DNA from: Owenia fusiformis
Lineage: Eukaryota > Annelida > Polychaeta > Sabellida > Oweniidae
NCBI GenBank assembly: GCA_903813345.2
Contig: CAIIXF020000001.1
Location: 35,557,366 to 35,621,365 of the forward strand
Length of the DNA: 64,000 bases
Reading direction: 5' to 3'
The notes beneath the pieces were generated by a model. The model worked only from the letters and a program-made list of their open reading frames with translations, made no database searches and was not told the DNA's origin. The translations under genes were made by a program, and so were the position numbers. How positions within the stretch are numbered: position 1 is the first letter of the stretch; every line of letters begins with the position of its first letter. Of the stretch, positions 1 through 64,000 are shown in pieces.

Positions 1-310
1 ATTCCCATGTTAGGGAATAGGAGGGTAGGGGGATTAAGAGAATGTATTATCTCCAAATTTGAATGACAGGTTTTAACTTTTTGCACACTGGAAAGTTTGA
101 AATAAAATTGATTTAGGAAATACAAATCACATAACCGACTTCATTTTTTAAATTATTGCTCTTTGAAAAAAATACAATTTTTCATTTTGCTAATTATGAA
201 CAAAAGTGCATCAAAATTGCATTACAATGTCATAATTGGGCAAAATGCATTAGATCCATCAAAATTATGTATCTATTTGAAGGAAACTCATTATTCATAT
301 TTAAACTGGT
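1..310. repeat. Dispersed repeat, copy 1
   Basis: This AT-rich stretch is recognisably similar to 32340-32655. Shared landmarks in the same order are a 'gaatagga' start, 'ttatctccaaa', an 'accgacttc' block followed by 'attgctctt' and 'aatacaatt', then 'aaatccatcaaaat'. A partial third copy lies near 30000-30125. No coding potential or terminal repeat was seen, so the element class is unknown. The left end may lie outside the window. Confidence 0.6.
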
Positions 311-1319
311 TTAAAGATGGCAGCTGAGTATAAAGATTTAATTGTGTATTTGCTACTCAGAAATACTTGAACTTAACCAGCTAAGGTGAGTGCTTGTTTG
401 GCCTTTTCACATTATGTGGGCTCCAAGTGTGATGTCATGTAAGCCCTAAAAATCTGAATTGCCATTTATTTAAGAATCATTTCCAAAGTTGGGTTTATTG
501 TGCAGACCTGCAGAGGTTTTACAAAACATGTTCAATTGGGCTGAATGTCATCTGGGGGGACACACTCTTATGATGAATGATGTGTGTTCATTTGCCCCCA
601 GAAACTGAAATAACTCAATATTAAGAAATTTGTCCCCATTATATATATTTAGATACTCCATAATGAACAGATTTGTACATGAGATAACCATAAAATGATA
701 CCAAATTTATTAAATAAAAAACAAACAGTTCATGGAACTTCGACTAAAATTTGATAGAAATGCAAATTGGTCAACTAATTTTGTATGTATAAAATCAGAC
801 AACATTTTAATATAGGGCCTAGTTTATATAGATAATTTGATTACCTCATACATAATGTAACCAATTTCTCTGATACACCATCATATTACATGGTTATATT
901 TGACATTTTGAAAATGTTGTATATCAAAGCTGGGTGACATATATATAGAGCTTTACTAACATGTTTTAGCCTCTGGCAAAATTCTTAATTGATCTCACAC
1001 TCATAATTACGATTGAAGTTAAAGTTCACTGCTGGAGGAGCTACTAATTACAGTACAACCACAGCAACTTATATTTTTGAGTACATATTTCTCCATTATT
1101 ACTCTTGAGTCTACATTATATTAGCTAGACTGAAATTTTTCACAATGTTAAAAGGGCAATACATGTACTTGTGATCCTGAATTACCTCAGGGATGTAACA
1201 TTTATAATAACTGGTGCCTTACACCATCAACATTCTTAGATATATTATACTTCTTCTTTTCTGCTAATATTAAAGATGTAGCAAAAATAGCTCAAATGAC
1301 TAGATATCAAGATTGCAAG
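311..1319. other. Gene-free AT-rich stretch
   Basis: No ORF of note, no splice-flanked coding block and no clear repeat structure was recognised. If the ACADL exons downstream belong to one gene entering from the left, this would be intron. Confidence 0.5.
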
Positions 1320-2188
1320 CAATCTTACGGAGGCTCCAAAGGTCAGCCGAAGGTTAAATCTTAAATCTAAGGTCATATATGAACTCTAGGCAACTTGTAG
1401 ACGATTTATAAACAAATATTTGTTTAAGGAAGGAAGTTGAAATTTGACCTTTTTTCAGTTTTTGTACTCTAATATCTCAAAACTGGTGCAAAATTTTGAG
1501 ATAGTCAATTGCTAATATGTGCAGAACCTCTAGAGGAATAAATATCCTGAATTTCATACATAAATATTGATTTGTAGTCTCACATTTTGAGAAACTTAGA
1601 AAACACAGTTTGTGATTTAGCTTGATGACCTTGACCTCAAAGGTCAAAAGTAAGGTCAGATTTGAACTCCTGAGAATTTTTAGATGGTGTTCAAAAAAAA
1701 TTGGTTAAATTGAAGTAAGTTGAAATTTGGTGTTGAAAAATTGAAATTTGGTGTTGAAAAATTTCGAAATTTGACTTTTTTCAGTTTTTGAGCTGTTATA
1801 TCTCATTACTGGTGAATAATCTTAATAAATAGTCAACTGCTAATATATGTTTAGTACCTCTAGAGGAATATATATCCTGACTTTCAACCTAAAATATTAA
1901 TTTGTAGTGTCCAATTTTGAGAAACTTATATAGCACAGTTTGTGACATAATTTGATGACCTTGACCTTGAAAATTTTACTTTCCAGAGCTCAATATGTCT
2001 TTTGTGATTAAGCCAACCTAAATTTGAATAAAAAAATCATTTGAAAAATCAACTTTTTGACCTTTCAAATGTTATAGAAGGTCAACTAAAGGTCAAAGGT
2101 CAAAAGTAAGGTCAGATTTGAACTCCTGAGAATTTGCAGATGATGTTAAAAACAATTTGGTCAAATTGAAGCAAGTTGAAATTTCAGA

Positions 2189-3095
2189 GCTGTCAAGTTT
2201 CCCGCGAATGGCGGGATTATCCCGTGAATTTGATCAAAATTAGGCTAATTCGCGTGTCCCGCAATGTCCCGCGAAGTCCCGCAAATGTCGGCCTTGACCT
2301 CCGCGAATTTCCGAAATTGTTGCAATCCTCTATATTGTGATTATCTTATCTTATATAAGAAGTTTTTGCACTTTTGAGGAGTAAAGTTTACCTAACTTTA
2401 AGTACCCAGCATGCTTTTGTTTGGTATCAAAATAAAGAGGAAGGGTTCAACTTTCATTTTAATTACGATAATAGGGATGTAGGTCATAAATTGTTCCAAC
2501 GTTGGCCTTTTTACTACGCGTGTGGCAAATGAGAACTGAGCGAATGTTAGCAAACGCGAGTTACAATAAATGGACGCTGACATCTAGAAAAGTAACCTGA
2601 CTCTCTATAATTTGATGTAGATTAATTGAACCCCTATATCATGGACTTTCAATTGAAAGCCCATGCCTATATGAACAGGTAATATATATATATAATACTA
2701 TGGGGGAAAGCGTTTCATAGTTGGTCACGAACGCCATAAGTGCAAAGTATTGTTCAGAATTTTTTTACCAATCACGCAAATCCCTTGCATGTCCAGGGAC
2801 ATCCTGCAAATTTAGGTGGATGTCCCGCAAAATGCTGCAAATCTAGGGTACTTTGTCTAAAAATCTGTCCCTCTATGAAGTCTTTGGTGGTTAAACTGTT
2901 AACTGTCCCGCAATTAGGTTGTTTGTCCCTCGAATGGTCCCGCGAAATCCCGCGAATTTGATAAAAAAAAGGCCTATTAGCTCAATCACGCAAGTCCCGC
3001 GAAATCCCGCGAATTTAGTAGATGTCCCGCAAAATCCCGCGAATTTTGGGCACTGGGTCTAAAAAATCTGTCCCGCGAGAAATTCTTTGGGGGTT
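2189..3095. repeat. TCCCGCGAA-rich insertion
   Basis: A roughly 0.9-kb block interrupts the AGGTCA-rich repeat: 'gaaatttcag' precedes it and 'actgaaattt' follows it. It starts 'ctgtcaag' and ends 'gttgacag', a short inverted match. Its two ends are rich in the short word TCCCGCGAA and variants (2205-2290 and 2820-3070), standing out in GC content from the AT-rich surroundings. A 26-bp palindrome (2640-2665) lies inside. No ORF was recognised, so this looks like a non-autonomous insertion of unknown class. Confidence 0.5.
2640..2665. mobile_element. 26-bp palindromic micro-insertion, 7-bp target duplication
   Basis: Starts CATGGACTTTCAA and continues TTGAAAGCCCATG, a near-perfect palindrome with one mismatch. 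It is flanked directly by CCTATAT at 2633-2639 and CCTATAT at 2666-2672, a perfect 7-bp direct repeat. Two further insertions of the same design are at 41302-41338 and 52507-52533. The flanking duplication implies insertion by a transposase; the element has no room for anything but paired ends. The family is not one I recognise. Confidence 0.75.
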
Positions 3096-3690
3096 GACAG
3101 TACTGAAATTTGGTGTTGAAAAATTTCGAAGTGTGACCTTTTTTCAGTTTTTGAGCTCTTATATCTCAAAACTGGTGCAAAATTTTAATAGATAGTCAAC
3201 CGCTAATATGTGTAGTACCTCTAGAGGAATATATATCCTGACTTTCAATCTCAAATATTGATTTGTAGTCTCAAATTTTGAGAAACTTATAGCAGTCTGT
3301 GACCTAATTTGATGACTTTGACCTTGAAAATGTTACTTTTTCAGAGCTCAGTATGTCTTTTGTGATTAAGCCAACCTAAATTTGAATCCCAAAAATTAAT
3401 TTGAAAAATCAACTTTTTGACCTTTTGGAGGTCAACTAAAGGTCAAAGGTCATAAGTAAGGTCAGATTTGAATTCCTGAGAACCTGTAGATGATTTAAAA
3501 AATATTTGGTCAATTTGAAGCAAGTTGAAAAAAGACCTTTTTTGACATTCAATATCTCAAAATCTAGGCAAAATTTGTTTAGACAGCAAAATGCTCACAG
3601 TAATAGAATACTTATATCTATCTGTATGCAAAAATTCAGCTAAATATATTAAAGTGTAGTGTCAGGATTTGAGAAACTTGAAAAAACTTA

Positions 3691-5754
3691 GATTTGACCT
3701 AGATATGAACTAATTTCCCGACAAGTCCAGCCCAGGTCACTGATAGGACAATATATGAGATAACCCCTTGGAGGGCCTCCTAATTAATTATATAAAGGTT
3801 GATCCAACTTTATTTGTGAATTAAGACAAAAATAAACAATTCCACTGACATAGGTTAATTTTTTTTCAAAAATGTGTGTTTCATATTTAAGTTGGAAGGA
3901 GACCCCTTATAGTTTCAGTTAATATTAAGTCAAAGGGTTGTAAAACCAGATCTTGCCTTTTTGACTTTTGACTCCTCACTGTGTTAGTATAGAAATAAGA
4001 TATTTACTAACATTATTCTCAACTTGAATGTCTCCTTATTCACTTTTCGAAGGTTTGCCTGAGACCCCCATGGGGGAAAATTGCCTACCCTGGAAGCGCA
4101 ACCTACTGTAGTGCATGAATTTCCCCATCCTGGGCCATGGGAGCAATAATGGCTGGCCAAATATTCCTGCCCTAAAAATAACTGATTTTTTCACTCAAAA
4201 ATGAGTACAAAGTAAAACATCAAATCCCACTCCCTCATCCTGGTCAAAATCCCATCCCCTGGGACAAACCCTGCATGTCAGATTTCTGACCATCCCGGCA
4301 TGGGGGATTGCAAGCAAACCTTTGAATTGTGCATTTGTGGAAGTACTTGTATATATGTTACATTATTTACATAAACTTTTTATAACTACTCGACCTTGCA
4401 CTTTGCTGCACCTTACTAAGTAGATATGTAAACTTCCAACCCTTAATCAAAAGTACTCAAATAAAATTTATATCTATGTACAGTCTTGTTGAGCTTTTGA
4501 ACTCCCACATACTGATGTCAATTAATAGAAGTGTCCAATACTATATAAATCAGTCTACCACCTAGCAATAAGAGTAATTTCAAACTTAGGCTATTTGACG
4601 GAGGCATTTGTTAATAACTAGGATGAGTTTCATCCTAGGTTTACATGGCTCCTTTGTCTAGTATTCCCCATTTTACATTCTGTAATTACCAATTCTGTAT
4701 CATATTGATCCTAACACAATTTCTTGTACTCTTTTTGATCCCAGGAAAGGATGGGCAAATATTAGTAACTCCCTTAAAACACAATAAAAACATGCATGGA
4801 TGGCACAGTTTTTATTTAGAAAATTCAATTTTATTTTCGGTGAGCGTTTTAAGTTTTTTTGCTATTGCTAATTGATTAATACCACAGTTTAATGAAAATT
4901 GTTAGGTCTAATATCTTATTCTGAGGTATGAGATCTATTGAGAAAGGGTGTAAAAGTTTGGTATTTTGCTATAATTCAAATGATTGGTGTCTACATGTAA
5001 TAAATACTTCAAGACAATTAGACATCTTCAAGTTCTAGAACTCTAATTCTCAAAATTATATTAGTAAATTTTGTCAGTGTATATTGAATATTTTAGTTTA
5101 GAGTTCATATCCTGAATTTCAGCTAAAGATATTGATTTGTCGTTCACAACTTTGAGAAACTCATAAACAGTTTCTGTGATTCATTCAAATAACCCTCCTG
5201 ACCTCTTTAGGACTTTTGTAACCCATGTGACCCCAGGCATCTTTTGAAGGTCACTGAAATAGTAGATGGTTTTGAAAATGGTCAATTTATAGCAAGTTGA
5301 AACTGGTCCTTTTTGACCATATTTTGATTTCCAATATTTCAAAATTTGGACCAAATTTCCCTGGTTGTCTTCAATGTCAGAATTGATGTGTGACATTTTC
5401 ATTAGGTCCTGTGGGAAAGAATGAACATATTCATTATCTTGATGGGACTTGATGAGACTTATTGGGATTCTATGGAACTTACTGAGTCCTGTGGGTCTTT
5501 CTTGAGGCAAGCAAAATAAAGTCCCATGTGGCAGGCTCGACTTTGCCCCATTGGAGTGTGTTCGGGTTTTGTGGGGAAAATTAAAACAAATTAATCACAT
5601 TAATACGTTTGTATGTTTCTGGACCAGTTGGAAGAATGTCTTCATTTTATAGACTATTATTGTATTAACCCCCAACTTTTCCCATCTAAACACTGACTTT
5701 CCTGAAATTGTAAACCTCTAACCCACTAATAACACTACCTCCCTTACTTTTCAG
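3691..5754. other. Gene-free stretch before the ACADL last exons
   Basis: Contains a palindromic element (4047-4325) and another degenerate copy of the AGGTCA-field unit (about 5100-5330). No exon could be supported; the short open frames show no recognisable domain or splice context. Probably intron or intergenic sequence upstream of the acyl-CoA dehydrogenase last exons. Confidence 0.5.
4047..4325. repeat. Palindromic MITE, AAGTTTGC-GAGACCCCC family (copy 1)
   Basis: The left end reads 'cgaaggtttgcctgagaccccc' in two parts (gaaggtttgc, then gagaccccc). The right end is its inverse (ggggattgcaag, then caaacctttgaa). The body is rich in C and G runs. A second member with the same end design lies at 59986-60281. 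No ORF, so a non-autonomous inverted-repeat element; superfamily not determined. Confidence 0.5.
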
Positions 5755-5935
5755 GAACACGGATATCCAGAATAAGATAGCCACTCAATGCCTACAGCTC
5801 CATGGGGGCTGGGGCTATATGTTAGAGTACCCCATAGCTAGGGCCTTCCTAGATGCCAGGGTTCAACCCATATACACAGGCACCAATGAAATCATGAAGG
5901 AACTTATTGCAAGACAGATTGTATCTGATAAATAG
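5755..5935 (+). CDS. ACADL: Long-chain acyl-CoA dehydrogenase, last exon version A (partial gene)
   Basis: This exon encodes the last 59 residues of a mitochondrial long-chain acyl-CoA dehydrogenase, which carries out the first FAD-dependent step of fatty-acid beta-oxidation. Seen: a polypyrimidine tract and AG acceptor at 5753-5754, then an open frame with LQLHGGWGYM, EYPIARAFLDARVQPIY and TNEIMKELIAR, ending IVSDK and a stop. From memory, the human protein has near-identical blocks and ends in IVFDK, so this is the C-terminal helix region. The first base is the third base of a split codon; a G here fits the Trp (TGG) found at that point in the human protein. Upstream exons were not found in the window. 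A second complete version of this exon lies 320 bp downstream. Confidence 0.85.
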
Positions 5936-6051
5936 ACTCCTGAAACCAGTTTCTACCTGTGATTGACAGTGCTTTGAAAACTGATATGTTAATTATGTGT
6001 TTACCAGCTCTAAAACCCAATTAAATATGGTCTTTATACTCAAATATAGTA

Positions 6052-6196
6052 AAACTTCTTGAAGTAGAACACCTTTTGTTTCTCTAAAAAGTGTTCCACT
6101 TGTAAGGTGTTCCACTTATAGAGGTTCATTTGACATTCAGTCAATTGGTCTTTGGACTCTGATATGTGTTCCACTTCACAGGTTTCACTGTATGTG
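6052..6196. repeat. Short MITE between the two ACADL last exons
   Basis: About 145 bp with ends of the 'tacagtgaaacc...' type (right end 'ggtttcactgta') and internal 'gtgttccactt' words in both orientations. A close relative lies at 8524-8662 in the opposite orientation, and a fragment at about 47335-47420. The TACAGT ends with a TA target suggest the pogo/Tigger-like branch of Tc1/mariner; this is inference from end sequence only. Confidence 0.5.
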
Positions 6197-6258
6197 GACT
6201 TGATATAATTTAGAGAGATTTGATCATGTTGATTGTGGCTTGATATATTTGCTTGCAG

Positions 6259-6433
6259 GCACACAGACCTCCAGAATAAACTGGTCACCCAGTGTTTACA
6301 GCTACATGGAGGGTGGGGGTATATGCTAGAATACCCCATAGCTAGATGTTTCCTGGACTCTAGGGTACAACCCATATATGCTGGCAGTAATGAAATCATG
6401 AAAGAGCTTATTGCAAGACCAATTGTTAGTTGA
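6259..6433 (+). CDS. ACADL: Long-chain acyl-CoA dehydrogenase, last exon version B (partial gene)
   Basis: A second copy of the ACADL last exon, 57 codons plus stop, with its own AG acceptor at 6257-6258 and the same splice phase as version A. It encodes the same blocks with substitutions: LQLHGGWGYM is unchanged, then EYPIARCFLDSRVQPIY and SNEIMKELIARPIVS followed directly by the stop, so the DK tail of version A is missing. No stop or frameshift breaks it. A poly(A) signal AATAAA lies at 7182. The simplest reading is an exon duplication giving alternative last exons. Another reading is that version B is a relic drifting under weak constraint. Transcript data would decide. Confidence 0.8.
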
Positions 6434-7200
6434 GACTGAGAGTTGAAATGTTGGAGACATCCTCTGCTGTAGGGTCATTAAGAGGCAAGGTCCTGGAGAA
6501 TCAAGAGTCCTGAATCTGCAGGGTTCTGGATCTGCAGGGTTCAGGAGCAACAAAAAGAGATAAACATTCTTGCTCTTGAAACTCCACAAATAGAGGATGT
6601 TAGAGTGAAATGTGAGAATCAAAATATCAATGCAAAAATGATGATTATACAATGTAGTAACCATGGACATCTCACCAAGTGTTAAAATCAATTTCTATAG
6701 GTAAATTCACCAATTTAGTTGTTGTTACAGCTATTGTGAATGTGATATAGGCAAAATGCTTTTTTATTCATAATCAGTGCAGGCATTGTTATGATATCAT
6801 TATGTAATGCAGACAAACTTGAAATTAATAATTAAGAGGGGGTTAAGGGGGGATACATGGGGAACCAAATAATTAATGTACCCCAGCATTTGCCTATTGA
6901 AACAGTCAAATACTTTTGAAATGAGGAACACACATTTGAATTATATGAATGCAAAGTTACCTTTAGTATGTAGGGATCATTATTAATTTTGTTAATCAAA
7001 GAACCACCAACTAAGAGCCGAGCTTAAAAATTAACTGATATGATAGTCAAAGTAATTTATATTTATATTATAACATGTTGATTAGTATTATTGTAATTAT
7101 ATTGTAGTTTGAACTGGTTTCTACTTGTTTATGTGTAACAAGTTCATGATGAAATGTGATTATTGTAATGTGTTTAATTGCAATAAATCTAATTATTTTT
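6434..7200 (+). other. Likely ACADL 3' untranslated region
   Basis: No coding signal. Holds a small tandem repeat of about 17 bp (words 'ctgcagggttctggat', near 6510-6545) just after the version B stop and an AATAAA at 7182-7187, which would give a 3' UTR of about 750 nt for version B. Confidence 0.45.
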
Positions 7201-7628
7201 GATATAATGAATTAACTTAACTTTTTGTTATGCTGTTAAATATAATTCAATATTCATGCTGTCATGTATAGAATACAAATGCTTTTGATATCTTTGCTGA
7301 ATTATTGAACAAAGATCCATGTGTATATAAATAAAGTATATTGAAATGGTTGTTAATTGAAAATAAAAAGGACTGGGTAGGGTTTGCCAATTGATTTTAG
7401 ACAGTTGTATCTTTAACAATAAATATTTTCTCACCATTTATACAATATTTCTCATCAAAGTGAGATGTTTTCCTCCAAGTATGGTCCCCAGAATAATAAA
7501 ATTATGAATCTGACTCTAACTGACATAGCACTGAAAATATGTTTAATATATTAAAAAAGAAAGAACTTCCTTTGAGAGAATAAGTCCAAAAATGTCTCAT
7601 GATGGAGCCCTAAACAATGTTTTTTCAG

Positions 7629-7699
7629 GGAGTTGGATTGCTACATTTAATAACCTTAGTGTCTGCAACAATTGGTTTGGTTGTTATATTTCATCTCTG
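7629..7699 (+). other. Candidate isolated exon, hydrophobic
   Basis: A T-rich tract and AG are followed by 71 bases and a good donor (CTG then GTAAGT). In the frame starting GVGLLHLITLV it is fully open and reads as a membrane-spanning stretch (SATIGLVVIFHL). It could be an upstream exon of GT31 gene 1, part of an unseen small membrane protein, or chance. Nothing else in the neighbourhood supports it. Confidence 0.22.
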
Positions 7700-8523
7700 G
7701 TAAGTCACTCCATAGCATGTAGCCTACATGTATAATAATATAAATAAATTTTTGTGACTGCAAAAAATATGATCAGTTTTCATATATGATCAAAATAAAA
7801 AGATGAAATTGTTCAACTTATTTTATAGGTTTATTATCTTAGTATTACACCCCCTCCCACCCACAATAGTATTTAGGTAACCAGGTTGAATAGGAGGTTG
7901 AGAAGGGTTAATCTGGTGCAATGCTGGTGCAAGATGTCCTTCATATATGTAGTTATCTTAGCAAAATACTGAATAATTATTTGCTTGTTTACATAGTTGT
8001 TCATTTGAGATTTTCTGTGTAAATGGTCCACCCCAATCTCCTATTAATGCAGCATGTTCGATTACTAGCACCATTATGTAAATCTTGAATATTACGAGTA
8101 ATTTAATAATTTAGCCGTGAGCTATAGCAAAGTCAATGTACGTGTGTCTGTATGTTCATCAATATTTCAAAATATTACAAAATCATAATCTCGATACGAA
8201 AGGATAACGCTGTATTTCAGTATTTTGGCAATCCAACATTTAGCTGCTTCAAAAATTGCTCTTTAGTTCATCACTTCATTTTTGCAAATATACCATGTGA
8301 AACTGCATTAGTCATCAGGTTTCATTAGTTCTACTGAAATACTCCAAGTTCATTTGTTTTTAGGCTTTTCTTTCTCAAGACAGATGTCATAAAAGCTAGA
8401 GAAGTGAAACGATCCAGGTTTTAAAATTAGCGCTTAATTGATTGCAAATGCTGATTGTAATTTAATTTTCAAAGCAAAAGATTTAATCCATTATTTGTAA
8501 AGAATTGCACTGATTTGAATAAC

Positions 8524-8662
8524 CTCTGTTAGTAGAACACTTTTAAGAGTCCTAAGACCAACTGACCGAATGTTAAATGAAGCTACTGGAACACCTCCCA
8601 AGTGAAACACATTTTAGAATTTAGACGTACCAAAGGTGTTCCACTTCGAGTTTTTACTGTAC
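8524..8662. repeat. Short MITE, same family as 6052-6196
   Basis: About 140 bp, ending 'gagtttttactgta' with 'aaggtgttccactt' just inside, and with an internal word order matching the reverse complement of 6052-6196 (for example 'ccaactgaccgaatgtt' against 'ccaattgactgaatgtc'). No ORF. Confidence 0.5.
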
Positions 8663-9439
8663 CTAAAATTCATTCCATTAGTGTTGCTGTTAATAACTGT
8701 ACTTTACTCTTCAACAAATCAATATTCTAAGCTCCCCTTTCACAATGGCTCAATGGATTATATATTTGAACAATTCAACTTATATTTATTCTAGAAATTT
8801 TAAGCGCCACAAATAGTATAAGTCTATAGCAACTACATAAACGAAATTACAAGTCCTGAAAGGTACACAAATCACACTTTTCCAAGCATACATTTTAGTT
8901 GCACAAAGCAAGCATATGTAAAACTGCTTATCATGTACACATGAGGTAAGGAACTTTTATAATTAATAGCAAGAAACAGATAATTGACTATCAACTGCCA
9001 ATATGGAGATAACAAATCCATATGCAGCATACCAATCTAGCATCCGTCATATTGAATCAATGCATCATATCAAAATCAATATAAAAGCAGCCAAGTTTAT
9101 ATTTGAGTATTTGTTGCATTCCAAAGAATCTGCCACATCTAATTAAGATCCTGTGCAACTTTTGCAATGCACGACTGTCTAGTAACACGGACTTTAAGAA
9201 CTTTTACAGGTCCGTGCTAGTAACTTGTATATATGAGATCCACATGCAGGCTGTATGGTCAGAAGGTGCAATCAAGATAAACACATTTTCAATAGTGTAA
9301 TGTATGTATGATATCAATATACAAACTTAATTTTCTTTCAATATGTCAATTAACATGTTTACTATTCCAGGATGGTGTTTCTCTGAAAATAACAACAAGT
9401 TACTTACTAATGGGCCTAGCTATAGCTCAAGAAAACAAC

Positions 9440-10747
9440 ATGGGTTTAATGAGGAGAAATTGTTCCATGAAGCGGGTATTCTTGATCTTGGCAGGATTGT
9501 TAGCGATACACATAGTTGTGATGACACTGTTCGATATATACCGACCACCCCTAACTGATTTCCCAGATAATGAACCTGGTTATGGAGACTGTCCTGCGTG
9601 TATAACTAGGCACCCTAGAAAGAGCAATTGCAAAGGATGTTTCCCTATCGCATACCCAAACATACTTAACAATGGGAAGATGTGCGAGACTGGGAAATCA
9701 CTAGACTTTATGATTCTGATAGCATCTGAACCAGAACATGTTAAACATAGAGAGGCTATCAGAGACAGTTGGGTATCTAAGAATGCAAAATATGAAAATG
9801 TTACTTTCAAATATGCTTTCATCATGGGGTTGGATCATTCCAATAATACTGCAAATGCAAATGTATTAACAGAAGCAGACACCTCAAATGATATCATACA
9901 GTATAATTTTGTGGAACATTTTCGCAATGATACAATAAAGGGAGTTCTAGCTCTAAATTGGGCTGTGCAGTTTTGTCAAAATGCCAATATTTTGATCAAA
10001 GTTGATGATGATGTATTTCTTAACATTCCTAACCTAAAGGACACATTAGACAAGACACCATTGGATAAAACTGTTGCAGGACATTGGCTAGCCTCCAGGG
10101 GCCCAGTGAGGACTGAAAAATCAAAGGCGTATGTCCCATATTCATACTTTCCTGAAAGTAGCTTACCTGAATACATCTCCAGTTCTATGTATTTGATGAC
10201 ATATGAAACAGCCGTGGAGGTTGTGAAAACTGTGCCTGACACCCCATTTTTCCATCTTGAGGGGGTATATATATCTTTCGTCATACATAAAATTGGTTAT
10301 GGGGTGAAACAACTTGATGGTTTTAACAATTTCCAAGTACACCCCAATCCCCAATACTACTGCTCATGTCTCACTACCAGTCAGGAACTCGAGCCTGAAG
10401 ACGTGACTATGATCTGGGATGGAATGCGGTTAGCAGGCTGTACTGAACAAAGGGTCAGATGTAAGACGTCTTATACTCCCTACATCGACGTCACCTGGTG
10501 CCGCTACTGGTGGTGGAGGCATACTATCTGGCTCATAGCCAAATGGACGTTCATCATTACAATGTGTATTAATATACCTCTGGGTGGTCTATTAAACTAC
10601 CTCGGCAGTAGAGGTGTGTATTTGAACGCCCTGCATAAGGCTCTCTACTTGGGTGACACTGACGGACTAGTGGAGCATGCCAAAGATGGGAGATCGTTGA
10701 GAGATATCGTAAGCTCAAACCCACCCACACTCATTAAAAATGTCTAA
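9440..10747 (+). CDS. GT31 beta-1,3-galactosyltransferase-like protein, gene 1
   Basis: A Golgi glycosyltransferase-like protein of the GT31 (B3GalT/B3GnT) family; such enzymes use UDP-sugars to extend glycans. Start chosen at 9440 (AACATGG, good Kozak context): it gives a 435-aa type II protein with MRRNCSMKR before a membrane anchor (about residues 13-31). An upstream in-frame ATG at 9410 is possible; the exon begins after an AG at 9370. Visible blocks: HREAIRDSW (about 103-111), KVDDDVF with the metal-binding DxD (189-191), and FFHLEGVY (about 270-277). Three NxT/S sites and a CxxC...CxxC cluster lie near the stem. The usual ED of the EDVY motif is EG here, and the glycine-rich block before it is SSSMY. 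A second hydrophobic segment lies near residues 361-389. Gene 2 at 26608 is its paralogue. Confidence 0.85.
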   Translation: MGLMRRNCSMKRVFLILAGLLAIHIVVMTLFDIYRPPLTDFPDNEPGYGDCPACITRHPRKSNCKGCFPIAYPNILNNGKMCETGKSLDFMILIASEPEHVKHREAIRDSWVSKNAKYENVTFKYAFIMGLDHSNNTANANVLTEADTSNDIIQYNFVEHFRNDTIKGVLALNWAVQFCQNANILIKVDDDVFLNIPNLKDTLDKTPLDKTVAGHWLASRGPVRTEKSKAYVPYSYFPESSLPEYISSSMYLMTYETAVEVVKTVPDTPFFHLEGVYISFVIHKIGYGVKQLDGFNNFQVHPNPQYYCSCLTTSQELEPEDVTMIWDGMRLAGCTEQRVRCKTSYTPYIDVTWCRYWWWRHTIWLIAKWTFIITMCINIPLGGLLNYLGSRGVYLNALHKALYLGDTDGLVEHAKDGRSLRDIVSSNPPTLIKNV

Positions 10748-11640
10748 TGATCAGAATATGAATGTTTGCTTTTACATGTAGAATTTTGGAATAGAGTGGG
10801 GTAGATGTTACCATTAAAATGACAATCACGTCATTGATTGGGCCTGGGGACAAGGCACCAAGCCCAGGGCGATCACAAACCAGACAGTGGTCTTGATTCA
10901 AGCCCCAGCCATGTGATTCCACAACACTTGGGATCGAGAATGGCGGTCTGTTATGCAATTTATTAAGTTTTTATTGAAATATTCATCTGGTTCCTTGTCC
11001 AAGAGAATATGTTTTGATTGCAATGATTTAGATAAAGAAGACAATTTGATTTTCAGTGATGACTTAGATCTAAATGAAATGAGAAATAATCGCCATAGTT
11101 TTGCACACTGAAAATGGGTCGCTTTTGAATAATGAACATTCTGATCATTCTGATTCAACTAAAACAAATGCAGTACTAAAATAGTTGAAATGCCCATACA
11201 GGTCTTTTATGTACTTTGCTAGAGCATTTTTCTGATAGAACGTCAGGGATGTAATTTGTGTTCCAAAAAATAAATATTTTAAAAGCATATACAAAAATGT
11301 AGATACCTATTGTTATTCAACTGTACTTGGGAAGGACTGGAGAGATATTGCCTCTAGACCTGTAAACGATTTGACAGCCAGTTGGCGAGCATAAACCATT
11401 TCACATTTGCTCGTGTGAGGCATTACAATTGGTAAGCAATTAATTGTTAAAGCATCCTTTGAAACATAGGAACTCATTTTGGTACATACATACTTCATAC
11501 ATATGTATTTCATGCATGCATGTTGGATTATTCATAGGTGTCTGATAATGAAATAATGTAAATATAAATAATACAAATAACAAAGTGTTGGCTCAATTTA
11601 ATAATAAAAGGAGAAACAGTAAAGGTGCAAGAGCTGAGCT
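10748..11640. other. 3' flank of GT31 gene 1 and PAN gene upstream region
   Basis: No gene seen. An AATAAA lies near 11268-11273 and could end the GT31 transcript. The PAN-gene start codon is at 11641. No TATA box or other promoter signature stands out. Confidence 0.4.
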
Positions 11641-14600
11641 ATGTGGTTTACATCTTTGGTATTAACTGTTGTAGTCTTGCTCCATACATCTCTTGGTCAA
11701 GGTAAGTTGTTCCTTATACACAGCTATAACTAGAATAAAATTGTTTAGTGTTGCGTTCGGTGGCAGTTATTCGAGGCTGTTGCGTCATAAATTTGAAATA
11801 TCGAGAGGGTGATCAAATGGAGCTGAAACATATGTAGACATATAGGGATACAGGAATATGCCTGGTCTGCATGGTCCGATGTGAAGCCATCGATTCCAAG
11901 GCGTCTAATTTTTACAATGGGTCTTTTGATTTGGTAACTTTTGAACATAAAATATTTGACGTGGGTAAGCTTACTTGTCTCGCAATTCACTGGTGATCCA
12001 CTCGATTACGCTGGTTACCAAAACGAACCGTTTCGGTAACAAAATGTCGGAACGTCGAAGGTACGATTTTTCTTTTTTCTTTATTTCACGCGTTGTAGGC
12101 AGAATCCCCACGACGTTTTTTCTGACAAGATATATCAGTATCATATGTTTTAGAAAATGTACATGTTTGCGAAAAAATGCAGATCTTAACTGTTTTTCGA
12201 AAAACCGTTTATGTAACTTAAGTGAGGAAGTAAATCGACGATTCTGTTGTCTTTTGAACTATTTTTTCGCAAATATGTACAATTTCTTAAACATATGATA
12301 GCCTACTGATGATACACGTTTGTGTTAAGAAATGTCGTGGAAATTCTGCCTACAACCATGCTACAACGTGTAAAATAAGGAAACGAGAAAAATCGTACCT
12401 TCGATGTTCCGACATTTTGTTACCAAAACGGTTCGTTTTGGTAACCAGCGTAATCGAGTGGATCACCAGTGCAATTGTACCGTCAAACGTGAATGGGGCA
12501 ACTGTAACATTCAATTGAAAAACCTGCAACTTCAACAATATACGTCAGAGTGTACTTTTTCCAACAGAGTGTGGGACGTATGTCAGGGTGTCTGACCAGA
12601 AGTACGTCTGTCTGACCAATCCATATGAACTATATTACTGTGGGGCTGGACGCGCCATACCTTCCTGGTACAGCAATGGTCCTTCGAACCCGTGTGTATG
12701 TAGGGTTGTCCCGCTGCCGATATTACGCACCATTTGCCCATATCCCCCTGGCGAGGTACCAGAAACTACGGAACCAACAGCTCAACCTCCGTTCCTCGTA
12801 CCAGCCCTGGGAACAATAGGTGATTTAGGTAAGGATTTTCCTAAACTTCAACTAAGTGCCATCGATATTTCGATTTCTTGTCAAATTTGAATATGAAATT
12901 TATTCCAAGAGAAAATTATGGACAATGGATTATAACCCTTACCAATCATTTACCAACAAGAAATACGGTTTTGTGCCATGATACTATAGTATTCATTGAA
13001 ACGGTCAAAGCCGATAGCCCTGAATGAAGATTTTACGTACTAGTATATATATACAGGTTATTTGACTCGAGTCAAACACTTATATTGGCGTTATTTAATG
13101 AGAGGGATGGAATATGAGTTTTATTCCGAGGGAAAATATGATATTGGCCAAGGAAAACCTCATATTCCCGAGGGCGATAGTCCAAGTAGGCTAATATTTT
13201 CTTGAGTCAAGGAAAGAATTCATTATCCATCACGACCATCTAACCTAGCATTTATTGCATAATATTTTTTCTGAAACTTATTTATTTCAAACTTTTGTAT
13301 GTCATCAGCCTATTACCTAAACCCGATGATGGTGATACAAAATGATACAATTGATCATTTAAAAAACGAGAAATCCCATGAATAGTTCTGTTACGGGATC
13401 TGGTACGGGATTTTGGCTTCGGGATCAAATACGGGATCTAATACAAGGAAAGCATGTTATTATGGACTCAATTTTTATTTTTAGGATGTCCCGATCCGTT
13501 TTCCAGTTACAAAAATGTAAAGCGCCAACTGAGTACACGCCACAGCCTACCACTGACAGGGTACCTAGGCTTCCTCACCCCCGAGGACGAGTGTAAGTTC
13601 CACTGTCTCTCGGTGGGAACATGTGCCGCGGCGATGTACGACAGGGCCAAACAAGTATGTCTAGGATTCACCTCACAAGCAAAGCAAGACGAGAAGCGAT
13701 CAGACGTTTGCTGCGAGTACTGGGAAAAACAATGTTGTACCGCTGATTTTGAAATCCCTAAGGCTGGTTCTGGTGGGAGCCGTAAACCTGGAGGTGAATC
13801 AACGACTACTGTGTCATCTCAAGGAGCTCAGCTGCCTAATACACCCGGAGCACAAATCGCAGGAACGCCTGGAGCACAATTCCCTGGAACTCCAAGGGCG
13901 CAACTTCCAGGTACGCCAGGAGCCCAACTTCCAGGTACGCCAGGAGCACAATTTCAAGGTTCACCGAGAGCCAAGCAATCGGATACTTCGGGAGCAGCAC
14001 GTCTATTTCCTACAGGACCTCCACTAACAAGAACGAAACCTACTACAGGCGTTCAACCAAGAACAACCCCGCGTCCTGTTTTGGGTATAGCAGCATTCTC
14101 ATCAGGTATTAGTCATGGCCAAAGCTTCAATTTTTCTATATATGAAATTTTGGCGAGGCAGGCTGCCTCATGCCTGGCTGGCTACGGCCATGGCCGTAAA
14201 ATCTACTTAGAACAGCGTCAAAAACGGCTTCGAACGGCGTCAAAAAAATGTTATTCGTCAAAAATGATGGAGAACGATTTCAAACGGCGTAAAAAATGAG
14301 TTTTACTGCCGTCAAAACAGTGATATGGCTGGCCATCTGGACCAACGTATCGTCATACTTTTAACGCCGTAAAATCTACTTCTAACGCAGTAAAAACGAT
14401 TTTATACACCGTAAAGAATTACTTTTAACGCCACTTAAAATGATTTTGTACGCCGTCAAAACTGATTTTTTAATAAATTACGTCTGGACGGACGTAATAT
14501 TACGTCTGCATGGGCGTAATTAACGCCTACACAACCGTAAACAAGGCGTGCATACATAGGGTAGGTTGGCAAACCATATGTGACTGTCTATGTGACACGT

Positions 14601-15264
14601 AAATTACGTACGTCTTAGCTGGCTGCCAATCAAAACCAGCGTTATATACGTTACAGCGTTTTTGACGGCGTTAAAAGTAGATTTTACGGCGTTACAAGTA
14701 GATTTTACGGCGTTGAAAATATGACGATACATTGCTCCATATGGTCAGCCATATTAAAAATCAATTGGTGACGTTTTGTGAAACAAGAGTATGAGTTTGA
14801 CAGTATGTTGGAAGCTATTCAATAGCACATTTGTATATGATTTTTTGTAAACTGTGTTACTGTGGAACTTCCTAAACAGGCTATTAGATACTCAAACGGA
14901 CACTCTCACCTTTCAAATTGTATATTTGTTTCTTTCTTCTGCTACTGTATTTTGTCTTCATATATTACTACTTACTCCATACATACCGTCAAAAAAGATT
15001 TTCTAGCAATTACTTTATTTCAATTCAGGTCTCCTGCTACAAGGCTATTCCCAGAGTGGGGGGAGATTGTTCAACAACATTGCCCCTATGACGGGTGAAA
15101 TGTGCCTCGACGCCTGTAAAAACAGCATTGACTGTGAGGCCGTAGACTATCAGCAAACCTTCCAAGAGTGTTGGATACACGAGAAAACATCATGCACATC
15201 ACATGGTCCTTCCCAGGAAAAGTCCACTATACATTGGAAGCGGCTCATAACATTCTGTCCATAA
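11641..15264 (+). CDS. Secreted PAN/apple-domain protein with a collagen-like repeat
   Basis: Four exons fit together in phase: 11641-11701, 12568-12828, 13485-14105 and 15029-15264 (1179 nt, 392 aa). Exon 1 encodes a signal peptide (MWFTSLVLTVVVLLHTSLGQ) and ends in phase 1. Exon 2 is a Cys-rich segment (ECGTYVRVSD, ELYYCGAGRAIPSWY, CVCRV), followed by a Pro/Thr linker. Exon 3 has a PAN/apple-like block (PEDECKFHCLSVGTCAAAMY, then VCLGF and CCEYW), a GAQLPGTP-type repeat and a Pro/Thr-rich tail. Exon 4 is a second PAN/apple-like block (CLDACKNSIDCEAVDY, then ECWIHEKTSC). PAN domains bind proteins or sugars in secreted proteins. An alternative exon 3 donor at 14084 keeps the same phase. All junctions are GT-AG. 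The specific function is unknown. Confidence 0.75.
11988..12471. mobile_element. Palindromic MITE, CACTGG ends, 5-bp target duplication (long copy)
   Basis: 484 bp in intron 1 of the PAN gene. The left end CACTGGTGATCCACTCGATT is repeated in inverse at the right end, ending ACCAGTG. The inverted match continues for well over 100 bp, through GGTTACCAAAACG and a TAGGCAGAAT block. CAATT flanks both sides (11983-11987 and 12472-12476), a perfect 5-bp duplication. A short copy lies at 17783-17944. No transposase is encoded. CAC-starting ends plus 5-bp duplications fit Transib-type elements but do not prove it. Confidence 0.8.
12890..13215. repeat. Degenerate palindromic repeat in PAN intron 2
   Basis: Words such as 'tattccgagggaaaatat' and 'atattcccgaggg' face each other around 13120-13180, and related words (ttattccaagagaaaa) occur near 12900. 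No ends or target duplication were resolved. No coding content. Confidence 0.35.
13845..13990 (+). repeat. 24-bp coding minisatellite (GAQLPGTP)
   Basis: About six imperfect 24-bp units in exon 3 of the PAN gene encode an eight-residue unit G-A-Q-x-P-G-T-P with variants (IAGTPGAQ, FPGTPRAQ, FQGSPRAK). Two central units are nearly identical at DNA level, which suggests recent unit exchange. The Pro/Gly/Thr content suggests an extended, possibly O-glycosylated linker. Confidence 0.8.
14322..14757. mobile_element. Foldback MITE with repeated AACGCCGTAAAATCTACTT units
   Basis: Lies in PAN intron 3. The left end 'atatggctggccat' and the right end 'atggtcagccatat' are inverse; inside them both arms carry 'cgtatcgtcata', then several copies of TTTAACGCCGTAAAATC. 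Extra copies of the same unit spread left of the arm (14195-14290). No ORF. TA or TTAA duplications could not be fixed with confidence. Confidence 0.65.
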
Positions 15265-15874
15265 CATTTTTGTCATTTTCGCACATACCCTTGGGTTATA
15301 AAACGATGGCAAACAGTTTAGAATTGTCGAAGTAATATGTTTGTAATTGAAACTTCGAGCTTGTAGTACTTGTGTTAAGTACTTTAAAATCGGGACCAAG
15401 ATTTATAAGTGCGGTGACGTCTATAACAAATGGCAGGTGGTGACATTTTGCATGTTGGTGCCTTGTCTATAAATACGATTATCATTTTTGTTGGAAGAAT
15501 TTACACATTTTCCCCTCATTTTGGCACTTCGAATCTTTAATAACTCCACCAATTTATAACATATCGTGGATCTTTTGGAAGCTATCAAATTTGACATTGT
15601 GTTATGTTTGATATTGTATAATACTACATACACATACTACATACACATACACATACTACATACATACTGTATGTTGCCCTTTGAAATGAGGTTAATGGTA
15701 TAAATTATCATACCTCATTTCCAGAAATATTATTTCTTAGTATTTTGTTTTTTAGTATTTTTTAACCATAGTTTCGATATTTTTAAAGCTTAGAAAGTTT
15801 TTACAATTTCTGTTTCACTTTCTCAATGATTTCATGAATGTCATGTTATCCGGAATCAAAGGTGGAGTAAAGTA
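15265..15874. other. PAN gene 3' flank
   Basis: No gene. Contains a small 'acatactacatac' microsatellite at about 15628-15668. No clear AATAAA close to the stop was seen. Confidence 0.4.
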
Positions 15875-17077
15875 CAGCTAAACGTGTATACGTGTATATT
15901 AAATGTGAACACCTCCCAGTCTGAACACTTTTTCGGTCCCATATTTTCATCCCATTGACTCCCATGTTAAAAAAACTTGAAATGTGAACTCCTCCAAAGG
16001 AGTGGTATCGATATGGTGAACTTTTTGAACACACGTTTTTCTTAAACCAGTCATAAAAAAATCTAAAAATTTTACACATCGTCAATTTAATGGTCATCTT
16101 TTGAATGGTAATAATATAATTTGAAAAAAAAAAATTTTCATCTATATTGTTTTAAAAAACACATCAAACACTTGATTTGTTCTTGGTATCATGTTTCCAG
16201 AGTGAAATGAAACATCTTTCCGAACCTCATTGGAACAAAACGACATAAACACAACATGTTTAGGTCTCTCAATATTGTAATTGTACAAAGGAAATTTTGG
16301 TTGATTTTAAAAAGTATCTTGTTAATGAAATAAAAGGTTTATCTTGATTTTTATCTATTTTGGGGAGATTTTGTTTTACTTTTTGAATACTTTTTGTAAA
16401 ATCAACCAAAAATTCCTTTGTATATAATATTGAGAGGTCTAAAAAGATGTTGTATATGCTATTTTGTTCCAACAAGGTTCGTAAAGACATTTTTTTTCAT
16501 TCTCAAGAATTGGTAGAAAGGAGCAAAAACAATTGCACTAAAAATCAAAAAATGTTAACAAAAACAGTTATATAAAATATTTCTAAATAATTTTCGGATT
16601 AAATTGTTGTCAATCAGTCAACATTACATAACAGAATGTTTTCAATGATTGGTTTAAGAGAAAAGCATTGTTGAATTCAGTTCACCATATCGATACCTAT
16701 CCTTTGAACAGTGAAGTCATATTTGAAAAATAAACCTGTCTGGACAATTTTCATAAAATATCACACGTTTCATACAAAATTGCTCAAATATCTGAATATA
16801 TAAAAGTTAAACACTCAATGTCATGATATCAATTTTTTTTGAAAAAGAAATTGAATGGTCTCAATCATATTGGGATTTTTCAGCATGACTAATCAAATTA
16901 CCTAAATGCCATTAAGATATGTGGTCAAAGGAACTATAAATATTTATTAAGAATGTGTGTTCATATTTCTTCAAAATCCAGAATAGCGTGATTGCAAAAG
17001 CCTCAAAATGTGAACACCTCCTAATGTGAACGCTTTCAACCGGTCCCAATGGTGTTCGGATTAGACAGGTTTTACTG
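15875..17077. mobile_element. Non-autonomous pogo/Tc1-like element, TA target
   Basis: The left end TA-CAGCTAAACGTG and the right end GACAGGTTTTACTG-TA are inverse in their outer bases. Just inside, 'gtgaacacctcc' words occur at both ends (15905 and 17007). An internal hairpin (about 16265-16440) pairs 'ggtctctcaatattg' with 'aatattgagaggtc'. A truncated relative covers 25713-26335. No transposase frame survives. Such TACAG ends with TA targets are typical of pogo/Tigger-like families. Confidence 0.55.
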
Positions 17078-17782
17078 TATCTAAGTTGTCACGCAGTAAA
17101 GTAGAATAAAAAACAATGTTCTACCTCTAACCCCATATTCAAATTCTTGCCATTCATACATTGTATGTACTTTATATTGGCAAAGAACTACACAATAGAA
17201 CGCTTGTAATTTAATTCAATCTATTGTATTGAATTCGAATCAATATCGGGGATACAGCCACCACCAAGGCATTAGCTACACGAAACTATTTGCGAGGTGA
17301 AGACATGGAAGAAAATAACATTTACTTTATTCAGATTTCAAAATGGTACCCACATACCCATTAAGTAAAAAATAAAAATCGGGACATTCTTTAAAAATCG
17401 GGAGAAATCGGAATCGGGGTTTATTTTCTGAAAATTGGGAGAAAGTCTAGATGTCTAGAAAAAAATCGGGGTTCCTAAATAAGAATTCGAAAAAATCTGG
17501 GTTAAATCGACAATTCGAAAAAAACACCTGCAGAGTCTAGTTATAAACTACATAAGAAATCGAACGAATGATGAAGATCATTTTTGGGAATACCTATAAC
17601 AAGGCATGGCCTATGCTAACAATTCCCAACTATTGATGCACTAAGAATAACACTGAAACAAAGATTAGGAGAATTTCATATAGGACAGGGTTATTAACTC
17701 CAATGTGTAAATATCCAGTGATTAAACACCGAGCAGCTTGTATCAAGCTCATCACAAACTTTTTAGGTATGCCCACCAAATA

Positions 17783-17944
17783 CACTGGTGATCCACTCGA
17801 TTACGCTGATTACCGAAACGGTTCGTTTTGGTAACAAAATGTCGGAACATCGAAGGTACGATTTTTCGTTTTTCCTTATTTCACGCGTTTTGTTACCAAA
17901 ACGAACCGTTTTGGTAACCAGCGTAATCGAGCGGATCCCCAGTG
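17783..17944. mobile_element. Palindromic MITE, CACTGG ends, 5-bp target duplication (short copy)
   Basis: 162 bp with the same ends as 11988-12471, starting CACTGGTGATCCACTCGATT and ending in CCCCAGTG. It is flanked by AAATA on both sides (17778-17782 and 17945-17949). The inner part is mostly lost, leaving the two arms joined at 'tttcacgcgtt'. This copy confirms the element ends and the 5-bp duplication independently of the long copy. Confidence 0.8.
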
Positions 17945-18489
17945 AAATATGAAAAAAAACTTAGGCCTACATCACACAAAGCTTTAATGTTTGTAAGACA
18001 TTTCTAGGAAAAGTTTTGGAAATTTTCCTATTAGGTCAGACTGCAATTTCTACCATTTTGATGACAATGTGCTTTTTTCAGATGAACGTAACACAATCCA
18101 AATACGTTCTGCCTTAATAGAAAATGGTACGTTATCAAAAGTGTGAATGACTTTTTGGACCACCCTGTATATATCAAATATGTTCAAGTTGATTCTGGTT
18201 CTCTGGACTACTCTGGTAAAACACATTTAAAAAGTCAAAGATACACAGTTGATATTATTCACACAGTAAGTTGTCAAGTAGTACACGCTATATTCTTTTA
18301 AATGGAGGCCATTTAAAACTAATTATCACTGCTTAAATTTGTCCCGTGTGGGACATGGCAACCTGTACATTCACGTAGATGTAGTAAAAGACAGGTTTTT
18401 AGAAAACGTGTATCTAACCTCCCTATTGGAATGACCTTCTCGATTCACGTCGGACCAAATAGAGACAGAGGCCAAAAATAAGTTAACGA

Positions 18490-18690
18490 ATGCGATTGTC
18501 TAAATGCATGAATTACAGCTTCATTTAAAAATCAAATTCCAAATCGAGAGCATTTCTAAAAGCTAGACTATATTGTCTAAATTTGTGCCTAATGATAATC
18601 CGCAACATGACTTATACGTTAGTTTAAATCAATAAAACAAAAAACTCGTATCCATTTTGTTACATTGACGTTACTATGTAAGTGTCCCAT
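18490..18690. repeat. Fragment of the 39.8-41.4 kb foldback family
   Basis: Matches the right arm around 41110-41290 in order: 'caaattccaaatcga', 'gactatatt', 'tttgtgcc', 'ataatc', 'cttgactta'-like words, then 'ccattttgttacattgacgtt'. The match stops after 'gacgtt'. No second arm is nearby, so this is a single-arm remnant. Confidence 0.6.
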
Positions 18691-20390
18691 CCTTAATTGC
18701 CCACCCTGTACTCAAATGATCCGTCCTTTTGTCTGATTACAAATAAATCACGTTGCTGCATATACACACAGTGTATACAAGGTATGAATGCAGCTTACTA
18801 TATACATGATATATAACGAATGCACAAGGTATGTTTTATTGTGGGCCGAGACCATGAAGAGAACTAAATCGATAAAGTACTGGTCAGTATTCGATAAATT
18901 AAATCCTATTCAAACAATTCATTGATAAAGTACTTAGTGTGAACGTACATAGCTATGTAAAGTAAGTGAAGTATTCAAAGCACACAACACAGGACGTTGA
19001 TTTGCTCACTACGAGAGAGCTGTTCCAATATCACTGATTAGTTGATGCATATGGATATTACATTATTCCGTGCCATTAATGCCTTTGTATGTTGTATGGG
19101 ATCTTCACAGGTAACCCAGCCAGGTGTAACTCCAGGACTATTCCGAGCAAATGGTGTATTTTCAGGTACGAAGTCAGGTTAGTAACGAACTCCATCACAT
19201 TATTTACATAGTAAATTGTTTACACCCATACCTTCGCATTTTGAAATTATTTTCGATCAACAGAAGATGAATAACTTATGCCTTTTGCATTTTTAGACTT
19301 GTAAAGCAATACTAGTATTCATTCAAACATTTCTTCTTGATCCCTTTTAGGTCAGTCTGTACAGTACTTTGATGAAATTCCATGACCATGTGCCTTTTCA
19401 GATAACCATATCTCATTCCATACATGGTCTACATATTTCATTTTTGCACAATAGGTACATTAGTGTACCTACATTATTAATTGAGGGTTGATAATTCTTT
19501 AGAATGCATGAATAACTAGAATATTCAGTGGTCTACTTTTCAAAATTGCAAAAAGTCCAGTTGACATTATTGGCACAAAATACATCGTCGGCCACATGCT
19601 CAATCACGTCGTTCTGAATACAGGTACGAAGCTTGATGAAGCAAGATGGCAAAAAGACGATCGTAACAGTTGAAGTTGATAAAATAAGGTAAAAATGTGA
19701 CAGCTTATTTTCAAAGATGCGATAACCCATCAATCCATCTTGACAAGTCAAAATTGCCATGCAATAAAAAATATAATTTGAAATCCAAACTTACATTTTT
19801 TGTTACACATTTTCAAGTTTTATTTCGCTTCTTTGAAAGAGCTTTCTTTGTGGTTTGTATTTGGCTCTCTGGCCCGGTTGTCTGAAAGTCCATAATTTCC
19901 AATATTGTCTAGATACATATCCCTTAAAATTTGTATATTTCACATTTTGTATAATCTCATCCACTGATGTATGGCCTCTTGAAAATTCTCTTATTTTTAA
20001 CATGGGAAATTCTCACTTCAGCAAATCCACCTGTCATTTATTTATGTCCCGAACTGTAAACAATATGCTGTGTTACTTTTTATTGCATTTAATTGTACCT
20101 TACTATTTAATTGAAATTTTGTAATGTTTATTTTATTGAAGAAATGGTTCCTCCAATTGATAATTTTGTGCAAAAAATTTCACTGCAATTTCCACAGGAA
20201 AGTAGTACATCATAACAGACTGACGTCTAGTCAGTCTGTTGGATACATACTAGCCTCAGGGTGATCAATGGCCCAATATGTATGGTGTAGGCCAAAATCT
20301 AGGATGAAGAAGATAGCTTTCTCATCCAAGGCCAACATACATCATTGCCAAAATTTACAATTTAATTTTCAAGATCTACCTTAAGGTAAC

Positions 20391-21391
20391 GCTAAAGTTA
20401 ATCAAAAGTACAAAAACATGGCAGTCATATTTTTGATAAAGTCACAAGATTTTGTGTATCCGTTTTCCTTATATGTAAATGCACTGACTGACCAAAGAGA
20501 CACGTCAATGAAAACTTCACATTTAAACGCAATTTTTATAACTATGAATTGGATGTGCATGGGTCCTTAAAGTTAGCATGGAGACAGTGAAGTGATGATA
20601 ACTTTTCAAAGAGAAAATTTCAAGGAGTAGGATTGCAATGGAGACACATTTGTAGTTTTTCCACAAATCATCTTACCTTACCAAGGAACATCGAAGGAGC
20701 ATGAAAATGTGTGCTTCTTGCATTGTTAGAGTATAATAAAGCTTAGCTCAAACCATTGTGAATTCTAAATATTTCATGTCCACCATTTTGTTTGCTGGGA
20801 CTATTTTCTAGTCCAAAGTAATCCTAACTCATGTATCCATTGTTTATCATTTATAAAGCCTTAATCATGTATCTATCATGATAATTATACTGTTATAGAT
20901 AAAACATACTTGTGATAATCCATGCCACTTGGTGAAGTCACAAAACTTGTTTGAGGATTAATCAGGAAGTCTAGAAGTAGTTCCTGCAAGCAAAATGGTG
21001 GACATGAAATATTTATAAGAAACTATGGTTTGAGCTTTATCATACTCTAACAAAGCAAGAAGTGCACATTTCATGCTCCTTCGATGTTCCTTAATAAGGT
21101 AAGATGATTTGTGAAATTTTGGAGTCTTGCAAATGTGTGACTGTTGCAAGGCTACTCCTTGAAACTTTCAAAAATTAGCCTCACTTCACCTCCTCATGCT
21201 AGGTTTGGGGATCCATGCACCTCAAATTCATAGTTTTGAAAAATGCGTTTAAATGTGATGTTTTCTTTGACGTGTCTGTTTAGTCAGGAAATGTATGCAC
21301 GAGGAAAACATTATACAAAATCTTCTGACTTTATCAAAAAAATATGGCTGCCATCTTTTTGTACTTTTGATTAACTTTAATGTCACCTTAA
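20391..21391. mobile_element. Foldback element with TTAA ends
   Basis: Two arms of roughly 370 bp face each other around a loop near 20780-20980. The left begins TTAAGGTAACGCTAAAGTTA and the right ends TAACTTTAATGTCACCTTAA. Matching inner words include 'aatcaaaagtacaaaaa', 'atggcagtcatatttttgat' and 'gacacgtcaatgaaaac'. TTAA at both edges suggests a TTAA-targeting superfamily (piggyBac or Kolobok type). No ORF is inside, so it depended on another element. Confidence 0.65.
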
Positions 21392-22201
21392 TAAACTAAC
21401 GCTTTTCTTCATCCTAATATGTATCATCATGTATCATCAAATTGGAATGTTTACACGTAATCTGTACGATCAATATGATCGATGTGTTTAATGTCTATAC
21501 CATACCATCTGCTAGTACGTACAATCAATTTTGATAAAAGCATCCCTGCCTCTCGATATACTTTAACTGCTTGACCATTAACATTAACACTGGTCTCTGC
21601 TGAATGATATTACACGTCAATGGGCATGATAGTCCGGATAATAGTATATCAAAACTCCTTTGTCTTTAGACATACTCAAGATGGTCTTTATAACTCTGAT
21701 TCAAAAGAAGCCGCCCTCTTTTTAAGTGCGAAGTCAAAATTAAAAGTCAATGTTGGGAGTCTATGGTTCCCCCATTCAGATACTCATCACATCTTCTGCC
21801 TTCAACTTGAAAGAAGCTAATAGAAGGCCATGACTTTTCATAATGATGGTCTCCTATAATATTAGTATTTAGTCTTGGAGAGTGGGGAGTGAGGGTTTGA
21901 TTAAAAAGAAAAATGCCAAATATACTTTCAAGGTAGAATGTACACTGTGACTGTAACACTATTGTATTCAATAAAGACCTTATAAAAAGGTAGATTTATT
22001 TATCAATTTTCAGTTTACAGGCAACTGACACCCACGATACGGGTTTGACAAGATATAAAACTGTTTTTTAATTAAATTTGAATATTCATATAACCCAGGT
22101 TACTTATATTCTTTACCCCCTCTAACAAATTTTACATCGAGATATCAGCGCTCCTTGTCTGTAGACACCGGTTATTTTGAATTTGAATTCGTTATTATAT
22201 A
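21392..22201. other. Gene-free stretch
   Basis: No gene, no clear element. The short open frames have no recognisable domain. Confidence 0.4.
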
Positions 22202-23180
22202 CAGGGTGGTCAAAAAACGGCAACCCTAGTTTTTCCTAATATCTTTGTCATTCAAGAAATAACTCCCTGATATTTTACACATTTGTACATCATTCAATTT
22301 CCTACCAACCTACCATATTTCATGACCATCGGACTGATAGTCACAATATTACTGCATTTTAAGCAACATGCCCCAGATTGCCACTTTCAGGCTGTTTGAG
22401 CTGGTTTGTTATTCAAATGAACTCCATTTCCAGCTTGATGCACTGGTAAACTCTAACAATTATGTATTCTTGGGGAACCAAGCACTTGATGAAGTAGTGG
22501 AGAGGCACCTTCACACAGACAGATGCACAGTTTAGTGTGTTTTCAGAAGATAGGGTCCTTTACCTTTGATGATACCAACGGATATGCAATAACTGTCAAC
22601 ATCAAACTCTATTTTGTGATTCCCATGGAGTTCTTTGGGACTTTAGGTGAACCCAGGGGGGTTGATAGGCAGCAACAGTGGTTCCAACAAGACAGAACCA
22701 TACCCCATACACCCAATGATGCACAATAATGCCTTTTGGGACCACTTCAATGACCACATTATCAGCAGTACAACAGACAACAATGAATTGGCACCCCATA
22801 GCCCAGATATGGCCCCATTTAATATTTACCAGTGGGGATACCCCAGAGATAGAGTGTAGGTTAATAACACCAGAAAGACATTTGACCTCAAAGTAAATAT
22901 AATAATGTGTCGTTCAGGCCATAATTGCTGAGGAATACAGTTATGTCATTGACAGGTTTGGAAAATGTGTGCAGGTTTGCCTACAGCACGATATTGGAAA
23001 ATTGGGGCACCTTGTTTAAAGTGCTGTAACATTGCGACTATCAGTCCAATGTTCATGAAATAAAACAGTCTAGTATGAAATTGAATGATGTACATGTGTG
23101 TCAAATATCAGGGCAAAATTTCTAAAAATAACAAAGATATGAGGAAAAATTAGGGTTGTCGTTTTTTAACCACCAGGTGT
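22202..23180 (+). mobile_element. Decayed Tc1/mariner-type transposon with transposase remnants
   Basis: The left end TA-CAGGGTGGTCAAAAAACGG and a worn right end (cgttttttaaccacc) are inverted repeats. In between, two frames keep parts of an IS630/Tc1/mariner DDE transposase: GSFTFDDTNGYAITVNIKLY resembles the first-Asp block, WFQQDRTIPHTPNDA the FQQDGAxPH block, and LAPHSPDMAPFNIYQWG the WPxxSPDLxPxDFxLWG block. The blocks lie in different frames, so at least one frameshift separates them. The element is dead. Confidence 0.8.
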
Positions 23181-23760
23181 ATTTTATAAAATGAGCCGTG
23201 TTGGGTATTCAATTGTAATTTATAAATATGTACCCGAATAAATGTGCAAAGATGATACCCAATAAAAATGAAATAACGGAACATAAGAGAGCAATAGGCT
23301 AGAGGTAATAATTCAGCTTGGTAAACTCGGAGTTATAAAATCATGCAATTATAGGTTTGGTAAAAACATTCGACCACCACTAATAGGCCTGTTCTGAACA
23401 TACTTAAAGTTTAACACTAAATTAGCACCAAATTAGCGCCATAATAGTACTAGATTAGCACACACGGGTTCTCTATTGTCAATCATATGTATAAAAACAG
23501 TATTCCAGAACCCAAAAAATCGAGCCTTTTTATTATCAATACCTCTTAATTAATATTTGCTCGACTGAAAAATTTTCATTATCAATATCTCTCAAGTATT
23601 ATATTTACTGAACTGAAAACACTTTTTTCTCAATGCATAGGATTAAAGATTTTGAATAGAACGTAGTTCACGTCGATCGATATTTTGTTTTTTCAAGAAC
23701 TATAAGCACATGCCACTACGGCATGCTGAATTTCTTGTCAACTGCATTTTGTTCGTGTTA

Positions 23761-23895
23761 TGGGCCATATGCTCCGATCCATCGGCCGGCGCCCGGCCGA
23801 TTGAGTGTGTTGTTCAAAATTGTATTATTCAATTTTGAACATAATACTCAATCGGCCGGGCGCCATCGTGAAAATCGGAGCAAATGTGACCAAGG
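23761..23895. repeat. GC-rich palindromic MITE, CGGCCGGCGCC type (copy 1)
   Basis: A palindrome whose arms carry 'gctccgat', 'atcggccggcgcccggccga' and 'ttgag', then their inverse. The centre is AT-rich (caaaattgtattattcaattttga). Sister copy at 34987-35106. Strong GC contrast with the surroundings. No ORF. Confidence 0.6.
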
Positions 23896-24095
23896 CATAA
23901 GGTGGTCCGTGTCAAGTGATCTTTTGGCGTAATACTGCCATCTTAATTTAAGCCATTATAATACTTAATATTAACCAAAACATTCATTTTTATTACACAT
24001 TTCTATGTGTAGGATGCGCATAGGGCGAACAAATGTTCTCGTCATATAATTGTAGGTATTGGACGAGGCATACTTTGAAGGGTAACATATGTACC

Positions 24096-24134
24096 AGTTA
24101 ATGTACAAGTTAATGTACAAGTTAATGTACAAGT
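24096..24134. repeat. Short tandem repeat, 12-13 bp units
   Basis: Three units of 'agttaatgtaca' in a row. Too short to be more than local slippage. Confidence 0.6.
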
Positions 24135-24556
24135 ATTCCAGTGTCACGCGTTGGTCTATCATGTCTATAGGTCAAGTGGTCGTCACTATCGGCAGACCAG
24201 TGCTATCACCATTCTGATTTACCACGAGTCTCTCTTTATCAAGGACTTGTCTCTCTATTCCAAGCTCGGATAGTAGAGACTGGATGATCCAACAATATGT
24301 ACTCCTTAATAAAAGAGAAATGTTGCGATTAGTGCACGTTATGAAGTTCCCTGCAATATCAGTGTGCAAAGATTTCGTGTACAAAATGTAATTTTACGAA
24401 TAACAATATGGTAGTTAATTTCACGCATTGTCATGAACATTTTTGAATGCTTAATAAATATATTCCCAGTGCGTTACTCTTTTCAACCTAGATGAGAGCT
24501 TTATTTTACACAGCCTTCTTGGCTCCAGAATTCATTTCCACGTTTCCATTCATATA

Positions 24557-25694
24557 CAAGGGGCGATCCATATATTGTGATAAAAATGCTCTAATTTTGT
24601 GATTTTTTTCACATATCCCTTTTATTTTTTTCATAACATGTAGATTATGTAATTACACATGCAATGCTAAATTATTATAGCTATATCTTACATTAATTTT
24701 GAAATAAGGTTGCTATGGTAACCTGTATTTAGGGTAGGCAGGTCAGTTAAATCATAACGTATAAAATAGATAAAATTGTTAGTCTAATCATTTCTCGATA
24801 CCTATTTTAAGCAGATCAAACGCATCTTCCGGTCATTGCCAACTATTCGTTGAACCGTTCCATACCCCTGTTGCCCTTGTTTGATTACCTTGTTTGATTG
24901 CGTGGAGAGTCTAGTTAAACTCTCTTTTAAGAAGTGAAGTCAAACGAATGCAAAGGGTATTGTTTGATAATTTGCACAGTGTGATAGCTATCTTTTTATA
25001 AGTAACATCTCAATTTATCGTAGTGTTATTCTCTGTCCACAAGTTCTTCTTGCAATCAGATTGTGGATGATCTTCAATAGTGGCCATGCCTTCCTCTTTA
25101 CAATACTACCTATGGATTCTTTAAGCAGATATAACACCTTGCCCATACACTTAACGAGTCCATGTATGTCTCTGACGGTATCCTCTTACTTATTCTTGAT
25201 AGTACATAAAATCTATGGTATTCCCTAAAGTGTCTGTTAATGTCACACTCTGCATCAGCCACATTAATCTCATCTGACATTTTGATTTTTGGTGTGTCTC
25301 ATGCCATGTTATGTCAATTGGCCCATTCTGTCATACATTGCTATTATGAGCTGTTATGATGTTGTAGTGATGTGAGTGAGCACAAATAAACAATTGTTTA
25401 GCAACAAACAACGAGTCACAATACCAAACCTTTTTAGAAAAAACTGATGATTTCCGCATGCTTTAAAATAATTAAAATAACATATTATTGTGATATTTTA
25501 TATGTTATAATTTAATTGACCTGCCTACCCTTAATACAGGTTACTTTGGGAACCTTATCTCATGAATAATTTAAGATATAGCTATGATATTTCAGCATTG
25601 TTTGTGAAATTACGTAATCTACAATTTTTGAAAAAATCAGAGGGATATGTGAAAAAATCACAAAATTAGCATTTTCAGAATGGATCGCCCCTTG
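24557..25694. mobile_element. Non-autonomous Tc1/mariner-like element, CAAGGGGCGATCC ends
   Basis: The left end TA-CAAGGGGCGATCCAT is mirrored at the right end ATGGATCGCCCCTTG-TA. The arms continue inward for more than 200 bp ('gggtaggcaggtcagtt' against 'attgacctgcctaccc'). TA flanks on both sides fit Tc1/mariner. No transposase frame is visible in the 1.1-kb body. Confidence 0.7.
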
Positions 25695-25712
25695 TATTAG
25701 GTTTAAAATCAA

Positions 25713-26335
25713 AGAATGGGTATCGATATGGTGAACTTTTTGAACACACGTTTCTCTTAAAGCAGTCATCAAAAAAGTCTGTAAATTTTACACATCGTCA
25801 ATTTAATGGTCATCTTTTGAATAGTGACAATATAATTTGAAATAAATATATATATACTTTTCTCTATATTGTTTTAGAAAACACACCAGACACTTGTTTT
25901 GTTCTTGATATCATATGTTCGGAATGAAATGAAACATCTATCTGAACCTCATTGGAACAAAACTGAACATAAACAGAACGTGTTTAGGTCTCTCAATATT
26001 GTAATTGTATGTATGAAGGTTTGGTTGATTTTAAAAAAGTATCTTGTTAATGAAATAAAAGGTTTATCTTAATTTTAATCTATTTTGGGGTTTTTTGTTT
26101 TAATATTTTGAATACTTTTTGTAAAACCAACCAAAATTTCCTTTGTATAACTTCAATTGAGAGGTCTAAGAAAATGTTGTATATGCTATTTTGTTCCAAC
26201 AACCTTCGGAAAGATATTTTATTTCATTCGCAAGAATTGGTAATAAGGAACAAAAAACAATTGTACTAAAAAACAAAAAATGTTAATAACTGTTTAATGT
26301 AAAATATATATAAATAATTTTCGCATTAAATTAAA
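25713..26335. repeat. Truncated relative of the 15875-17077 element
   Basis: Collinear with about 16003-16600: 'gtatcgatatggtgaacttt', 'ttgaacacacgttt', 'acacatcgtcaatttaatgg', 'tttaggtctctcaatattg' and the internal hairpin with 'attgagaggtct'. Both outer ends are missing. It ends about 270 bp before GT31 gene 2. Confidence 0.65.
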
Positions 26336-26607
26336 TGTATATGTTTACCTATCTGACAATGTACAAGTAAATTGCCTGATTCCTTAAAATGTAAATGTCA
26401 GCCAAACTTACATCTATCTGTAATTGCGATCTGAACTGAACTTGAATCTTTATGCTCTCCAAAAAACGGAAGGATTAAGATACATATATCATTATAATAT
26501 AAGGTTAAAATTGCATCAGTTTGTAATATGTGTATTGTGACCTATTTCAGAAACGTTAGTCCTGTCCTGACCTGCTAGCTTCGATGAAATCGGGCGTCGA
26601 CTAACGG

Positions 26608-27900
26608 ATGATCAAGATGTCACCATGTCCCTCCATCAGTCGCAGGCAATTGTTGTTTACTCTCTCTGCCTGCTCCATATTGGTAATTACTCTTCAATTG
26701 ATATCAACTAAAACTATGATCTTCCAACCCAAAGTTACCGTCCAGTTATCGTCCACCACAGATGCATGCGCGACGTGTATAACTTCATACAACCGACCTG
26801 AAACATGTGATAATTGTTTCGCCCACAACTTTAACTACACGATTAATAACAGAAATCTATGCAAAAGTATACCTGGCTCGCCTAGGGTAGAAATACTTGT
26901 CTTGGTCACATCATCGGCTCATGAAAAAGACAGGAGAGATGCAATACGAAATACATGGGGTGTAGTTGCATCACCTTCAAGTAGTTTACGACTAGCTTTT
27001 TTACTAGGAAAACATTCCAACGATACTGTCAATGCTTTACTTAGAGAAGAGAATAAACTCCACTATGATCTCATACAAGAGGATTTTGAAGATAGCTACA
27101 TGAACTTAACTCTGAAATCCGTCATGGCCCTTAAATGGGCTGTGAACTTTTGCAAAAATACCGATTACATTATGAAAACCGACAGTGATATGTTTATCAA
27201 CCTTGACAATCTGAAGGACATCTTGAAAGAAAATCCTCTAGGGAATGAAATTGGTGGCTTTGCAAAGCCACCCGAAAGTCCCATAAGAGACCCACATTCA
27301 AAATGGTATACACCAGAATCCTTTTATCCTAACTCAACATTCCCATGGACATTTTCAGGAACAGGATATGTCATGAAATATGAAGTAGCAAAAGATGTAC
27401 TCGCCATGAGTAAAAACACTCCATTTTTTCATCTTGAGGATATCTACATAGCATTTAACATACACAAACTTGGTTATGGAGTTAAATTTCTAGATGGGTT
27501 TAGCACTGATAGGACTTTCCTAGACCCAACATACTACTGTGCCTGCGTTACCTCAAGCCACCAACTGCTGCCTAGAGACCTATATCAAATCTGGAAAGAA
27601 ATGGATGATATGAAATGCTCCGTCGTTCGCAAAAGTTTGAGATTTGGCAATCAATGTCGCAATCTTCACATTAAGCATACAATGTGGGTCATTCTAAAGT
27701 ATGGACTCATAGGAATTTTAGTAATTAATATACCTTTATATGTCTTATTGACATATCTAGGGAGACAAGGAAAATTTATTAATTCTTATCATAAGACATT
27801 GTACTCTTTGAGTCAATTTCGAGATACAAGTAGTCCACCGAAAGATTTCAATGAATTTATGGAAAAGATGAGTGGAAGTACACATCTCAATCAAAAATGA
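26608..27900 (+). CDS. GT31 beta-1,3-galactosyltransferase-like protein, gene 2
   Basis: A 430-aa type II membrane protein of the GT31 family, predicted to act in the Golgi on glycans. Start at 26608; a second ATG three codons on is equally usable. The coding exon follows an AG acceptor near 26550, so the upstream part is a 5' untranslated exon. Order: short basic tail with SRRQ, anchor (about 15-33), Cys cluster (ACATC, CDNC), RRDAIRNTWG (109-118), TDSDMF with the DxD (192-194), SGTGYVM (250-256), FFHLEDIY with the conserved ED (278-279), and a second hydrophobic segment (about 359-383). It shares the Cys cluster, the C-terminal hydrophobic segment and LGYGVKFLDGF-like text with gene 1, so they are local paralogues. 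Unlike gene 1 it keeps all canonical motifs. Confidence 0.9.
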   Translation: MIKMSPCPSISRRQLLFTLSACSILVITLQLISTKTMIFQPKVTVQLSSTTDACATCITSYNRPETCDNCFAHNFNYTINNRNLCKSIPGSPRVEILVLVTSSAHEKDRRDAIRNTWGVVASPSSSLRLAFLLGKHSNDTVNALLREENKLHYDLIQEDFEDSYMNLTLKSVMALKWAVNFCKNTDYIMKTDSDMFINLDNLKDILKENPLGNEIGGFAKPPESPIRDPHSKWYTPESFYPNSTFPWTFSGTGYVMKYEVAKDVLAMSKNTPFFHLEDIYIAFNIHKLGYGVKFLDGFSTDRTFLDPTYYCACVTSSHQLLPRDLYQIWKEMDDMKCSVVRKSLRFGNQCRNLHIKHTMWVILKYGLIGILVINIPLYVLLTYLGRQGKFINSYHKTLYSLSQFRDTSSPPKDFNEFMEKMSGSTHLNQK

Positions 27901-28165
27901 ATTGTGGTTTTTAGCTGTGATATGGATTAGGTGAATAAATTTATTGAAAAATTAGTGGAAGTACACATCTCAATCAAGAATGAGTTGTGATTTTAAGCTG
28001 TGATATGGATTAGATGAAATTAATTTATGGAAAAAATTAGTAAATGTACACTTTTCAATCATTAATGAATTGTGATTTTTAGCTGTGATAAGGATTAGAT
28101 GAACAATTTATGGAAAAATTAGCGGAAGTACACATGTCAATCAAAAATGAAATTTAGTGATTTTT
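27851..28165 (+). repeat. 82-85 bp tandem repeat spanning the GT31 gene 2 stop codon
   Basis: Four units with anchor word 'agtggaagtacacatctcaa' or variants at 27871, 27954, 28039 and 28121. The first unit includes the last 16 or so codons and the stop; the others are in the 3' flank. Each also carries 'ttagctgtgatatggattag'. Unit 2 contains an AATAAA-type signal near 27934. Confidence 0.8.
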
Positions 28166-30300
28166 AGTTTAGGTGCAATAGGTGAATGTTCCTTCAAATC
28201 AGTAAATGAAATGAAGTTGCAACGCCAGATGCAAGGAAGATTGACTGAGTCATGACGGGATTACAAAAATTCAAAATCAAACAGTCGCCATTTTTCATCA
28301 CTTCAGGATTTGAATCACGAGTTTTGGTCTTTCCAAACAAATAATTCAAAAAAACACAAGAAATGATCAAGATAGTTCCTTTTGGATCGCTGATCATGAA
28401 TTTATAGTCAGTTATAAAGTCAGAAGACTATCGTCGAGGAATATAATCAAGGACGCTATATCTTGAGATCGTTATTAAATGGAATAAGGTATGAACGAGA
28501 AAACGTCCTATACATTCTAAGAAACAATTTTTCTACTAGTGTTCATTACAGGTATACTAGAAGTAGTATAAGTGTATAGATTTGTACTTTACTTCGAAGA
28601 GATACTGTAGAACCAGTGCCCCTTTTATACAGTTCCGTGTGATACTTTTGTAAATTATTTTTATTTTACAAGTTATCAACACACCAAAAATTATGGGGAC
28701 TAATGTTAGATAAACGAAGATATATTTTATGCCCAGGGTGCCATATGTTGCCACATTTATATATTTATAAAATCAATGTTTATATGTTCACTCTACTATA
28801 CCTTGCATTTAGTGTTCATGAGCAACCCATTTGGCTTATTAGTAATGATTATGTATTTGTTTTTATTTGTCTGTTCCTTATAAATGGTTTATCGGTTGAA
28901 GAATAGATGTTACTAAGGCACTTTCAAAAATATACTAAACAATTCAATTGGACAAACAAAGTATCTTATGCATTTCTAGGTGTTAGGTATAGTAGTGTGA
29001 TGTTCTATGGCTTTGAAGCTGAAATGCTGAGGTGTCGGCGACACAGCTAAATAAATTATGAAATTATTAAAGAATAAATGATGAAAATACATAAAAACCT
29101 ATTACTTTTATATCTACATTCTACAACTATCTCATCACCATATAATAATGAATGCGATGTGAAATTGATGACATATACAGTGATACCTTTAAATCTTCGT
29201 TGACTTCCATTCACTTACAATTTGTTTATAAAACTTTGAAATATGAACACCTGCTGTTAGGTGTTCGAATTAGACAGGTTGTACTGCAATAAGAGAGAAC
29301 GCATATTTCAAGAAAACCTGGATATACAATTTTTTATGATCAATCAAAAATGCATATTCTTTTCTCAATTACCATTTATATTGAAGGAAATCTGTAAAAA
29401 TAACCCCAATCCCAAATTACTATAATTTATTCTGTTGTTTTCCAAAATTTAAAATAAACTCGTTGTGCATTCATCAATTATAAGCGTTGTCATAAATGTC
29501 TTTAAGGCTATATCTTATCGGGAAGTGTGTTATATTTTTTCTTCGTCAGCTTGCTACTGGATTACTAATGAATTATTTGTACGAGTACGTGGTAGTATAT
29601 TTAGATAAAAAATGAATTAAAAAGCAACTCCTCACTCAGTTGTGTATACATTTAATCGCATATATGCAAAGTAATCTTTAGAAACATTTAAAGCCAAACC
29701 TGGCGTACACCTCCTTTGTAATTATGATTAAACTTTTGGTTGTTTCATTAATCTGTTAATATGAGCTTCCACCAGGATACCATTTAGGAGTATTGTATAT
29801 TTTGAATTTATGAGCAATTTGTAAATGCAGGAATTCTGTTATTTATCTCACATTACCAACATACTCAATTAAAATGGCTGAAAAAAAAACAGATATAATT
29901 TTTTGCCAATAATTTGTAACAAAATTAACCCACCCGAGCCCCCTAATTTTCCTCCGAGAGAGACTCTGTGCAAGAAAAGTAAATAATTAAAGTTAACCTA
30001 AAAAATTAAATTATTTGTTTTATAACTATTGCTCTCCGAAGAATACAATTTTTGTATGTTTTTATCTAATATGTTGCTAATTGTGTACCAAAGTGCAACA
30101 AAACTACATTAATGATTAAGACACCAATGTATAGAAATAATTTTTCAAAAGCGTGGTATCACGAAATTTATGTGTCCTCGACCTGTACACTCAAATAATT
30201 CACTTTCTATGGAGCCAACTATAACCAATAAACAACTCCCCGCAAGCCTTTACGATTAACAAATTTATATATTTTTATATTAAAATTAGTTCCGTGGGTA
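28166..30300. other. Gene-free stretch
   Basis: No gene. Holds one worn end of the pogo-like family near 29240-29290 ('ttcgaattagacaggttgtact') and, from 29870, the first partial units of the repeat field that follows, next to a partial copy of the 1-310 repeat (about 30000-30125). Confidence 0.45.
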
Positions 30301-30305
30301 CTCGG

Positions 30306-31735
30306 CTCACATGGTGACAGAAAAAAACGGATATAATTTTTTGCTGATTTTTTGTTACAAAATTATTTCAAGCCATCTGTCTCTCAGTCAATTAAAATGG
30401 CTGAAATTAAAAAAAAAATTTGTAACAAAATTATTTCATATATCTACCCTTTACATTGACATGGATTTTTACAATGTAGGACACCTGAAATTATTTGTAA
30501 AGCTAGGAAATGGGTCAAAAGTGAATTTCGCGAGACAAAAGTGACGGCCATTTTGAAAATAGCCGAGCTTTTGAACCAAGAGTCATAGGAGAGTTTTTTG
30601 TATTGATGTTGAACAAAAATAACTTAAAATGGGAATCCTATCGACAGAGGGTTTAAGGTAAATGGTCCAAAAGTGAATTTTGCGAGACAGATGGACAAAT
30701 CAATGTTAACTAAAATGGCTGAAAATAAATAAATGGATATAAGTTTTCGCTGATTTTTCGTAACAAAATTATTTCATACATCTACTTTTTACTTTGCTAT
30801 GGATTTCTACAATGTAGGACACTTGAAATTATTTGTAAAGCTAGGAAATGGGTCAAAAGTGAATTTTGCGAGACAAAAATGGCGGCCATTTTGAAAATAG
30901 GCGAGCTTTTGAACCAGGAGTCATAGGGGAGTTTTCTGAATTTATGTTGAACAGAAATAACTGAAAACATGAATCCTATCGACAGAGGTTTTAAAACGTG
31001 CCACTGTTATTGACAGAAAGTGGATTTCGCGAGTCAGATAGACAAATCAATGTTAACTAAAATGGCTGAAAATAAAAAAATGGATACAATTTTTCGCTGA
31101 TTTTTTGTAACAAAATTATTTCATATATCTAATCTTTACATTGACATGGATTTTTACAATGTAGGACACCTGAAATTATTTGTAAAGCTAGGAAATGGGC
31201 CAAAATTGAATTTCGCGAGACAAAAGTGACGGCCATTTTGAAAATAGCCGAGCTTTTGAACCAGGAGTCATAGGGGGGTTTTCTGTATTGATGTTGAACA
31301 GAAATAACTTAAAACAGGAATCCTATCGACAGAGGTTAGCTAGGAAATGGGCTAAAAGTGAATTTCGCGAGACAAAAGTGACGGCCATTTTGAAAATAGG
31401 CGAGCTTTTGAACCAGGAGTCATAGGGGGGTTTTCTGTATTGATGCTGAACAGAAATAACTTAAAACAGGAATCCTATCGACTGAGGTTAGCTAGGAAAT
31501 GGGCTAAAAGTGAATTTCGCGAGACAAAAGTGACGGCCATTTTGAAAATAGGCGAGCTTTTGAACCAGGAGTCATAGGGGGGTTGTATTGATGTTGAACA
31601 GAAATAACTTAAAACAGGAATCCTATCGACAGAGGTTTTAAAACGTGCCACTATTGTTGACGGACAGACAGACGGACGGACAGACGGACGGACAGACAGA
31701 CGGACAAGTGAGTGATTGCAAAAGCTCACCATGTG
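30306..31735. repeat. Tandem repeat field, 347-bp and 152-bp periods, GACG tail
   Basis: Long units begin 'taaaatggctgaaa' at 30393, 30711 and 31058 (318 and 347 bp apart). Shorter sub-units begin 'gctaggaaatgggc' at 31187, 31339 and 31491, exactly 152 bp apart. Each carries 'ttcgcgagacaaaagtgacg', 'gccattttgaaaata' and 'gagcttttgaaccaggagtc'. The field ends in a (GACGGACA)n stretch at about 31660-31705, followed by 'agtgattgcaaaagctcacc'. A similar GACG tail occurs at 44153-44216. Confidence 0.8.
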
Positions 31736-31844
31736 AGCTAATAAAATGTCCATGACTGACATGATGATGCTAAATAATCGAACCAAAATTATGTATAGGC
31801 TTGTAGGTGTCACGGACATTTTTACTTAAAGTGTGCGCCAAAGT

Positions 31845-31915
31845 TTAAAACTGCGCAGGCGCACCGCTCTCGCTAAACTATATAAAGAGATTACCAGGTA
31901 CACGATTCAGAGGTA
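31845..31915 (+). promoter_or_regulatory. Promoter-like motif cluster without an assigned gene
   Basis: 'ctgcgcaggcgcacc' matches the NRF-1 consensus, and a TATATAAAG box follows at 31879-31887. No downstream gene on the plus strand is recognised for more than 20 kb; the open frame at 31944-32138 has no recognisable domain. It may serve a non-coding RNA or be chance. Confidence 0.3.
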
Positions 31916-32339
31916 AGCCAGGAAGGCGAACAATCTTCGTCTCGTGATGATTTCCCGTATAATCGTAACCAGGGAAGTTTCACCATTGAAATTGAAAATT
32001 ACTATTACATATACTTTGAAGATGTTATTTATGAAGCTATTTAGTGTATGTATCAATCAAATGTCTCATTTTGGACATATAAAAAGTATTTGTCTTTTGT
32101 TTCACGGGGAATCGTATTCCCATATAGTACACACATAAATAGTGTACATACATATTGAATAGCCTGGTATAGTAACACCGTGTTTATATAATATTGAAGG
32201 GCATGCTGATTGTACACACGAGTACATGCATGCTAGAAGGCCTAATTTTATATAGCTTGCATACCTAAATAAAAAATAAACCCTTCTAATCCCCTTATGT
32301 AAATACGGCGGTATACGTAGCCCGATTTATCGGAATCTT

Positions 32340-32655
32340 TAACGCTAATGGATATTTTGATCCCAGTGTTAGCAGTTAGTGAATAGGAGAGTAGGTGATG
32401 AGACTGTGTTATCTCCAAAACTAGTGCACGATAGTTTTTTATTTTATTTTTTTGCACCCAAGAAGTTATTTTAAAATAAATAAAAGTCATAGGTCACCGA
32501 CTTCGTTTTTTGTAATTGCTCTTCAAAAAATACAATTAAAAAAAATTTACGTTCTGTCTAATATTTTGTTAATTGTAAGAAACATTAGAAAGGCTATTAC
32601 TGTGTATGATTCATTAAATCCATCAAAATGATGTATCAATATAAAGTAATAATAT
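32340..32655. repeat. Dispersed repeat, copy 2 (see 1-310)
   Basis: Same landmark order as 1-310: 'gtgaataggagagtagg', 'gttatctccaaaa', 'aggtcaccgacttcg', 'attgctctt', 'aaatccatcaaaatgatgta'. No ORF, no ends resolved. Confidence 0.6.
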
Positions 32656-33719
32656 AAATAAACCTATCGGTAACGGATAAACGATGAGCCTTGGGTATTA
32701 TGTGAAAAATAGCCAAGGCCCATAGGCCCGCGGCTATTATTTTTTCATTCATGGTTTATCAAACATAAACTCCTATTAAAGGTAAATAGTCCATGATCCA
32801 ATCTGGAAATTTGTAAATTTTGGATTGCTTGTGAAGTAACCTCTTCTATTTTGATGCTTCTCTGCCATATCAAATCAGAAAAAACAAAATGGCTGATAGA
32901 CTTCAAACTACAAGAAGGCACAGGCTAATTACACTAAAAACTAAATCTGAAAGATACAATTGTCCTTCGTGTGCGGTATGATTTCTTTACATCATATTAT
33001 CGCATGCTGGTCTTCAGATTTCTTACTTCTAAGTTCAACTGGTCATCATGGAGCAAGTTAATAGAATGTATACCCCAAGTGTCTCTCTGAAAGATTATAA
33101 ATAATTAATATATCAATCTGGTAATATTATCTGAGGCATGACTAATATCATTGTAAAGTTTTTGCTTCGAATATTACCCTGGCAACTGTATTTTTTCATT
33201 CAGAGCTCTGGCGTCTGTTAATATTCTTTGTGAGAAACCCCGGAAGATTCACTCATGTCATTTCCGGGACAATTACGAAAGTGATTCCTGCAATTCCATC
33301 AAATATCATCATGAAATATACGTATTATTAAAACATTATCGCATTATAAAAATTGGGACGTTTTTGGCCCACATTGCAGAATTAAAATGTTTTTTCAAGA
33401 CAATATTGCAAAGAAACTTAGACCAGGTTCATGTCTCCTGTTCTTATGGTCACTTACTGGTGATGATAAACGATGTTTAACGCTAAAATGTTTTATTTTT
33501 GAAGAAAACATTATGACCTAGTATGGCCTCATTATTACACCCCCCCCCATAATGTTGGCAACCCTTCCCCCGTTGTCTTACATGTTTAAGTCTCTATGTT
33601 TGAACTTTCATGTCCATAACCTGCAAAGGAAAACTAGAAAACCTAACTAGAAAACAGCAAATCCATGGAGTAGCATTTGAACTAATTCCCTTAACTGGTA
33701 TTTGAGTTCTCAAAAATTG
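32656..33719. other. Gene-free stretch
   Basis: No gene or clear element was recognised. A short C-run is at 33539-33547. Confidence 0.4.
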
Positions 33720-33990
33720 CGTTCTTTTATGAAAAATGGCGGCCATTTTGAAATTCAGCTGACATCTTAAAATTCTTTTTTTGAGCAGAGCAGCATATAA
33801 AATTTGATCCAAATCCGTCTTGTGGAATTTGAGTTATCAAATATTACATTTTAACGAAAAATGGCGGCCATTTTGAAACTCAGCGGCCATCTTAAAAATA
33901 TATTTTTAAGCATTTTAACTAAATCCGTTAACTAGTATTTGAGAAAAATGGTGGCCATTTTGAAATTCAGCTGACATCTTAAAATTATTT
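33720..33990. repeat. Degenerate repeat with AAAATGGCGGCCATTTT palindromes
   Basis: About three units of roughly 110 bp, each with 'aaaaatggcggccattttga' or variants at about 33732, 33857 and 33945, then 'attcagctgacatcttaaaa' and 'ttttttgagcagag'. The core is a palindrome made of two back-to-back YY1-like words. Similar words occur in the 30.3-31.7 kb field and near 43840. Confidence 0.65.
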
Positions 33991-34986
33991 TTTGAGCAGA
34001 GCTCCTGTGTGACTGTTCCGAGGCATCAGCATATAAAAATACAAACAAAGAGGACAAGTAAGCCTATGGGGAAAATGTTGCCAAATGTATTTAGGGAAGA
34101 GTACAAACATCATGAACTATTTTGCCGGAATATCATCCATTTAAAGTGTTTCCCCATATGTAGGGTGAAAAACGCGGAATATATTACTTATTTACCAATA
34201 AACATCTTTCCACCAAATATGAAGGAAACCCATGCACCGTGAGACACTTTTTGAGAAGTATTTTTCTCTGCAATGGATGAACCGATTTTTTAAAACATTT
34301 TACTGAGTAACTTTGGGGTAACATTGTATCAACAACAAGTCTGTAAAATATAGACGATCTGTCACAAATTATTCAAATTTAAGGCAAAATATCCTTAGGA
34401 ATTTATCAGTACTCGCATAATTTGTAACAGATCTCTTCTAAATCAATTAATTTGGTTGGTCCATTGCTGAGAAAATATTTGTCAAAAATGTCTCACTTTG
34501 GGACATCCGATATATAGTATGGACTGCAGTTTGACGTAAACTCCATGAAGACACCAACCCCTATCCGATATGCCTGACTTGGAAAACAAATGAAAATCAG
34601 TCAGCTATAAGTAGTGCCTTCAAATCACTCCGCTGTAGTTTGAAATAAAATTAATGATATCATTCACTCATCTTGGAAATGTTTTCAGAAAGATCAGTAC
34701 CTGTCCTATAAAACTGATCCTCAGTCCATACACCAAACAGGCCCTGTGCAGAGTTCCGCCAGTGCAGGAAAAGTGCCATTTTCAAATTGTTCATATCATG
34801 AATAAATCTATTTTACACCGTAAAATATTCATTACCGATGAATTCAAATTCATTAGAATAATAACACATTTTCCTTATTAAGAAATAATCAAGAATTTTT
34901 ATTGAATAGAATATATGATCATATTTACAACTTAAACATTTTTGGTGGCGCCAGCGCCACTGCCATTTACACTATAGTTGATGCCT
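33991..34986. other. Gene-free stretch
   Basis: Two open frames of about 75 codons (34009-34242 and 34654-34881) show no recognisable domain, signal peptide or splice context. No gene is claimed. Confidence 0.4.
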
Positions 34987-35106
34987 GGGTCACATTTGCT
35001 CCGATTCAACGGCCGGCGCCCGGCCGATTGTTCACAATTGTATTAGTTTTGATCAGAATACTCAATCGGCCGAACGCCGGCCGATGGATCTGAGCAAATG
35101 TGACCC
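34987..35106. repeat. GC-rich palindromic MITE, CGGCCGGCGCC type (copy 2)
   Basis: About 120 bp from 'gggtcacatttgctccgatt' to 'gagcaaatgtgaccc', so the inverted ends are clear. The arms carry 'cggccggcgcccggccgatt' and its inverse. Sister of 23761-23895, which has the same right end (gagcaaatgtgacc). Confidence 0.7.
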
Positions 35107-35135
35107 ACATTACGAGGCGTATAGCCTTTTTATTT

Positions 35136-36752
35136 TTTCGTGAAGCCACTCAGTAAAATTAGGATTTATCTGCAACCCGATGTCGAATCAAGATCATTCA
35201 AGTATTTATGTGTTCCTGACACGTGTGGGCGTCCGGGAATAACGTCTGCCCAGTTTGTACGCGAAATTGACGTAATTCTTGACTGAAATCGGGAAAACAA
35301 AATTTGAGATTCACAAACAAAATTGCTTGTGAATATTATTTACAAAAGTGTGTTTTATTTGAAAATTTTGGGTACGCCCCAGTTGTCCGAAACCCAATTC
35401 TCCGAAACCCAGTTGTCCGAAACCCAAAAAGGTTATTAAAACACAATATACATTACGGAACACTTTATCCTATCATCTTTAATCTCTTTCATATTGGCAA
35501 AATAAAATGAAACATTTTGAAACAGATAAGTTAACGCATAGAACTTTAAGAATAAAACAGTATACATATTATGTTGTCAAAATATTTCGTCGCATTTAAT
35601 TTCTTAGTCTCTGTCTCTTATCAAATCATAAAAGAACAAAACATTCTAAACCCAATCACTTGGGATTTATTTTTCGGCATTTGTTTCCGGCATTTGTTTT
35701 ATGTTCTTCTCCTGAAATGTATTTGCTTGACAATAATCAGAGAAAGTGCGTATACGTATTTTGCGTGGTATATTCTGTCACGCAAACAAACGGGTGTGAC
35801 TTCAATTTCTTGTCTGTCTGAGGACGTATTGGGAATGAGGTAGAATTAAAGAATTCTTATGAACGAGTCATGCAAGATACTTAGTAAAGTAATTTATTGG
35901 ATAAGTTAATTTCTGATGGATCTAGATAAAATATGTTTCAAAACTTTGTGAACACTAGATAACTACATTTAGGCAGCAGCAGATATAGTATCTTTATATA
36001 TTTGGCTACCGACACCGTGCGTTTAAAATACGTTCCTAAAACTATGAAGACGTTAGGTGAGAAATATTGCTATTGTACGTTCTAAAAGTATTTGGTTGCA
36101 TTTTGTAGTTCTCAAGTTTCCTATGAACTTTCGTAGGCTAAACATGAAACAATTAATGTCCTGACTTAGCATATTTAGCCTAATTTTGCAATGATGTCAA
36201 CGTGATTCCAATGTTATGTTGTCGTGATTCGCAGAGGTTGCGACAACTGAGATTCGTTTAAAGAAATTGTATTTTTTAAATAAGATCCCCCTAATTTTCG
36301 GAGAACTGGGTTTCGGAAAACTGGGTTTCGGAGAATTGGGTTTCGGACAACTGGGTTGACCCCGAAATTTTCTATATTTCAGTTTGAACATGTTATTACA
36401 TGTCATGTAGCCCAGTTTTATATGGGGATTATATGTACTTTACAAGAAATCTGCAGGTTTTATCTGGGTTTGTATTGTCTTGGGGCTTTTCGACTTTAAA
36501 ACAAAGCTTACCTAAATGGATTTGTGTTTCGGGAACATTTTTGTAAATAGTTAAACAATTCTGAAACAATAACACATATTTTTGTCTTCCCGATTTCAGT
36601 CATGAATTACGTCAATTTCGCGTGCAAACATTGGGTAGACGTTGTCATTACCGGATGCCCAAACGTGTCAGGAACACATAGATACTCGAATGATGTTGAT
36701 TGGACATCAGGGTGCAGAAAAATCGTAATTTTACTGAGTGGCTTCACGAAAA
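35136..36752. mobile_element. 1.6-kb foldback element with CCGAAACCCAGTTGT tandem units
   Basis: Left arm 'ttcgtgaagccactcagtaa' is mirrored by right arm 'ttactgagtggcttcacgaa'. The arms match inward for about 170 bp, including 'gtgttcctgacacgt' and 'gacgtaattc'. Both arms then carry three to four tandem units of about 15-17 bp of CCGAAACCCAGTTGT, in opposite orientation (35380-35430 and 36295-36356). The body between is AT-rich with no recognisable gene. A classical foldback layout; its transposase source is unknown. Confidence 0.7.
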
Positions 36753-37563
36753 GATAAGCAGCACTTTAGGCCACCTTAATTTAAATTAAAATACAACAAA
36801 GTAAAATTATGGAAAGAGCAATTAAAAGCTTGCTTCTAGACTCTGGATTGATATTTCTTCACCCAGTTGTGTGTGTACGAGAAGGTGAGTGGCGAGTAGC
36901 GGGGGGGGGGTCAACAAGGGCACGAAACTAGACTATGTACCAGTACAACCATTTTATCAAAGGCTACATAAATCTTACATGTTAAGTGTTATGATAAACC
37001 CATCACTAGAGTAAAAGATCGTGTGTATGTATCGGTTGGAAGTTTATCTACCGGTATTTGTATAACATCAATTTATTAAATATTTAAATATGAATCAATG
37101 ATGAGACATGGAAACAACTTTCGGACTTTCTTTTCAACTGAATTGTGAATATCATTTTCCCTTTCATCACAAATTTGCCTCGCCAATTTAAACTTGCCTC
37201 AAAGGCTATTTAGAGCATGGCTACCCCCCCTGATAACCGAGGGAAGGATGGTTATTTCGAAAAGCAAATCTTCATTAGTCAAAACATTTTGGTGACCAGT
37301 TGCACTTTGATCCAACCACAGACTATCAGGACATACGTATAAAAATGACTATACAGGTGAAAGAGTACACCTACAGTATCTATATAATTATAAATGCCCA
37401 CAGGATAGAGCAATTTATGAGTTATGCTTTTTACAAAATGATCGATAGCTATCAAAAATATACGAATCCAATAATCATAACTAGACAACAGCAACGCCAA
37501 AACGTAGCAAATCCCATCGAACAGCCATGCCTATGCATGGCTGGCATTTTTATTAACAAAGTA
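36753..37563. other. Gene-free stretch
   Basis: No gene. A G-run at 36900-36910 and a short C-run at 37225 are present. A phrase shared with 43620-43680 ('gcaacgccaaaacgtagcaaatcccatcga' in parts) precedes the next element, so a dispersed repeat edge lies near 37490-37560. Confidence 0.4.
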
Positions 37564-39032
37564 CAGGGTGGTCCAAAAAAAGTGAACCCCTGCAACTGGC
37601 CATATTTCCCTTATTACTTGCAGGAATTATTTTTTATTTTCACATGTTGTAGAGGAAGGTCTAAAATTTATGTTGGTACCATACATTTTTCTTAGTCTTG
37701 AAATTTGCAGAAATTATAAGCCCTAGCCAAACATTACTGAAAATGGACAAATTGTGATTTTCAATATCCGCGATACTTCAACCCTTTAACACCTTTCCCC
37801 TGAGAATTTTTTAAGCTGCAGTCTTAAAGAACTAATATTTTCTGACTTTGTTCAATTTAAAATCTTGCACATTATGGCTTAAAACTAGCATCCTACATTT
37901 GTTAGTTGCAAAGTTATTGTGATCCAAAGAGATGTGCTAAGCTTCCACAGACAAAAACATTTTCCAGTCAAATCATGAACATACCCCTATATGGTCTTGA
38001 AATGTCAATATCTTCATAAATCATGGACCAGTTCTAATGATATATGGCTCAAAACATTGAATATTGGATTTTCTTTTGATTTTTTAAAGATATTTGATGA
38101 AGGGGCTATCAGATTCCTGGTCACAGGGGGCAACTTCCTTCCATAAGAGGTCCCCCTCTAACTGTTGGTGTAGGTAACATACCCCTGAACTGTTGAACAG
38201 TTAAAATGCTTCAAAATGATCAATGAAAGTGTGAATATCAGTTATCACACGTTTCAGCATGTGATACAGGAAATATTCCACGAAAGGTAATACTGTATCA
38301 TCCACGAAAGCGAAGCTTGAGTGGTGATACATTGTTACCCGAGTGGAATATTTCCTGTATCACATAAGCTGAAACGTGTGATGACGATTTTATCACATGT
38401 CTAGGAATTTTGAAGCATTTTGATTTGGTCAGTTATGATTGTGTTCAGTACTTCTGGTAACTATTATAATTTTTGATTTCGCTTTGAAACAATATGACGT
38501 CATACCGTTGTATTCGTACTTGTTTGTGAAATAGTATGACGTCATATTGTTTTCCTTAGCTAGAAGTGATTTAATCAGTGACGTCACATCGTTGCTATTG
38601 ATCATCACTGGTTGCCTCTAGTAACGTGTGAGACGGCCGTGTGAGACGGGAAAACTCACACGGTAATCAACCAATCAGATTACTGGAATTTTACAGAGCA
38701 TGTGATAAATGTGTTTTCTGCTTGAATTGTGTCCCTTTTGTCATAATGGTAGGGTTTTAAACTTGTATCTCTAACTGAAAGCTGTTTAAGATCATCCAAT
38801 GTGTTTCAACAATTTCCGTGAATCACATTTGTAAAATTTTGTACAATATCTAATTTCCAGGCATGTTTGTTAAACGCTTGTAATTTTTTCAAAATTTAAG
38901 ACTGAGAATAAAATATGACATCAACCATAATTTTAGACCTTTCTCTACAACATGTGATAATATGAGCCAATTCATGCATGTATTAAGAAAATTGTAGCCT
39001 GTTGCAGGAGTTCACTTTTTTGGACCACCCTG
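37564..39032. mobile_element. Non-autonomous Tc1/mariner-like element, CAGGGTGGTCC ends
   Basis: TA-CAGGGTGGTCCAAAAAAAGTG at the left is mirrored at the right (cacttttttggaccaccctg-TA). It is 1.47 kb long with no transposase frame. An inner hairpin lies at about 38228-38395 ('tcacacgtttcagcatgtga', mirrored by 'acataagctgaaacgtgtga'), probably another element inside it. A second inner stretch (38600-38710) carries 'gtgtgagacgg' words. Confidence 0.75.
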
Positions 39033-39039
39033 TATATAG

Positions 39040-39740
39040 CAAAAATCGTAAAATAACACACACAAATGGCCAACATTTTCAAAATGGTTGCTCACTACCC
39101 AAATTGTCATCAGAAAGTGTAATATGCTTCTAAGTAGACACACATGAATTTTCAACAAAATCGCACACAGCCAAAATGTCATAAGACAGTGTACCATCCA
39201 TATCAAATATTACTTTTTGAGCTATAATAAAAAAAAAGTAAAAAACACGTAAACTGGCAAAAACTTTCAAAACCGGCCGCCTACCCAAAGTGTCATTAGA
39301 CATCATGAAGCTACTGCAGCGACCCCCGGACCATTACCACCATTATCCTATGCCAATTAGAGTTTTAGGGAGATAAGTTGGTAAGATATATCCCGTATCC
39401 TGATTTTGAGGTTTCCATATCCAAAACCTCCATATCTCCCGCTTCGGTGCATATCTTCCCGCTTCGGTGCATATCTTCCCGCTTCCGGTAAGTAGTGGAA
39501 ATGCAATAAAATGACTTTGCATATGAACGATTTGTTTATTTTGACTATTGAAATGGCCATATGCCCCTGAAAACTCTACTTGGTATAGGATGAAGCAGTT
39601 ATGTACGGTCGGTTTGGATATGGGGTTCATGCCTCGTGAGATATGCACATCTACCTTCGGTCCCTCAGGTAGATATGCATATCTCCCTCTGGATAAACCC
39701 CATATCCAAAACCTCCCAGTACAAAACCCTTATGTATAGG
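39040..39740. repeat. Dispersed repeat fragments and a 19-bp tandem repeat
   Basis: 39040-39310 repeats the 'caaaatggttgctcactacc' family also seen at 43690-44030. 39440-39485 holds two to three units of 'cttcccgcttcggtgcata'. The words 'gatatggggttcatgcctcg' and 'atatccaaaacctcc' face each other across 39400-39720, so a palindromic element is likely there. No gene. Confidence 0.45.
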
Positions 39741-40039
39741 CAACGCACAAATTATCCATCATGATCACTGTTCCACAACTAGTTACTTTGACGGAACGTC
39801 AATGTAACAAAATGGATGAACTTCCTGGATTTTTTTTGTTTTCTCGATTTATTAAACCTTCTTATAAGTCATTTGACACAAAGTTAATCAATAAAGTCTA
39901 GCTTTAAGAATTTCTCTCGGTTTGGAATTCATGTATTTCAACCATCGCTTTTGTAACTTTGACGTAAGTCTGAAAGTAGCATACATGGGTAATACGTATA
40001 ACGGACTTCGTCAAAGTACCAAAAGCGAGGGACTAAATA

Positions 40040-41105
40040 CAAGGGTCGTTCGAAAAGTCTTGCACGAAAGCTTCTCATGAGGAGAGATTTTATTATTTTT
40101 ATGTGAAACTTCATACAGATATAGTATTACAAGCTTATATATATGATATTTCAGGGCCATAAACAATATACTTCCTGAGAATCATTGACTTAAAAATTTG
40201 AACCAAAGGGCCCATGGTCCATATGACGTCATTTAATGCATTGAATTGATTTTGTGAATGCCTTGATAGGCTGAAATGGTTCCGTCAATCTTTGTTCTTT
40301 CAGCTTTTAATCAGGTTATGTTATAACTAATTTATATTTAATCTAAATATGCAGTACTTAACATGTAGTCTTCCTTTTCAGTAATGCATTATACTTGTAG
40401 CATTATGTCCAGTCCATAAGTTAATGTCTGAACCGTCCTACCTATAGGATATCAAGCCTTCTCATAACTGCAGTTACCCTCAATACATTTCCCTTCTCTT
40501 ATTCCATCTTTGGAGACTCAGCAAACCCTATTGGAGTCATCATATGCAATATGTCTTTATCATGAATGAATATAACTTGACGTGTAATACTGTTTTCCCA
40601 TTTATCATGTATTCTATCAATGTTTTCTGCTCCAACTTTATTATTTCGAGCCACATTCTCCAATATTTTCTGAATTCATGAGAACTTTGATAACGTCATA
40701 AAATCAGGTGATTTTGAGATGTTTGAAGAGTATGATTACGGTCATTCTTTGACATAACCAAAGAAAACAAGATGGAAAATATTGAGATAAGATTCACATT
40801 TGCCACAATAACAATACTAGAAATTATTTAAAAAGTTTGAAGTGTATGTAAGTTAATTTAGCATGTTTAGTAACATTGATCTTTATGTGTTACTAGTTAT
40901 CTTTTACAAAATGATATGGACCATAGCGTCATCACCGTGGTTACTATAGCAACCATAAAATGTTAAGTAGTAGGCGTATATATACACGAAACTTTGGCAG
41001 TGTAAGGAAATAAGATATGGGCACATACATACCAACTATGAACACAATTGGTCCATTATTTTCACAATAAGATGTATTTGTGCAAAACTTTTTGAACAAC
41101 CCTTG
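40040..41105. mobile_element. Non-autonomous Tc1/mariner-like element nested in a foldback
   Basis: TA-CAAGGGTCGTTCGAAAAGTC at the left is mirrored by 'aactttttgaacaacccttg-TA' at the right. 1066 bp, no transposase frame. End design resembles other TA-targeting Tc1/mariner elements in this window but the sequence is a separate family from CAGGGTGG and CAAGGGGCG. Confidence 0.7.
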
Positions 41106-41301
41106 TATATTAATTGCAACTTCATTTACAAAACAAATTCCAAATCGAAAAAACTTATCAAAGTCAGACTATATTTTCTAGCTTTGTGCCAAATTATAAT
41201 CGGCAACTTGACTTATTTAAAGTAGGCTTAGATCGAGAAAACAACAAAAAACTCGTAACCAGGAAGTTCATCCATTTTGTTACATTGACGTTCCGTCAAA
41301 G

Positions 41302-41338
41302 CATGGGCTTTCAATTAGATTCTAGTTGAAAGCCCATG
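41302..41338. mobile_element. 37-bp palindromic micro-insertion, 7-bp target duplication, with empty site
   Basis: Starts CATGGGCTTTCAA and ends TTGAAAGCCCATG with an 11-bp centre. It is flanked by GTCAAAG at 41295-41301 and GTCAAAG at 41339-41345. The opposite arm of the same foldback (39781-39800, 'agttactttgacggaacgtc') has the uninterrupted site with a single copy of that 7-mer, so the insertion and its duplication can be read directly. Confidence 0.85.
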
Positions 41339-41372
41339 GTCAAAGTAACTAGTTGTGGAACAGTGATGATCA

Positions 41373-42022
41373 GATCATGACATCTCATTTCAGTCTTAGC
41401 CAGAGAGGTTTTATGAGCATCAGAATGCAATTATCTAATATCTCATATACAGCATCCCTGGTATTGTACAACTCATAAATAATTCACAACATCTAATACA
41501 AAGAGTTCAAGGTATCGTTCACCTCATTAATGATAGAGAGGTTAGGCTTGTACTGTATTTAACGACATACACGGAAAGATGTAAGCGTATACGTTATTTT
41601 TTTTACTTATCTGATCTTGAATTAATAGAAATCAAGAAAAGTAAAAGAGACCGACTTGGGCAAGGCTAATGCTAAAGATGTACCTATAGATTTACCAATA
41701 TACACGTATGGTATCATCCCTACATACATCCGTTCTAAACAGAAAGACTGAAGCTGAACGGGTATCTACTAAGGGAGACAATTGTATGCAATAATACGGG
41801 TACCCATTACGTTACACGTTTTCGTTTCGATGTTATATGCAAGCTTACCGCCTCAGGCATGTAGCCAGGATTTCTCAAGAGGCGTTCTATTTTTGCTTTT
41901 CCATGGAAATTTCACCCCATACGCTACCAGATTCTAAAAGATATGCCTGTTTTCATGGTCAGAAAAAGCTCATAACCGTTGTTATAAATTGTTTGCGATA
42001 ACCTATGTGGCATTTTGTCTTA
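41373..42022. other. Gene-free stretch
   Basis: No gene and no element resolved between the two foldbacks. Confidence 0.4.
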
Positions 42023-45000
42023 TGTATCAGATGCTGGCACACTTTTGCCGGAAGTTTGCAAGAAGTAACTTTTGGCAATGTAGTATGTTAGAGTAACCTA
42101 GTAGGTGTAAGAAAATATAAGGTGATGGGCTTTAAAGTGGTAAAAACAATTTTCACGGCCGAATTGGACTTCAATTCCTGCGATTTCAGGGGGTACTATA
42201 AGACTATTTCATAACATAAAGGGTATAGTTGCTATTGTTCTGCTTTCTACAGCATACATTACTAGTCCAAAGATGAATAATATCCTAAAGTTATAGGCCG
42301 ATATCTGTATTAGTCTCAGAAATATTTCAATTAATAGGAAAAAATATGCAATTTTAGTCATTTTTAAGTCTCACCTATTTTATATTTGTAGCTTCCAGCA
42401 AAAGATGGCAGCTTAAATAGCTCAAGATTGTTTTCTAAAAACTAATTCAAGCTTTGTTTGATATTGTAATACAATTGTAATAATGATATTGTACTATTTA
42501 TTATTTTTAATATGACTTTATAGTACCCTACCCCTGGAAAGTGGGCGTGGTCAATGTTATCATTTTGCAGCATACAGTTAAAAACTTGTATTGATAGAAA
42601 GCAAATCAGTGCATTTAAAACATCTTCACTTGTTTCTTGACACTGTAATTCATTTATTACTAAAATATATGACTCTAGATATTTTATATATATGTTTTAA
42701 ATTTTGTATTGAAACAATGTATCATAATGAAATCTAATAGGCTGTTTCATTTTCAGTGTTCACTAACACATGAAATGTAAGTCACAGTGTTTCCATATTA
42801 CCTTGGCAATGAGGAAGTACAACAAAGACTACATAATATGAGCAGATTCAAGGTCCTAATACTAATACTTACTGATCTATCGGCGTTCAAAAATGAGGAA
42901 AGCTGTCCCGAGAGCCGTTTCAACTAATACTTGATACTTATGAATTTTTTTCTCAACATCTGTGATTTGGTTAGACTCAAAACACAGGATATCAAGACAT
43001 AGTGCTACCAAATACTGGTACTGAAAATTTCAGAGCTCTAGATCAAGTATTCATATCTGCATGGACTCTTAAAAAGACCCAAAAGACAAAAAATGCAGAC
43101 AGATATTGCGAAAAATGTGATAAAATGCACTATTCAGAACATTTTATCTCTTAAATTTTACTTTTATATTCCATTATTTCTGATTCTGCCTCTAGTTAGT
43201 AATACCAATAAAACATATGAGTAGACTTAAGGTCATAGTAAGTGTAGTTACAGGTTTATTAGCATCTAAAAATGGGAGAAGCTGTAGCGAGTGCAATTTT
43301 CACCTATAATTCATAATATTAAACTGCAGCTTTCAGGATTTTCTTCTCTAAAACTAGAATCCGTGAGACCCCCAAAGACAGGATTCCATATCACTGTACC
43401 ACCAAATATATATGAGAGTAGTTTCAGGAGGTTATATCAAATAATCATTGAACCATCGACACCTCAAAATATGCAAAATACAGTCAGAAATGGTGAAATT
43501 GTGACAAAATGTATGTATTCTTAACAATTTTTTAACTAAACTGCATTTTATTTAGAACTGAAACTTGTAGTACTTACTAGGAGTTACATCTAGTTATTAT
43601 TTATTAAGTGACTTAAGCATCAGAACAATGGCAACACCAAAGCGTAGCGAATCCCATCGAACAGAAATGGCTGGCATTTTTACAAACGAAATATATAGCA
43701 AATATCATAAAATAATACACATAAGAAAGGCCACCATTTTCAAAATGGTTGCTCACTAGCCAAGTTGTCATCAGAAGAAGTAATATGCTCACATATAAAA
43801 TTTTTAAAAATCGCACACCGGTACATGTAAATGGTGGCCATTTTTTAAAATGACCACCTACTACCCAAAATGTCATAAGACTGTTTGCAATCCTTACGAG
43901 TATTCACATATCAAATATAAACAAAATCGCTCTATTACTTTTTATGTTATAATAAAAAATGTTAAATAACACACATAAAAATTGTGGCCATTTTTCAAAA
44001 TGGCCGACTACTCCCCAAAGTTTAATTAGACAATGTGCCAAGCTCAAAGTATTCACATTGAAAATTGGTTTTCGAGCAGAACTTGTACCTCCATTGGGTA
44101 TATGTGTACAAAATATGAACAAAATCGGGTCAATGGTACTTGAGTTATTGCCCGGACGGACGGATGGACGGACGGATGGACAGACAGACGTGCGTACGTA
44201 CGAACGGACGGACGGAGGTGTTCCCTATATCCCTCCGAATTTCGTTCGATGGAATAGAAACCTATAAAGAATGTTATTATTGAATACTGAGAATACATTG
44301 TTTTTACATTACGGAGCTTTACTTCAACTGAAAGTATTTTGGAACATATCTCTTGCTTAAATATTTTATGCAATGTTACTTTCCAGAACTTTCCAAGAAC
44401 AATTAGTCCATCCTATACTTTCACATGTTATTCTCCATTTCGTTTTCAAAAATTGTAAGAGCTTTAAACTCTGTAAGAGCTTAATACCAATTATACCATG
44501 CACCCTCTTTGCCCTCCGTCGCGTCTTTCTTAGGATGGCCAGGCATATTTCAAATTGAAGAGTAAAGTCAGTTAAAGTGATATATAGCTGTATATAACAA
44601 AGTATCTTTCACTTGATACTGTGATGTCAAGCTTAAGCATTCAAACAGTGTATTTTGTCCCAAGATACAATAAAGTACTGATTTCATTTATTTATCAATT
44701 CAGATGCCTTGGAATTAAAGTAAATACTTGGTATATATTACAATATTATTTTTACTTATTATTGGTGGTACAATGACCAGGTTTCCTTTAATGTCTTTGG
44801 TCTTATGGTGCAGTTTGTAAAAAGAAAATCCAGAAAGTTGCAGTCTTAGATGAAAAACTGGTGAAAATCATACTTGCTACAGCTTTTCCCATTTTCAGAA
44901 GCCAATAGATCTGTAACTCCACTTACTATGACCTTAAGTCTTCTCATATGTATTATTGGTGGTACTAACTGGAGGCAGAATCAGAAATTATGTCAAATAA

Positions 45001-46142
45001 GAGTAACATTTAATAGATAAATTGTTCTGAATAGTGCATCTTTCATATTTTTCGCGATATCTGACAGGTTTTTGTCCTTTTTAAAAGTACATGCAGAAGT
45101 GAATATTTGATCTAGAGCTCTGAAACTTCCAATATCAGAATTTGGTAGCATTATGTCTTGGTATCTTATGTTTGGGGTCCAAAAAAGTCACAGATGGTGA
45201 GAAAAATATTCATTTAGTAGCAGTTTCAGTTCAAAATTAGTTAAAACTGCACTCACGACAGCTTTCTCTATTTTTGAACGCCAACAGATCGTTAAGTATA
45301 AGTATTAGGACCTTGAATCTGCTCATATTATGTAGTCTTTGTGGTACTTTCTCATTGCCAGGGTAATTTGGAAACACTGTAACTTACATTTCATGTGTTA
45401 GTGAACACTGAAAATGAAACAGCCTATTAGATTTCATTATGATACATTGTTTCAATACAAAATTGAAAACGTATATATAAAATATGTAGAGTCATATATT
45501 TTAGTAATAAATGAATAACATTGTCAAGTAACAAGTGAAGATGTTTTAAATGCACTGATTTGCTTTCTATCAATACAAGTTTTTAACTGTATGCTGCAAA
45601 ATGATAACATTGACCACGCCCACTTTCCAGGGGTAGGGTACTATAAAGTCATATTAAAAATCATAAATAGTACATTATCATTAATATAATTGTATTACAA
45701 TATCAAACAAAGCTTGAATTAGTTTTTAGAAAACAATTTTGAGCTATTTAAGCTGCCATCTTTTGCTGGAAGCTACAAATATAAAATAGGTGAGACTTAA
45801 AAATGACTAAAATTGCATATTTTTTTCCTATTAATTGCAATATTTCTGAGACTAATACAGATATCGGCCTATAACTTTAGGATATTATTCATCTTTGGAC
45901 TAGTAATGTGTGCTGTAGAAAACAGAACAATAGCAACTATACCCTTTATGTTATGAAATAGTCTTATAGTACCCCCTGAAATCGCAGGAATTGAAGTCCA
46001 ATTCGGCCGTGAAAATTGTTTTTACCACTTTAAAGCCCATCACCTTATATTTTCTTACACCTACTAGGTTACCCTAACATACTACATTGCCAAAAGTTAC
46101 TTCTTGCAAACTTCCGGCAAAAGTGTGCCAGCATCTGATACA
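42023..46142. mobile_element. 4.1-kb giant foldback element
   Basis: Arms of about 1.3-1.4 kb (42023 to about 43400, and about 44800-46142) are inverted copies. Landmarks mirrored in order: 'tgtatcagatgctggcacac', 'aaggtgatgggctttaaagt', 'ggccgatatctgtattagtc', 'agcaaaagatggcagcttaa', 'cctacccctggaaagtgggc' and 'cttggcaatgagg'. TTA flanks both ends (42020-42022 and 46143-46145), a possible 3-bp duplication. The 1.4-kb centre holds the 'caaaatggttgctcacta' family and a GACG microsatellite. No transposase frame was found. Confidence 0.75.
44153..44216. repeat. (GACG)n / (GACAGACG)n microsatellite
   Basis: A run of 'ggacggacggatggacggac' and variants at the end of a 'ggccatttttcaaaatggcc' repeat unit, as in the 31.66-31.70 kb tail. 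Confidence 0.8.
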
Positions 46143-46145
46143 TTA

Positions 46146-47021
46146 CCAATGTTGGGAGATCATCTTTTGACGTCAAGTTGGCATTTTTGTCACAGGTTTG
46201 CCTATGTGAGTCAAAACTCAGCAGATTAGAATAGTGATCATAAAATATACTTTTTCTATTAAATTGTGATATGTAATTCATTCCATTCTCACATTAATCT
46301 TATTTTATTTGAGATTTAAATTTTAAAAACAACAGAAATTTTTGACATGAAATGTGAAATATTGATTCTAAAAGGTACACAGATGCGTCATTGTGAAGTC
46401 GTAACTTTTCAGAAAAACTGTTATTAAGAATCGAATTAAATGGCCAATTACTATATGTTCTGTGATGAAACAATTTTGCTCTTAGACATCCCATCCTTGT
46501 TGAAAATACTAACTGGACATTACGCTGCATATATGAACGCTAACTAATGGATTTTGGGGAAATTTTGATTGGTGTTCCCTCGAATCTCCGGTACGACACG
46601 CTCCTTAGCAACATGTTCAAGGGACGTATTCAATAATCAGCAAAGGGCTGGGTTTTAGTAGAGGCAATTAGCTTATGGCTAGCTTTTACACATTTGGCTA
46701 CCTGAATATTGCAATTTGCTGTGTTCTACATGTACTTGTCAAAAAGGCTATCCCCAGGCCTACATACATCATAGTAATACAGTGTACATGTCGATGTACC
46801 TGTCAAGTGTCAAGCCCGTATCAAAGGGACAACAGCATCTGCAGCTCTTGTCATTTAGAATAGAATCATATACTGTCTTAACAAGGCAAAATGGTGTTAT
46901 AAAAAACCATATGATTAATGATCAGGCCTACTGTCAATCAGTAAATTCTTTGCATGGTTTCTCTTCGATCTGTTGACTTTAACATATATTAAGCAGTGTT
47001 TGTCTGTTCTGTGGAATAAAC
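46146..47021. other. Gene-free stretch, downstream of the minus-strand gene
   Basis: 3' flank of the unrecognised minus-strand gene. A TTTATT at about 46313-46318 (AATAAA on the minus strand) could be its poly(A) signal but is some 700 bp from the stop. Nothing else seen. Confidence 0.35.
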
Positions 47022-50000
47022 TCAAACTTTGGCAAGTTGAATGCTGTAAATTGTCCATTTCCCATCTTCTGGTTTTCTTAAGTCTCCAATGACTTCATGA
47101 CTTCTGAAAACAAAAATGAATCAAGACTATAATTCTGAAAACGGTGTATGCTTCTGTGTCTACATCTACAATATAAAGGTTGCTCATATTTTAAAGGACC
47201 TTACTATGCTGAAGCAAAGAGGTATTTCTGAAAGAAACTGTAACATTATAACATGTTTGTCAACATTTTAATTAAAATTCTGATTTCATATCTCAATTGT
47301 TCAGCTGACCATATTGTAGAGGTGGCTTATAAAACCTATGTAAATAGAACACCCTTGGTTCTGCCAAAAAATGTTCCACTTGCAAGGTATCAAGTCAGGT
47401 GTTCAATTTACAGAGGTAATGGTGTTACAGGGACTGAAAAAATATTGTTTGATCATCCTCCAAACTTAGTCCAAGGCACGTCTTTTGCAATCCACTCAGA
47501 AATAAACAGCAAGGGGTATTATCCAAGGGTGGCATCCCCCACCAATCACCATGAGAGGAAGATCATATAATGTTTACCATCAAGTTATGCTGTTTTATCT
47601 TGCCCAAAAAGCGCATTGATAGTATTCCTATTCAATAATTTTTATGATTTTTGCAATTCAGATTTGCTAATAATTGAGTTGTGTTGTTCTTTCTTAGCAA
47701 GAAGAATCCATTGATTTTTGAAAATTGACTGTTCCAATAACAAAGTTTTTTATAATGGTGCATTCCAAATCAACAGAGAATATAATTGCCATGATAACTG
47801 ATCAATCCCCATAAGGTCCAGATATTATTAACCTAGTCAACATCTATGGGTGGGGACATTGCTAGTTTGAGCTGAGCTTTAAAAGTATGCCCAGGGGAAT
47901 TTTGAACTTGTACAAACCGGAATCCAATCTGCATAAATTTTGTCATGGTAATGATGTATTGTGGGATTGATCCCAGAATTAATCCAAAAATCGGTGGATT
48001 AATTTTTGGATAAATTTTATCCGAATTCCAATGCAAATTGGATAAATCTTGAGGATTCCCCCTCATAATCCTTGGATCGTACAAATTCACCAAATATTTA
48101 TCGGATTAGTAATCCAAGATTTATCCCAAAAGATCGGGATTGGATTGGGGATCTTACAAATTCACGACCCCAGGAGTTGATTACAGTATTACAAAAATTG
48201 ACTAAACAGCCTCCATAATTCATAATGTAGGTTCATGTATTTTCATACTTGTTTATACCTGGTGATATCTATCAATACTATACATGGAAACATCATAATA
48301 ATTTTGTTCACTAGTGTCATCTATTACTCATGCTATACTATTAAACATGTATGATACAAATGCATCCATGACACAAATTTTTAAAAATATTAACCAACTC
48401 CATCAGGTAATATTAAAGTGCATGTAATTTAATGTACTTGGTCAAGCTTTTATTGATTACAGAGTGGGTGAAGTCCAATAAATGATCAATTACATATTCC
48501 TTCGTGGGGAAGGTCATGTAAATATTGGTTATGTTTTTGGGCAATCATTAACCTGTTCCCTAATTATAGTTATTTTGAAACTAAACCAGTATGTAAGTTA
48601 TAGCCAAAACATCATCCTGGCAACCTGTTTGAATTTAGCATGCATTTGGATTATTTTTTGAGTGGAGGTCCATGATGAATTGGTCTATAAAGAGAAACAT
48701 TTGACTACAAGTATTTGAGTCATAATACAGTATGCATATTTAAGCCACCTCAAGATACTTCTCTATGAAGTTTAAAGCATGGGGGCTTTAAAATTGATAG
48801 ACCCATTACATATTTTATTTAATACATGTACTTACTTTAACTCTCTATTTAATAAGCTGATATGAATATGGTCTGCTGGTTTCAGCACCTGAAGTCCCAC
48901 ACGTTCTTGCACTTTCAGCACAGTGTCTTCCTGGTGGAGTTTTAACCTGAAAATCAGAATTTCTTCATGTACACTCAAGACAGAAACAAATGACTTAATT
49001 GTGTACATATCCAAACACCACTGTAGGCCTAAACTTGGGGGGGGGACTGTATACAAACTTGAATTTAGGAACTCCACCCATCCCCAACAAAACAACTAAA
49101 AGGTACTAAAATGAAACAGCAGTGTAGGAATTTAAGAATGGGCATGCCAACATTAATAGATTATATGTCCAGTCAGTATATTATGTTTAAAGCAATATTC
49201 CATCAGATCAAGTTCAACTTACTTTGTTACAGTGTGTCCTGTCCCATCACTTGTGTCATCAGCTAAAACTGAAGCCACCTCAGTGTCTTCATCATCTGAT
49301 GCGATTCCCTCTTCATCTGCAACGTTTGTTATACATGTTAACATTGTGAAAAAACCCACGTTTTACATTTTTGCCCTTAAAGTATTGTACAATCAAAATT
49401 TGTATTTCTCTGTGGATTGAACACAATATCTTCAGTAAATGAATACCAATACCTAGGTTTGTATTTAGATGAGCACCTCACTTTTAAAAAGGCAATTAAA
49501 ACATTAGCAGCCTCTGCTAGCAGAGCTCTTGGAGTCATTATTGCTAAATTTTATCATAGGGGAGGTTTTACTTTTGATGTTTTCGCAAAACTTTATAATT
49601 CACTTGTTTTACCAATTATGACATATGGGTCTGGTATCTGATTATGCATCATATACAGTGTACTGGTAGCAATATTTTCCATTATCACATGTGTTTCCAT
49701 TAATCATGATGAGCTCCAATAGAAAAGACATATTGTTTAAATTATCAATTTATAATTAATTATTAATTGTTTTAAAAACATATCAAATCATACAGACAGG
49801 TGCATTAGTACTCATATACAATAATAGACCTGTCTTTCGCTCTCTCTTCAACATTTTCCTTACCTTGCTGAAGGAATGTCATATCAAAGTATGCATGGTT
49901 GGGTTGTTTAAAATTGTCCTGCCATACATAGCCTTTTCCCTGTGGCTTCTTTTGTGTACTCCTAATAATGCCCTTATCCACAGCCATTGCATTGGCACCT

Positions 50001-52712
50001 TTTCCAAATACGTAATAGAGTTTTTTCTGTTTGGCTTTGACAGGTCCCTGGCACACATATTTGAATTTGTAGTCATCTTCTTTGGTTTTATCAGCACCTG
50101 AAAAAAAGAATTATTTAAGTGCAACCATGTAGTGAGTTTGCAGTTTAACATTACATACATGTGCAGTACAAAAGGTGGCTGAGTGTTCTCAATTAAGCAT
50201 TAAAGCACAAGAATATATCCATTAGATTAGAAATAATTGAATGAATTTATTCATCATTATGTGCAGTTAAATACGAGTCTGAAGGGTGATTGTTCATGCT
50301 TGTATACAATCAAATAATCAAATGAATGCATTATTAGATTGGATCTTAATGCTCAAATCCTTTTCACACATGCCAAAAGTCCAAAACAGAGAGGAACAAG
50401 CAACATATACAGTGGAACTTGCAAATTTGAACCTATCAGTTAAAGTCTGATCTTTATGTAAAACGCAATATTTGGATGTATTTTTATTTTTATAAATTCG
50501 ACAACTGACAAGATTATGAATGCCTATATATTAAAATGACATTGTTGATAACGGTATTTCCAGTGCAGAATAAAAGCACAACAAAAAATAAAATATCATT
50601 TTGGATAAGCCAGGAGTCGAACCATGTCGAATTGCGCAGGAAACAAGCATTTTTCCCTTAGACCACAAGGGCCGAATATACAGAGAGTGGTCAATCAACG
50701 CTACCCATACAAACGGCTTTAATGTACAAGTCACATGATATTCTTACGGCGATGAATTTCCAAGAAATCGGACGGCCGGAGAACAATGAAGCAATGGAAG
50801 AAACAATCGTGATAATGACGCCTTTATCGTGAGTATTTGTGCAAATTCTATGTCCCAATTGTTCATCTGCGTATATCCTCTCAATTTAGCTCAAAATATC
50901 ACCAGGGACATCGGAACAACTCACGATTGCTTTTTATCGAGAGCTCACGGTTTAATACCTCAAACATGTCAAATATATAGCCTAGTTGTTAGTTTGCTAG
51001 ATCTGATTCTGCTTTTAATGAGGCTAATGTTCACTTACTTTTACTAAAGTCATTCAGTCTGGCATGATAGAAATAGCCTCGTTTCTGCTGAAGCTTTCCT
51101 GGACCTTCATGTGGTCTCTCGATACGCTTGTCTTTATCAGCAAGCTTCATTATGTGTTGCTTCTCTGGGTCCCTATAGCGTACTGTCCCATGTTCAAGTT
51201 CAACCAGAACTGGAGCATCAATCAACAGTTTCTGCAGTAAAGCAAAGGAATAAAATTAAGATTTGTAGGATATAAAGATTTTTTCTATGTAATCAAGAAA
51301 CAACAATAAATGAACCGACACATGGCAAAGCAATGATTTCAAAAATAAGATAATAATAAGTTTATATAGCAGTTAGGCACTACAGCAAATGAACTGACAC
51401 GAAAATACAAATAATCATCACATTTGGACATACATGTACATGTAAATCAAAAAAGTCATTTAAATATGTCTCTTAAAATGAGAAATGTTATTCAAATATC
51501 ACTTATTAGACAAAACCTGCTGTGCTTGGTGCCATATTCCATCTTGCTGTGCTATTACTATTTGAAAATAATTATAAATATATAAGCACTAGTGTCAAAG
51601 GGAAAGGACCAAAAGTTGTAATGGAACTTAGCAAGAAAAAGCAAACTCTAAGTGCATACCAGTCAAGAAAAACAAACCCCATATAGCCCAAAACCATGAT
51701 CTAATGTGAAAAGAAGCAATGTCTAATACCCCCTTTCCCCCCACCATTCAAGAACCAATATCACAATCCAAGACCAGAAGACCAGTATTATGACACTGTA
51801 TCATCGCACGTACTGCATCCCTGATGATGACACTGGGATTAAAACAACTTTGAATGGACATTGGGATTTAAAAGGGGTGTTAAATATGATACATGTATGT
51901 GTAATTTTAATTGGAATAAATGAGTATAAGAGTGATATCCTGATGTTTGTTGTTACTTATCACTTTGTTAGGATGGTGAAATTGACTTAGCTGAAATTGG
52001 TACAAACTCATTTCTGACATGGTCACTTAAATCCCTTATAACTCAGTCATCCGTGAAGGAAAATAGAAAGCTTTGGTATCATAAGAAAGAGGACTTCATA
52101 ATCTATCAGATGGTAGCTGTGAAATTTTCCTATCATTATTCATATTTGAAAAATAAGCAATCTATTGCTGGTTTCCTTTTTTGGGACACCCTGTATATCA
52201 GATTTATAAATAAAGGTACACCTATGCATCTAGACAAGGCAGTGAGAGAAGCATCAAAAGGTATGAGACCACACATTTCATTTTATTAGCCAAACCACAA
52301 GCAATCAAAAATAGACGAATGTCATTCGTGTATTATATGAATATATTTTCCACTATAACTTGTAATAAAATATTACTGTTAATTTTAGGTTACTGAACAC
52401 ATCTGGGTAAAGCTTTAGAGTTAGCATAGACAGCAGACAGGTGGGTATGTTCTGTAAAATTTAGGCACAGTCAGCACTTTCTCATAAAATAAGATATTAG
52501 TCTATCCATGGGTTTCCAATTAGAACGCCCATGGTCTATCTAAATAAAGTAGAGTATACCATTGATAGACTAGGCCTAGTGCTGACTTTGAATTTAGGTT
52601 ACAAATATGACCATACTTTTCCCTTCTGTTTTGACATTTCATCGGCATAATCCACTCTTGGGTTTATGGGGACGCCAACTTCGGGGTTCGAGGTACTAGC
52701 TGCCGTCCCCAT
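47022..52712 (-). CDS. Unrecognised 269-aa protein with myristoylation-type N-terminus
   Basis: Six exons join in phase: 52617-52712, 51039-51231, 49864-50097, 49223-49316, 48836-48946 and 47022-47103 (810 nt with stop). All junctions are GT-AG. The product starts MGTAAS, which fits the N-myristoylation pattern MGxxxS/T. It is lysine-rich and mixed charge in the middle (LVELEHGTVRYRDPEKQH, KRGYFYHARLNDF, KKLYYVFGKGANAMAVDKG, KGYVWQDNFKQPNHAYFDM). An acidic linker follows (DEEGIASDDEDTE), then a possible C-terminal beta-rich part (TVLKVQERVGLQVLKPADHI) ending in DGKWTIYSIQLAKV. No signal peptide or membrane segment. I do not recognise the family. The exon-intron fit and even phase make the gene itself convincing. 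It is head to head with the Asteroid-type gene. Confidence 0.75.
47335..47425. repeat. MITE fragment in last intron of the minus-strand gene
   Basis: 'gtaaatagaacacccttgg', 'aatgttccacttgcaagg' and 'gtgttcaatttacagagg' match the 6052-6196 and 8524-8662 family. The open frame over this region (47253-47570) is therefore not a gene. Confidence 0.45.
47840..48180. repeat. AATCC-rich degenerate palindromic repeat
   Basis: Many facing 'aatcc' and 'ggatt' words (for example 'ggaatccaatctgc', 'gaattccaatgcaaattgga') suggest a worn inverted repeat inside the last intron. Ends were not resolved. Confidence 0.3.
49411..49641 (+). mobile_element. LINE fragment (reverse transcriptase C-terminal part)
   Basis: A frame reading NEYQYLGLYLDEHLTFKKAI, then ASRALGVIIAKF and LYNSLVLPIMTYGSGI. 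The Y-x-YLG-x-x-LDE-x-LTF and PIM-x-YGS blocks are typical of the region after the polymerase active site in non-LTR retrotransposons. Only about 75 codons remain, antisense in an intron of the minus-strand gene; neither the active-site block nor an endonuclease is present. A dead 5'-truncated or internally deleted copy; clade not determined. Confidence 0.7.
50601..50676 (-). repeat. tRNA-like relic, possible SINE head
   Basis: On the minus strand a TGGTCTAAGGG word (box A-like) is followed about 40 bases later by GGTTCGACTCC (box B-like, close to the GGTTCGAATCC consensus). The anticodon arm and acceptor stem pair poorly, so it is not a working tRNA. It could be a SINE head or a decayed tRNA copy. 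Confidence 0.4.
52150..52195. repeat. Solo right end of a CAGGGTGTCC-type element
   Basis: 'ccttttttgggacaccctg' followed by TA matches the right ends of TA-targeting elements. No partner left end was found nearby. Lies in intron 1 of the minus-strand gene. Confidence 0.4.
52507..52533. mobile_element. 27-bp palindromic micro-insertion, 7-bp target duplication
   Basis: Starts CATGGGTTTCCAATT and ends GAACGCCCATG, an imperfect palindrome. Flanked by GTCTATC at 52500-52506 and GTCTATC at 52534-52540. More diverged than the copies at 2640 and 41302, yet the duplication is still perfect. Confidence 0.75.
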
Positions 52713-52975
52713 TGTAATATATAAGAACCCTAGGTAATGTAAATATCCATTTATTATTAAATTTATATTTTTTTGTTTGTAGTTGCAACCAAAATGGCGG
52801 AATCACTTCCGGGCAATTGCTTCCGGGGAATCCCCAGTCACGTGACAATGTTTTTTGACTCCGTTCAGAAGGACTCAGTTTTACAGTCACTTTACCTGTT
52901 TTCTCCACTCTGATTAGCCTATCAAACCTCCGCCCGTGATCCTAAAGCTTGACAATTATCTTAAATCGTAAGTAA
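52713..52975. promoter_or_regulatory. Promoter region, probably bidirectional
   Basis: Between the minus-strand start codon (52712) and a possible plus-strand first-exon donor (GTAAGTAAG at about 52969). It contains CCAAAATGGCGG (YY1-like, 52791-52802), two ETS words (ACTTCCGGG and CTTCCGGGG, 52806-52828) and GTCACGTGAC (USF/MAX-type E-box, 52838-52847). No TATA box. These motifs together are typical of housekeeping promoters. The Asteroid-type coding exon begins after an AG at 54060, so its 5' untranslated exon should lie upstream, plausibly about 52880-52968. Confidence 0.6.
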
Positions 52976-53279
52976 GTTACTCTAGTATGAGTCTCTACTA
53001 GTACTCTAGCCAATAAATTGTCTATAGACTAGTCTACTAAGCGTCAACGCTAGTTGAGACCACGTAGCGACATCTATTAGTTTTACCATTTAGTAATTAG
53101 TAGACTACTATTTTGACTGAAGGCTGTATTATTATGTACATGTTGCCTTCAGTCGAACAGTACTCAAAGATACCGCTACATGTTCCTCCCAAATCGATTT
53201 GGGCCGCCGCCCGTGGCTGTCAACTCGAACTTTTCAGAAATTACGTGATTGGTCGACTGTAAAACATGTCGTAAATGGC

Positions 53280-53645
53280 CATTAGTCTAGTATTTGATTG
53301 GATAAATAAGATGACAGGTACACATACTAGAAACTGAGTTGAGGGGTACGAAAAACTGAGTTGACGGGGACAAATTTGAAATTTCAAGTTGAAGGGTAAC
53401 AGAAATAGAGATGACAGGTACCAGAGAATGAAATGACTGAGACTAAATACTGGGAGCACAACACTATTTTTCCAACGTTTGCCGTTAAGGTCTTGGACTG
53501 GACTCTGGTATCATTTTGAATTATTTTATATAACGATATATTTGAGCACTGTAATAAAACTGAGATGATGGGTATCTTGACACTGTTGGGGGACTGAGAT
53601 GACACACACTCATGCATACTTATGTTGAACTGACTTGACGGGCAG
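53280..53645. repeat. Degenerate 'ACTGAGTTGACGGGTAC' repeat
   Basis: Loosely spaced words: 'gatgacaggtac' (twice), 'actgagttgaggggtac', 'actgagttgacggggac', 'actgagatgatgggtatc', 'actgagatgacacac', 'actgacttgacgggcagc'. Units are about 25-40 bp apart. Lies in the presumed first intron of the Asteroid-type gene; no coding content. Confidence 0.6.
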
Positions 53646-54087
53646 CTTCGGTATTATCTGGAAAAGTATTCATTAATTGATAGCAGAATATTAATCTAAA
53701 CCCAAATTGAAATTGTTGGGGATTTTGGAAGAATCTATAGGCCTAACTCTAAACCTTCACTATTCCATTTCAGTTGGGTTATGTCAATATTAGAATATAT
53801 GTAATTTTCCATATAATATTGCTGTGTTTTCCTTTGATTGCTTATTTTTAGGTTTGATTGAGAAACAGAAAGAAGGTGAATTACATGTATAGTATCTACA
53901 TTAAGACTATCGATTCTAATTGATATATAAATAAATATAGAATCAGTTGATATTATTTGAGATCCATATGTTTTTAAACTTCTCCAAACATTCACAAAGA
54001 TGATCACAATAAGGCATTTTCACAATATAGTCTGATTTATTGTTCTTCTTTTGATTACAGACCTGTGCAATTTAGCACATTAGTAGC

Positions 54088-57000
54088 ATGGGGATCAGGG
54101 GCCTCTTATCATTCATCCTAGAGGCCAGGGACCAGTGTGTGAACTATCAAGACTTGGTGAACATTGCACGGGAGCGCAATGGAATAGAAATCTTGGTGGA
54201 CTACTATTCATTTCAGCAGTACCTCGTTGAAAGGTTCTGGCAGGGAATGGAGAAACATTGTACAAATGAATTCCTGAAACTCTATGGTGGAGAATATAAA
54301 TCGCTGGATAGATTTGTCACTAAACTTGTTACTGATCTGAAATCTCTGGATATACACTTAGTGATGTATGTTGATGGTGCTAAGGGAAGCTCTAGAAGTG
54401 CAACTGAACAAAAATTTGAAACCTGGAAAAGTAGACATAGAAATGATATTGAGAGGATGCATTATCTGATAGACGTTTGTAATGGGCGTCGTCAGATTCA
54501 GGATCTGCCTGATAGAACTAACATACGACCAGTTTGTCAAGAGATACAAATGTATGATACTTTAAAACAATGTGGTGTGGAGATTGTACAATGTACTTAT
54601 GGCGAGGCTGATTTTGTGATAGCAAGAGCTCTTCAAGTGAGACCCAAAGCTTATGTAGTTCTGAGTAATGACACAGATTTTGCTTTGATGAGGGACTGTA
54701 TGTTTATACCATATGAGCTGTTTGATGTGCATGGTGATCTAACACTGGGAGAAGGTGCTTATACAGAAAAGCCTATCAGGCTAGAAGTTGGAGTTGTATC
54801 TACCACGAGTGTAGGCCCAGCTCTGCGTGTATGCATTATGATATTTTATCATATTTCTAAATTAGAAAGTTGTTAAATTAATTAGACAGCTTTTTAAAGT
54901 TTGATTCTAAAAATGAAATTCAATTAATTAATTTTCTTACAAGTTGACATTTTGTTATTGTTTCTCTTTTTCATCATAGTTATACTCACAATTTGGATAT
55001 GTTTATCACTTCAAGGTACCCATACAGAGATTAGATTTTCAATTAATTAAAGGACTGACTTTTATGTTTACAAAATATATACTGAATGTCTTCAGCCTAG
55101 AGAATCATAGACTAATATGTGACTCTTTAACTTTCTTTAATCATACGTTTCTTGCATTTTAGCTTGGTACTGACCATAGTGCCCTGGTTGAGTTCAGCAT
55201 TATAGCAGGCAATGACTTCACCAGTCACTTCACTCGATCTCTGGTCCATCAGATAGGGCTTAATAGGCACCCCAAGGTTCTGGATTATGCTCAGTGGATT
55301 GTTAAACACAGAAATGTACAAAACCACCCAGCAGTTGCCAAACTTATGGTAAGACTGACAAGATACACAACCCCTAACATGTGTCAATTGTAACTGTGCA
55401 AAAATTACAACCTCTCTTGTAATTGACTCAAATATTGTGCCATCTTGTAGTATATCATGGTAAGAATGATACCTGTTTGCAATGCTGTTCAGAATAATGA
55501 TATGCATGTATAGTGTATACCCATTTGATTCTTGTAGCAAAATAGTCGAGCATTTTCTGATGCTGTGAAAAGAACACGTCAATTCTACACACTCAACTTC
55601 CATGAGGAGATCCCACCAAGTAGTGAACAAACCAGCCATATTGATGAACACATCAAGAATGGGAACTTTCCACCTGCCATCATGGCCATGCATTGTTGTT
55701 TCTACTGGCACAGGCAATTACTTGAGGATTGCTCTAGGGGTCACCCCACTGTGGAAATTGCTCTCTCTGGCTTCAGGGAATTCCTATACAGGTATACAGG
55801 GTGTCCTAAAAGTTCAAAAACACGAAACCTTATACAACTTCTTGAGATATCACAGTCAAAAGATAATGTTGCAACTCAGACTACAAGTAAAGATATTTTA
55901 AATGACATATTTTAATAACATGGACCTACTTGACTTGACCTAGAAATCATATTTTCAAAAGATTCATGATTAGACTTCATGTGTAGTTTTTAAAAATGCA
56001 CTTTTAGATGAAATATCAGACGTAGATTAATTTTCCAATATGATATCACTTTAACTAAATTTTGAATATTCAATGATGAAAAAGAAGATAATATCTACTT
56101 GCATCCATCACATACATTTAATACATACAGAATATCACATCATTTTGAGTGATATCATTTTTATCGCCGAGTGAATGAGTGTTGATATTTGATATCTACG
56201 AGGCGATAAAATGATATCACGAGAAATTATGTGATATTGGGTTTATCCCATGATTACAATCACATTTAATAATAAAATATAATAAAAATATAATAAAATA
56301 TAACAAGAGAATAAATTATCTGACCTAATTTCCAACAATATTGTGGCGCGAAATGCAAATGTGATATCACACGGATATGCGTGAGATAAACGATATCACA
56401 CGCATATGAGTTTGATAAACGATTTTCTGGAAAATATCACACGGATTTCAATAATATCAGAAATATCAATAGCTGTTATTGTACAGATAACACATTAATC
56501 GTGGGATAATATATAATAACAGTTTGATGTGTTTTATTTCAGGCTGTTGTTGGAGAGAAACATGCAGTTCTCTATGGAGCATGGTCGAACACCAATGACA
56601 GAGTTTGCCTCTGCCAAAGTAATGTATACTTTTATTTATTGAAAACACTACATTTTGATAAAAACACTTTCATTTTGATAGAGAGCCATAAAATCACACA
56701 AGATGAAATACTTCAAATCCCATTCACATACTTCCCTTTTCCCTTTTGATAATTTCATATTTCTATTCATTATAGGTGTTCAAGTCAAGGGCTCCAGGTA
56801 TTCCCCTTGTTCACCATGTCTCTCCAGACAAGGTCTTCTCAAGTTTAAAGCTGTTCCATAGGATTCTAACATCTCTTGAACCACCAGGTATTAGGGGTTG
56901 TATTTTCCTTACTGCATTCCTTGTCATATCTATTTTATAAAAGATTCATCAGTTCTGACTTTATCAGTTTAGACTTTATTTCATGATAATGTATTAGTTT

Positions 57001-58790
57001 AATTTGTGTTATTTGGTGATAATATCTGAGGATGTTACACAATTATCCCAAGATTGGAACATCTTGTAAGCTGTTATTTCCTATGTCATTGCAGGGACAT
57101 CGGATCACATTTGAAAAGGGGGGCGCGTTTTCCGGAAAATATAGGTGGAGCTGCATGGCCGAAGGACATAAAATCATTTTTTTGTAAAATAAAGACAGGT
57201 TTGGGAGGGGGTGGGCGTCCCAGACACTCCCCCGAATGCGCCTTTGGGTACCCTAATAGATAAATAAATAATATCCCTGGCCATCACTTATTTTTAACAA
57301 CCGATAGATCTACCGCTAATATGTTATTTTGCGAAAATAGATTACAATTTAAAAAGTAGAGTTTTGCCGACTTTTGCTAGAAATTTCAACAAAGCTGCAA
57401 TATTTATTTTTACGAGGACGTTTACAAATAAGTCGCAGAATGTATACGTGCAAGGAAATGTGACATCTGGTTTTATGATTTTTTCAACGAATACACAACT
57501 GAGGTGTTAAAAAGGCACAAAGCCACCAACGTGCAAAAGTCAATGTGTGACTAGGCCTATAGAGAACAGAGTCCGCGCCGTATTTGAAAAAGGGGTCGGG
57601 GTGCTTTTTCTAGAAAATATAGATGGCTAGGAAAGTGATGGCATGGAAGAAGACAGCGCATCTGGGGGCCCGGCCCCCGTGGAAAATTGTTGTTCGTGTT
57701 CGCACCCAACGCACCCCCCTTATTGATGCCCATGCATTGCTTCTATGTATGTCTTTTTGTGAGCAATTTTTATATCCTTAAGTATATTTTCAGATTACAA
57801 CATTGATTTCTTCCATCGATATGGGAGAAAGAATGGATTTGTGTGCTACGTATTGAGATACTTTCTCATGCTGAATGTTGGCCGAAATCTCAATGTGACA
57901 TTTGATGAACTCTTAGCACTGATAGCCATGACTTTCTCCCGCGGGAGATATGAAGACACCTACCAATGTATAGCAGTTAGGCCCAGCATTAGGGCTATCA
58001 CTCTTGGAAACTGGTTCCAGGTATGTCACCGATATAACCCTAAATACAGTACAGTGGAACCTGTATATCTGAACACCTGGCTAATCCGAACATCTCCCAA
58101 TCTGAATACAGTACATAATGATTATCTGTAATTTCAGTAAACTTATAAAATTCAGATTCCTTTTTCGGAATTGATGTTGATTGTTGAAAATGTAATTCCT
58201 CGGGCCATTTTATCATTTTGATAAACTGATTTCTAACGACCACTTAATTTTCTCTTATCACAGGATATCTACAGACACGCCTATGATTTCCTAGCCAAGG
58301 TGCTATTTCTGTCCCATGAATTCTGCAAGCCAAGAGAGATCTTTTCAGGCTCCACATGGTTGGCATTCTACACAGTCACATGTACTCCCAACTCAGGTAA
58401 GTCTGTTCACTTGGCTGGCTTTCTAGGTCTCTCTTTGGTTAGTCTTCTACGGAAAGGCATTTACATAGCACTGTTTATTATATGTATTAATTGATAATCT
58501 ACCCATTAGTTCAACTTATTCGTCTGTCAGACAGATCTTGCACCTTTGACCCACAATCTGATTTCTACACTTGCTTATGTAGGGTGCCAATCCAGAAACA
58601 AAGAAGAAGAACCAGAAAGTGAGGTATATGACCATCTTGTAATAATTTAATGTATGATGTATATCCAGGTGGTTTGACACATGAGAAGGTCCACACAGTT
58701 AGGAATGACTACAAATTTCAGCTGAAGGACAAACAACACATGATCAAGTTCATCATGCAAGGGGTCTTTGACTTTAACTTTAGAATGTAA
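54088..58790 (+). CDS. ASTE1: Asteroid-family (ASTE1-like) XPG/FEN1-fold protein
   Basis: Eight exons join in phase to 616 aa: 54088-54828, 55163-55348, 55538-55791, 56543-56618, 56776-56887, 57794-58020, 58264-58396 and 58669-58790. The ATG at 54088 opens with MGIRGL, the usual start of the XPG N-terminal domain. Family acidic positions are visible: EILVDYY (D38), MYVDGA (D96), YGEADF (E173, D175), SNDTDF (D195, D197) and AGNDF (D265). This order matches FEN1/XPG-type structure-specific nucleases and the Asteroid homologues; human ASTE1 is of similar length and has been linked to DNA end processing. The C-terminal half is family-specific and unassigned. A 36-nt in-frame cassette exon candidate lies at 58583-58618. 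A transposon end touches the exon 3 donor. FAM120-type relatives are a less likely alternative. Confidence 0.8.
55793..55920. repeat. Left end of a CAGGGTGTCC element at the exon 3 donor
   Basis: 'tatacagggtgtcctaaaag' begins one base after the exon 3 boundary. The CAGGGTGTCC start with TA before it fits the TA-targeting elements elsewhere in the window. No right end was located, so its length is unknown. Confidence 0.45.
56140..56460. repeat. GTGATATCA-rich palindromic repeat in intron 3
   Basis: 'gtgatatcatttttatcgcc' faces 'ggcgataaaatgatatcac' across about 80 bp, and further 'atatcacacggat' words follow. Worn inverted-repeat element; ends not resolved. Confidence 0.45.
57100..57750. repeat. 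Two related GC-rich repeat fragments in intron 5
   Basis: 57107-57260 and about 57583-57735 share 'atttgaaaagggg', 'tttttctagaaaatata' or 'ttttccggaaaatata', and 'ggtgga' or 'gatggc', and end in C-rich text with 'acgcaccccc'-like words. Diverged copies of one dispersed repeat, no ORF. Confidence 0.4.
58047..58118. repeat. Pogo-like micro-MITE in intron 6
   Basis: 'tacagtggaacctgtatatc', 'ctaatccgaacatctcc' and 'ctgaatacagta' match the ends of the 15875-17077 family with almost no interior. Confidence 0.5.
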
Positions 58791-58934
58791 CAAGTTAATT
58801 GTTCACAGCTAGAGGATTATTAGGGACTAGAGGATTGTTATGTAAAGATGCAATGTGCTATAAGTTGAGAGTTTAAATCTGGTCCAAATTTCTGGACATA
58901 CTGGTTGTAAGAGAAATACACTTTAGCTTATTTA

Positions 58935-59953
58935 CAGGGTGGGCCAAAAAACCATCCACATTTTTATTTTTGTAATATATTTTCTGATAAATAAAGAATA
59001 TCCATAAATTATATAACACTAGAAAGATAATTTAATTGCCAACAAAATTATATATGATTCATAAAATATGAATGGCTATTGGTGACTCCATGATAATTTC
59101 CGTATCATGAGGTAGTGACGGTCGAAAACAAGATTTTGCTATGTTTTGAGCTTATTACATAATATTGCATTGCTCAATCTACACTTTAAGGCTTTTATAT
59201 AATTAGAAAAAGTATTGGAGTTCAGTTTTATTGTTTTTGGATCATTTTAAAGCTCTAAAATAATCATGGAACATATTTTTATGCATTGTAGTTTGCTCTA
59301 AAGTTAGATTGCTAGATACATTGATATTTGCTTCAAACACATTTTGCTAAAAAACTCAGTTGAAATTTTGCCCTAACCCATGATATTGAATTTTCCATTA
59401 TTTCCTCTTTTGGTGTCAATCAGTGCATTGTCTGCCATTTAAATTGTCAGTTAAGTTAAGTTATATAAGTACAACATCATCATTGACCATTTCATGATTA
59501 TTTTAACCTTGAATAGGCATTACTGAAAGTGAATAAATATTCAACTAGCCTATTTGATAGACTTAACTGCATTATTTAGGCTATATTACTAATATCTATC
59601 AAAATGGTAAAAGAACTCAATGATATTGCATTTGTAAATCATTTTCCTTGCATAAATCAACAATTTTGACCTTCTATAATTAGAATTATATCCCCGAAGC
59701 TGATATTGGGGTTCTGTCTGGTCAGTTCTAAGCATTCTGTATTCAGCAATCAGTAAATCATGATTTTGACCCCTGTGGTAATCAAAATGTTATCATGTGA
59801 CAAATACTCATTTATGTGAAATGAATTACATATGTATATATTATTTTGTTGGAAATTGAATTGCCTTTCCAATGATATATGCTTTAAACATTTGTCTGTA
59901 ATATTAAAAACATTGTAGCAAAACAAAAGTGGATGTTTTTTTGGCCCACCCTG
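58935..59953. mobile_element. Non-autonomous Tc1/mariner-like element, CAGGGTGGGCC ends
   Basis: TA-CAGGGTGGGCCAAAAAACC at the left is mirrored by 'tttttttggcccaccctg-TA' at the right, 1019 bp apart. Arms of about 200 bp match inward ('gccaacaaaattatatatg' against 'atatattattttgttgg'). No transposase frame. It begins about 145 bp after the Asteroid-type stop codon and supplies the nearest AATAAA (about 58985) to that gene. Confidence 0.75.
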
Positions 59954-59985
59954 TATATACTGGTATGTTGACCTGTAATACACCA

Positions 59986-60281
59986 TTCAAAAGTTTGTGT
60001 GAGACCCCCCACATGGGGATGGATGGTGAATTTGACAAAAGAAATTTGGCCTGTCTAATTCCTTAGCCTGGGGTCAAATAAATGTGTCATGAATGTTGAG
60101 GGATACACATACAGTACTTTGTGTATTAGCCCTATATGTCAATATTTTTTTAATTAGAGAGACCATATATGGTCCCCGGCACGACAATCTTTGTCAAATT
60201 CCCACCCCTAGTTGTGTATCAAACTCCCTTCACTCCTCGCGTAGGGGGGGGGGGGGTGGGGGTCTCACGCAAACTTTTGAA
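59986..60281. repeat. Palindromic MITE, AAGTTTGC-GAGACCCCC family (copy 2)
   Basis: 'ttcaaaagtttgtgtgagac' plus 'ccccc' at the left and 'gggggtctcacgcaaacttt' plus 'tgaa' at the right. About 296 bp, no ORF. Same design as 4047-4325. Confidence 0.6.
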
Positions 60282-60790
60282 AGGTGCATAACAAAGATAT
60301 AATTTGGCTTGATGAATCAATGAGCACTATGTCTTTCAGAACAAGTACAGTGTAAATTTATACAGTCTGCAAGGTTTAAATGCATGAAATGCAGAAATAA
60401 TTCTTAAGCCCAAGAAAAAATTCTTAACTTGTCATTAAAATCTTTTTAATCAATATAATTAATTAGGGTAGAATGTGGAACTCTATTTTGATTATTTGAT
60501 AATAATAATTCTTCCAGACAGAATTAAAAGATTTTCTTATTTCCAATGATAGATAACTTCAATTTAATTCTTAAATTTTCTTTGTTATTGGATATACATG
60601 TAGTACATATACTTATACAACATGCTTGTACTTTTATTTCAGTGATTTTATGTATTAATATTGTATAAGCAGTATTGCTGTCAATGGAACAAAATAAATA
60701 ATTTATTTTTTATACACAACCATTTATTTTGTGAATCATTTCCAAATTGGGATCTTAATTAGGTGATGGTGAATGATTGAGATACAAGAT
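60282..60790. other. Gene-free stretch
   Basis: AT-rich, no gene or element recognised. Confidence 0.4.
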
Positions 60791-60977
60791 CATGGGCGTA
60801 GCGCTATTTTTCTAAGTAGTACGCCACAACCACAGGAACAAGAGTTGAGTGAATCAAAAAACGAGCATTCAGGGGGGTTATCCCCCAGGAAAATTTTCAA
60901 ATTTGGTTCTCTGAGAGCGAATTTGCAACCATCTGGTACGCCTGTGCGTACCCAGCGTACCGGGCGCTACGCCCATG
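60791..60977. mobile_element. MITE with CATGGGCGTAGCGC ends and 5-bp duplication
   Basis: 187 bp from CATGGGCGTAGCGC to GCGCTACGCCCATG, flanked by AAGAT on both sides (60786-60790 and 60978-60982). The interior has a G-run/C-run pair (ggggggttatccccc). Its outermost bases CATGGG resemble the micro-insertions, but the inner end sequence and the 5-bp duplication differ, so I keep the families apart. Confidence 0.65.
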
Positions 60978-60982
60978 AAGAT

Positions 60983-61383
60983 AGAATTTGATTACCAAAG
61001 TTCAGCTCTGAATATAAATTACAATTTAAAATATGAGGGCAGTTAGTAAGAAACTTTCTGATCAGTTAATTACAACACTGGAAAAAGGAAATATCAAAGC
61101 TAAATCCAATTTAGTATTTTTTATATACTTCTTATTTTACGTAGCGAAAGCTTCAGGGTGAAAGTCATCATGACCACACTAGATCATGTCACCTTTGGTT
61201 AGTTCATTGATATTCAATTCCTCTTAAATTCCTTTTACACATCTGGCCATTGGTGCAAATGTCACAATAAATCCAATAGGTCAATGACCAAAATATCCAA
61301 TTCACATAGCCTATATCTTCAATGTGAATGAAGGATAAAAATGTCCTAGCTAAGGAAATTCAAAATCCATTGTGAAACATGTG
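60983..61383. other. Gene-free stretch downstream of NAA38
   Basis: 3' flank of the minus-strand NAA38 gene. No gene or repeat recognised. Confidence 0.4.
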
Positions 61384-62430
61384 TCACGACTCTGTGCTAT
61401 TGAAGCTATTGGATAATGTTGAAGTAGTTATGTCATCAATGTCTATAGATACAATATGCCTGCCAGGGATCATAGAGAGACCTAGTGTCCTTGGTTCTTC
61501 TTTTTTATCAACAGATTCTTCATCTGCAACATACATACGGTATATACAAGTGTTATCACTGGGATATATGCCAGGATCTAAAAATAGTCTAGGCGATTTA
61601 AATAGACATTCTTCAACCAAAAAGGATATTTAAAACTTCTATGGGACATCATTTTCAGCTTTAGTCTGAATGTATTTCTGTAAAATTTTGGCAGTTGGCT
61701 CCCCTGCATCACAGGTAATACATGGAGTACATGCCAATTATGTAAATTATGTTCATATTATCAAAGCTTGAATTCAGTTCACAGTTAAAATGATTACAAT
61801 GATTTTACTGACTAAAGAGGGAAGGATATTTACCAGGAGAATGGAGATATTCTTGGCAAGACCCTAAAATTACATTTTTATCTTTGTCTGTGCACAAGAA
61901 CACACCTGAAATGAAAGAATAATAAAATGATCCAACTGCAGCAACTTTTACATAAAGAGCATCCATATGTATGGTAAGTATGGTATGAGGTAAATGCATA
62001 CCTTTTGGTCTTTTCTCATAATGAGGCCATAGTTTTATAATTATGACAAATGCAATATCAATATTTAAGGGAGGGGTAGGGGAAAATCAATTACATAGAT
62101 TTTTAAAATGAAGTGACTTATTTTTAAACGAAAAATAAATAATTTTTCAATTGAATAGTTAAAGGGGAAAGGAAGGAAATACAATGAATTAACTGTGCTC
62201 AATTGGGGCGCACCTTCAATGTATTTCTTTTTTGGACAACAGACAAAAGAGGCTAGACATTGCAGAATCTATTACTTGATAGGGGTGTGCCTCTTTTAGA
62301 ATCTTTAAATGAAATAAATTGCAATACCAATAAGAGTTCTTCCATCTGTCATTTTAATCTTCATCGTTTTGTTGAGCCATCCTTCCAGCTTCTTCATTTT
62401 TTCTGCTCTATCAGACGTCTGGTCTTCACT
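61384..62430 (-). CDS. NAA38: NAA38, LSM-domain auxiliary subunit of NatC (5' end missing)
   Basis: Three exons join in phase: 62328-62430, 61834-61905 and 61384-61523. The product includes LEGWLNKTMKIKMTDGRTLI, GVFLCTDKDKNVILGSCQEY and EPRTLGLSMIPGRHIVSIDI, which closely follow human NAA38 (LSMD1) as I recall it: [29 protein letters not shown] and PRVLGLAMVPGHHIVSIEV. NAA38 is a small Sm-like protein that, with NAA30 and NAA35, forms the NatC N-terminal acetyltransferase on ribosomes. The first exon seen starts after an AG acceptor in phase 0 with SEDQTSDRAEKMKK, so an N-terminal exon upstream (higher coordinates) is missing; it was not found up to 64000. The acidic N-terminal segment is normal for the family. 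Confidence 0.9.
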
Positions 62431-63079
62431 CTGGAATAAAAAGATAGCTGTGGACTAAGCAAAATTGTATATTATAGACAGAACATATTGAAAAAAAATT
62501 CCACGATTCTATTATGATTTGCATGCTCTTTACACTGGCACAAGTAGCACTGGCAAATCCTTTGGTTCTTCATTGAAGCAGAGACATATAAATGTAAAAT
62601 GAAGAAGAATTGAGGGGGTGAATCTTCATTTCACACCCCTCAATATGATCGGCCAAATGGGTTCAATTGTTTTTAACAAGCACAGGGTGCAATGGTTCGA
62701 TTTCTATGTCATGACTACAATAATTAAAATTCAACTTCTCAACTGTTTTTTCACTTCAGAATTTAATTTGTGAGTTTTGGTCTCATTAACTATTCAAAAC
62801 AACCAAGAAGCAATCAAAACATATGTAAGTTACAGTCTTTTGGAGTGCTTTGATGAACTGATAGGTAATTTACTCTTGCCAAGAAAAATGTCCACCATTC
62901 TTTAGTCCTTGCTTGATCGCAGTGAAGGAACTACAACCCAATGACTGGAAAGGTGGTTCACCTTGATATTTAGCAAGATACCTTCCAATATTACAATGTG
63001 TAATTTATTTTACGTAAACACTATTTGGTGCAATCTGAGCATTTTGAGAAATACAATACATTAACATAACAAAATGTCA
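62431..63079. other. NAA38 upstream intron or flank
   Basis: Should contain intron 1 of NAA38. No convincing first exon with a start codon and in-phase donor on the minus strand was found. Confidence 0.4.
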
Positions 63080-63505
63080 CAACATAGTTGCTCACAGATT
63101 TGAATTTCTGAGAACTTGCATCTATGATTTTGGAAAAAATTGGTAGTTTGATGCAAGTTGAAAATACCTTTTTTGACCCTGAAGGTAATCTCAAATCTTC
63201 AGATTTGAACTCATAGATGATTTTGAAAAGAAAAATTGGTCAATTTGAAGCAATTTGAAAAATCTATTTTCAATTGACCTTTTTTGACATTGAGAAAATC
63301 AACTTTCAAATCGATAGTCAGATTTGAGCTTTTGAAACTTGCAGATGATTTTGAAAAAAAATTGATCAATTTGAAGCAAGTTGAAAATACCGTTTTGACC
63401 TTTTATGGCCTTGAGAAGGTCAAATCTTAAATCCAAAGTCAGATTTGAACTTCTGATAACTTGTAGATGATTTTGAAAAAAATGAAGTCAGTCTAAACAG
63501 TATTT
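63080..63505. repeat. Degenerate copies of the 1.3-3.7 kb repeat unit
   Basis: Three to four units with 'cagatttgaact', 'gatgattttgaaaa', 'ttggtcaatttgaagcaa' and 'gttgaaaata', in the same order as the units at 1340-3530. AGGTCA half-sites are mostly lost here. No gene. Confidence 0.65.
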
Positions 63506-64000
63506 GTTAAGTTATTGGAAGTTGCAAGAATTTGTTACAGACACCGATCGCCAACCACCAACCGCCACTTGCCGATCGCGAACTACTGTCACATATAACA
63601 ACAATATGTCACCACTTTTTGGTGGATAACAAATGATTCTCTTTTGATAAAACTAAATCAATGTATGTATGATTTATCAAATTAATATTGATAAGTCTTT
63701 TGGTACCCAGAAATCAATAATATCCTGAGTCTTTAATTTGTCACCTGTGATTACCTTTACATCTTATTTACCTGTTGCTAGGATTGGGTGCTATGAATTA
63801 CATCTTATAAGTTTACCCTCTATCCGTTGTCCGATGTTGCAAACACAAGTCAAATACTTCACAATTTGTCGGATCTCTTTCCTTTGAAAATCTCATTTAC
63901 AAAGAAATGACTGCAAGTGGAATCTTATCTCATCCAAAATTTGGGGCAGTTTCAGAGGTCATAATTACACAAACTTGATATTATGATATGATAATATCAG
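63506..64000. other. Gene-free end of window
   Basis: A small 'gccgatcgc/accgccact' microrepeat lies near 63545-63580. No gene or promoter recognised. Confidence 0.4.

Follow-up and report, generated by a model that had tools for sequence, protein, structure and literature searches.

A 37-bp palindrome in the genome of the annelid Owenia fusiformis is very probably an excision footprint, left by a cut-and-paste DNA transposon whose mechanism resembles that of the P element, and the short inserts that resemble it at many hundreds of other sites would be products of the same process with different joins. The parent element is probably a member of the P superfamily, as judged from sequence; membership is graded as probable because a transposase enclosed by these ends did not turn up. 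In the sequence of events that we propose, a transposon, probably a relative of the ~540-bp element L029 with 31-bp inverted repeats starting CATGGGCTTTCAAYTAGA, would have inserted into a foldback, in its right arm, with a 7-bp target duplication, the duplication and the empty site both being observed. Transposase would then have cut at the 3' ends and, on the other strand, about 18 nt inside; about 18 nt of each end would have stayed on the chromosome as 3' tails, as the limit of retention suggests, and fill-in of these tails may have been followed by a join at which one base was added. The palindrome lies in a stretch of 64,000 nucleotides in contig 1, hereafter 'the window'; the genome searched comprises 498 Mb and all counts come from one assembly.

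The 37-bp insert and its surroundings in the window

At 41295-41345 the palindrome, CATGGGCTTTCAATTAGATTCTAGTTGAAAGCCCATG, stands between two copies of GTCAAAG, and the letters of the window make the duplication exactly 7 bp long. Alignment of the foldback arms shows that the left arm carries the heptamer once, as CTTTGAC, has no insert and matches the right arm on both sides. The initial annotation had reported this combination of a 37-bp palindrome, a 7-bp duplication and an empty site in the same window, and each part of it is confirmed. The insert has inverted ends, a target duplication and no coding capacity, all features of MITEs; parsed against the ends of L025 and L029, it divides into two retained ends and a filler base (Table 1). 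A search of Rfam gave no match to the window.

Table 1. Features in the window associated with the 37-bp insert and its relatives
Feature	Positions	Strand	Basis
Host foldback, left arm	39764..39828	+	
Empty site, same 7 bp once (CTTTGAC), left foldback arm	39786..39792		
Host foldback, right arm, broken by the probable footprint and second target copy	41259..41367	-	
Target-site duplication, left copy GTCAAAG	41295..41301		
Probable excision footprint, a 37-bp palindrome (18 nt from each of the two ends around 1 filler base)	41302..41338		Parse against L025/L029 ends
Retained transposon end, T type (CATGGGCTTTCAATTAGA), as in L029 left end	41302..41319	+	
Putative one-base filler (T) at the repair junction, assuming 18 nt kept per side	41320..41320		Inference
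Retained transposon end, C type (CATGGGCTTTCAACTAGA), as in L029 right end	41321..41338	-	
Target-site duplication, right copy GTCAAAG	41339..41345		
Probable 26-bp footprint, flanks CCTATAT (2633-2639, 2666-2672)	2640..2665		
Probable 27-bp diverged footprint, flanks GTCTATC (52500-52506, 52534-52540)	52507..52533		

Two further copies had been noted in the window, and both are real, with exact 7-bp flanks. The 10-bp left flank of the 26-bp copy is common to loci L010 and L016, so this copy may sit in a dispersed repeat. By a simple formula, about 2e-5 such structures are expected per window by chance. The 13-mer alone, at up to two mismatches, occurs 8 times in the window against 2.4 expected, a number reached in 2 of 100 shuffles, and this loose scan is weaker evidence than the flanked structures. 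When the window was scanned generically for palindromic inserts between exact 7-bp repeats, five rows were returned, made up of two known inserts and three unrelated ones (28154, 56158 and 56395), and none in any of five block shuffles.

Several other features were observed in the same stretch. A 31-bp insert at 9186-9216 has exact 7-bp flanks (CTAGTAA) and ends that are 4 and 5 mismatches from the 13-mer; it is possibly an old footprint, or chance. The foldback carries an insert of ~1.07 kb (40039-41107) with inverted ends, ACAAGGGTCGTTCGAAAAGTCTTGCAC... and ACAAGGGTTGTTCAAAAAGTTTTGCAC..., adjoining TA dinucleotides, which we take to be mariner-like, and a diverged relative of the foldback arm (71-75%) lies at 18508-18672. 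Two long open frames, at 9308-10747 and 26608-27900, contain a galactosyltransferase domain (PF01762).

A genome-wide set of short inserts

The pattern CATGGGCTTTCAA followed by 0-30 bases and TTGAAAGCCCATG occurs at 797 places in the genome, whereas the reversed pattern, used as a control, occurs at none; the 13-mer alone occurs 5439 times (2784 + 2655; controls 0 and 1). When the far end is relaxed to GCCCATG there are 2411 oriented matches (1213 + 1198), of which about 817 remain once the 797 palindromic places, counted twice, are subtracted. Up to about 817 more places thus have one end exact and the other eroded or changed, an upper estimate because at least one of them, at 480173, belongs to the longer element L026 as its end. 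The counts rest on exact words, and hence diverged scars, such as that at 52507-52533 in the window, go uncounted. They are also inflated, since some scars have been copied inside host repeats (L010, L016), and 797 places are not 797 independent events: the same 26-mer accounts for 11 of the 50 inserts listed of the 797, and at least three of the eleven lie in copies of one repeat. At L065 (C1:6036246-6036283) a 25-bp unit, CATGGGCTTTCAACTA plus flank bases, occurs twice head to tail, as if the scar had undergone duplication or a second hit.

Flanks were compared at the 26 two-sided exact places in loci L001-L024. An exact 7-bp repeat is present at 20 of them (L021 and L023 belong to this number only if extra junction sequence is allowed), and no two of the twenty 7-mers are alike. 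Two of the remaining places match at 6 of 7 positions and four at 5 of 7, three of these four being copies of one repeat (L010, and L016 twice). Where the flanks of one-sided places were read (L037, L040, L041 and L062), the 7-bp repeat is exact in all four. With the long elements included, the repeat is exactly 7 bp in 31 and exactly 8 bp in two of the 33 cases with a flank match of at least 6; an 8-bp duplication for some short inserts was considered and proved to be an artefact of the insert ending at CAT, a stricter rule giving 7 bp. The flank scan yielded 26 rows with the real end word, two of them unclean footprints (the inner one at L023 and window 9186), against 0, 0, 1, 0 and 1 with five permuted words. 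Among 14 unpaired ends that were fetched, the 7-bp flank is repeated nearby in five and absent in nine; five further unpaired ends (L003, L004, L007, L013 and L024) have no flank repeat within 1 kb. The target itself shows a palindromic preference, TnnGTnnnACnnA, matched on average at 4.0 of 6 positions over 31 sites, against a mean of 1.65 and a maximum of 2.23 in 2000 draws of random places, and this motif places at the ends of the duplication the palindromic GT...AC that characterises Galileo targets.

Besides the window's own, an empty site was found for two of 20 footprints tested. That of L004 is present in the window at 12029-12098, 12356-12430 and 17824-17884, and also in L005; that of L009 is in L013 at 8244-8339, a second place carrying two gaps. 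Among the loci fetched, L013 had only short edge matches and the other 17 footprints had no empty site. Gap-free empty sites are also present for two long elements, L027 (in L010 and L016) and L030 (in L022 and L003). The claim that the insert derives from a transposon, carries a 7-bp duplication and is one of a genome-wide set therefore stands on 797 places and 20 exact flank pairs out of 26. It was to fail if genome copies lacked matching flanks or always lay within a single larger repeat, and neither is the case, given twenty different 7-mers. A chance palindrome or an assembly artefact is refuted by the counts, 797 exact places against none in the control, together with the distinct flanks and the empty sites; no point in its favour was found and we give it essentially no weight.

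Junctions and retained ends

The short inserts are variable joins of the two ends, each end being kept to at most about 18 nt. Genome-wide, the number of end words falls from 5439 for the 13-mer to 1808 for CATGGGCTTTCAAYTAG (the 13-mer plus YTAG, 17 nt), 1481 at 18 nt, 813 at 19 nt and 421 at 21 nt; these retention counts cover YTAG-type ends, as distinct from the GAGA/CAGA type. With the 421, which read on to nt 21 like the L025 family, as the intact baseline, survival is 0.76 from nt 17 to nt 18 and 0.37 from nt 18 to nt 19, and we take the latter value, 37%, as near the expectation from chance or microhomology for an A. Since retention falls between nt 18 and nt 19, the chromosome keeps up to ~18 nt per end, a limit that lies inside the 31-bp parental repeat. 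A long stagger ~18 nt inside the end is thereby indicated, indirectly, and 18 fits better than 17. The P transposase leaves 17-nt 3' extensions in flies (PMC7776569).

Among the 50 two-sided inserts listed of the 797, 47 are no longer than 36 bp (2 x 18) when the pattern allowed 56, and there are 29 distinct junctions. Under a model of 18 nt per end, these 29 and the window's own comprise 10 microhomology and 11 blunt joins, seven with 1-3 bases of filler and two with at least 4 extra bases. The 22 one-sided rows listed, less 480173 (the L026 end) and two repeated junctions, give 19 distinct junctions, of which eight show microhomology, three are blunt, three have 1-3 bases and five at least 4 bases. 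The 30-bp forms (8 of 50 listed) fit annealing at CTAG or CTA, and the 26-bp form (11 of 50) fits annealing at AATT. L018 has a filler in which part of an end recurs, and L023 is compound; repeated end pieces of this kind, in both, are as expected of templated insertion. One-sided erosion is seen in many inserts. A duplicated target, partial ends and a variable repair junction, which together define an excision footprint, are thus all present, and because the ends are confined to ~18 nt of a 31-bp repeat, are often eroded and enclose varying interiors, we infer double-strand-break repair after excision.

Junctions of the same classes (microhomology, blunt joins and insertions, some templated) are described for the Drosophila element P{wa} in flies lacking Rad51 (spn-A), where the duplicated 8 bp remain together with as many as 17 nt from each end (PMC2895639). 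Many of those fly junctions are long microhomologies that have lost most of both ends (PMC2895639); this class would be missed here because exact end words were searched.

Junction variety bears directly on the proposal, made in the initial annotation, that the insert represents an undescribed class of micro-elements. Palindromes of 26-47 bp would then themselves be mobile, copied to new sites by a transposase, as their palindromic form, the 20 exact flanks of 26, their hundreds of copies, the empty sites (L004, L009 and the window's) and the prevalence of a single 26-mer might suggest. Mobile units should share an interior, and the 29 different ones found in the 50 listed places speak against the short inserts being such units; their fillers differ, one end is changed at up to ~817 places, at least three of the eleven 26-mers lie within one repeat, and the 26- and 30-bp forms are those expected from annealing at AATT, CTAG or CTA. 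A 37-mer also falls well short of the end sequence that P-type elements require (PMC1562414): to be mobile, the fly P element must have at least 138 and 216 bp at its ends, and it has been suggested that about 100 bp may suffice in Anopheles (PMC1562414). Mobility of the 37-mer is unlikely because either requirement is far longer. With no homogeneous interior of the kind expected of a MITE, and with at most ~18 nt of 31-bp ends in each insert, a micro-element class is improbable and the proposal is not upheld.

A full element might instead have been inserted once and have lost sequence at that site through slippage or abortive gap repair. Such internal deletion likewise leaves both ends between the duplication, and incomplete repair synthesis is usual after P excision in wild-type flies (PMC2895639). 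Deletion endpoints should then scatter through 540 bp, whereas retention ends near nt 18, and 276 kb of sequence (loci chosen because they hold inserts) contain no insert of 77-9000 bp with exact 7-bp flanks and both ends at up to 6 mismatches in total, one spurious 3264-bp pairing in L018 being set aside. We consider this explanation very improbable. The related suggestion that the insert is the smallest internally deleted form of a fuller transposon was right in that longer elements with the same ends exist; that it is the smallest form that moves is unsupported.

Longer elements, P-type transposases and related systems

The genome scan also found end pairs ~540 bp apart, and six such elements, of 486-643 bp, were read. 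Their flank repeats are exact 7-bp duplications in three, 8-bp in two and absent in one, so that five of the six agree with the 7-8-bp duplications of the P superfamily. L025, L028 and L029 form one family of 537-542 bp with 7-bp duplications, to which L027, with 8 bp duplicated, is related. Other interiors stand between identical 13-bp ends in L030, which is 643 bp long and has an 8-bp duplication, and in L026, which is 486 bp long and has none; the unrelated interiors of L025, L026 and L030 look as if ends had been exchanged or interiors captured. A search with L025 gave 686 candidate places, and the best 40 of the 686, which were scored, are full length at 98-100% identity, one of them without a base at each end. 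The inverted repeats of L025 are 31 bp long (1-31 against 512-542 at 97%, the match ending there), the same length as in the fly P element. One candidate, with ends 5.7 kb apart (L062 and L063), was rejected as an element because the ends are unrelated, being a footprint and a relative of L026.

A search for longer elements that share these ends and carry a transposase had been suggested. The 486-643-bp elements do share the ends; their longest stop-to-stop frame is 85 codons and no transposase was found in them. Six further pairs, 0.9-5 kb apart, are present among 100 listed places of the 421, the long pairs including C1:29922971-29928039, C1:26422262-26424372 and C1:56401828-56403967, with no match to PF21787, PF21788 or the L050 protein inside. 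P-type transposases do occur elsewhere in the genome, with PF21787 at 13 places, PF21788 at 11, and the L050 protein is matched 31 times. In L045, RNase H N, GTP-binding and RNase H C domains were recognised, and this locus matches the solved P transposase structure 6p5a at 2.5e-15; of L045 and L047 only L045 did so, L047 giving no match to a P transposase structure, and no THAP domain was matched in the two L045 frames scanned. No element that combines a P transposase with these ends came to light at the 13 PF21787 places or in the extended neighbourhoods of L045, L047, L048 and L050. Within 1.5 kb of the 13 places the end word occurs once at up to two mismatches (L054); the 8.4-kb neighbourhood of L045 holds two 2-mismatch end words oriented away from the gene, and those of L047 (10 kb), L048 (9.5 kb) and L050 (6 kb) hold nothing better than 3 mismatches.

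Four copies of a P-like transposase element, ~99% identical and internally repetitive on the left side (L046-L049), are a candidate for a recently active P-superfamily element of Owenia; none of these ends lies within the stretch read. Three open frames of 2,362-2,378 aa (G000 C331, C486 and C3:16790903) have a weak P-type GTP-binding match (28.6-29.9 bits).

The footprints could also derive from a long-stagger transposon outside the P superfamily, an explanation that overlaps ours in mechanism and differs in invoking another or undescribed transposase. No autonomous copy was found, and the end pairs 0.9-5 kb apart exist without a P-domain match inside them, both of which favour it. The 31-bp ends, the duplications of 7 or 8 bp and the GTnnnAC target indicate P and Galileo, and no further superfamily is known to us in which 17-18 nt per end stay behind after excision, which we count against this explanation; we judge it unlikely. 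Membership of the P superfamily is favoured by the 31-bp ends, the 7/8-bp duplications, the GT...AC target and the P transposases in the genome. There is a small but appreciable chance that the parent's transposase has a geometry of its own, cutting 18 nt inside the end at a target of 7 bp where the fly P element has 17 nt and 8 bp, that it may stand apart from the described P superfamily as a separate lineage, and that its scar catalogue is exceptionally large.

Among known systems, the P{wa} junctions likewise combine a duplicated target and partial inverted repeats in varied joins; they were induced in Rad51-lacking flies, and many have lost most of both ends (PMC2895639). The Owenia scars are natural, come from an annelid, number hundreds of sites in one assembly, and have a 7-bp target with ~18 nt kept. 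Galileo, a Drosophila element of the P superfamily, makes mostly 7-bp duplications, with 8 bp in three copies, at a palindromic target with the consensus GTATTAC, and the GT...AC is shared here (PMC4168063). Its ends are long and internally repetitive, in contrast to the 31-bp ends of the L025 family, and the bases flanking the target differ, with T at -6 in Owenia. Zebrafish Pdre2, which is P-like and has a P-type transposase partner, has 13-bp inverted ends starting CAT, but its duplication is 8 bp; zebrafish THAP9 excising a fly P element in fly cells is reported to leave larger flanking deletions (PMC10983969). The P-MITEs of Anopheles gambiae resemble the Owenia elements in having P-type ends and unrelated interiors, and autonomous P elements there have 27-31-bp ends, but the duplications are 8 bp; the word footprint is absent from the main text of that report (PMC1562414). 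A survey of DNA-transposon excision in rice likewise read scars, including fillers, on a genome scale, and obtained 94 putative events by comparing two species (PMC4423477), where the Owenia scars are recognisable in one genome. A search of the literature, mostly of titles and abstracts, found no genome-wide footprint catalogue from a single assembly, an absence that is not thereby proven.

Excision scars are usually studied singly or by comparison between genomes. Because up to ~18 nt of either transposon end persist in the scars of Owenia, a single assembly is enough to find them and no related genome is needed, and it is this scale that is unusual: an archive of germline break repair that is readable from a single assembly. 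For annotators there is also a warning, that clean target duplications around a short palindrome do not necessarily denote a mobile element. The set offers hundreds of outcomes of germline double-strand-break repair in an annelid, many of them independent, from a known starting structure, with which the shares of microhomology, repeated insertion and blunt joining in germline repair become directly askable.
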